Positions 1-36,759 of a stretch of DNA of 36,759 nt are shown here, in pieces. The position numbers were made by a program, and so were the translations under genes. Position 1 is the stretch's first letter. Each line of letters opens with the position of its first letter. The notes beneath the pieces are model-generated. The model was not told the origin of the DNA. It saw only the letters and a list, made by a program, of their open reading frames with translations, and did not search any database. Source of the stretch: an uncultured Flavobacteriales bacterium (GTDB lineage: Bacteria; Bacteroidota; Bacteroidia; Flavobacteriales_G; Salibacteraceae). The stretch lies in assembly GCA_913062955.1 (NCBI GenBank), contig CAJXZP010000041.1, positions 1 to 36,759 of the forward strand, read 5' to 3'.

Positions 1-132
1 TCCATTAGTTGGGATGGAACCTTAGGTAATGAACCCGCGGCTCCGGGTATTTATTCCTACAAAATTTGGTATAATACTGGTGAGACTTCTAGTAGTGTAA
101 GCAAGGTCGGATTGGTGAACTTGATTCGGTAA
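1..132 (+). CDS. 3' end of a T9SS cargo protein (type B / CHU_C C-terminal sorting domain)
   Basis: Reading frame 1 is open from the first base to a TAA at 130-132, giving the last 43 residues of a protein whose start lies to the left. The tail has the order typical of the gliding-motility-associated (type B, CHU_C/TIGR04131-like) C-terminal domain: a WDGT motif, then APGIYSYKIWY, then KVGLVNLIR at the very end. In Bacteroidota this domain directs large secreted or surface proteins through the type IX secretion system. What the mature protein does cannot be told from this piece. No plus-strand terminator is evident after it; the hairpin at 291-317 has its T-run on the other strand. Confidence 0.85.
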   Translation, partial: SISWDGTLGNEPAAPGIYSYKIWYNTGETSSSVSKVGLVNLIR

Positions 133-284
133 AATCATTTAATTTCCGGGAGTAATTGTCCCCCTTAATTCCTTACCGTGAGTCACCAAATTTATTGCAC
201 GATACAGACCTTCGTTTAGCCCAGACACTATTTAATAGATACGGCACGATTAGTAGCGAAAAGGAAACACCAAATAAGAAGGAA

Positions 285-317
285 TAAAAAAGCCTCAATA
301 ACCATGTTATTGAGGCT
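285..317 (-). terminator. Rho-independent terminator of secA
   Basis: A perfect 12-bp stem (AGCCTCAATAAC at 291-302, GTTATTGAGGCT at 306-317) with a 3-nt loop. Read on the minus strand it is followed by a run of six T (A's at 285-290 on the plus strand). It lies 21 bp past the secA stop. There is no T-run on the plus side, so it should act for secA only. Confidence 0.9.
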
Positions 318-338
318 TCAAAATCTATTTCTAAAATC

Positions 339-3300
339 TTAAGCTTCTACTCTCCAAGCACCGGTTTTCAATAACGGTTCGGCTTGTTTAAACTTTAAAT
401 CTTTACGGTCACCCGTTCGCATGTTTACAATGGTCACCTTATCGTTTCTACCGATTACTTTTTCTGTATTTACAATTGGAATTTTCTTCTCTTCAGATTT
501 ATTTCCTGAAGGGTCATGGTAATTTTGACCTCCACTAGCTTCCGATGGTAATTCGTCTTTCGTTTCTTGCAACTGTCGGCTAGCTCTTTTAGGAGCTGGA
601 GCCGCTTGAATACGCGTGTTTTCTTGTTCTGGCAAGTTGGCCTTCACTAAGAAAGAAACCCCTTCTCTACCAATTTGGCCGACCATTTCCTTAAACAATT
701 TAAACGATTCGAATTTATAAATCAACAAAGGATCTTTTTGTTCGTAAACCGCATTTCTTACCGATTGACGTAAATCATCCATAGCCCGTAAATGCTCTTT
801 CCAATATTGATCAATCATGGCCAAAGACACCCCTTTTTCGAGCGAGTTAATTAGCTCTAAACCTTCGGTATTGTATGATTTTTCCAAATTTGCAACGACT
901 TGCATTACTTTCTTTCCATCTGTAAATGGAACCACAATATTTTCGAAATGTGCATTTGGATCTTCAAAAACACCTTTAATTACAGGGAAGGCTTTGGTGG
1001 CCATTTCTTTATGACGAGCATAGTAGTTATTTAAAGTCGCTTCATAAATCTTCTCCACTAACATGTCTTGCTTGGTGTTCAAAAATTCTTCTTCAGAAAC
1101 AGGCACCTCTACATGCAATGCAGCCAAAGCTTCTAATTTAAACCCTTTGTAATCTTTAGTAGCCGAATAGTCAATAACCATTCCTTCAATATTATCGAAG
1201 ATAGAATTGGCAATATCAATTTTTAATCGCGTACCATTAAGAGCATTTCTTCTACGCTTATAAATAACCTCACGTTGCTTATTCATCACGTCATCATACT
1301 CCAATAAGTTTTTACGAATACCGAAGTTATTTTCCTCTACTTTTTTCTGCGCTCTTTCAATCGAGTTACTGATCATTTTATGTTGAATGGCTTCCCCTTC
1401 CTCATGGCCCATACGGTCCATCATTTTGGCGATTCTTTCGGAACCAAACAAACGCATCAAATTATCTTCTAAAGACACAAAAAACTGAGACGATCCTGGA
1501 TCACCTTGACGCCCCGCACGACCTCTTAACTGACGGTCAATACGTCTAGATTCATGTCGTTCTGTACCTACAATAGCTAAACCACCTGCATCTTTAGTTG
1601 CTTGCGTTAACTTGATATCGGTACCACGACCAGCCATATTAGTCGCAATAGTTACCGTACCTGGCTCCCCTGCATGTTTCACAACATCGGCTTCTTTTTG
1701 GTGCAGTTTTGCATTCAAAACTTGATGCTCAACCTTACGCATGGCTAACATACGCCCTAATAATTCGGAAACTTCAACAGAGGTTGTACCTACCAAAACT
1801 GGACGACCCAAGTTTTTCAGTTTCACGACTTCGTCAATTACCGCATTGTATTTTTCTCTCGCTGTTTTGTAAACTAAATCTTCTTTATCATCTCTTACAA
1901 GAGGTTTGTTAGTAGGAATAACAACTACATCCAACTTATAGATCTCCCATAATTCACCCGCTTCCGTTTCCGCTGTACCGGTCATACCCGCTAGCTTGTT
2001 GTACATACGGAAGTAATTCTGTAAGGTAACCGTAGCATAGGTTTGAGTAGACGCTTCAATTTTAACTTTCTCCTTCGCTTCAATTGCTTGATGAAGTCCA
2101 TCTGAATATCTACGGCCATCCATAATACGACCCGTTTGCTCATCTACAATCTTAACTTGATTATCCATCAATACATACTCTACATCCTTTTCGAACATAC
2201 AGTAAGCTTTCAATAATTTATCGATGGTATGTAATCTTTCGGTCTTGATGGTATAATCATCCAACACGACTTCTTTTTTCGCTAATTTCTCACTTTCGTC
2301 TATATCCGAATTGTCAATATCTGACAATGTGGTAGATATATCGGGCATTAAGAAGAACTCTTTGTTTTCTACATATTTGGAGATTAACTCGACCCCTCTT
2401 TCGGTAAGATCAACACTATTATTTTTTTCTTCAATCACAAAGAACAACACATCATCTACAATGTGCATTTGTTTCCCTTGATCCTGTAGGTAGAAGTTTT
2501 CTGTTTCTTGCAACATCAACTTCATTCCAGATTCACTTAAGAACTTAATCAATGCTTTACTTTTAGGCAAACCTCTAAAGCATCTAAACAAGGCTAATTT
2601 ACCTTCTTCAATAATTTTAGCTCTTTCCTTTTTATCGGGATGCGTGGATTCGTTGGCGGCTAATTTCTTTTTCGCTTCGGTGAATAAACCGTTTACCAAT
2701 TTCTTTTGCTCGGCAACGAGTAATTCAATTTTTGGTTTTAACTCATCAAAGTGATGTACATCTCCTTTAGGCGTAGGACCTGAAATAATCAAGGGAGTAC
2801 GTGCTTCATCAATTAACACAGAATCCACCTCATCCACAATCGCATAATTGTGTGGCGGTTGAACCAATTCGGCTACCGTACTGGCCATGTTATCTCTTAG
2901 ATAATCAAATCCAAACTCATTATTGGTACCGTAAGTAATATCCGATCTATAAGCCGCTTTTCTTTCGGGTGAATTGGGTTTGGTTTTGTCAATACAAGCA
3001 ATCGACATTCCGTGGAACTCAAACATAGGAGCCATCCATTCGCTATCTCGTTTTGCTAAGTAATCATTCACCGTTACCAAGTGAACGCCTTTCCCCGATA
3101 ATGCGTTCAAGTACATCGGAAGTGTTCCTACCAAGGTTTTCCCTTCCCCAGTCATCATCTCGGCAATTTTACCTTGATGCAATACAATACCACCAATTAA
3201 CTGAACGTCATAATGAATCATATCCCAAGTTACTGGATTACCAGCCGCGTCCCATGTATTTGACCAAAGCGACTTATCCCCCACAATAGTTACATTGCTT

Positions 3301-3740
3301 TTTAGGTTAGCCACTTTAATATCGTTTTCAGAAGCGGTTACTTCAATGGTTGAATTTTCTGTAAAACGTTTGGAAGTTTCTTTAAATACGGCAAAGGCTT
3401 GCGGTAAGAGGTCATTCAGTACATCCGCCTCAATCACTTTGATCTCCTCTATGAGTTTATCTACTTGATCGTATAATTTCTCCTTTTCCAAAACAGAAAC
3501 AGAAGCCTCATTTTCTGCCTTATCTTTTAATTCAGAAATTTGGTCATTTTGACTTTGGATACTATCACGAATTTGTTTTTGAAAATCTTTGGTTTTCTGA
3601 CGTAGTTCATCGTTAGAAAGACCATTTAATTTTTCAAATTCAGCATTAATGGCAATAACCAAATGGTTAATGGCTTTAATATCCTTTTCGGATTTATTTC
3701 CGATTATCTTTTTTATAGTGTTAACTAAAGAACCAAACAT
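339..3740 (-). CDS. secA: Preprotein translocase ATPase SecA
   Basis: SecA is the cytosolic motor that pushes unfolded preproteins through the SecYEG channel using ATP. The 1133-residue product carries Walker A GEGKT at about 198-202, the DEVDSVLIDEART helicase segment at about 303-315, the preprotein cross-linking and helicase-2 region with MAGRGTDI, and RQLRGRAGRQGDPGSS. It is longer than the roughly 900-residue E. coli protein because of a large insertion after the DEAD motif (about 325-510) and an extended C-terminus, as known for Bacteroidota SecA. The C-terminal zinc/SecB-binding tail (CxCxSG) is absent; it ends KTGAWRVEA, in line with lineage relatives. The ATG at 3740 fits the usual MFGSLVNTIKKI start. 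A TACTTTTG box (3844-3837, minus strand) about 100 bp upstream is a weak promoter candidate. The gene seems monocistronic, with its own terminator. Confidence 0.98.
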   Translation of the reverse strand: MFGSLVNTIKKIIGNKSEKDIKAINHLVIAINAEFEKLNGLSNDELRQKTKDFQKQIRDSIQSQNDQISELKDKAENEASVSVLEKEKLYDQVDKLIEEIKVIEADVLNDLLPQAFAVFKETSKRFTENSTIEVTASENDIKVANLKSNVTIVGDKSLWSNTWDAAGNPVTWDMIHYDVQLIGGIVLHQGKIAEMMTGEGKTLVGTLPMYLNALSGKGVHLVTVNDYLAKRDSEWMAPMFEFHGMSIACIDKTKPNSPERKAAYRSDITYGTNNEFGFDYLRDNMASTVAELVQPPHNYAIVDEVDSVLIDEARTPLIISGPTPKGDVHHFDELKPKIELLVAEQKKLVNGLFTEAKKKLAANESTHPDKKERAKIIEEGKLALFRCFRGLPKSKALIKFLSESGMKLMLQETENFYLQDQGKQMHIVDDVLFFVIEEKNNSVDLTERGVELISKYVENKEFFLMPDISTTLSDIDNSDIDESEKLAKKEVVLDDYTIKTERLHTIDKLLKAYCMFEKDVEYVLMDNQVKIVDEQTGRIMDGRRYSDGLHQAIEAKEKVKIEASTQTYATVTLQNYFRMYNKLAGMTGTAETEAGELWEIYKLDVVVIPTNKPLVRDDKEDLVYKTAREKYNAVIDEVVKLKNLGRPVLVGTTSVEVSELLGRMLAMRKVEHQVLNAKLHQKEADVVKHAGEPGTVTIATNMAGRGTDIKLTQATKDAGGLAIVGTERHESRRIDRQLRGRAGRQGDPGSSQFFVSLEDNLMRLFGSERIAKMMDRMGHEEGEAIQHKMISNSIERAQKKVEENNFGIRKNLLEYDDVMNKQREVIYKRRRNALNGTRLKIDIANSIFDNIEGMVIDYSATKDYKGFKLEALAALHVEVPVSEEEFLNTKQDMLVEKIYEATLNNYYARHKEMATKAFPVIKGVFEDPNAHFENIVVPFTDGKKVMQVVANLEKSYNTEGLELINSLEKGVSLAMIDQYWKEHLRAMDDLRQSVRNAVYEQKDPLLIYKFESFKLFKEMVGQIGREGVSFLVKANLPEQENTRIQAAPAPKRASRQLQETKDELPSEASGGQNYHDPSGNKSEEKKIPIVNTEKVIGRNDKVTIVNMRTGDRKDLKFKQAEPLLKTGAWRVEA

Positions 3741-3970
3741 GTAATTAATTTTATGTGAAAACGATTCTACAATCGTTGATATATCTTGTTATTTGTGCAG
3801 CCCGGTGTCAAATATCACACCAAAAAACACAGTCCTCAAAAGTAGAAAATTTGGCATATTTTCATTCACTTTTTGTCTGCTTTTATACCTAAAAAGGCAT
3901 AAATACTTTCTTATTATCCAAAAGACCGAATCTTGAGAATAGGGTAACTAAGGATCTAAATATTAGAGTA

Positions 3971-3999
3971 AAAAAAAAGCCTTCCCAAAAGGAAGGCTT
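3971..3999 (-). terminator. Rho-independent terminator of the DUF2795 gene
   Basis: Stem AAGCCTTCC (3977-3985), loop CAAAA, stem GGAAGGCTT (3991-3999), followed on the minus strand by an eight-T run (A's at 3971-3978). It begins 6 bp after the stop of the small gene at 4005. Confidence 0.9.
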
Positions 4000-4004
4000 G
4001 AAAT

Positions 4005-4226
4005 TTAATATTCATCTTCGTTAAAGAAGAAATCTTCTTTTGACGGATAATCTGGCCAAATGTCTTCAATTGTCTCATACGTTTCCCCTTCATCTTCTAA
4101 TTCTTGAAGATTTTCAACCACCTCTAAAGGGGCTCCAGTTCTCAACGCAAAATCAATAAGCTCATCCTTAGTTGCTGGCCAAGGCGCATCTTCTAGATTT
4201 GAAGCTAATTCTAATGTCCAATACAT
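4005..4226 (-). CDS. DUF2795 family small acidic protein
   Basis: A 73-residue, strongly acidic protein (MYWTLELASNLEDAPWPATK at the start, ending in an EDFFFNEDEY-like tail). I recognise it as the DUF2795-type small protein widespread and highly conserved in Bacteroidota; no biochemical role is established to my knowledge. The segment ATKDELIDFALRTGAPLEVV resembles the DUF2795 core. It is soluble, with no signal peptide or membrane segment. It is flanked by its own well-formed promoter (4264-4293) and terminator (3971-3999), so it is a single-gene transcript, probably well expressed. Confidence 0.85.
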   Translation of the reverse strand: MYWTLELASNLEDAPWPATKDELIDFALRTGAPLEVVENLQELEDEGETYETIEDIWPDYPSKEDFFFNEDEY

Positions 4227-4263
4227 TCTTTATAATTTAATTCTCCTATTCTTTTAGGAACGG

Positions 4264-4293
4264 CAAAAATATATTTTATTCCCACATACACAA
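4264..4293 (-). promoter_or_regulatory. Bacteroidota-type promoter for the DUF2795 gene
   Basis: On the minus strand TTG (4293-4291), 19 bp, then TATTTTTG (4271-4264), which matches TAnnTTTG exactly with normal spacing. The start codon is 37 nt downstream. Confidence 0.7.
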
Positions 4294-4332
4294 GGGAAGT
4301 TTTCAACACCCGTTACAATTTACATATTGCGA

Positions 4333-4884
4333 CTATTTTTGAGGCTTCCATGGAATTTCTTGTGCATCAAAATCAATAGCCCATTTACGAGAAAGCACAA
4401 ACAGATAATCACTTAATCTATTGATGTATCGCTTTGCAAATTCAATATCTTCATCTTCCGACTGTAAAGCAACAATACTTCTTTCGGCTCTTCTACAAAC
4501 CGTTCTAGCTACATGACAATGAGATACTGCTATATGACCTCCCGGAAGAACGAAAAATTGCATGGGAGCTAAATTTTCATCCATCGCATCCATTTCCTTT
4601 TCCAAATCTGTAATCCAGGCATCAGAAATGACAGGAAGGCTTAATTTTTTCTTTTTAGCCGGATCTGTCGCTAAATAAGACCCAATGGTAAATAGGTTTT
4701 CTTGGATACGAATAATAAATTTCTTTTCTGCGACATCGGTCGTGGAATCCCGCAACATACCAATCCAAGAGTTGAGTTCATCTAGATTTCCATACGATTC
4801 AATTTGCAAATCGTTTTTCAAAACTCGTTTCCCTCCAAACAAGGATGTTTTCCCCTTGTCACCTGTTTTGGTATATACTTTCAT
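4333..4884 (-). CDS. PduO-type ATP:cob(I)alamin adenosyltransferase
   Basis: This enzyme transfers the 5'-deoxyadenosyl group of ATP to cob(I)alamin to make coenzyme B12 (adenosylcobalamin). The 183-residue product has the family's N-terminal YTKTGDKGKTSLFGG ATP-binding segment (residues 4-18), GNLDELNSWIG, and the late RRAERS and RYINRLSDYLFVLSR motifs of the five-helix bundle. Length is normal for PduO/MMAB-type enzymes. Its ATG follows the stop of the upstream GDPD gene directly (TAAATG, no gap), which suggests translational coupling in a two-gene operon. No other B12 genes are in the window, so it more likely serves a B12-dependent enzyme elsewhere (for example methylmalonyl-CoA mutase, an inference) than a synthesis cluster. 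Confidence 0.95.
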   Translation of the reverse strand: MKVYTKTGDKGKTSLFGGKRVLKNDLQIESYGNLDELNSWIGMLRDSTTDVAEKKFIIRIQENLFTIGSYLATDPAKKKKLSLPVISDAWITDLEKEMDAMDENLAPMQFFVLPGGHIAVSHCHVARTVCRRAERSIVALQSEDEDIEFAKRYINRLSDYLFVLSRKWAIDFDAQEIPWKPQK

Positions 4885-5712
4885 TTAAGCCACTCCTTTT
4901 GCCTTAACTACTTTCATCAATAAATCAGGGAAATCAGTAATAATTCCATCTACTCCCCAATCAATTAACCTTTCCATGTCCTCTTTTTTGTTCACCGTCC
5001 AAGGTACAACATCCAATCCAAGATCATTGGCTACTTGTAACTCCTCTTTGGTTAGTAACTTAAAGTCACAACTGTAAATATCGGGATCAAAACCTAGGAG
5101 CTCTAAATTCTTTTCAACGCCTAATTTATTATCTACTAATAAACCTAAGGGCACTTCACACTCTGTTCTTTCGAGGTATTGTAAAACCCGAGTATCAAAA
5201 GATTGTAAGGTAGCTCTATCCTCTACTTCGTATAATTTCAAGATATCATATACCGCTTCCGCATAAACCGATGGCTTAGGGTGCAATACGCCATCCCCTT
5301 TGGGAGATGATTTAATCTCAATATTAAATTTCATTTCGGGCAAATTATTTTTTGCCGTGTATTCATTGGTCATATTAATAACCTCTGAAAGCAATGGTTT
5401 GTATGCCTTAATTTTTTTCTGTTCTGGAAAATTAGGATTACCCAAAGACCCACAATCATAATCTACAATGGCTGCATAACGTAGTTTATACAATACTTTA
5501 GAATCATCTTTCAATGGCTTTCCGGTAGGAGCCAAACAAAGACTTTTTAGCATTACCAAGTCATGAGACACCACCACATTACCATCTTTAGACATAACCA
5601 CATCCAATTCTAACGTAGCAACACCTGTATCAATGGCTGCCTTAAATCCCGGAATAGTGTTTTCCGGAAACCTTCCCGTAAACCCTCTATGTCCCTGAGT
5701 ATCAAATTCCAT
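4885..5712 (-). CDS. Glycerophosphodiester phosphodiesterase (GDPD family)
   Basis: A 275-residue TIM-barrel phosphodiesterase expected to hydrolyse glycerophosphodiesters to glycerol-3-phosphate and an alcohol. The GDPD signature is present: HRG at 8-10, PENT at 16-19, the metal-binding ELD at 35-37, and SHD with catalytic His50; the C-terminal WTVNKKEDMERLIDWGVDGIITDFPD segment closes the barrel. No signal peptide is visible, so a cytoplasmic location is likely, as for UgpQ rather than periplasmic GlpQ. It is first in a coupled pair with the cobalamin adenosyltransferase; the metabolic link between them is unclear. No exact TAnnTTTG box was found upstream on the minus strand. ATG at 5712 gives the normal family N-terminus. 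Confidence 0.94.
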   Translation of the reverse strand: MEFDTQGHRGFTGRFPENTIPGFKAAIDTGVATLELDVVMSKDGNVVVSHDLVMLKSLCLAPTGKPLKDDSKVLYKLRYAAIVDYDCGSLGNPNFPEQKKIKAYKPLLSEVINMTNEYTAKNNLPEMKFNIEIKSSPKGDGVLHPKPSVYAEAVYDILKLYEVEDRATLQSFDTRVLQYLERTECEVPLGLLVDNKLGVEKNLELLGFDPDIYSCDFKLLTKEELQVANDLGLDVVPWTVNKKEDMERLIDWGVDGIITDFPDLLMKVVKAKGVA

Positions 5713-5815
5713 AAAATTTTGTTTTATTGATTTAACATCTAAAAAAAGACATTAAATTTTAGCTTTAGTTTGTTATTGTAATTCCCCTATAAATGTAGGT
5801 TAATTATGCGACAAG

Positions 5816-5890
5816 AATAATAATTATTATTGAATCTAAACTTACTAAATATCTTTCTAAACATTAATAGTTGTTAATAATTTAGATTTG
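5816..5890 (+). promoter_or_regulatory. Divergent control region with 16-bp AT palindrome and -7 box for the oxidoreductase gene
   Basis: The 193-bp gap between the GDPD gene (-) and the oxidoreductase gene (+) contains a perfect 16-bp palindrome of A and T only (5816-5831) and, nearer the plus-strand gene, TAGATTTG (5883-5890), an exact TAnnTTTG match 15 nt before the ATG at 5906. A clear TTG at the -33 spacing is not visible. The palindrome could be an operator but could also be chance in AT-rich DNA. Confidence 0.4.
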
Positions 5891-5905
5891 CCTAAAATTT
5901 GGCAT

Positions 5906-6928
5906 ATGAAGGCGGCATTTTTAGTTAAAACAGGTAACTCAGCAAAGGCATTTGAAATTAGAGAAACTCAAATACCAGAACCCAAAGACCATGAAGTTCA
6001 AATAAAAGTAGCCACTTTTGGATTGAACTATGCGGATGTAATGGCTAGAAACGGAATTTACGCTGCTGCCCCACCTCTCCCAAGTATTTTGGGTTACGAA
6101 GCGGTGGGTACCATTTCAAAACTTGGAAATGCGGTTAACCATTTAAAGGTCGGACAAAAGGTACTCGCTTTCACACGATTTGGAGCGTATGCTCAATACT
6201 GTGTTACGCATCATTTGACTGTTTGTCTTTTACCGGAAGAAATCCCAAATGATATTGCCACGGCATTAGCCACCCAATATTGCACGGCTATTTATGCCGC
6301 TAGCTGGATGGCCAATATCCGCAAAGGAGAACGTGTATTAGTGCATGCCGGAGCTGGAGGAGTTGGACATGGATTGATACAATACGCCCAACACAAGGGC
6401 TGCGAGGTTATTGCCACCGCAGGTAGTCCCGAAAAAATCGCGTATTTAAATGAGATGGGAGTTGATTTAGCCATTAATTATCATACCCACGATTTCTCCC
6501 AAGAAATCATTCATACCTATGGCGAAAGATCCATCCATGCCATTTTTGACCCCATTGGAGGAAATAATTACAAGCTCAACAGAAATATTGAAGCGGTAGG
6601 TGGTAGGATGATCATGTTTGGAATATCCGCTTTTAGTAAAAAGAAGGGCACCTGGTTGGATAAAATTCAATTGGCTCTACAATTTGGGTTTTTAAGCCCC
6701 CTCGAGTTTCTTATTAAAAGTAATGGCGTAATAGGAGTCAATATGTTACATGTGGCCGACCAGAACCCCGGTATTATTAACGAACTATTGGCCAATGCGA
6801 TACTCGGTTACCAAAAGGGTATTTACCAACCCAAAATTGCCTTTAACGGATCGGTTGAAAAACTGGGGGAAGCACATGGCATGCTTGAGAATAGAGAGAC
6901 CATTGGTAAGCTATGCGTGAGTTGGTAG
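5906..6928 (+). CDS. Zinc-independent MDR oxidoreductase, NADPH:quinone reductase-like
   Basis: A 340-residue medium-chain dehydrogenase/reductase. The N-terminal GroES-like fold has LNYADVMARNGIY and GYEAVGTI, the pattern of quinone oxidoreductase/zeta-crystallin types that lack the catalytic zinc; the Rossmann nucleotide site is HAGAGGVGHGLIQYA, followed by GSPEKIAYLNEMG. The expected reaction is NAD(P)H-dependent reduction of quinones or enone-type substrates; the substrate cannot be told. I chose ATG 5906 (MKAAFLVKTG). An upstream TTG at 5888 would add six residues, but it lies inside the TAGATTTG promoter box and is unlikely to be transcribed. Normal length, no oddities. It stands alone on the plus strand with a 138-bp gap to the next ORF. 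Confidence 0.93.
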   Translation: MKAAFLVKTGNSAKAFEIRETQIPEPKDHEVQIKVATFGLNYADVMARNGIYAAAPPLPSILGYEAVGTISKLGNAVNHLKVGQKVLAFTRFGAYAQYCVTHHLTVCLLPEEIPNDIATALATQYCTAIYAASWMANIRKGERVLVHAGAGGVGHGLIQYAQHKGCEVIATAGSPEKIAYLNEMGVDLAINYHTHDFSQEIIHTYGERSIHAIFDPIGGNNYKLNRNIEAVGGRMIMFGISAFSKKKGTWLDKIQLALQFGFLSPLEFLIKSNGVIGVNMLHVADQNPGIINELLANAILGYQKGIYQPKIAFNGSVEKLGEAHGMLENRETIGKLCVSW

Positions 6929-7066
6929 CTGACAGTCACCTAGTTACATAAACTCCACAACTTTCTTTCATTTCACCCTAAAGATATTTGTATTCGCCAC
7001 AAATATTTTTTTGAATCCTTATTTCGTGTGTTCCTTTGTTTTGAAACCAAAAAAAAAGAAACAAGC

Positions 7067-7159
7067 ATGGAAGAATCTACCAGCAAAAAAGCCGTCCTAT
7101 TTGGACTATTATGGTTAGCAGCCACTATCGTTTTATCGGTAATATTTGAAATCTCATAA
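7067..7159 (+). CDS. Putative 30-residue single-span membrane peptide (first of a tandem pair)
   Basis: ATG at 7067 opens a 30-codon frame ending in TAA at 7157-7159, preceded by an A-rich stretch (AAAAAAAGAAACAAGC) of the kind seen before Bacteroidota genes. The peptide begins MEESTSKKAVLFGLLWLAAT and continues as one hydrophobic helix to a short EIS end, giving a charged N-terminus and a single predicted transmembrane span. Ten bases later a second micro-ORF encodes a similar peptide. I do not recognise the family. It does not resemble CydX, KdpF or another small respiratory subunit that I know. Support: start context, coding pattern (polar then hydrophobic), and the tandem similarity. It may be co-transcribed with the hydrolase gene at 7272. 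Confidence 0.5.
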   Translation: MEESTSKKAVLFGLLWLAATIVLSVIFEIS

Positions 7160-7168
7160 CCCGCAATT

Positions 7169-7252
7169 ATGGAAGATATCTCATTAAAAAAGGTCCTATT
7201 TTATGTAATCATTTTCGGGTTGGCATTTATATCCGTTATGGCTGAAATATAA
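7169..7252 (+). CDS. Putative 27-residue single-span membrane peptide (second of a tandem pair)
   Basis: ATG 7169 to TAA 7250-7252. The peptide starts MEDISLKKVLFYVIIFGLAF and ends with SVMAEI. Compared with the ORF just upstream it shares the plan ME(E/D), KK near residue 7, an immediate V-L-F stretch, one hydrophobic span, and an S-V-x-x-E-I ending, so the two look like diverged duplicates. It is 19 bp from the start of the following secreted hydrolase-like gene, so the three may form one transcript. No known family recognised; if real, it is an inner-membrane micro-protein. Confidence 0.45.
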   Translation: MEDISLKKVLFYVIIFGLAFISVMAEI

Positions 7253-7271
7253 CTTCTCAATTCAAGTAAAC

Positions 7272-8057
7272 ATGAAAAACGTATTGCTTTTAAGCCTATT
7301 TACCATTGGAATTTTCACTTTGTCAATAGCAAGTGAAAACAACACCAATTCTTATTCCAAAGAAAGTCGCAAGTTTTATACATCACTTTCAGCCATCCCT
7401 ATTTCCTTACGGATAGAAGGACAAGTTAATGCCACTGCAGTTTTAATAAAAACCGGTACCCCGAGTAACAACTGGTTATTTCTATACCATGACCGATGGG
7501 GACTCACAGAAACGGTCGTATTGGAAGCGCATACCCTTTGGAAAGATCTAAAAAACGTGAATGTACTTGTCATTGATTTAAATGACGGTATTCAACCACA
7601 AAGTCAATCTGAAGCTATGCGAATCCTTATTGACAATGACGTAGAAAGAGACCGAGCCATCATCCAAAGTGCAATAAATTACGTTGGATCGAATGCCAAA
7701 ATTGGATCCTTGGGTTGGTGTAATGGCGGGTCTTGGTCCTTGCAAACAGCGATAATGGCAAAACACCAAGAAGTGGCGTGTGTGGTATATTACGGAATGC
7801 CAGACTTTAACAGCTCAAAATTAGCGCATATAGAATCGGATGTTCTCGCTATTTACGGCAGCCAAGACACCTATATCACGCCTACCATTGCGTTGGCCTT
7901 TAAAAGTAAAATGCTCTTAGCCGGAAAAAAAGTGATTTCCATCCATTACGATGGGAAAGGGAACTTTGCCGATAGAAACTCAATACAATATAATTTCCCT
8001 AAAGCATCTGATGCCTATACCAAGGTGCTGAAATACCTTCTTACCAAATATCATTAG
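7272..8057 (+). CDS. Secreted dienelactone-hydrolase-like protein lacking the catalytic histidine
   Basis: A 261-residue alpha/beta-hydrolase with an N-terminal signal sequence (KNVLLLSLFTIGIFTLSIAS), so probably periplasmic. The dienelactone hydrolase pattern is visible: a DRWGLTE segment (74-80), the nucleophile elbow GWCNGG with Cys150, and the acid GSQDTYITP with Asp199. At the position of the catalytic histidine (family Y-x-x-x-H-x-F) the sequence is YDGKGNF, so Gly230 replaces His. The triad is therefore incomplete; the protein may have lost hydrolase activity, use another base, or act as a binding protein. It follows two micro-ORFs with a 19-bp gap and ends before a terminator at 8081-8127. 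Family assignment is confident, function is not. Confidence 0.85.
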   Translation: MKNVLLLSLFTIGIFTLSIASENNTNSYSKESRKFYTSLSAIPISLRIEGQVNATAVLIKTGTPSNNWLFLYHDRWGLTETVVLEAHTLWKDLKNVNVLVIDLNDGIQPQSQSEAMRILIDNDVERDRAIIQSAINYVGSNAKIGSLGWCNGGSWSLQTAIMAKHQEVACVVYYGMPDFNSSKLAHIESDVLAIYGSQDTYITPTIALAFKSKMLLAGKKVISIHYDGKGNFADRNSIQYNFPKASDAYTKVLKYLLTKYH

Positions 8058-8080
8058 GTTTTTTTTGTTTAGTTTAGGTA

Positions 8081-8127
8081 AGCCGAATAATTAGTGAAGT
8101 CCCCACCTAATTATTTGGCTTTTTTTG
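8081..8127 (+). terminator. Rho-independent terminator after the hydrolase-like gene
   Basis: A 14-bp stem (8081-8094 with 8107-8120, one G-T pair, AGCC...GGCT ends) with a 12-nt loop, followed by TTTTTT at 8121-8126. It lies 24 bp after the stop and isolates the next gene. Confidence 0.85.
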
Positions 8128-8152
8128 TGCCATTCTACATTCGTAAACAGTT

Positions 8153-8160
8153 TATTTTTG
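8153..8160 (+). promoter_or_regulatory. -7 box of the DAHP synthase gene, abutting the start codon
   Basis: TATTTTTG matches TAnnTTTG exactly and is followed by only four bases before ATG 8165. If the box works, transcription should start at or next to the A of the start codon, giving a leaderless mRNA. A TTG at 8125-8127 is 25 bp upstream of the box, a longer spacing than usual. Confidence 0.6.
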
Positions 8161-8164
8161 CACC

Positions 8165-9256
8165 ATGCAAGCAAAATTAAATATCACCAACCACAGCCAT
8201 TGGAATAAAGGTAAAAATGGGCCTGTAATTATAAGTGGTCCTTGTAGTGCTGAATCTCCAGAGCAATTATTAAAAACGGGAAAATTGCTTGCAGCGACCC
8301 AAAAAATTGATGTGTTACGTGCAGGTATCTGGAAACCAAGAACTCGTCCCAATGCATTTGAAGGAATAGGACAGCAGGCATTAAGTTGGTTAGTGGAAAC
8401 CGGTAAACAAACTGGATTAAGAACAAGTACAGAAGTAGCTACCCCCGTACATGTTGAACAAGCCCTAAAAGCAGGAATCGACATTTTATGGATAGGAGCA
8501 CGAACCACCACCAATCCATTTTCGGTTCAGGCCATTGCCGATTCTTTAAAAGGGATTGATATCCCTGTTTTGGTCAAAAACCCAATTAATCCCGATTTAA
8601 ATTTATGGATTGGTGCTTTGGAGCGTATCAATAACGTGGGCATACATCAACTGGGAGCGATACATAGAGGTTTTTCCACGTTTCATCAAGAGTACAGAAA
8701 TGCACCATTGTGGGAAATTCCACTCAAACTTAAAACCATATTTCCAGACCTACCAATTATTAACGATCCAAGCCATATTTCGGGTACACGAGAAAATTTA
8801 TTTGTAGTGGCACAAAAGGCAATGGATCTAAATATGGATGGGTTAATGATTGAATCTCATTTCAATCCTAAAATAGCCTTAAGTGATGCCCAACAACAAG
8901 TAAGCCCCGAAGGGTTATTTCAACTTTTAGAAAAACTGCACGTGCGAACGGCTAATTCAGAATCGGAAATTTACAATACTCGATTAGAAGAACTTCGGAG
9001 TAAAATAGACCAAGTGGACAATGAGCTTTTTGCAAAAATTGCAGAAAGAATGGACTACACCCGAGAAATTGGTCGATACAAAAAAGAAAACGATGTCACT
9101 CCATTTCAATTAGATCGTTGGAAAGAAATCATAGAAACCCGTACTCCATTTGCAATCTCTTTAGGTTTAAGCGAAGAATTCACCGACAAAATCCTTCAAA
9201 TTATGCACGATGAATCCATTAAGATCCAATCTGCGATTTTAAACAACGTTAATTAA
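8165..9256 (+). CDS. Bifunctional DAHP synthase / chorismate mutase
   Basis: Residues 1 to about 260 form a KDO8P-synthase-type (class I-beta) 3-deoxy-7-phosphoheptulonate synthase, which condenses phosphoenolpyruvate and erythrose-4-phosphate in the first step of aromatic amino acid synthesis: SGPCSAES at 24-31, RAGIWKPRTRPNAFEG, STEVATPVHVEQA, LVKNPINPD and INDPSHISGTR are all present. Residues about 275-363 are an AroQ-type chorismate mutase (LEELRSKIDQVDNELFAKIA, then YKKENDVTPF), which converts chorismate to prephenate. This DAHPS-CM order is the normal arrangement in Bacteroidota, where the mutase domain can also confer prephenate feedback. The start ATG 8165 lies four bases after a perfect -7 box. 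The gene is monocistronic; its only evident terminator is the one of the small unit at 9403-9440. Confidence 0.96.
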   Translation: MQAKLNITNHSHWNKGKNGPVIISGPCSAESPEQLLKTGKLLAATQKIDVLRAGIWKPRTRPNAFEGIGQQALSWLVETGKQTGLRTSTEVATPVHVEQALKAGIDILWIGARTTTNPFSVQAIADSLKGIDIPVLVKNPINPDLNLWIGALERINNVGIHQLGAIHRGFSTFHQEYRNAPLWEIPLKLKTIFPDLPIINDPSHISGTRENLFVVAQKAMDLNMDGLMIESHFNPKIALSDAQQQVSPEGLFQLLEKLHVRTANSESEIYNTRLEELRSKIDQVDNELFAKIAERMDYTREIGRYKKENDVTPFQLDRWKEIIETRTPFAISLGLSEEFTDKILQIMHDESIKIQSAILNNVN

Positions 9257-9351
9257 CAACTCGTATAACCTTCATTCCTCATTTAGACAACAGGCTGTAA
9301 ACCACTAAAACACCCTCCACAATCAAACGCTTCATTTAAATATAGATTCTT

Positions 9352-9381
9352 TTTGTTTAACTAGAAATTTATTTACATTTG
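9352..9381 (+). promoter_or_regulatory. Consensus promoter of a short non-coding transcript
   Basis: TTTG (9352-9355), 18 bp, then TACATTTG (9374-9381): both elements of the Bacteroidota housekeeping promoter with normal spacing. No ORF follows; a strong plus-strand terminator begins 22 bp later. Confidence 0.7.
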
Positions 9382-9385
9382 CATT

Positions 9386-9440
9386 AGTAGGTGGTTAGTG
9401 GGGGGAGTCATTTAGCTTTTGCGATGACTCCCTTTTTTTA
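9386..9440 (+). ncRNA. Candidate small RNA of about 55 nt
   Basis: The DNA between the promoter at 9352-9381 and the T-run at 9433-9439 would give a transcript of roughly 52-55 nt: a G-rich, unpaired 5' part (GTAGGTGGTTAGTGG) followed by a terminator hairpin. No plausible start codon and frame fits within it. It lies between the convergent DAHP synthase and DUF819 genes and does not overlap either. The start point is inferred from the -7 box. It could be a trans-acting small RNA, or simply a promoter-bearing 3' region of the upstream gene. I do not recognise a known family. Confidence 0.5.
9403..9440 (+). terminator. Rho-independent terminator of the small RNA unit (and possibly of the DAHP synthase gene)
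   Basis: Stem GGGAGTCAT (9403-9411) with ATGACTCCC (9424-9432), 12-nt loop, then seven T and an A. It is directional: the minus strand has no T-run after the stem. Confidence 0.85.
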
Positions 9441-9451
9441 TACTCTCATTT

Positions 9452-10558
9452 TTAAGAGAGTAATTTCACAATAATGATTCCTAAATAAGTCCCAATAGCA
9501 TTACCCATTAAGGCTATTATTATTCCTGGGCCAATTAAATTTCTATTTTTCATTGATTCTGCCACTGGCCCAATAAACGGAGGACCAAAAACAGCCGCAG
9601 TTGAACTTATTAAAAATGAGTCTACATCCACTTTAAAAATTTTAGACAACGCTAAATGAATAAATAGCATCAAGGAATAGGTAAATAAGAAGTAACTCAT
9701 TAACCCACTTTGATCCGAGAAAATTTCGTTAACATTGGCTTGAGCACCAAGGGTAAATCCGAAAATCATCATTAAGAAGTCCGCTGAAATCATATTGCTT
9801 TTTAAATTTCTTACCTGGCTAAAGGTGGAAAGTACCAATCCGATAACAGACACACCAAAAACAATAAATAATTCGTTTTCGTTTCCAAATATTAAATATG
9901 ACCCCCCAATGACTACCGTCAAAGCCAACAAAGCAAAACCAAAACCCTGACCCAAGTCCATCCATTTACCTTTACCAGATAGGGATTCGAATCCCTCTTC
10001 GGTAATTTCAACGATATCTCGCTTAATAGAAGGCCGTAGTATTCTATTCAATAATTTAGGTAGGAACGTAAAGATGGCCAATAAATACACCGCACTAAAA
10101 GTCATATCAAATCCATTCAGTAAAACGGACAGCTCTTTTGGAGCATCAAAAGCCAATCCAATGGCATTTAAGTTAACCGTACCTCCGGTATACACGCCCT
10201 CTACCATTCCAGAAATAAGTCCAATATGCGGTAGGCTATCACTAAAAACACCCCAAGCAATCAGCACCGTTAAAGTGGTTGAAATCACAGCCAAACCATA
10301 GGCAAGTACTAAGGTTTTTGGCTGGGACCACCAGCTTTTTATAGGAGAGGGAAAAAGCATTAAGGGAATGGCCAAAATGATACTAATTCCAGTCGCTTGA
10401 TTCAACAAGTTGGAATCAAAAAGGTCCGGAAATATATTACCAACCAAGCCCCCTAATATATACGCCAAAACAATAGCCTTAAGCCATGGCACCTTTTTTT
10501 GAACTTTTAGGAGTATTATAGGTAATACCAAAATGGCAATTAATTGAACTATTATCAT
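9452..10558 (-). CDS. DUF819 family multi-pass membrane protein
   Basis: A 368-residue integral membrane protein with about ten hydrophobic segments. The central VEGVYTGGTVNLNAIGLAF and the late SSTAAVFGPPFIGPVAESMK segments are the marks I associate with DUF819 (YjcL-like) proteins, whose fold suggests a carrier or symporter related to sodium-coupled transporters; the substrate is unknown. The N-terminus (MIIVQLIAILVLPIILLKVQ) starts directly with a membrane helix, without a cleaved signal. It is a single gene converging on the small RNA unit and diverging from recJ. A near-match to the -7 box (one base short) lies just upstream on the minus strand. Family call confident, function open. Confidence 0.85.
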   Translation of the reverse strand: MIIVQLIAILVLPIILLKVQKKVPWLKAIVLAYILGGLVGNIFPDLFDSNLLNQATGISIILAIPLMLFPSPIKSWWSQPKTLVLAYGLAVISTTLTVLIAWGVFSDSLPHIGLISGMVEGVYTGGTVNLNAIGLAFDAPKELSVLLNGFDMTFSAVYLLAIFTFLPKLLNRILRPSIKRDIVEITEEGFESLSGKGKWMDLGQGFGFALLALTVVIGGSYLIFGNENELFIVFGVSVIGLVLSTFSQVRNLKSNMISADFLMMIFGFTLGAQANVNEIFSDQSGLMSYFLFTYSLMLFIHLALSKIFKVDVDSFLISSTAAVFGPPFIGPVAESMKNRNLIGPGIIIALMGNAIGTYLGIIIVKLLS

Positions 10559-10628
10559 GCTGTAATTTTACAATAATCAAAATATGAAACTCCTATTCCC
10601 TTCAACAATAAATCAACAACCATTTTTT

Positions 10629-10636
10629 TATATTTG
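10629..10636 (+). promoter_or_regulatory. -7 box of recJ, abutting the start codon
   Basis: TATATTTG, an exact TAnnTTTG match, with four bases (AAGA) between it and ATG 10641, the same geometry as at 8153-8167. The surrounding AT-rich DNA shows no clear TTG at the -33 position. Confidence 0.55.
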
Positions 10637-10640
10637 AAGA

Positions 10641-12395
10641 ATGGAAAAACAATGGCTTCTCACTTCCAATCATACTCAGGATCAGGAAAGTAAACTCTTT
10701 AATGAACTTATTTCGTTTACAAAAAATCCGGATTCAACTACCAAATCGGCATACCGTATTTTCACAAAACTCCTTTTGCAACGAAAAATTACAACCGTAC
10801 CCCAAGCCATTGTGTTCAATAAACTAGAAATGGATCAATTACATGACCCGTTTTTAATGTTGAATATGCAGAAAGCGGTACATAGAATTTCCACCGCTAT
10901 TTCAAAAAATCAAAAAATCATGGTCTATGGAGACTACGATGTGGATGGCACAACCTCCGTAGCATTAATGACCTCATTTCTAAAACCTATATGTGAAAAT
11001 TTGATGTACTATATCCCGGATAGATACACCGAAGGATATGGCGTAAGTTATCAAGGAATCGATACGGCTAAAGAGGAAAATGTAGATTTAATTATTGCAT
11101 TAGATTGCGGTATCAAGGCAGTCGATAAAGTTGCTTATGCAAATGAAAAAGGAATTGACTTCATCATTTGCGACCATCACACCCCGGGCGACATTATACC
11201 GGACGCTATTGCCGTTTTAGATCCCAAACAATCTGATTGTAACTATCCCTATAAGGAATTACCAGGATGCGGTATTGGATTCAAACTATGTCAAGCGCTT
11301 CAATTCCAACTTCAATTAGACTTTAACTTGGAATCTCTTTTGGATTTAGTAGCGATAAGTATTGCATGTGATATTGTGCCGGTAACGGGAGAAAACAGAG
11401 TTTTAGCCTCTATGGGCCTAAAGCTAATAAACACCGCACCACGAGCCAGCATAAAAGCAATTCTAGGAGAGATGGACCCCAACTCTCGGATTCGTATTAC
11501 GAATTTAGTATTTCAAATTGGTCCCAAAATAAATGCGGCTGGCAGAATCTCCTCCGGTAAAACAGCGGTAGACATGTTATTATCGAGTGAGAAAACGGAA
11601 ATATTAAAATTTACGACCCAGATTAACACCTATAATGAAGAACGAAAGGAAAAGGACAAATCAATCACAGACGAAGCCCTTTCCATCATTGCAAAAGACC
11701 CGGAACTCATTCAAAAAAACTCGAACGTACTCTTCCATCCTAACTGGCATAAAGGTGTGGTAGGTATTGTCGCATCCAGAGTTATTGAAAAGTATTACAA
11801 ACCCACCATCATTCTCACGCACTCTTCGGATGGAATAATTGGTGGGTCCGTTCGTAGTGTTAGTGGGTTTGATGTTTACCAAGCATTAGAAAAATGTTCC
11901 GATCATATGTTACAATTTGGAGGACATAAATATGCTGCGGGTTTAACCTTAAAAACAGAACAACTATCCGATTTCATACAAAAATTTGAAGATGTAGTCT
12001 GCGAGCAAATGGCCACGGGCGTTTTCGTACCCACGATCCATTACGATTGCGAAATAAAATTGGATGATATCAACTTTAAACTAAAAGCACTTATTGACAA
12101 ATTAGAGCCATTTGGGCCTCAAAACATGACCCCAACCTTTATCGTTTCCCATGTCATTGACACCGGAAATTCAAGAGCAGTAGGCGCTGATAAAACCCAT
12201 TTAAAATTGGAGGTGACGGATCCTGAAAGTGGCGTAATTGTACCTGCAATTGCGTTTGGGCTAGGCCATTTAGAGGAAAAAGTTCAAAGTGGAATCTCCA
12301 TGAGCCTATCCTTCACGGTAGATATTAATTACTGGAACAATAGGGAGATTTTACAACTTATGGTCAAGGATATTCGATTTACGGATATGCAATAG
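10641..12395 (+). CDS. recJ: Single-stranded-DNA-specific 5'-3' exonuclease RecJ
   Basis: RecJ degrades single-stranded DNA from the 5' end in recombination and mismatch repair. The 584-residue product has the DHH phosphoesterase motifs YGDYDVDGTTS (96-106), ALDCGIKA, and CDHHTPGD with DHH at 178-180, followed by the DHHA1 domain (GKTA, GGSVRS, FGGHKYAAG) and a C-terminal OB-like domain ending near the stop. Length is normal for the family. ATG 10641 is favoured because the -7 box ends four bases before it and the frame has no better upstream start. Its last 17 bp overlap, tail to tail, the 3' end of the lipoprotein gene on the other strand, with no terminator between them. Confidence 0.97.
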   Translation: MEKQWLLTSNHTQDQESKLFNELISFTKNPDSTTKSAYRIFTKLLLQRKITTVPQAIVFNKLEMDQLHDPFLMLNMQKAVHRISTAISKNQKIMVYGDYDVDGTTSVALMTSFLKPICENLMYYIPDRYTEGYGVSYQGIDTAKEENVDLIIALDCGIKAVDKVAYANEKGIDFIICDHHTPGDIIPDAIAVLDPKQSDCNYPYKELPGCGIGFKLCQALQFQLQLDFNLESLLDLVAISIACDIVPVTGENRVLASMGLKLINTAPRASIKAILGEMDPNSRIRITNLVFQIGPKINAAGRISSGKTAVDMLLSSEKTEILKFTTQINTYNEERKEKDKSITDEALSIIAKDPELIQKNSNVLFHPNWHKGVVGIVASRVIEKYYKPTIILTHSSDGIIGGSVRSVSGFDVYQALEKCSDHMLQFGGHKYAAGLTLKTEQLSDFIQKFEDVVCEQMATGVFVPTIHYDCEIKLDDINFKLKALIDKLEPFGPQNMTPTFIVSHVIDTGNSRAVGADKTHLKLEVTDPESGVIVPAIAFGLGHLEEKVQSGISMSLSFTVDINYWNNREILQLMVKDIRFTDMQ

Positions 12396-13500
12396 CAAAA
12401 ATACTTTTCTCTGTAACCACATCCAGATAATCCGATTCAGAGTCACCGAATAAACGAACATCGAATTGAACCGTTATTCTTTTTGTTGAATTATTGTTTT
12501 GATCGGTGATATAATCTTCCACTGAAATTATTCTAAAACTCGAATTTTCTGGTTGTTGAAATTTTGTACTCGAATATTTCTTACCCGATTGATTGTTCCA
12601 ATTTACTGTTACTTCAGAGTAATCTCGAACATCTTCGGTTACCACAATCTCAGTAGAGACATCAAAATTAGATACACAATCTACCTTTTGTGTATCTAAA
12701 ACCACGTTCTTACATTTATAGGAAATGCATCCAAAGGCATCTGTAGACTCCAAACAAGAGGTGAAAACCGAATCAGTGGGTGGCAAATTATTAGGACCTT
12801 CTATCATGTATCCATTACCAAAATCCCATAATTCCGTACGTCCAACCCCGGGAATAAATGTCCAAGTTAAACGTCCAATTGCACTATTATAGCTCACATT
12901 AAAATCCACTTTACAACCAGAAGTAAAGTTTATCGGAAAAGAAATTACACTGGAACAACCACCTCCGGAGGAAACCACCAAAGAAGGATTTACAATTGAA
13001 TCCGCCTCATTGACGTAATAATGAACAGGATTCAATAAGGTACTTGGAATACTTCCATCGCCAAAATCCCATAAATGATTTATTCCAATCGGGGTAGATC
13101 TGGAACTGAATGTAGCCTTATAGCTGGTAAATAAATATTCAGGAGGACCTCTAAAAAAATACGACTGCACTTTTAGGCACTCATCCACGGAAGGATGAAG
13201 GCCATTTTCCACTTTTCTTTCACGAATAGAAATTTGCAATTGACCTGGGCATTGATCCTTTCCAACACATTCCCGGTTTCCCAATTCACCCGTAAATGAT
13301 CTTATATTTAAGGTATCCTCAGAAAAAGAGGTCCGCATAAAATAGGAATGGTCACCGGCAGATATTTCCACCAAATTCCCACCGATTACCCCTTTGAAAA
13401 AAAACACAGCATCCTCCTGTTCACCGGGTACCGAAGGCCTTTCACAGGACCCTAAACACACCAGAGAAAGTAAAAGATATATAAGTTTTTTTTTCATCAA
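12379..13500 (-). CDS. PKD-domain lipoprotein, third gene of the sigma/anti-sigma operon
   Basis: A 373-residue exported protein with a lipoprotein signal (MMKKKLIYLLLSLVCLGSC, lipid-attachment Cys19). Two PKD-like beta-sandwich modules are visible from LWDFGDGS (143-150) with a following NPVHYY, and LWDFGNG (224-230). Cysteines recur through the mature part (for example 78, 84, 108, 181, 196), so disulfides are possible in the periplasm or at the surface. PKD modules usually mediate protein-protein or glycan contacts. It is 45 bp downstream of the anti-sigma/barrel gene and on the same strand, so it is probably the sensor, ligand or partner of that system (inference). I know no characterised homolog. 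Its 3' end overlaps recJ by 17 bp. Confidence 0.75.
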   Translation of the reverse strand: MMKKKLIYLLLSLVCLGSCERPSVPGEQEDAVFFFKGVIGGNLVEISAGDHSYFMRTSFSEDTLNIRSFTGELGNRECVGKDQCPGQLQISIRERKVENGLHPSVDECLKVQSYFFRGPPEYLFTSYKATFSSRSTPIGINHLWDFGDGSIPSTLLNPVHYYVNEADSIVNPSLVVSSGGGCSSVISFPINFTSGCKVDFNVSYNSAIGRLTWTFIPGVGRTELWDFGNGYMIEGPNNLPPTDSVFTSCLESTDAFGCISYKCKNVVLDTQKVDCVSNFDVSTEIVVTEDVRDYSEVTVNWNNQSGKKYSSTKFQQPENSSFRIISVEDYITDQNNNSTKRITVQFDVRLFGDSESDYLDVVTEKSIFAIAYP

Positions 13501-13545
13501 TTAGAGAGGTATCAAAAATAAAGCATCCGCCTTAATTCGGGCTCG

Positions 13546-14871
13546 CTAAAACCGGAAAGGTGAGTACTTTAAATACACACGTAACTGAACATTATTATCA
13601 AAGGAATCGTTTCCAAAATAATCATTGTTGGTGACATCTATTAAACCATAATTCAAACGCAGACCCACGTTCCATTTCGGTTGAATTGAATATTCATATC
13701 CGGCCACCACAGAGAAATCATATGACTTAAAGCCATCTGTAGTCCCCCATTTCATTTCATCCTCGACAATTGACTCTGTAGCTGAGGTATACTCTGTGGA
13801 AACTTTATGCTGTCCAGTAACTAAATACGACACACTAGCTCCACCCATAAAATTGTGATTACCGGCATTGAAATTCATCATCACAGGTAGTTCTAGGTAC
13901 ACCAAACGTTGGGACTCAATTCGTGTTTGTTCAGAAACACTACCAAACCCGTATATCTTTCTATCAAATGTCTTTAGTGCATTCACCTCATTTCTTGGCG
14001 CATATAGTAAATCTGCTTTCACAGAAAACCCACCTTTCAAATATCTCTGATACGTAAGACCCAATACTTCACATCCAGATACTCCCGCTTTTCCGGTCGT
14101 TACTAAACTTGGATTAAAAGAGACCCCTCCAATAAAACCAAATTCATTTTTCCTTAATCGCGGTAATTTAGAATCGCCTATTTCAGCAAATAAAGTATGC
14201 TCATCCGTTTCTAGAGATAAAGTGTTCATCCCATTTAATCCAGACAAACGAGCCAAATTCTCTCGATCAGACCCCATGGTAATGGCTTCCGAGGTATTAT
14301 CCGAAATCCTTAAACTTTCAAACCCATCATTTTGGGCAAAAAGTGCATTTTGTAAATATTCATTGCTCCCCGATGGTTTTGTTTGTTCCAAGTGAGAGGT
14401 AGTACGCATAGTCGAATTGTAAGCTGAGGTTGCGTTTGATTTTTCAACTGAACCCTGTTTTACATCTCCCGTATTTACGGATTTATCCGAGTCAATGCTT
14501 ACGGCAGCTTCCATTCTCTGGGAGTCACCCGATCCTGCTATAGGCTCAAAAGCCTCTTTGTCAGATTCCATTGAATTTTCAGAGACGGCTACACTTTCAC
14601 TTCCATCCATTAATGAATTCTCAGAAATTAATTCCGTTTGTAGACCTATGACATATTCCGAACTGGAAGAAACAGAGTCCCAAACAAACACAGAAGTAGC
14701 CAAAACAACAATAGCGCCAGCTACAGCTAACACGGTTCCGTATTGGAAACCAGCAGCTTTTTTCTCGGCAGGAAGCATTTGCTCCATCTTTCGCCAAGAC
14801 TCCATGTTAAAGGCAACATTCCCATCGGAAAGCCCTTTTTTAAACAAGTTATCTAAACTTTCGTCACTCAT
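13546..14871 (-). CDS. Anti-sigma-like N-terminus fused to an outer-membrane beta-barrel domain
   Basis: A 441-residue protein of unusual plan. Residues 1-40 (LDNLFKKGLSDG, AFNMESWRKMEQML) are a short cytosolic helical segment like those that bind ECF sigma factors in Bacteroidota; no zinc motif (HxxxCxxC) is present. Residues about 43-66 are a transmembrane helix. Residues about 70-235 are a Ser/Glu/Asn-rich low-complexity linker. Residues about 238-441 have alternating polar/hydrophobic strands, short turns and a final Phe, as in small outer membrane barrels (PorT/OMP_b-brl type). Its ATG overlaps the sigma gene stop (ATGA), showing tight coupling. The likely role is an anti-sigma factor that senses envelope state. 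Whether the barrel truly sits in the outer membrane while the helix spans the inner membrane is inference. Confidence 0.75.
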   Translation of the reverse strand: MSDESLDNLFKKGLSDGNVAFNMESWRKMEQMLPAEKKAAGFQYGTVLAVAGAIVVLATSVFVWDSVSSSSEYVIGLQTELISENSLMDGSESVAVSENSMESDKEAFEPIAGSGDSQRMEAAVSIDSDKSVNTGDVKQGSVEKSNATSAYNSTMRTTSHLEQTKPSGSNEYLQNALFAQNDGFESLRISDNTSEAITMGSDRENLARLSGLNGMNTLSLETDEHTLFAEIGDSKLPRLRKNEFGFIGGVSFNPSLVTTGKAGVSGCEVLGLTYQRYLKGGFSVKADLLYAPRNEVNALKTFDRKIYGFGSVSEQTRIESQRLVYLELPVMMNFNAGNHNFMGGASVSYLVTGQHKVSTEYTSATESIVEDEMKWGTTDGFKSYDFSVVAGYEYSIQPKWNVGLRLNYGLIDVTNNDYFGNDSFDNNVQLRVYLKYSPFRF

Positions 14872-15437
14872 GCGGTAGTGTAATGTTTAGTAGCGGTTTT
14901 CGCTTTTTCAATTAAACCTCTTAGTATTTTTCTAGCATTAGAAACGTGCCATTTAGACGTTCCAACACTTATTCCCATCATTTCAGCTATCTCCTTATGA
15001 CTGTATCCATCAATGATGTGCAAGTTGAAAACTTTCTGAGACACCGGAGGTAAACTTTGTATCATATTCTCCAATTCCTCCGCTTCAAACATTAGATCTG
15101 CATCGTTAAAAGATACCGATCTAGCTTCATGCACTCCATCAAAATCAGTGTATTCGATAGCGGCTTTACTTTTTTTATTCTTTCTAAATTCGTCAATTAC
15201 GGTATTAATCATAATTCTACGAATCCAAGCTTCAAATGGTACGTCCTCATTGTACTTGTCCAATTTGGTTACAATTTTAAGGAACCCCATATTCAGTACT
15301 TCTTCGGCATCCTCACTATTTTTATGGTACCGTAGACAAATACTCATTAGAATACCATAACACTTATGGTAAAGCTCAAACTGAGCTCTCCTCTTGTTAT
15401 TCCGGCAATCTAACAGAAGTGATTTTTCTATAACCAT
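14868..15437 (-). CDS. ECF-type RNA polymerase sigma factor
   Basis: A 189-residue sigma-70 family protein with regions 2 and 4 only. Region 2 is seen around ELYHKCYGILMSICLRYHKN, EDAEEVLNMGFLKIV and PFEAWIRRIMINTVIDEFRK; region 4 around LPPVSQKVFNLHIIDGYSHK followed by the helix-turn-helix EIAEMMGISVGTSKWHVSNA. It should direct RNA polymerase to a small regulon. Its stop overlaps the start of the anti-sigma/barrel gene (ATGA), the standard pairing of sigma and anti-sigma. The 140 bp between it and dnaG hold a short dyad, AACCAAATGGTT (15501-15512), which might be an operator or self-promoter element, and a near-match to the housekeeping -7 box with one extra base. Confidence 0.92.
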   Translation of the reverse strand: MVIEKSLLLDCRNNKRRAQFELYHKCYGILMSICLRYHKNSEDAEEVLNMGFLKIVTKLDKYNEDVPFEAWIRRIMINTVIDEFRKNKKSKAAIEYTDFDGVHEARSVSFNDADLMFEAEELENMIQSLPPVSQKVFNLHIIDGYSHKEIAEMMGISVGTSKWHVSNARKILRGLIEKAKTATKHYTTA

Positions 15438-15577
15438 TTAGTTTTTAACTGAGTTTATCAAATTGTACCACAAGGATACATTCAATTAAACGGAATTTTA
15501 AACCAAATGGTTGGTTGAAATCTAAATAATCGTTAAATTTTTATAAATATAGTCTTAGAACCCTTACAAAACAAGCC

Positions 15578-17566
15578 CTAAAAAATGATTATTCCTTGTT
15601 GCTCTAGTAGCTCCCGTTTGATTTCTTCCAGCCCTTGTATTTCGGTTAAAATAGCCATCATATCTTCCGAATTAAGATCTATACCTTTTAACCCCTCTTT
15701 CATTTCCCCAATAACATCTTGGATTTTACGTGCTTTAAAGGCATATAATCCATCTCGTACCGCTCGGAACATTTTATCACTTTCTGTAAAAACCTCGATA
15801 TTTTGACTTGCCCATTTATGTAAAACATGTTTATCAGCAATTAAATCTACGACCAATTCTCGCGTTGTATTGTCTTCCAAACTCGTGAAAAATGTAACAG
15901 GATCCTTCTCTGGATTAACCTTAAGCTCGGCTAAATACATATCCAATACTTTCTTAAACAAGGAATCATGAAATATCAAATCATCTTCAAAAATTTCTTC
16001 CGCTACAAAATCAGCCAATTTCATTTTCACAATAATTTCGTTTTCATCCTCATCCAATGAATCGACATCAATGACGGTTAATCCATAATTTAAGACTAAA
16101 CGAAGAATATCTCTTTCCTGATGAAAAGTCCCAGAGGTAGTTACTTGTTTTGTTGGGGGAGCTTTAAACTCCGGATCAAAAAACTCCGGGGGTGGCTCAT
16201 CAAAATGTTGTGGGGAGGCTTGCGACTTTGATTTAAGCCCATCTTTACGTACCTGATCCGATTGCCTTTTTAAACGAATCTTATTTAATTCCGAAATTAA
16301 AGTCTTTTCAGGAACATCTAAAAGATTACTACACTCCTTGGTATAGACTGACCTTGTAATTCCATCTGGAATTATTGCAATAGATTCAATGATATTTCGA
16401 ACTAACCCAGCTTTTTTTATCGGGTCACCAGCTGTTTCCTCAGCCAGTAATTGTGTCTTAAATAAAATAAAGTCCTTTGATGCCTCTGAAAAATACGACT
16501 GAATTTCATCAATTTTTCTAGATTTCGAAAAAGAATCAGGATCCTCACCCTCTGGTAATAAGGTGGCTTTTACATTTAAACCTTCCGCCAGAATTAAGTC
16601 AATCCCTCTAAAAGATGCTTTTATTCCGGCAGGATCAGCATCGTACAAAATGGTAATATTTTTGGTATATCTACCAATTAACCGAACCTGATCACTCGTA
16701 AGAGCTGTACCCGAAGAGGCGACCACATTTTTGATTCCAGCCTGATACATGGAAATCACATCTGTATAACCTTCTACCAAATAACACAAATCATCTTTTA
16801 CAATTTGTTTCTTGGCTTGATAAATACCATATACAATTTTACTTTTATGGTAAATTTCACATTCTGGAGAATTAATGTATTTCGGAATGTGTTTTTCCGT
16901 TTTTAAAGTTCTACCTCCAAATCCCAAAGTTCTACCCGATAAATTTTGGATTGGAAACATAACTCTTCCTTTGAATCCATCGTATATCCCCTTGCCTTTA
17001 TCCTTAAGCAGTCCCACTTCAATGAGGTAATCCAAACTATAGCCATGCTCTTTGGCGGCTTTGGTCATGGCATCAAACTGATCGGGAGCATACCCCAAAC
17101 CAAATGCTTCCACCGTTTCTGCACTAAAGCCTCGTTCGGTAAAATAACTTAAGCCGATAGCTCTACCTTCATCCGTGGATAATAGAGATTCTTTAAAGTA
17201 CTTTTTGCCCCATTCAGAAACAATGTAAAGGCTTTCCCGGTGACTTTTTGCTTCCTCCAGTTCTGGTGAAGATTTAGTTTCCTCTATTTCAATATTGTAT
17301 TTTTGGGCAAGGTAACGAAGGGCTTCTGGATAGGACATTTGTTCATGTTCCATCAAAAAGGTAACCACGCTCCCCCCTTTTCCAGAACTAAAGTCCTTAA
17401 AAATTTGTTTAGCGGGAGAAACCATAAAGGATGGAGAACGCTCGTCAGAGAAGGGGCTTAACCCTTTATAACTCGAACCTGCTCTTTTCAAATTAACAAA
17501 TTCTCCGATGACTTCCTCAATTTGAGCGGTCTCAAAAATTCGATCTATAGTTTCCTTATTTATCAC
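15578..17566 (-). CDS. dnaG: DNA primase DnaG without zinc ligands
   Basis: DnaG makes the RNA primers for replication. The TOPRIM catalytic core is intact: VEGYTDVISMYQAG and ITILYDADPAGIKA supply the acidic residues, and GRVMFPIQNLSGRTLGFGGR precedes them; a helicase-binding C-terminal region follows. The N-terminal domain keeps its shape (GLSPFSDERSPSFMVSP then KDFSSGKGG), but all four positions that hold the Cys/His zinc ligands in E. coli are Ser, Ser, Asp and Ser, which I believe is common in Flavobacteriia. Two GTG starts are possible, 17572 and 17566. I prefer 17566 (MINKETIDRIF) because it matches family starts and because the -7 box TACCTTTG ends at 17572, so the upstream GTG would overlap the box. 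The protein would be 662 residues. Confidence 0.95.
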   Translation of the reverse strand: MINKETIDRIFETAQIEEVIGEFVNLKRAGSSYKGLSPFSDERSPSFMVSPAKQIFKDFSSGKGGSVVTFLMEHEQMSYPEALRYLAQKYNIEIEETKSSPELEEAKSHRESLYIVSEWGKKYFKESLLSTDEGRAIGLSYFTERGFSAETVEAFGLGYAPDQFDAMTKAAKEHGYSLDYLIEVGLLKDKGKGIYDGFKGRVMFPIQNLSGRTLGFGGRTLKTEKHIPKYINSPECEIYHKSKIVYGIYQAKKQIVKDDLCYLVEGYTDVISMYQAGIKNVVASSGTALTSDQVRLIGRYTKNITILYDADPAGIKASFRGIDLILAEGLNVKATLLPEGEDPDSFSKSRKIDEIQSYFSEASKDFILFKTQLLAEETAGDPIKKAGLVRNIIESIAIIPDGITRSVYTKECSNLLDVPEKTLISELNKIRLKRQSDQVRKDGLKSKSQASPQHFDEPPPEFFDPEFKAPPTKQVTTSGTFHQERDILRLVLNYGLTVIDVDSLDEDENEIIVKMKLADFVAEEIFEDDLIFHDSLFKKVLDMYLAELKVNPEKDPVTFFTSLEDNTTRELVVDLIADKHVLHKWASQNIEVFTESDKMFRAVRDGLYAFKARKIQDVIGEMKEGLKGIDLNSEDMMAILTEIQGLEEIKRELLEQQGIIIF

Positions 17567-17571
17567 AGCCA

Positions 17572-17579
17572 CAAAGGTA
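17572..17579 (-). promoter_or_regulatory. -7 box of dnaG, abutting the start codon
   Basis: On the minus strand TACCTTTG (17579-17572) matches TAnnTTTG exactly; five bases separate it from GTG 17566. A TTTG 25 bp further upstream (17608-17605) could be the -33 element at long spacing. Confidence 0.5.
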
Positions 17580-17927
17580 CTATTTGTTCCTCGTTTGAAA
17601 TTAACAAAGGTGGATTTTACCTAATTCCCGCACAGTTTTAACCAATTGGTCAACTTGTTTAAATAACAATCGTTTTAATTCGAAATCGTCCATTTTGCCA
17701 AATAATCATTTTTCTAAGCAAGGTATTTAGCGTAACATTGCGTTGTATTACTCAAACATGTACCAACAAAACACTAGCCACTTTACGACTGAAATTTTAA
17801 ATAAAAATGAAAGTTAAGCTGCACCATTTGTAGTACCGCACTATCGAAACCGAATTTGTTGAATTATGTTCAACACTTGACACACGTAGAGTGGTGGTAG
17901 TGCAGTAGTTGAAGAACTACGCATAAA
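17580..17927. other. 348-bp gene-free spacer with dyads near its right end
   Basis: No credible coding frame on either strand; the longest plausible ATG frame is 19 codons (17758-17817). The right part has a hairpin GTTGAA/TTCAAC (17858-17863 with 17869-17874), a second hairpin GTAGTT/AACTAC with outer TGC/GCA (17901-17923), and a possible longer pairing of ACCGCACTA (17836-17844) with TAGTGCAGT (17898-17906), all just upstream of the terminator at 17928-17955. No exact TAnnTTTG box was seen on the plus strand, so a structured RNA is only a possibility. Confidence 0.4.
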
Positions 17928-17955
17928 AAAAGGTCTGCTGGGGAGCAGACCTTTT
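17928..17955. terminator. Bidirectional Rho-independent terminator
   Basis: Stem GGTCTGCT (17932-17939), loop GGGG, stem AGCAGACC (17944-17951), with A's before and T's after, so there is a T-run on both strands. On the minus strand it starts 6 bp after the stop of the MORN lipoprotein gene, its obvious user. Confidence 0.9.
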
Positions 17956-17960
17956 ATTTT

Positions 17961-18455
17961 TTAATATGTTTTTTCTGTTTTATTTCCTTGTTCATCCCAA
18001 AAGAACCAGGTACCTATAGGAGTTCCCGCTTCCATTTGTCCTTGATATCGAATTTTCCCATCCGGATACCACGTTTTTTTTTCTCCAATTTCAATCCCCT
18101 TATCAAACTCCCCAATACTCCAAGGCTTTCCATCGTCATAAAAAGATTTCCAGATTCCGGTACGAGATTTATGCTCATCCACCTCACCTTCCATTTTCAC
18201 CGATCCATTTTCATGCAACTCCTTATATCCTTTAAGATATCTCTTCCCGTTGGTAATAGCATACACTTCCTGCCCCTTCGTTTTTCCATTTTCATAAAAA
18301 GAGGTGATCTTAAGTTCAGTCGGAATTATGGGTTCTTTCTTCTTTATATTCTCCTGGCAGGCATTTAAACAAAGCCCCCCAAGAAACAATAAATTAAACA
18401 GCAGTAACCTTGGTAACCTGCGGTAATAATTTTTCAAAAATATTCTGTACTCCAT
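17961..18455 (-). CDS. MORN-repeat lipoprotein
   Basis: A 164-residue exported protein. From ATG 18455 the N-terminus reads MEYRIFLKNYYRRLPR, then a hydrophobic stretch LLLFNLLFLGGLCLNAC with a lipobox-like end (Cys33). The mature part is made of MORN-type (MORN_2, toxin-antitoxin-antidote-like) beta-hairpin repeats, seen as YENGKTKGQ, HENGSVKMEG, YDDGKPWSIGEF and YPDGKIRYQG, ending GTWFFWDEQGN. Such proteins are frequent in Bacteroidota and their role is unknown. A longer frame would start at 18500, but its first residues are only the out-of-frame end of nfu; even ATG 18455 overlaps nfu by 62 bp. It is likely co-transcribed with nfu and ends at the terminator 17928-17955. Confidence 0.75.
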   Translation of the reverse strand: MEYRIFLKNYYRRLPRLLLFNLLFLGGLCLNACQENIKKKEPIIPTELKITSFYENGKTKGQEVYAITNGKRYLKGYKELHENGSVKMEGEVDEHKSRTGIWKSFYDDGKPWSIGEFDKGIEIGEKKTWYPDGKIRYQGQMEAGTPIGTWFFWDEQGNKTEKTY

Positions 18456-19005
18456 ATTGTAAAGTTTGTGTGGATGATGGACATCCGTTACATGCACCAC
18501 TTAATTTAACTTTTAATTCCCCATCTTCAAAAGATTCAAATGCAATGGCTCCTCCGTCATTTTCAACAGCTGGACTTACATATTCCTTCAAAATATGTTC
18601 GATCTTTTTATCAATATCACGAACCTGCCCTGGTTTAGGTAAGGCTGAAAACCCAGAATTTTCCTTTTGCTCTTCCTTTAGAACCGTTTTAGCCTCCATT
18701 GCCTCTTCATCAATAATGGGTTGACCCGCTTGTAAATAATTCGTTAAGTAATCTCTCACTTCCATCATCACATCACTCCACTCCAAATGATCCACAATAA
18801 TAAGGGTCACGAAATTTTGAGATAACATCACTCCTTTTACGAATGGGAATGTAAACAACACCTTAGCCAAGGGAGCATTCTCAGTTTCAGAAGCAGCATT
18901 AAACTCATAAGCCTCTCCGTTTGAAACCACTGCCAAATTCCCCACAAACTTCATTGCTTTAGGATTAGGTGTCATTTCTGCATATATAGTAACTGGTACT
19001 TTCAT
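18394..19005 (-). CDS. NifU-like iron-sulfur carrier (Nfu)
   Basis: A 203-residue two-domain protein. Residues 1 to about 90 form the Nfu N-terminal (scaffold-like) domain with TPNPKAMKF (12-20); residues about 130-200 form the NifU C-terminal domain with SGACNGCPSSTQTLQ, where Cys172 and Cys175 bridge a 4Fe-4S cluster between two subunits. It delivers clusters to apo-enzymes after assembly. The domain order matches the mitochondrial NFU1-like type common in Bacteroidota. Start ATG 19005; a TAAATTTG box (19030-19023, minus) lies 17 nt upstream. Its 3' end overlaps the start of the MORN lipoprotein gene in another frame. Confidence 0.95.
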   Translation of the reverse strand: MKVPVTIYAEMTPNPKAMKFVGNLAVVSNGEAYEFNAASETENAPLAKVLFTFPFVKGVMLSQNFVTLIIVDHLEWSDVMMEVRDYLTNYLQAGQPIIDEEAMEAKTVLKEEQKENSGFSALPKPGQVRDIDKKIEHILKEYVSPAVENDGGAIAFESFEDGELKVKLSGACNGCPSSTQTLQYGVQNIFEKLLPQVTKVTAV

Positions 19006-19022
19006 AATCTTAATTTGAATTG

Positions 19023-19030
19023 CAAATTTA
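19023..19030 (-). promoter_or_regulatory. -7 box of nfu
   Basis: TAAATTTG on the minus strand, exact TAnnTTTG, 17 nt before ATG 19005. The TTG at 19048-19046 is only 15 bp upstream, slightly short. Confidence 0.5.
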
Positions 19031-19091
19031 GATTATTAACCCTTCCAAGAATATTAAAATTTGTTTAACCCCTATAAATTATTCCAGCATC

Positions 19092-19099
19092 TATATTTG
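19092..19099 (+). promoter_or_regulatory. -7 box of the gamma-carbonic-anhydrase-like gene
   Basis: TATATTTG, exact TAnnTTTG, 15 nt before ATG 19115. It rules out the longer frame starting with TTG at 19061, which lies upstream of the box. Confidence 0.55.
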
Positions 19100-19114
19100 C
19101 AAAAAACAGGACGT

Positions 19115-19633
19115 ATGGCTTTAATAAAAACAGTAAGAAACAAAACCCCTCAATTTGGAAAAAACATTTATATCTCGGAAAACGCTACGGTAATAGGTGA
19201 CGTAACCACGGGCGATGACTGTAGCATTTGGTTCAATGCCGTTATTAGGGGTGATGTAAATTCAATTACTATAGGAAACAAAGTAAATATTCAGGATGGT
19301 GCCGTGGTTCATTGCACCTATGAAAAACACCCTACGATTATTGGCGACAATGTATCTATTGGTCACAATACTTTGGTACATGGTTGTGAAATAAAACCAA
19401 ACGTCTTAGTGGGAATGGGAGCAATTCTTATGGATGGTGTTGTGGTGGAGAGTAATGTAATTATTGCCGCAGGTTCGGTTGTCCTTCAAGGAACCCGTAT
19501 CGAAAGTGGAACCGTTTGGGCTGGCGTTCCCGCTAAAAAAGTAAAAGATCTAAGTGAAGAACTATTGAAGGACCAGATTGAACGCATTGCCGGTAATTAC
19601 CTTTTCTATTCGGACTGGTATAAAGAAGAATAG
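19115..19633 (+). CDS. Gamma-carbonic-anhydrase-like hexapeptide-repeat protein
   Basis: A 172-residue left-handed beta-helix protein with hexapeptide repeats (NAVIRGDVNSITIG, VLVGMGAILMDG, VIIAAGSVVLQG). The three metal-binding histidines of gamma-class carbonic anhydrases are in place: VVHCTY (His66), SIGHNTLVHG (His84 and His89), as are the Arg45/Asp47 pair and Gln60 region. This fits the YrdA/CaiE/PaaY-like branch; carbonic anhydrase activity is possible but not proven for many members. ATG 19115 (MALIKTVRNK) is chosen because the -7 box is at 19092-19099. The last 28 bp overlap the 3' end of murI, which converges from the other side. Confidence 0.92.
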   Translation: MALIKTVRNKTPQFGKNIYISENATVIGDVTTGDDCSIWFNAVIRGDVNSITIGNKVNIQDGAVVHCTYEKHPTIIGDNVSIGHNTLVHGCEIKPNVLVGMGAILMDGVVVESNVIIAAGSVVLQGTRIESGTVWAGVPAKKVKDLSEELLKDQIERIAGNYLFYSDWYKEE

Positions 19634-20415
19634 GAAATATTAGAGGCTTTCACCTTTAAAGTATTTTTCACAATAGATTCTAACACGTCTACATTTCCAG
19701 AAGAAAACAAGTGGTGTCTTCCCATACTTAAATTTGAATTACTAATGCCATGGCCATTCAACATGCGTTGGGTCTGCAAGGCTATGGAAGGTCCGGGATC
19801 TATTAACTGAATAGAATCCCCCACAATATCCCTAATCATAGGAATAAGCAAAGGATAATGGGTACACCCCAATACTATATAATCAATGGGCTCGGACATC
19901 AGCACTTGCAAATGTTTTGACAAAATGGTTCTCAATTGAACCGTCCCAATTTCCCCATCCTCAATGGCTCTGACTAATCCCTCCCCCACTTGGGTCACCA
20001 CTTTTACATCATTGGAATAATGCTCCTTCGTTCGATTAAAGTGATCACTTTCGATGGTTCCATTTGTGGCCAATACCCCAATACATTTAGTTTTTGATTT
20101 AAGGGCGGCTGGTTTAACAGCAGGCTCAATTCCAATAAATGGAATGGAGTACGTGGATCTCATTTTACCGATCGCTTGTGTGGTAGCCGTATTACAGGCC
20201 ACCACGATCAATTTAGCGCCTTTGGAGATCAGAAAATCTACACTTCGAAAACACAAATCCAAAACTTCCTCTGGTGACTTCTCCCCATAAGGAGCATTTA
20301 AGCTATCGGCTAAGTAAATGGTATTTTCCATTGGAAGTAGTTTTACCACCTCTTTCCAAATGGTAAGACCACCTACTCCGCTATCAAAGAAACCTATAGA
20401 ATCAGAATTAGACAT
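19606..20415 (-). CDS. murI: Glutamate racemase
   Basis: MurI interconverts L- and D-glutamate, supplying D-Glu for peptidoglycan. The 269-residue product has the family's start IGFFDSGVGGLTIWKEV (Asp11), both catalytic cysteines in VVACNTATT (Cys74) and VLGCTHYP (Cys184), and GIEPAVKPA. It is the last gene of the envelope cluster, but a strong terminator ends immediately before its ATG (20416-20441), leaving only one base between the nine-T run and the start codon's neighbourhood. Its expression must then come from read-through or from an undetected promoter. Its 3' end overlaps the gamma-carbonic-anhydrase-like gene by 28 bp, tail to tail. Confidence 0.97.
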   Translation of the reverse strand: MSNSDSIGFFDSGVGGLTIWKEVVKLLPMENTIYLADSLNAPYGEKSPEEVLDLCFRSVDFLISKGAKLIVVACNTATTQAIGKMRSTYSIPFIGIEPAVKPAALKSKTKCIGVLATNGTIESDHFNRTKEHYSNDVKVVTQVGEGLVRAIEDGEIGTVQLRTILSKHLQVLMSEPIDYIVLGCTHYPLLIPMIRDIVGDSIQLIDPGPSIALQTQRMLNGHGISNSNLSMGRHHLFSSGNVDVLESIVKNTLKVKASNISYSSLYQSE

Positions 20416-20441
20416 AAAAAAAAAGCATCCTTTAGGATGCT
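20416..20441 (-). terminator. Terminator or attenuator between skp and murI
   Basis: Stem AGCATCC (20424-20430), loop TTTA, stem GGATGCT (20435-20441), followed on the minus strand by a run of T (A's at 20416-20424) that runs right into the murI start. It is 10 bp after the skp stop. Confidence 0.85.
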
Positions 20442-20451
20442 CTCGATCTTT

Positions 20452-20958
20452 TTAAATGATACCTAAATGTTTTTTCACCAGGCCTAACATATTGTCACCA
20501 TCTGGAAACACCAAAACAGCTCCTGTACTGGTATCAAAGACATAATCATACCCATTTGCTTTTGCAACGGTATCAATGGCATCTTGGGCCTTTTTAATAA
20601 TGGGTTCAATTAAAGATTGTTCCTTTTGTGTTAAATCTTGTTGAGCGGACTGTTGAAAAACCTGAAGGCGACCTTCCAAATCATTAATTTCCTTTGCTTT
20701 TGAATCTCTAATCAATTCAGACCAGGTAGTTTCGTTCGCTTGGTAATCACGAATTAAACCTTCGTATTCACTTTTCATGGTATTCATTTGCGTTTCTAAC
20801 TTTGCGGCATGGGCTTCCAATTCCGTACGAACGGCAGCTGCCTCTGGCATTAATTGCATTAATTCTTGAGAATTAATATGGCCTATTTTTCCTGTTTGTG
20901 CTATGGATGAGAAAGTTACCCCTAAAACTACCGCTAATGCTACTAAAACTTTTTTCAT
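20452..20958 (-). CDS. OmpH/Skp family periplasmic chaperone (second copy)
   Basis: A 168-residue exported protein (signal peptide MKKVLVALAVVLGVTFSSIA, cleavage near AQT). The mature part starts GKIGHINSQELMQLMPE, followed by a long helical coiled-coil (about 50-125) and the short C-terminal strand region ANGYDYVFDTSTGAVLVFP, as in Skp/OmpH, which holds unfolded outer membrane proteins on the way to BamA. ATG 20958 is preferred over the upstream ATG at 20991, since it starts a proper signal peptide and has AGAGGT about 5 bp ahead. It is the downstream one of two neighbouring skp-like genes, a normal arrangement in Bacteroidota, and the last gene before the terminator. Confidence 0.93.
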   Translation of the reverse strand: MKKVLVALAVVLGVTFSSIAQTGKIGHINSQELMQLMPEAAAVRTELEAHAAKLETQMNTMKSEYEGLIRDYQANETTWSELIRDSKAKEINDLEGRLQVFQQSAQQDLTQKEQSLIEPIIKKAQDAIDTVAKANGYDYVFDTSTGAVLVFPDGDNMLGLVKKHLGII

Positions 20959-21008
20959 TATACCTCTTTTATATTTTATTATTTTGATCATTTTCTATGC
21001 CTACAATA

Positions 21009-21530
21009 TTATTTATCGCGAGCCGAATATCCTAATTTTTTAAGAATCAGATCACTTTTATCATACTTAGGATCCGAAAACAAAATATTGGAATTTATTC
21101 CCTTGTCCAAAACCATGGCATAACTCTTATCTTTTGCCATTTCTTTAATTGCATTAAATATATCATCCTGTAAAGGTTGAATTAGTTCTTGCCTCTTTTT
21201 AAACAACTGCCCGTTTACACCAAATTTCTCTCTTTGGTAATTTCTAATTTCTTCTTCCTTGGCTTTCAATTCAGATACCCTTTGTTTTTTTAGTTCTGTG
21301 GTCAATAGGATTTTCTCCGCTTCGAACGCCCGTCTCATTCTATCCAACTCCGTCATTTTAGCCTCTACTGTTTCTTGCCATTTTTTACTCATGGCATCCA
21401 ATTCTATTTGGGCATCCTTATACTCATCCATGTTTTCTAAAATATATTTAGAGTCCACATAAGCATACCTTTGAGAAAACAAAGAAGGTGCCGTAAACAG
21501 CAGCAATAGGAAAAGAATATTTTTTAACAT
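21009..21530 (-). CDS. OmpH/Skp family periplasmic chaperone (first copy)
   Basis: A 173-residue exported protein with signal peptide KNILFLLLLFTAPSLFSQ, then RYAYVDSKYILENMDEYKDA, a long charged coiled-coil (about 40-125), and the C-terminal SYAMVLDKGINSNILFSDP segment. The pattern is that of OmpH/Skp. It starts 12 bp after bamA and is surely co-transcribed with it; the pair of different Skp-like proteins may serve different clients or form mixed trimers (inference). Confidence 0.93.
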   Translation of the reverse strand: MLKNILFLLLLFTAPSLFSQRYAYVDSKYILENMDEYKDAQIELDAMSKKWQETVEAKMTELDRMRRAFEAEKILLTTELKKQRVSELKAKEEEIRNYQREKFGVNGQLFKKRQELIQPLQDDIFNAIKEMAKDKSYAMVLDKGINSNILFSDPKYDKSDLILKKLGYSARDK

Positions 21531-21542
21531 AATTGTAAGTTT

Positions 21543-24188
21543 TTATAACTCTCCAAGGTTGGCTCCAATAGAAAAGTGGATTTGCGATTGTTTCATGGTC
21601 GGTTTCCCAGGAACATCATCCAATCTATACCCCCAATCCAAACCAAGTAATCCAAACATCGGAAGGAACACTTTTACACCTACCCCAGCTGACCTATAGT
21701 TATTAAATGGACTAAACGATTCCAAATCATTAAACGTATTTCCCATTTCTGCAAATGCTAATCCATATACCATAGCACTTGGATTCGTTGAAAACGGGTA
21801 ACGAATTTCGGCTGTATACTTGGTCACAAATGGCGCCCCTTGCGTAGGTGAAAGAGACACGTCATCGTACCCTCTTAAAGCAATTACCTCTCGAGCATCC
21901 AACTGGAATCCAGATAAACCAGACCCCCCTAAATAAAACCTTTCAAAAGGAGCGGTTCCAACTGCTGGAGTATAGGTAAACAATCCCCCAAATCCGACCT
22001 TCGCATAAATAACGAATTTATCTACAAAATTATTATACCAGGCTGCAGTAAATTTCCATTTATTGTATTCTACAAATTTAAAAGCTTCTTCGGTACTAAT
22101 GTTCTCATAATCTTTATTATTAAACTTGGAATATGGTGGCGTTAATTGCGTAGACAAACTTATCCGAGATCCAGATTTTGGAAAGTTCAAATCATCCAGA
22201 GAACTTCTAGTCAAGATTCCTTCATAAAAAATATTATTTGCAAATCCTTTATTAAACCCTTGGAAAGCAGGCCAATTATTAACCGCATAATACTGATAGT
22301 TTAAAGACTGGTAATATTGAAAATGATCATCCGGCCATTTCAACCTTTTCCCAAGGCCAATAGTAACGCCATACGTCCCCATTGAGTTATAATATGGATT
22401 ATCAATAATAGCATTTGTTTCGCTATCAATGGCCGTTTTGGTTCCTTGTGCCTGATAAGTGAAATAAGTCGAGAACGTAAACGAATTCGGTTTTTTACCT
22501 CCTAACCAAGGTTCAGTAAACGAAAAATTAATAGAATTAAATATGGGTCCACTCGTTTGACCACGTAAGCTCAACCTTTGGCCATCCCCAGAAGGTAATG
22601 GGCTCCACGCCTCTTTATTGAAGAAGTTCTTAGTAGAAAAATTATTAAAAGTTAACCCTAAAGTACCAATTAAAGAATAACCACCATAGCCCCCGGATAA
22701 TTCAATTTGATCGGAAGGTTTTTCCCCAACTACATATTCAATATCAACGGTTCCATCTACTGGGTTTGGCTTAGGAATTACGTTCATTTTCTCCGGATCC
22801 AAGAACCCCAAAATAGATAATTCACGTTGGGTTCTCATAATATCAGAACGACTAAACAGATCTCCTGGTTTGGTACGTATCTCTCTTCGAATGACATGTT
22901 CGGAAGTTTTGGTGTTTCCCGTAATGGTAATTTTGTTTACCCGAGCTTGTGCCCCCTCATATATCTTTATTTCGACATCAATGGAATCATCCACCACACT
23001 AATTTCTGAGGGTGTTATTTGAAAAAACAAATAACCATCATCCATATACTGAGAACTTATATCCATCCCGGATGGGTTCATATATAAACGTTGGTCCAAC
23101 AATGCAGTATTGTAAATATCTCCTTTTGTGACACCCAAAATTTCAGTTAAGGCTTCACTCGTGTACTTTTCATTCCCTATCCAACGAATATTCCGGAAAA
23201 AATACTGATTACCTTCCTCTAGATACACATCCAAGCGAAGGCTTTCATCTCCCGTAGAAGTAATGGTATCCGTTACAATACGAATATCTCTATATCCTGC
23301 CTCCTTGTACCGCTGCACTAAAAGCGCTTTATCCGACTGGTATTGAGAACGAATAAATTTGGATTTTTTAAAAATTCTTGGTTTCACTTTTTCAGAAAAA
23401 TGGGCTGAAATCATAGGTAAAAGAGAATCGCTTTTTTGTTGCCAACTGGCTTTTACAAAATCAACTAAAAACACCTCTAAATCCTCCAAGGGTCGAATCC
23501 TACTCTTCTCTTTGGTTTCCTTAAAGGTACGTTCTAGCTTAATATCCGTAAACTGTTCATTACCATGAAAAACAATATCCTCAATTTTTATCTTATTATT
23601 TTTTGTTACCTTAATGACCATCATTTGATGATTCGGAAACAACGTATCATTTTTTTGTATGATGTCCACTTCTGCATGATAATACCCTTTATCTACATAA
23701 AAACGTCTAATTTTTGCCTTCGTGGAAACCACCAAATTATTGGTAACAATACGCTCTCTATATAGATTAATATCCTCTCGAATTTTATCCGCTTCTCCTT
23801 TAGATACACCCTCCAATTTAAACCTGGACATTCGTGGTTGCTCTTCAATCTTATATTCTAGGTAAATTTTATTCCCTACTACCCTTTGAACGGATATTTG
23901 AATATCAGAAAACAAGCCCTGCTTCCATAATTTCTTAATGGAGCTGGACAGTTTTTCTCCTGGAACATCAATTTCTGAACCTACCGTTAATCCGGTTAAC
24001 AAAACCAATGCATTAGGATCCAGAACCTTTGTCCCTGTAATGGCTATACCTGCCAAAATATACTTCTTGGGGGTAGAATAATCTACCTCAATTTGCGTTT
24101 GTCCACCGGTAGAAATTTGCCCACTTACCAGAGTTGGTAAAATCGTTAATATCGCAAGTAGAATTCCTATATACTTAAATTTGCTCAC
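21543..24188 (-). CDS. bamA: Outer membrane protein assembly factor BamA
   Basis: BamA inserts beta-barrel proteins into the outer membrane. The protein (881 residues from the chosen start) has a signal peptide (KYIGILLAILTILPTLVSG), five POTRA-type repeats over about the first 480 residues (first one KYILAGIAITGTKVLDPNAL; a late one VNKITITGNTKTSEHVIRRE), and a C-terminal 16-strand barrel with the ALRGYDD lid-lock motif and final GLLGLDWGYRLDD segment. Start choice: GTG 24188 puts the signal peptide right at the N-terminus, with GGAAAG ahead and 14 bp overlap with uppS. An ATG at 24239 would add 17 residues that are out-of-frame uppS sequence. Order uppS-bamA-skp-skp is standard for the phylum. 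Confidence 0.96.
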   Translation of the reverse strand: MSKFKYIGILLAILTILPTLVSGQISTGGQTQIEVDYSTPKKYILAGIAITGTKVLDPNALVLLTGLTVGSEIDVPGEKLSSSIKKLWKQGLFSDIQISVQRVVGNKIYLEYKIEEQPRMSRFKLEGVSKGEADKIREDINLYRERIVTNNLVVSTKAKIRRFYVDKGYYHAEVDIIQKNDTLFPNHQMMVIKVTKNNKIKIEDIVFHGNEQFTDIKLERTFKETKEKSRIRPLEDLEVFLVDFVKASWQQKSDSLLPMISAHFSEKVKPRIFKKSKFIRSQYQSDKALLVQRYKEAGYRDIRIVTDTITSTGDESLRLDVYLEEGNQYFFRNIRWIGNEKYTSEALTEILGVTKGDIYNTALLDQRLYMNPSGMDISSQYMDDGYLFFQITPSEISVVDDSIDVEIKIYEGAQARVNKITITGNTKTSEHVIRREIRTKPGDLFSRSDIMRTQRELSILGFLDPEKMNVIPKPNPVDGTVDIEYVVGEKPSDQIELSGGYGGYSLIGTLGLTFNNFSTKNFFNKEAWSPLPSGDGQRLSLRGQTSGPIFNSINFSFTEPWLGGKKPNSFTFSTYFTYQAQGTKTAIDSETNAIIDNPYYNSMGTYGVTIGLGKRLKWPDDHFQYYQSLNYQYYAVNNWPAFQGFNKGFANNIFYEGILTRSSLDDLNFPKSGSRISLSTQLTPPYSKFNNKDYENISTEEAFKFVEYNKWKFTAAWYNNFVDKFVIYAKVGFGGLFTYTPAVGTAPFERFYLGGSGLSGFQLDAREVIALRGYDDVSLSPTQGAPFVTKYTAEIRYPFSTNPSAMVYGLAFAEMGNTFNDLESFSPFNNYRSAGVGVKVFLPMFGLLGLDWGYRLDDVPGKPTMKQSQIHFSIGANLGEL

Positions 24189-24912
24189 TAGTCTTTCCAA
24201 ATCTACGTTCTCTATTTTGATAAATGGCAATTGCCTCATCTAAATCCTCTTTTCTAAAATCTGGCCAAAACTTATCCACGAATAAAAGCTCTGAATATGC
24301 AATTTGCCACAATAAAAAATTACTAATCCTGCTTTCTCCACTTGTTCTAATCAACAAATCCGGATCGGGTATGGATTTGGTGGCAAGATATCTTTCGAAG
24401 GTTTGTTCATCGATATCCTGAACCGATATTTCACCATTTTTAACATCACTAGCTATATCCTTTACGGCCTTTAATATTTCTGCTCTGGAACCATAACTCA
24501 ATGCCAATACGAGGGTCATTCTATCATTATCCTTTGTACTTTCTATGGCCGAAGCTAATTCACGTTGACCTTTTGAAGGCAACGCACTTATATCACCAAT
24601 AGCTAACAAGCGAATTTTATTCTTATTTAGATTTTTTAATTCTTTACGGATGGAAGATACTAATAGCTCCATTAAAGCAGCCACTTCCAATTTGGGTCGA
24701 TTCCAATTTTCGGAAGAAAAAGCATACAAGGTTAAATACTTCACCCCTACTTCAGCAGAACGTTCAATGGTTTCCCTTACTGCAGTTAGTGCATTTCGAT
24801 GACCAAAGATTCGTGCTTTCCCTTTTTCTTTAGCCCAACGACCATTACCATCCATAATCACAGCGATGTGTTCTGGGATGGCCCTATTTTCTGATTTAAA
24901 TATCTGACCCAT
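24175..24912 (-). CDS. uppS: Undecaprenyl diphosphate synthase (isoprenyl transferase)
   Basis: UppS chain-elongates farnesyl diphosphate with eight isopentenyl units in cis to make the C55 lipid carrier for peptidoglycan and surface glycans. The 245-residue product has HIAVIMDGNGRWAKEKG with the catalytic Asp21, FSSENWNRP, LALSYGSRAEI, and the closing PDLLIRTSGESRISNFLLWQ with AYSELLF. Its 3' end overlaps bamA by 14 bp (or 65 bp with the longer bamA start). A TATATTTG box (24953-24946, minus) 33 nt upstream may allow expression independent of porG. Confidence 0.97.
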   Translation of the reverse strand: MGQIFKSENRAIPEHIAVIMDGNGRWAKEKGKARIFGHRNALTAVRETIERSAEVGVKYLTLYAFSSENWNRPKLEVAALMELLVSSIRKELKNLNKNKIRLLAIGDISALPSKGQRELASAIESTKDNDRMTLVLALSYGSRAEILKAVKDIASDVKNGEISVQDIDEQTFERYLATKSIPDPDLLIRTSGESRISNFLLWQIAYSELLFVDKFWPDFRKEDLDEAIAIYQNRERRFGKTSEQI

Positions 24913-24945
24913 AATTGACGTCTTCTCCGAGCGAAATTAAGTCGG

Positions 24946-24953
24946 CAAATATA
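24946..24953 (-). promoter_or_regulatory. Possible internal -7 box before uppS
   Basis: TATATTTG on the minus strand, exact TAnnTTTG, just after the porG stop and 33 nt before the uppS ATG. No TTG at the right distance was seen, so support is modest. Confidence 0.4.
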
Positions 24954-24955
24954 TT

Positions 24956-25771
24956 CTATTTCCTTGTATTAAAGTGGCATGAACCCGGGTTCTTACGTAA
25001 ATTATACGTGAATGTAAACCCGAGATAAGAAAACCAATCATTATCGTATTCATCCCCACGTTGCGTTCCCCAGCTATCGCCTCCTACCCCTTGGGCTTGC
25101 AAGCTACGATTGGACATATCTCTTGTAGTTTTAGCTAATAAATCGGGATCACTTGGATACCTCGTACTTACGTCATCCAGATAATCGGTAGCCGTAATTC
25201 TAAGCTCACCTGCAATCCCTAGTAAAAACCGATCAGACAATCTAAATTTAAACCCTAGGACAATAGGAAATGCAACAGTTACTTTTGAATACTCCACTCC
25301 TTCGGTTTGCAGAGGCTGTAATTCATACAAATTACCCGCCAACGAGGCTTTTGGATTAAACCGAACCACACTTATCCCAATTCCCAAATAAGGAGTGAAA
25401 ACATCCGATAACTGAAAAAAACTTTGAGGGGAATAAGGCTTAAAATCCAAAAAATTAAATTCGATAAGGGCTGACAAGTCCGCTACATTAGATTGAAAAC
25501 TCAGGTTTCGTTGTTGCTCAAAAGCCATGGAAGAGTTGACATCTTCCCCTGTAATTTTTGCTTGACGTAATAAGAAGTTTAAAGCCCATCTCGAATTGAA
25601 ATTCTTACGGTAATTAACTCCATAGGTAAGATGGGTGTTTTTAGAAACAGAGGAATACACATCCCCTATAAAATAAGACCCCCCAAAAAATAACCCGACC
25701 TCCTCATATTTCTGAGAAAAGGCCGGGCTGCTAAATATTGTTATGAAAACAATTAAAAGTGCTTTCTTCAT
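24956..25771 (-). CDS. porG: PorG-like outer membrane protein (DUF6089), canonical copy
   Basis: A 271-residue outer membrane protein: signal peptide MKKALLIVFITIFSSPAFSQ, then KYEEVGLFFGGSYFIGDVYS and alternating beta strands to a C-terminal FSYLGFTFTYNLRK. The position directly before uppS-bamA-skp-skp and the DYLDDVSTRYPSD segment match the DUF6089/PorG proteins. In Porphyromonas gingivalis PorG is a barrel that docks the PorK/PorN ring of the type IX secretion system. Two more paralogs lie just upstream; this one is the most different from them and is in the standard position, so I take it as the true porG ortholog. Confidence 0.85.
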   Translation of the reverse strand: MKKALLIVFITIFSSPAFSQKYEEVGLFFGGSYFIGDVYSSVSKNTHLTYGVNYRKNFNSRWALNFLLRQAKITGEDVNSSMAFEQQRNLSFQSNVADLSALIEFNFLDFKPYSPQSFFQLSDVFTPYLGIGISVVRFNPKASLAGNLYELQPLQTEGVEYSKVTVAFPIVLGFKFRLSDRFLLGIAGELRITATDYLDDVSTRYPSDPDLLAKTTRDMSNRSLQAQGVGGDSWGTQRGDEYDNDWFSYLGFTFTYNLRKNPGSCHFNTRK

Positions 25772-25806
25772 AGTTCCAACAACGAAACTAAAACAAAAAA
25801 ATTGTT

Positions 25807-26709
25807 CTACAATCTAATTCGTGATCTAGGTTTCGATTTAAGTCTATATGTTAAGGTTAATAAACCAAACATATACACATCATTTTTATCATCATGACCA
25901 CGTACTCCCCCTGCCGCATGTCTTCCGTCAGAGTTATAACGTTTATCTGCCATTTCTTTAGACTCTGGTGAAATAAGTTTTGCTAATTGATCTCCATCAT
26001 AATAACGGGAACTCACATCATCCAAATAATCGGTTGTTGTGAAGCGCATCCCCATTTCGAATTGTACGCCAAACTCACGAGTAATATTATATTTCATTCC
26101 TAAGCCGACCGGGAAAACCATTGTCATTTGAGAATAATCTTTTGGAGCACCATCCAACCCCTGTCCTTCTGTGTTTAACGGAGCCAATTTCACCCATTCG
26201 CCAGATTCATTCGTTCCTTTTGGATTAAAATAAGAACCTCCAATTCCTGCAAACAAATACATCGACAAATTACTAGAACCATATCCTCTAACACCTTGCA
26301 ATTTGTATCTACTACCAATTTTTTCCTTCAAAAAATAATACTCCAATTGCCCGGACAACTCAAAAAGATCGGTACGAACATCCAAATTCCTGAAGGCTCT
26401 GCCTTCGTTTTCTGTTAATTTATCATCTCCATACAACTGACCGTATAACAAATTAACTTTAACCGCAAAGCGATCATGAAAACGGTATTTAAAAAACCCA
26501 CCGATAGCTAATCGGGAGGCCTCCATTTGAAAATCACCAAATTTAGATCCATCACCTGGACCTCCACCTAAATCTCCAAGCATATTAGTTGCCCCTACAG
26601 AAAAACCAATTTCCTTTTTATATCTATTCCAACGTTGAGCTTGAGCATCCCCAATAGAAATGGTGAAAATAATTGCTATTAAAGCAGAAAAGGTAAAAAC
26701 GTGTTTCAT
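25807..26709 (-). CDS. PorG-like (DUF6089) outer membrane protein, paralog 2
   Basis: A 300-residue barrel protein with signal peptide MKHVFTFSALIAIIFTISIG, mature start near QRWNRYKKEIGFSVG. It carries a glycine-rich GDLGGGPGDGSKFGDF loop, VRGYGSSNLSLYLFAGIG-like central strands, and TTDYLDDVSSRYYDGD, ending in an Arg-rich KSKPRSRIRL tail. It is very similar along its length to the gene at 26944. The chosen ATG 26709 is downstream of the -7 box TAGATTTG (26735-26728); an ATG at 26742 would lie upstream of the box. It is 35 bp ahead of porG. Probably a T9SS-linked or envelope barrel by family; its separate role is unknown. Confidence 0.82.
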   Translation of the reverse strand: MKHVFTFSALIAIIFTISIGDAQAQRWNRYKKEIGFSVGATNMLGDLGGGPGDGSKFGDFQMEASRLAIGGFFKYRFHDRFAVKVNLLYGQLYGDDKLTENEGRAFRNLDVRTDLFELSGQLEYYFLKEKIGSRYKLQGVRGYGSSNLSMYLFAGIGGSYFNPKGTNESGEWVKLAPLNTEGQGLDGAPKDYSQMTMVFPVGLGMKYNITREFGVQFEMGMRFTTTDYLDDVSSRYYDGDQLAKLISPESKEMADKRYNSDGRHAAGGVRGHDDKNDVYMFGLLTLTYRLKSKPRSRIRL

Positions 26710-26727
26710 ATCAGATAGTATTTGAAA

Positions 26728-26825
26728 CAAATCTACTTTCAAAAAACACTTGTAAATTGTTGATAACTCACACTTATCAACAGAATTTTGTTCACATCAT
26801 TAAGATTTCAACAATTGTTAATAAC
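26728..26825 (-). promoter_or_regulatory. Promoter and dyad-rich control region of PorG-like paralog 2
   Basis: Contains TAGATTTG on the minus strand (26735-26728, exact -7 box, 18 nt before ATG 26709); a perfect inverted repeat GTTGATAA (26759-26766) with TTATCAAC (26774-26781); and a near-perfect direct repeat AATTGTTGATAAC (26755-26767) with AATTGTTAATAAC (26813-26825), 58 bp apart. Such repeats suggest binding sites for a transcription regulator. Confidence 0.45.
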
Positions 26826-26943
26826 CTGAGCTCGCAAAAAAAAACAGAATTAACGCACTAATAGTCAGACAAAACCAAAATACAAAACGAATATTACCTC
26901 AAGAAGTGTATCCTGACTATGCAATACGTACAATGAGAAAAAG

Positions 26944-27846
26944 CTACAATCTTACGCGAGACTTCGCTCTGGATTTCCAACGATAGGTGAGAGATAACAA
27001 ACCAAACATATAGAAATCGTTCTTACGCGAATTACCACGAATCCCACCTTCACTATGACGCCCCGATTTATTATATCGTTTATCGGCCATTTCTTTGGAA
27101 ACCACACCAAAGGCATTTTCCAAAGCATCCCCATCAAAATATGTTGTGCTCACATCATCCAGGTAATCAGTCGTAGTAAATCGCATACCATACTCAAACT
27201 GCACCCCAACTAAATGGGTGATATTATATTTCAAACCCAAGCCCACAGGAAACACGAAGGTCAATTGATTGTAATCTTTAGGAGCTCCTTTTAATCCTTG
27301 TCCTTCTGTATTCAAGTCAGCTAGCCCCACATAATCGCCCTTCTTATTGGTTCCTTGTGGCGTATAATACGCTCCACCTAACCCCGCAAAAAGGTAGAGT
27401 GAAAAATTACTTGAACCATATCCCTTTACCTTTTTCAATTTGTATCTGGACCCAATTCTTTCTCGTAAAAGATAAAACTCATATTGACCAGAGAACTCGA
27501 TAAGGGAGGTTTTGACATCCAAATTCCGAATTTTTCTACCTAGATTTTTAGAGGCTTTATCGTCCCCCTTAAGTTCGGTAAATAAAATATTGGCTTTTAA
27601 GGCCATGTGATTATGAATTCTATACTTCCAAGAAACACCCACCACATAACTGGAGGTAGGAAACTGAAAATCACCAAACCGAGAACCGTCACCAGGCCCT
27701 CCACCCAAATCACTTAACATATTGGATGCTCCAACACTGAAACTAAATTCCTTCCGGTATCTATTCCATCTTTGAGCCAAAAGTTCATTTGAGCAAAATG
27801 CCAAAACGAAAAGCAAGGCCACAAGTAGCTTGAAATTATTTCTCAT
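26944..27846 (-). CDS. PorG-like (DUF6089) outer membrane protein, paralog 3
   Basis: A 300-residue barrel protein with signal peptide MRNNFKLLVALLFVLAFCSN, mature start near QRWNRYRKEFSFSVG. It matches paralog 2 block by block: SDLGGGPGDGSRFGDF, the RIGSRYKLKKVKGYGSSNFS segment, LNTEGQGLKGAPKDY, TTDYLDDVSTTYFDGD, SKEMADKRYNKSGRHSEGG, and the Arg-rich RAKSRVRL tail. With the starts chosen here both proteins have exactly 300 residues. ATGs at 27852 and 27885 are alternatives, the latter giving a less normal signal peptide. It is separated from paralog 2 by over 230 bp with its own control region, so the duplicates may be regulated separately. Confidence 0.82.
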   Translation of the reverse strand: MRNNFKLLVALLFVLAFCSNELLAQRWNRYRKEFSFSVGASNMLSDLGGGPGDGSRFGDFQFPTSSYVVGVSWKYRIHNHMALKANILFTELKGDDKASKNLGRKIRNLDVKTSLIEFSGQYEFYLLRERIGSRYKLKKVKGYGSSNFSLYLFAGLGGAYYTPQGTNKKGDYVGLADLNTEGQGLKGAPKDYNQLTFVFPVGLGLKYNITHLVGVQFEYGMRFTTTDYLDDVSTTYFDGDALENAFGVVSKEMADKRYNKSGRHSEGGIRGNSRKNDFYMFGLLSLTYRWKSRAKSRVRL

Positions 27847-27985
27847 CCCCATATCCGAAATTATGACCACCCATACAAACATCAAAAAAATTACTTCTCA
27901 GGTAACCTTAATCATATTCAATATGTTATAAGACAGTAGGCCGCCCTAATTTTACTATTTTTTAATTTGTGTGCAATACAATAAT

Positions 27986-28024
27986 ATACCTGTTTCAAAT
28001 TCGATAAATAAAACAGGTATACCT
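27986..28024. repeat. Inverted repeat and palindrome between nadK and PorG-like paralog 3
   Basis: Perfect 10-bp arms ATACCTGTTT (27986-27995) and AAACAGGTAT (28011-28020), 15-nt spacer, followed by an overlapping perfect palindrome AGGTATACCT (28015-28024). No T-run follows on the minus strand, so it is not a classical terminator of nadK; an operator for the PorG-like gene or an RNA stem is possible. Confidence 0.5.
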
Positions 28025-28039
28025 AACAAATGTATCACT

Positions 28040-28924
28040 TTAGTTTCGTTTATCAATACCCCAATTCAATTTGTGACGAAGGGTCTTAAAAAAGGTTTGG
28101 TTTGGAAATTGGATCAATTTCACAATTTTTGAAGCCTTCCTAATTTTTATTTCAATACTGGAATCGATACGCTGTACTCGAGAATCCAAACTAACGAGAG
28201 ATTTAGCCGATCGCCCTTCAATTTTCAAAGTTATCTCCGCATCATCACTTAAAATCACTGGCCGTACATTTAGATTATGGGGAGCCACCGGTGAAATAAT
28301 AAAGTTACGAGAACCTGGTTCTACTATAGGCCCACCCACACTTAAGGAATATGCCGTTGAGCCCGTAGGGGTAGAAATAATCAATCCATCGGCCCAATAC
28401 GAATTCAAAAATTCATTATTTACATACGTATGAATAACAATCATGGAAGCATTGTCATTTTTATGAACGGTCACTTCATTTAAGGCGAAATTTTTCTTCC
28501 CAAACAACTCCTGCTCGGTACACACCTCAAGCAAAGCGCGTTCTTCAATGGTAAATTCTCCAGTCAACCAATAATCCAAATATTTTTTGATATCTTCTGA
28601 ACCAACCCTAGCCAAAAAGCCCAATCGCCCCGTATTTAGTCCCATGATTGGAATATCTGCTCCATTCAATAAAAGTGTCGAATCCAAAAAAGTACCATCC
28701 CCACCAATACTAATAAGTAAGTCGGGTTTTGCCACTTTTTTTCGAGCCGAAGCAAAGGGAATGATGTTATCTGCATTAAAGCCAGGCACTTCTTTCAGTT
28801 TTCCCAAATACTTTTTGTGTATTTGAACTTCCACTTGATTATCTCGTAAATAATCAATTAAGAACAACACCTCCTTTACATATTGAGGATTTAATTCCTT
28901 TCCAAAAATTGCAACTCTTTTCAT
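28040..28924 (-). CDS. nadK: NAD kinase
   Basis: Phosphorylates NAD to NADP, the only route to NADP. The 294-residue product has the GGDGT motif (74-78) in LLISIGGDGTFLDS, GRLGFLA, the ALNEVTVHK NE motif, and the diacylglycerol-kinase-like TPTGSTAYSLSVGGP. Length and ATG start (MKRVAIFGKE) are normal. It is the third gene of the minus-strand run, 35 bp after the BamA-like gene, and in the position ahead of porG usual for flavobacterial genomes. Confidence 0.97.
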   Translation of the reverse strand: MKRVAIFGKELNPQYVKEVLFLIDYLRDNQVEVQIHKKYLGKLKEVPGFNADNIIPFASARKKVAKPDLLISIGGDGTFLDSTLLLNGADIPIMGLNTGRLGFLARVGSEDIKKYLDYWLTGEFTIEERALLEVCTEQELFGKKNFALNEVTVHKNDNASMIVIHTYVNNEFLNSYWADGLIISTPTGSTAYSLSVGGPIVEPGSRNFIISPVAPHNLNVRPVILSDDAEITLKIEGRSAKSLVSLDSRVQRIDSSIEIKIRKASKIVKLIQFPNQTFFKTLRHKLNWGIDKRN

Positions 28925-28959
28925 TATGCCTCAAAGAAAAACAATAGATACTTATTTAA

Positions 28960-30357
28960 CTAGAAAGACTTCACAAAATGCAAATAAATTCCCTTTTCTT
29001 TTTCTCTGGTAAAGGAATATTCCAAACGCATCACAAAATCATAAAACCCAGTAATATCCATACCCAATCCATACCCATAAATCCAGGTATTGGAAAGTGG
29101 GTTATGGTCCAAATAAATACGATCAGCCGCATATCCGGCATCAAAATAGGCATTCAGGTACACCGCAAAATAGGGGTTCCGAAATTTATCAATAGGAACC
29201 CAATTCAAACGCATTTCCTTTTTCTTAATTAGGTTATATTTTAAGTTTGTTTTGATTACTCCATAGCTCTCTCCATCCATTACATACAATTCGTAACCCC
29301 GAATGTAATCTGAATAACCTAACCCTTTTTGAATAGCATAAGGTGTTTGATCTCCAAAGGATGTTTTTCCGACCATCGCATTTGCCAAATTCCATCTTCC
29401 CCCTAAGGGAAGGTGCCAGAAAATGCCCAAACTAGCTGTCGTCACATTTAAATTTTCATTTTCAAAAACGCCTAGACCATACTGATAAATGTAAGATTCA
29501 ATTTTATACCCTTTTAGTGGATAAGACATGTAATCTCTCGTATCATATTTTCCATAATACAAAAATGTAAAATACTCTGATTCAGATTGATTGTTTTTTA
29601 AATAATCATTAGTTAACTCGGTAACAGTCGAATCAATTCGTATTTGATTGTAGCTTAGACCAAAACGATGTCGGAAATTCAATCCTTTTCTATAAGTGAA
29701 ATTCACTTTAGCAAAAACCACTTGTTTCCCAGGCCCTACTTCACTTTTATAAAAAATTCGTTTATTCTCTTGCGAGGAGTAATTTACCTCTCGATACTCT
29801 GCATATCCAGTCGCCACATTTAGACCTAGTGTCTTTTTTTTATTTAAGTTAGGGATATCATACCCGACAGAAAATTGATTTTCGAACCCCACTTTCGTCA
29901 TGACTTGAAAGGTTTCATTCCGTCCACGAAAGTTGTACCAATTTAGAAAAACCCCATAGGTGAGACGACTTAAATCTTTAGTTTCCCACCACGTATTAAA
30001 GTTCCGATCTCCATTTTCCAAAATGGGATATGGCCAAACAAACCATCTTTCTTCGAGCTTAAAGGTGATGTTTATACTATTACTTGTGCCCTGAGTTATT
30101 TCAAAATCTGTTTTATTAAAGAGACCCGTATTAAAGAGATTCTCACTACTTCGCACTAATTTCTTTTTCAAGTCGGCTTTACTAAGGGTATCTCCTTTTT
30201 GATAGGTAAGCTCTCTTAAAAGAACAAAAATTTTGGTTTTTTCGTTTCCTATAAAATACGTTTCCCCAATTACCACACCCTCTAATGAATCGGATTGCGC
30301 CCATGAGATTCGTCCAAAAAAGAAAACGCATAGAATAACCAAGTATGCATTCCGCAT
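28960..30357 (-). CDS. BamA/TamA-like outer membrane protein (POTRA plus surface-antigen barrel)
   Basis: A 465-residue exported protein: signal peptide RNAYLVILCVFFFGRISWAQ, one POTRA-like domain (about 27-110, with YFIGNEKTKIFVLLRELTYQ and FKLEERW), then a barrel of the bacterial surface antigen type with SDYIRGYELYVMDGE, the IRGY lid-lock equivalent, ending YLHFVKSF with a C-terminal Phe. This is the Omp85 superfamily but much shorter than BamA, so a specialised insertase or lipid/protein export role is more likely; the substrate is unknown. Its ATG is separated from the CBS gene stop by just 13 bp, nine of them a C-run on the coding strand (see the repeat at 30362-30370). Confidence 0.85.
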   Translation of the reverse strand: MRNAYLVILCVFFFGRISWAQSDSLEGVVIGETYFIGNEKTKIFVLLRELTYQKGDTLSKADLKKKLVRSSENLFNTGLFNKTDFEITQGTSNSINITFKLEERWFVWPYPILENGDRNFNTWWETKDLSRLTYGVFLNWYNFRGRNETFQVMTKVGFENQFSVGYDIPNLNKKKTLGLNVATGYAEYREVNYSSQENKRIFYKSEVGPGKQVVFAKVNFTYRKGLNFRHRFGLSYNQIRIDSTVTELTNDYLKNNQSESEYFTFLYYGKYDTRDYMSYPLKGYKIESYIYQYGLGVFENENLNVTTASLGIFWHLPLGGRWNLANAMVGKTSFGDQTPYAIQKGLGYSDYIRGYELYVMDGESYGVIKTNLKYNLIKKKEMRLNWVPIDKFRNPYFAVYLNAYFDAGYAADRIYLDHNPLSNTWIYGYGLGMDITGFYDFVMRLEYSFTREKEKGIYLHFVKSF

Positions 30358-30361
30358 TTAT

Positions 30362-30370
30362 GGGGGGGGG
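30362..30370. repeat. Nine-base poly-G/C tract before the BamA-like gene
   Basis: On the coding (minus) strand the junction reads TAG, nine C, ATAA, ATG: the homopolymer fills the gap between the CBS gene stop and the outer membrane protein start, exactly where the ribosome binds. It is the longest G/C homopolymer I noticed in this AT-rich window. Confidence 0.8.
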
Positions 30371-31033
30371 CTAAATATTTAAAAAATTCATCAAGTTATC
30401 ATAGCGATTTTGCATATCCGTGTTTTCGGACTTGGCTTGATAACTGGCTAAAATAGTATACCCAAATCGATCTAAAGCATTAATAACGGACTCTACTTCT
30501 GCTTTGTTTAACTTTAGAGTCAATACAATTTTATTCGTTTCTGGGGTATTTCGAATATAGGTACCCAAAATTTTCATCCCCGTATTTTCCACCACCCGTG
30601 TAATCTCGGTTAAATAGTAATCAATGGCGGCCATTTCAATTTCAATTACCCCTCCTTGATCTTGTACAATAGAGGAATTTCCAAATACATCAACCACACG
30701 GTTTCGAGTAATCACACCTAAGAAAACATTCCTATCATCTATCACAGGCAGGCAACTCAGGCTTGACATTTGGATCTTATTGACGGCCGACAAGAAATGT
30801 TCATTCGCCTGAATGGAAACTTCTGGCAATCGAATTTTACTTTGTACCAGGGTCTTACTCCAATCTTCTAATTCATATACATCCTCTTCGTATACCAGAC
30901 CCACAAACAAAGAACCATTAATAACCGGGTAATGACTCAATTTAAATTCATCCATAAAACCCATCGCTTTCTCGCACGAGTCTACTGTTTCCAAATAAGG
31001 AAATTCTAAATCTGCTAATTGACCTGCTGTCAT
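30371..31033 (-). CDS. CBS-domain protein with C-terminal ACT-like region
   Basis: A 220-residue soluble protein. Two CBS motifs are visible (about 10-60: MGFMDEFKLSHYPVINGSLF; about 75-130: SSLSCLPVIDDRNVFLGVIT), a pair that normally binds adenine nucleotides. The last about 75 residues (IDYYLTEITRVVENTGMKIL to FGYTILASYQ) resemble an ACT-like ligand domain. It probably senses a metabolite or energy state; target unknown. The ATG at 31033 is chosen because the longer frame starts with TTG at 31114 inside the pdxJ coding region and its first 27 residues lack family character. It heads the minus-strand run, back-to-back with pdxJ, with a possible minus-strand TATTTTTG box at 31098-31091. Confidence 0.82.
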   Translation of the reverse strand: MTAGQLADLEFPYLETVDSCEKAMGFMDEFKLSHYPVINGSLFVGLVYEEDVYELEDWSKTLVQSKIRLPEVSIQANEHFLSAVNKIQMSSLSCLPVIDDRNVFLGVITRNRVVDVFGNSSIVQDQGGVIEIEMAAIDYYLTEITRVVENTGMKILGTYIRNTPETNKIVLTLKLNKAEVESVINALDRFGYTILASYQAKSENTDMQNRYDNLMNFLNI

Positions 31034-31052
31034 GGTTTCCGTATTATTAGAT

Positions 31053-31080
31053 TGTTTACCGATACAAAATTTTACATTTG
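31053..31080 (+). promoter_or_regulatory. Bacteroidota-type promoter of pdxJ
   Basis: TTG (31053-31055), 17 bp, TACATTTG (31073-31080), then 25 nt to ATG 31106, with an A-rich leader and no Shine-Dalgarno. The same short intergenic region must hold the minus-strand promoter of the CBS gene (candidate TATTTTTG at 31098-31091), so the two promoters overlap face to face. Confidence 0.65.
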
Positions 31081-31105
31081 CACTACGATTCAAAAATAGA
31101 AAAAT

Positions 31106-31828
31106 ATGACTCAATTAAGTGTCAATATCAATAAAATTGCTACCCTAAGAAATGCACGCGGAGGGAATACTCCAAATGTGCTACAAGTTGCATTGGACTG
31201 TGAAAAATTTGGAGCTCAAGGCATCACTGTTCATCCACGTCCCGATGAGCGTCATATTCGATTTTCAGATGTAACGGACTTAGCGAGTACGGTAAATACC
31301 GAATTCAATATTGAAGGATACCCGAGTGCGGATTTTATAAAAATGGTACTGACACACCGTCCCGCTCAAGTTACCCTTGTTCCAGACGGCCCCGATGTTT
31401 TGACATCAAATGCAGGTTGGAATACCAGAGAACACCAGAAAATGCTGACCGAAATCATCCAAGTTTTTAAATCTGCTGGAATTCGGACCTCTATTTTTAT
31501 TGATGCAGACTCCGAAATGATTCGCTACGCCAAAACTACTGGTACAGATCGTGTTGAACTTTATACGGAGTCCTATGCTAATGGCTTCTCTGAAGACAAA
31601 GAAAAGGCCATTGCGCCATTTATTGAGGCGGCCAAAACAGCCAAAAAAGAGGGTTTAGGCATAAATGCGGGGCACGATTTAAACTTGGATAATTTGACCT
31701 ATTTCGCCCATCATATCCCAAACCTTTTGGAAGTTTCAATTGGCCATGCACTTATTTCAGATTCTTTGTATTACGGATTAGAAAATACCATTGCATTATA
31801 CCGCAGAGCATTACGTCCCACAGAATAA
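31106..31828 (+). CDS. pdxJ: Pyridoxine 5'-phosphate synthase
   Basis: PdxJ condenses 3-amino-2-oxopropyl phosphate with 1-deoxyxylulose-5-phosphate to pyridoxine phosphate, the last step of the DXP-dependent vitamin B6 route. The 240-residue TIM-barrel has [19 protein letters not shown], the HPRPDERHI motif, [28 protein letters not shown] and [17 protein letters not shown], all family hallmarks. It begins at ATG 31106 after a good promoter and is followed after 6 bp by a YbfF-like hydrolase gene, forming a two-gene operon divergent from the envelope cluster. Confidence 0.97.
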
Positions 31829-31834
31829 TAGCCT

Positions 31835-32596
31835 ATGAAACTGCATTACAAGATATTAGGTGAAGGCCCTCCCCTTATTATTATCCATGGTCTATTTGGC
31901 ATGTTTGATAACTGGCAAACTCTGGGTAAAAAATGGGCTAAAAACTACCAAGTTATTTTAGTGGACCTTCGTAACCATGGACATTCACCATGGGATTCGG
32001 AACACAACTACCAACTAATGATGGAAGATTTGGAGGAATTGACCGATGATTTATTTTTGGAAGACATGAATATAATTGGCCATTCAATGGGGGGGAAATT
32101 AGCGATGAAATTTGCACAACGCTTTCCTCAATTAATACATAAACTAGTTGTGGCAGATATTGGGCCTAAAAAATATCCTGTTCATCATCAACAAATATTA
32201 GATGGACTAAATAGTGTCCCCATTGACAAGGTAAAATCACGACAGGAGGTTCATTCTTATTTGGCGAAATACATTCCAGAAGCCTCTACTATTCAATTTT
32301 TTCTCAAAAACTTATATTGGGTGGAAAAGGGCAGGTTAGCATGGCGGTTTAATTTGAAGGGATTAACCAACAATATTCAATTTGTGGGTGAAGATTTGCG
32401 AAAAGAACGGTTTGAAGGTCCTACACAGTTTATCCGAGGAGGTAATTCACATTATATTTTAGATGAGGACTGGATGGATATCCAGAAATCTTTTCCAAAT
32501 AGCGAATTAGACACAGTACCAAATGCGGGACATTGGTTACATGCCGAGAACCCAACCATATTTTTCGAAAAGGTTTCTGCATTTTTAGAGCAATAG
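31835..32596 (+). CDS. YbfF-like alpha/beta-hydrolase (esterase)
   Basis: A 253-residue soluble alpha/beta-hydrolase with the oxyanion segment IIIHGLFGMFDNWQTL, the LRNHGHSPW stretch typical of YbfF-type esterases, the nucleophile elbow GHSMGG with Ser84, and the catalytic His in NAGHWLHAENP. It resembles the acyl-CoA esterase/esterase group that sits next to pdxJ in many Bacteroidota; the natural substrate is unknown. It starts 6 bp after the pdxJ stop. Its own stop (TAG, 32594-32596) is directly adjacent to the end of the pseudogene on the other strand. Confidence 0.92.
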   Translation: MKLHYKILGEGPPLIIIHGLFGMFDNWQTLGKKWAKNYQVILVDLRNHGHSPWDSEHNYQLMMEDLEELTDDLFLEDMNIIGHSMGGKLAMKFAQRFPQLIHKLVVADIGPKKYPVHHQQILDGLNSVPIDKVKSRQEVHSYLAKYIPEASTIQFFLKNLYWVEKGRLAWRFNLKGLTNNIQFVGEDLRKERFEGPTQFIRGGNSHYILDEDWMDIQKSFPNSELDTVPNAGHWLHAENPTIFFEKVSAFLEQ

Positions 32597-33090
32597 TTAC
32601 GGCCTAATAATTCGGGCATCTACCCCATTTCCGGATAGTTTTGGAACCGGTAATGTGAACACTCGTTGGTAATGGGCATTAATCACCTCAATACAATTAG
32701 GACCGATTCAACTCGCCCTCCCTTTATTAATTTGTGCTGAAATTGCCTCTTCCAATTCCTTTTCTTGCACATCCCCTACACCAAATCCAACAGAAGTAAT
32801 AATAAATCCACGAGCTCTCATCCTTGTTAGCGTGACTACGACTAATACTTAACAGGAATCGCTAATATGGCCAAATCTACAGGAGGTAAATCGGCTACGG
32901 CTTTTATACAAACAAGGCATGGAACTTTGTGTTCATTTGGGTTCACCACATAGATATCTCCGGAGAAACTTCCTCCCAAAAGATTCGTGACTAATTTCAC
33001 GCCCGGTTTTGACGCATCATTAGACCCGCCAATAACAGCAATACCTTTTGGTTTTATCAAAGAGGAAGTAGCATATGGAACAATTTGCAA
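32597..33090 (-). pseudogene. Decayed 5' remnant of an ADP-forming acyl-CoA synthetase gene
   Basis: On the minus strand the first piece (33090-32848, about 80 residues) reads LIKPKGIAVIGGSNDASKPG, then LVTNLLGGSFSGDIYVVNP and VDLAILAIPV, the CoA-binding domain start of NDP-forming acetyl-CoA-synthetase-like proteins (about 700 residues when intact). It then hits a stop; a one-base frame shift continues as ARGFIITSVGFGVGDVQEKE, then a TGA (32710-32708) stands exactly where relatives have Leu before IGPNCIEVIN, and coding similarity goes on through VFTLPVPKLSGNGVD to a final stop at 32597. So one frameshift, one nonsense change and loss of the last three quarters or so. No intact copy is in the window. 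Confidence 0.85.
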
Positions 33091-33157
33091 CTAATTAAAC
33101 CCGAGGTTAATTCAGAAATATGATATTATTTAGCTTTCGCTTCTAATTAACCCTAAA

Positions 33158-34579
33158 TTACAGCTTCATCATCTCTTCCGAGAATCCAAACAACTCTTTT
33201 TCCCCAAAGAAAGGAGCCATCAACTGGATCCCAAAAGGCATTCCCTCTTCATTTGTTCCTAAAGGCAATGAAATAGCTGGATTACCAGCTAAGTTCGCAT
33301 GTACTGTAAAAATATCCTCCAAATACATCGCCACAGGATCATCCGAATTATGACCTAACTTAAAGGCTGCATGCGGAGTTGTGGGCGTTAATACAAAATC
33401 GTAATCCTGGAAAATGGCTTTTGTTTTATCTTGAATAAGACGTCTTACTTTCTGTGCTTTGGCAAAATAGGCATCATAATAACCTGTACTTAAAACAAAA
33501 GTACCCATCATAATTCTACGTTTTACTTCCGTACCGAAACCTTCCGTTCTTGATTTCACATAAGTGGATTCAATATCTGTGGCTTGTTCACTCCTATACC
33601 CGTAATGAATACCATCAAACCGAGAAAGGTTAGAAGATGCTTCCGCATTACTCACCACATAATAAGTAGGAACCATTTGATTCAGTAAATTAAAATCAAC
33701 AACCTCTACTTGATGGCCCTTTGCTTTTAACTTTTCAATAATCTCGATAAAACGCGCTTTTACAGCTGGCGACAAACCTTCACTCTCTAGAGCATCGCGT
33801 AAAACAGCCACCTTTTTAGGCCCTTCTGATTTAGCCGAAGCGTAAGCATCCACAGGTTTTTGAGAAGATGTGGTATCAAACTCATCCCCACCTGCCATGA
33901 CTTCTAAAAGCAAAGCTGAATCTTGAACCGCTTTAGTAAACGGACCAATTTGATCTAAAGAAGAGGCATAAGCAATTAGCCCCCAACGTGAAATACGTCC
34001 ATACGTAGGCTTTAACCCAACGGTTCCTGTAAAGGAAGCCGGTTGACGAACAGAACCACCGGTATCTGTACCTAAAGAAGCGTGACACAAGTTAGCGGCA
34101 ACAGCCACAGCCGAACCACCTGATGAACCTCCAGGAACTCTAGTGGTATCTACAGGATTTAAAACTGGCCCGAAAGCCGATTTCTCATTGGAGGAGCCCA
34201 TAGCGAATTCATCGCAATTTAATCGGCCAATAATAATCGCATCTTCGGCAAGTAAGCGCTCTACAGCGGTACCTGAAAACAACGATTTAAAATGAGTTAG
34301 AATTTTGGAAGAAACCGATACCGAATGATCTTTGTAACACAGGTTATCCTTTAAACCAATCACCATCCCCGCAAGTTTACCTGCGGTTCCCTGTTTTATT
34401 TTTTGATCTACGACTTCTGCCTGAGCCAAAGCGGTTTCATCAAAAGTTTCTAAAAATGCATTAAGGTGTTTTTGACTTTCAATTTCTGTTAAAAAAGATT
34501 TCACTTCGTTTACAGCCGTTGTAGAGCCACTTTCAAGAGCTTCACGGTAAGTCAAATAATTGGTATAATTGGATGCCAT
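33158..34579 (-). CDS. gatA: Glutamyl-tRNA(Gln)/aspartyl-tRNA(Asn) amidotransferase subunit A
   Basis: GatA is the glutaminase/amidase subunit of the GatCAB complex that converts misacylated Glu-tRNA(Gln) (or Asp-tRNA(Asn)) to the correct aminoacyl-tRNA. The 473-residue amidase-signature protein has the Ser-cisSer-Lys triad in place: Lys77 in GLKDNL, Ser152 in PGGSSGGSA, Ser176 in TDTGGSVRQPA, and the conserved MGTFVLSTGYYDAYF and TPTTPHAAFKLG segments. gatB and gatC are not in the window, so they lie elsewhere. It is 16 bp downstream of tatA in the run DUF4292-envC-tatA-gatA. Confidence 0.96.
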   Translation of the reverse strand: MASNYTNYLTYREALESGSTTAVNEVKSFLTEIESQKHLNAFLETFDETALAQAEVVDQKIKQGTAGKLAGMVIGLKDNLCYKDHSVSVSSKILTHFKSLFSGTAVERLLAEDAIIIGRLNCDEFAMGSSNEKSAFGPVLNPVDTTRVPGGSSGGSAVAVAANLCHASLGTDTGGSVRQPASFTGTVGLKPTYGRISRWGLIAYASSLDQIGPFTKAVQDSALLLEVMAGGDEFDTTSSQKPVDAYASAKSEGPKKVAVLRDALESEGLSPAVKARFIEIIEKLKAKGHQVEVVDFNLLNQMVPTYYVVSNAEASSNLSRFDGIHYGYRSEQATDIESTYVKSRTEGFGTEVKRRIMMGTFVLSTGYYDAYFAKAQKVRRLIQDKTKAIFQDYDFVLTPTTPHAAFKLGHNSDDPVAMYLEDIFTVHANLAGNPAISLPLGTNEEGMPFGIQLMAPFFGEKELFGFSEEMMKL

Positions 34580-34595
34580 AGTTTCTTTAGAAAAA

Positions 34596-34790
34596 TTAAT
34601 CTTTCTTTTCTTCTACTTCTTTAGTATCTTCTTCTTGTTTAGAAGCGTTTTTGAATTCTTTAATTCCTTTACCCATTCCTTTCATAAGCTCAGGTAATTT
34701 ACGCCCACCAAAAAGTAATAAGATAATTACCCCAATAATGATCCATTCATATCCTCCAGGCATTCCCATAAGAAAAAGTGTATTTGTCAT
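34596..34790 (-). CDS. tatA: Twin-arginine translocase subunit TatA/E
   Basis: A 64-residue protein with one transmembrane helix (GYEWIIIGVIILLLF), the hinge FGGRKLPEL, an amphipathic helix (MKGMGKGIKEFKNAS) and a charged, glutamate/lysine-rich tail: the TatA plan. It forms the pore of the Tat pathway for folded proteins; tatC is not in the window. Length is short but normal for TatA/E. A TAAATTTG box (34815-34808, minus strand) lies 17 nt before its ATG, so tatA-gatA may be transcribed from there, apart from the upstream envC-like gene. Confidence 0.93.
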   Translation of the reverse strand: MTNTLFLMGMPGGYEWIIIGVIILLLFGGRKLPELMKGMGKGIKEFKNASKQEEDTKEVEEKKD

Positions 34791-34807
34791 ATCAAAAAAT
34801 TTGACTG

Positions 34808-34815
34808 CAAATTTA
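34808..34815 (-). promoter_or_regulatory. -7 box of tatA-gatA
   Basis: TAAATTTG on the minus strand, exact TAnnTTTG, 17 nt before ATG 34790, identical box and spacing to the nfu one at 19023-19030. No TTG at the usual -33 distance. Confidence 0.45.
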
Positions 34816-34886
34816 GTGATTCTTTAGTGGAATAAAGCATCTCTACACGGATTTAGGAAGGAATAGTTTTTAATAAGAAAATGAAA

Positions 34887-36113
34887 TTAATGGGCTTTAT
34901 ACAACCACAGGGCCGGATCCAAGGTTGTCCCCTTTACCCCTTTATGAATTTGAAATTGAAGTTCCGTTTTCCCGTCAATCGTTACCACTTCCCCAATAAT
35001 CTGTTTCACCTTTACTTGGTCACCTGCGGCTACGTATACCTCTTTTAGGTTCCCATAAACGGTTAAGTAATCCCCATGACGAACAATGACCGCCTTACCT
35101 GCACCCGGAATGACAATAACTTTTGAAACTTCCCCTGCGTAAACTACCCGTGCAGTAGCTCCTTTATTGGTACTAATTCCTATTCCAAAATTATTAATTT
35201 TTATGGTTTTCAAAACTGCATGTGAATGCACGCCATATTTATCGGTGATGGTTCCTTTTTCAACTGGCCAAGGCAACTTCCCTTTATTGGCTGTAAAACC
35301 ATTCGCTAAAGCCTTCGCTTCTGGGGTTAAACTCCACTCTCCTTTTTTAGTTGCGTTTTTCTTTTGAGCCAATCGAATTTCTTCTGCAATGATACGGTCG
35401 ATAGCCATTTGCATTTGCTGACGTTCTTTTTGTTTCTCTTTAATTTCCTTTTTCAGTTCTTCCTCCTTTGTTTCCAAACTGGCGTAAATTTTCTGATGCA
35501 GATTTTTTTCTTGAGCCAAGGTGCTTTTTTGATCCAACTCAGCAGATAACAAACCTTGTTTTTCAGTTCTTTCAGCTAATAACTCCCCGTTCTTTACAAT
35601 CAACACTGATTCTAATCGATTGATATCTTCGGTTTGTTTTTTACGAAATTCGGCATACTGTTGCAAGTAGCTTAAACGCTTATAGGCTTGATTAAAATCG
35701 GAAGAGGCAAATACATACATGATCTTATCATAGCTACTTCTATTCCGGTATGCAAACTGAATCATTTTAGCATACTCTTCCTTCAATGTTTCTACATCTC
35801 GTTCCATGGAAGCAATCAAGTCCTCATTGCTTTCAATCTGACCATTTAAGTACTTAACCTCACTATTAATGGTGGCAATTAATTCCACCCGTTTGGAAAT
35901 TTTATCTTGTAAAAGCACCAGTTGATTTAGGGTATTCGTTTTTTCATTTTCATTTTTCTTAAGCAATGTGTTTTTGTATTCGATATCACTTTTCAATCGA
36001 CTTTTCTTACGTTCCAAAACGGTTCGTTTACTTTGTGCAATAGCACTTAACGGAAGGGTAAAGCCTACAAATAGGATGACTAAAAATAAAAAACTACTGA
36101 CTAATTTGCTCAT
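34887..36113 (-). CDS. EnvC-like murein hydrolase activator (coiled coil plus degenerate LytM domain)
   Basis: A 408-residue exported protein: signal peptide SSFLFLVILFVGFTLPLSAIAQ, a long two-part coiled coil (about 28-255, rich in Lys, Glu, Gln), and a LytM/M23-like domain (about 290-405). In the LytM part the metal-binding HxxxD and HxH residues are not conserved: the region reads YGVHSHAVLKTIKINNFGIG and later ELQFQIHKG, so it should not hydrolyse peptidoglycan itself. That combination is the EnvC plan, in which the protein activates an amidase for cell separation. Its start overlaps the DUF4292 gene by 20 bp, implying coupled translation. Confidence 0.9.
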   Translation of the reverse strand: MSKLVSSFLFLVILFVGFTLPLSAIAQSKRTVLERKKSRLKSDIEYKNTLLKKNENEKTNTLNQLVLLQDKISKRVELIATINSEVKYLNGQIESNEDLIASMERDVETLKEEYAKMIQFAYRNRSSYDKIMYVFASSDFNQAYKRLSYLQQYAEFRKKQTEDINRLESVLIVKNGELLAERTEKQGLLSAELDQKSTLAQEKNLHQKIYASLETKEEELKKEIKEKQKERQQMQMAIDRIIAEEIRLAQKKNATKKGEWSLTPEAKALANGFTANKGKLPWPVEKGTITDKYGVHSHAVLKTIKINNFGIGISTNKGATARVVYAGEVSKVIVIPGAGKAVIVRHGDYLTVYGNLKEVYVAAGDQVKVKQIIGEVVTIDGKTELQFQIHKGVKGTTLDPALWLYKAH

Positions 36114-36759
36114 ACTTAGATGAAATATTGAACGGGAATTTCAAAGGCCCTTTTACCGATATTTTATTCATTTCCACCTCCACATCGGTGGGTGTCTTTG
36201 CCATAATATTCATCTTAAACGATGATAACTGCAAAAAATTAGAGATATTTTCAAAAGTCAGATATTCAATACTTGCATTATTCTGTGAATGGATATCTTT
36301 CATATTTACCTTTTCTGTTCGGAAACTTTCAGGGTTAATCCAATTGGTAAACAAAACCTCCACATCATCGGTTTGCCATTCCTTACCTTTCGCTACATTT
36401 TTAGCGGCTTTTTTAGATAAAGTACTCAGAACATAATGTTTTTTATCATTTCGTTTGCTGATGGATTCTGCGTGGAGTAATCCAAAGCTATGCCCAAACA
36501 ACAAAGCTTGAATTTCCTCAAATCCAAATTCCACCCCCATTTTGGTTTGAATAAAACCATAATCTCCGGCATAAAATTTCTTATCCGTTCTACTTAAATA
36601 CTTGATAGAGTCGGGTGTGGCTAATATTCTAACCGCTTCGTATTTAAAAGATGTAATGGATATCCAAATAGCACTATCCTTCACTAAACGAACAGAGGCT
36701 TTGATTGCCTGATGTTTCCCATTCGTGCTGATGGTCGCATCCGCCTTGAAAGAAAGGTA
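36094..36759 (-). CDS. DUF4292 family protein, 5' end outside the window
   Basis: The frame is open from the window's right edge to a stop at 36094, giving 221 residues. A GTG at 36684 could be read as a start, but the 25 codons before it (YLSFKADATISTNGKHQAIK and on) continue the same fold without a stop, so the true start is beyond the window. The SVRLVKDSAIWISITSFKYE and RILATPDSIKYLSRTDKKFY segments match DUF4292 proteins, which are usually lipoproteins of Bacteroidota with a LolA/LolB-like fold; a role in lipoprotein or lipid handling is a guess. It lies just ahead of the envC-like gene, as often in this phylum. Confidence 0.85.
   Translation of the reverse strand, partial: YLSFKADATISTNGKHQAIKASVRLVKDSAIWISITSFKYEAVRILATPDSIKYLSRTDKKFYAGDYGFIQTKMGVEFGFEEIQALLFGHSFGLLHAESISKRNDKKHYVLSTLSKKAAKNVAKGKEWQTDDVEVLFTNWINPESFRTEKVNMKDIHSQNNASIEYLTFENISNFLQLSSFKMNIMAKTPTDVEVEMNKISVKGPLKFPFNISSKYEQISQ

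Follow-up and report, generated by a model that had tools for sequence, protein, structure and literature searches.

A Das-Dma-type sigma/anti-sigma operon with a PKD lipoprotein as candidate third component and its association with type IX secretion cargo genes

Introduction

Dma proteins, found only in Bacteroidota, combine an anti-sigma segment, a transmembrane (TM) helix, a disordered tether and a C-terminal barrel in a single chain (Pardue et al. 2026, PMC13088901). In B. thetaiotaomicron, the sigma factor next to dma becomes active once dma is deleted, and the loss of either dma1 or dma2 raises vesicle formation via the cognate sigma factor Das; the published systems act on vesiculation and polysaccharide loci and not on the type IX secretion system (T9SS) (PMC13088901). 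The family is two years old, and its handful of tested members all belong to one gut species. In P. gingivalis, the sigma factor SigP is driven by the two-component system PorXY and acts on T9SS machinery genes (PMC4800418; PorA, PMC7712824), while the SM6 CGT-box promoters of Flavobacterium psychrophilum have one ECF/anti-sigma pair among their targets (PMC9723704). In general, surface sensing and the control of secreted surface protein expression are poorly known in Bacteroidota.

Here we analyze a three-gene operon in a stretch of 36,759 nucleotides (the window) from an uncultured Flavobacteriales bacterium of the Salibacteraceae. An earlier sequence-only reading had presented its second gene product as a departure from known anti-sigma factors, a view that is out of date, as the Dma class has been established experimentally (PMC13088901). 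The trans-envelope kind of anti-sigma factor is already published, while the lipoprotein component, the das promoter motif and the T9SS link may be new; none of the three was found in the literature searched, which excluded the founding Dma paper (Pardue et al. 2024, PNAS, doi 10.1073/pnas.2321910121).

Organization and conservation of the operon

The operon is a minus-strand trio that reads from the sigma factor through a 441-aa protein to a lipoprotein, towards recJ (Table 1). Its flanks are dnaG (15578-17572) on one side and, on the other, the convergent recJ (10641-12395), which the lipoprotein gene overlaps tail to tail by 17 bp (12379-12395). The ATGA overlap of the first two genes had been recognized in the sequence-only reading and is confirmed by the sequence; the same -4 overlap was seen again in most relatives, and translational coupling of the two genes would be expected from it. 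The 45-bp gap given earlier before the lipoprotein gene was counted from a TTG at 13500; the gene listed here begins at the ATG. Beside dnaG, the window also holds a gene for a MORN-repeat protein with a lipobox-like N-terminus (17961-18500), whose start at a GTG brings it into overlap with the NifU-like gene (18394-19005); its true start probably lies further in.

Table 1. Coordinates of the operon and of the observed and predicted features within it.
Feature	Position in the window	Strand	Size and basis
ECF sigma factor gene, Das-like	14868-15437	-	189 aa
Dma-like trans-envelope anti-sigma protein	13546-14871	-	441 aa; AlphaFold2, Pfam, full-length relatives in family, order and class
Overlap ATGA, sigma stop/anti-sigma start	14868-14871	-	sequence
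Cytosolic two-helix segment, residues 1-35	14767-14871	-	presumed sigma-binding domain
Inner-membrane TM helix, residues 44-66	14674-14742	-	hydropathy and AlphaFold2
Disordered Ser-rich acidic periplasmic tether, residues 67-240	14152-14673	-	174 aa
8-stranded outer-membrane beta-barrel, residues 242-441	13549-14148	-	PF13568, AlphaFold2, Foldseek
PKD lipoprotein gene	12379-13497, from ATG	-	372 aa; lipobox Cys18
Predicted ECF promoter, CCAACC (-35)-N16-CGTTTA (-10)	15514-15487	-	ends 49 bp before the sigma start codon

The sigma factor matches the Pfam models Sigma70_r2 (E 1.2e-13) and Sigma70_r4_2 (E 7.8e-16) as well as TIGR02937 above cut-off, and the Bacteroidetes family TIGR02985 below cut-off. 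Its relatives lie upstream of a Dma-like gene in every locus of the A3 set. With identities of 47-94% to the window's protein it is by far the best conserved member of the trio, compared with 16-52% for the Dma protein and 24-54% for the lipoprotein.

The family of the window's genome, its order and its class all contain full-length relatives of the Dma protein. In most loci the order is sigma, Dma, lipoprotein, with genes that usually overlap or nearly touch, and a convergent recJ often follows the trio. The same order occurs in many families of the class, so that this arrangement is far above chance. Culturable relatives such as Brumimicrobium salinarum (locus L060) and Phaeodactylibacter luteus (L044) carry the trio as well. 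The sequence-only reading had made its proposal depend on a gene order kept beyond close relatives, and the order does recur class-wide. The window's genome also carries a second Das-Dma pair without lipoprotein (L003 307-3282; genome G000, contig C32), which comprises a 494-aa protein with a weak PF13568 match and has a T9SS sorting-domain protein directly upstream. Two further ECF genes of this genome (contigs C8 and C11) have partners that match the N-terminal profile.

The Dma-like protein

The 441-aa protein was modelled with AlphaFold2 using an alignment of 33 relatives taken from named genomes as input. The model places helices at residues 3-15 and 23-32, leaves residues 67-240 without structure (mostly pLDDT <50) and assigns the strands of a barrel to residues 242-440 (pLDDT mostly >90), while hydropathy peaks at 2.33 at residue 45. 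Pfam OMP_b-brl_2 (PF13568) matches residues 243-414 above cut-off (E 2.9e-12). In Foldseek the barrel retrieved OmpA, Ail, OmpX and NspA, in each case at a probability of 1.0, the TM-scores on target length being about 0.45-0.58; a sequence search of the PDB with the whole chain returned low-complexity matches only. The anatomy proposed in the sequence-only reading, namely a cytosolic segment, one TM helix, a linker and a barrel, is confirmed by AlphaFold2 and Pfam. The structure prediction that it had called for gives an OmpA/OmpX-like barrel of eight strands in the C-terminal part, and its low-complexity linker is also present, with 174 disordered residues in the model. Its central idea, that one chain ties the outer membrane to a cytosolic sigma factor, is likewise supported by sequence, model and conservation. 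We file the protein as Dma-type by its architecture and the adjacent sigma factor, and not by comparison with the B. thetaiotaomicron sequences.

Residues 1-35 are the most conserved part of the protein, with a column entropy of 1.88 bits versus 2.79 in the linker, and the two-helix N-terminus is conserved in relatives across Bacteroidota. This segment probably binds the sigma factor. Covariation between the two was considered as evidence of binding and was set aside, since columns of the barrel covary with the sigma factor as strongly under the same permutation and the signal is explained by residual phylogeny; the top pairs had joined helix 1 to sigma region 4 and helix 2 mostly to region 2.

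The tether is the least conserved part of the protein. Among 107 relatives its sequence is not conserved and is rich in Ser, Asn and Thr, while its length is kept (median 180 residues, 5-95% range 142-269), which is what a spacer should show if one end of the chain binds sigma and the other lies in the outer membrane. The kept length also counts against the view that the protein is a classical anti-sigma factor with a periplasmic sensor, whose C-terminal beta domain would be soluble or periplasmic and would have no link to the outer membrane. That view has no direct support, the tether sequence itself being uninformative, and it has to contend with a confident membrane-type barrel of eight strands that matches the OmpA/OmpX class and a Pfam outer-membrane family. 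A further argument comes from Pedobacter and Solitalea, in which the barrel forms a protein of its own that belongs to the same Pfam family and starts with a signal peptide-like segment. We thus regard a classical anti-sigma factor as very improbable.

Dma proteins that appear to be split in this way were observed in Pedobacter, Solitalea and a Sphingobacteriales MAG (L100 5018-6624, L112 5018-6575, L111 5018-6705 and L106 5018-6656). These loci encode an anti-sigma and TM protein of 239-260 aa followed by the second protein, in which the PF13568 barrel was confirmed for L100. The anti-sigma and barrel halves of Dma can evidently be separate chains.

The PKD lipoprotein

Pfam PKD_4 matches the window's lipoprotein below cut-off (E 1.3e-4) and 16 of 18 relatives, at best with E 2.3e-28; PKD models were the only matches for the lipoprotein and its 17 relatives. 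The structural model (pLDDT 86) contains four beta-sandwich domains, and a fold search returned generic Ig/PKD arrays only. Of the two PKD modules read from the sequence earlier, the second appears in the model as an Ig-like sandwich and has no Pfam hit in this protein. As regards a possible surface-export signal behind the lipobox Cys, only 22 of 93 lipoproteins carry at least two acidic residues at +2 to +6, and a basic residue is found at +2 to +4 in 64 of 93.

A profile of the lipoprotein was run on 295 genomes of the class, and all full-length matches were taken with their flanks. In this search a das-dma pair immediately precedes 54 of the 56 full-length relatives; the remaining two are L184, a second copy in tandem, and L194, an orphan that is truncated. 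The converse does not hold, as some das-dma pairs have no lipoprotein. Genome G010 has such a pair (L025) and elsewhere the orphan (L194 3003-3926), which adjoins a T9SS cargo gene; its locus looks as if it had been broken up.

The near-exclusive linkage supports the earlier suggestion that the lipoprotein is a partner of the other two proteins, and judging from gene order it is probably a dedicated third component of the Das-Dma system that may act as a sensor or a structural partner. On the other hand, it could be a target gene that happens to sit in the operon and stands outside signalling, with Das and Dma acting alone as in B. thetaiotaomicron. There, a dma2 mutant shows strong induction of BT_1557, the third gene of the operon, and deleting this gene leaves vesiculation unchanged (PMC13088901), and the Das-Dma pairs that do without a lipoprotein would agree with such a role. 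However, BT_1557 is annotated as DUF4943, a Pfam model for which the window's lipoprotein gave no match, and it would be unusual for a mere target to be found almost never away from das-dma. We therefore consider a plain target gene a real possibility, with the odds somewhat against it.

Promoter motif and autoregulation

The upstream regions of the sigma genes share the motif CCAACC(TTT)-N16-CGTnTA. Its core, CAACC-N16-CGT, was found in 68 of 144 upstream regions of non-identical sigma genes against 0.46 in shuffles, and the spacer is fixed at 16 bp, neighbouring spacers being at background level. An AAC in the -35 and a CGT in the -10 element are typical of ECF promoters. With such elements before das, autoregulation is the natural reading, and the promoter predicted in the window would place the das operon under its own control. 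Two copies of the core about 120 bp apart precede the das gene of L157, and in G008 (L246) two intergenic sites about 150 bp apart have no long ORF directly behind them.

Association with T9SS cargo genes

A T9SS sorting domain, detected with a model built from segments found by NCBIfam TIGR04183, is present in 34 of 81 adjacent same-strand genes of loci with the lipoprotein and in 11 of 359 non-adjacent genes of the same stretches (p 3e-19); these loci are spread over about a dozen families of the class, and related ones among them are not independent samples. Next to das-dma pairs without lipoprotein the domain occurs in 6 of 62 genes. Moreover, the core motif lies before 18 of 57 T9SS cargo genes of these loci (0.16 expected), at 22-114 bp from the start, compared with 14 of 404 other ORFs. 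PKD domains that match the lipoprotein profile are present in many of the cargo proteins. Against a T9SS link, the neighbours of the window's own operon are dnaG and recJ and not T9SS cargo. Taken together, motif and neighbourhood point to a link between the Das system and T9SS cargo.

It may be argued that the system serves outer-membrane vesicles or polysaccharide uptake, the published function of Dma1 and Dma2, and that the T9SS link is incidental, as cargo genes are so common, with at least 150 in the window's genome, that any locus must have some nearby. Nevertheless, the enrichment is about 20-fold over other genes of the same stretches, the cargo genes share the das promoter motif, and das loci without lipoprotein show much less T9SS association. 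An incidental link thus appears unlikely to us.

In three genomes of the genus the strict motif gave 21 sites, 14 of them intergenic, and a reversed control pattern 11 sites, none intergenic. Besides das, the window's genome has three T9SS type A cargo genes and one gene for a MORN-repeat protein (L237, distinct from the one beside dnaG) at 36-58 bp behind intergenic sites, as well as a TonB-dependent receptor whose site overlaps the predicted start; the two sister genomes add two further T9SS cargo genes with sites. Both sisters also have a site upstream of a WcaJ-type exopolysaccharide sugar transferase (L239 6269-7630 and L244 457-1788), whereas L271, the best WcaJ match of the window's genome, is preceded only by CAACC and CGT spaced 15 bp apart. 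As only two of the three genus members have a strict site there, and no site was found upstream of WcaJ genes in the other genomes examined, WcaJ was not retained as a general target.

The regulon predicted for the window's genome would be small: das and about five other genes, of which three encode T9SS cargo. A large regulon was considered and rejected, as genome-wide counts do not exceed those of the reversed pattern: across the family the strict motif occurs about 72 times versus 67, and in the window's genome a looser motif 30 times versus 29, so that the individual regulon sites are candidates. Without a family-wide excess the regulon must be small. Given the number of cargo genes in this genome, T9SS enrichment among the few motif genes of the genus is only suggestive, and the T9SS argument relies on the many loci that were tested for neighbourhood and motif.

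Proposed mechanism

We believe, with a probability of roughly 0.68, that the trio forms a Das-Dma system extended by a third component, and that this system regulates its own operon and envelope or surface genes, prominently T9SS cargo. The two-helix N-terminus of Dma would hold Das at the inner membrane, and the TM helix and the periplasmic tether of about 174 residues would join it to the protein's own 8-stranded barrel in the outer membrane, where the lipoprotein would work with the barrel. A change at the outer membrane (ligand, cargo, mechanical or envelope state) might be passed through the chain or end in its cleavage, and either event would free Das. The freed sigma factor would then transcribe its own operon from CCAACC-N16-CGTTTA together with a small set of envelope and surface genes, T9SS cargo prominent among them. 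Gene order, domain anatomy, lipoprotein linkage, the promoter motif and its occurrence before cargo genes were all computed; sigma binding, the release mechanism, the role of the lipoprotein and the signal are what we infer.

A more specific version would be a three-component relay, in which the PKD lipoprotein and the Dma barrel sense surface proteins exported by the T9SS and Das adjusts their expression via CCAACC-N16-CGTnTA. It draws on the domains of the lipoprotein, which are of a kind also present in T9SS cargo, and we offer it as a speculation that is rather doubtful at present. If true, it would constitute a cargo-feedback circuit for type IX secretion across much of Bacteroidota. In any case, the lipoprotein, the promoter signature and the T9SS link provide testable parts and targets for the Dma family in other Bacteroidota.

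Comparison with known systems

As in FecA-FecR-FecI, an outer-membrane signal would reach an ECF sigma factor via an inner-membrane anti-sigma factor. In FecA-FecR-FecI, which needs TonB, the receptor in the outer membrane is a different protein from the anti-sigma factor; neither a FecR domain nor a TonB receptor was matched on the operon's proteins, so the system is not FecR-type. The closest resemblance is to Dma1/Dma2 and Das1/Das2 of B. thetaiotaomicron, with the same four parts in the same order, an adjacent ECF sigma factor and, as for Dma2, a three-gene operon. Unlike the dma2 operon, in which the third gene encodes a DUF4943 protein (BT_1557), the present one ends in a PKD lipoprotein gene, and its predicted regulon and neighbourhood concern T9SS cargo instead of vesiculation or PULs. 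Finally, an ECF sigma factor linked to T9SS genes is shared with PorXY-SigP and SM6. However, SigP answers to a two-component system and acts on machinery genes, while the present operon would involve an anti-sigma factor of the Dma type and, for the most part, T9SS cargo.
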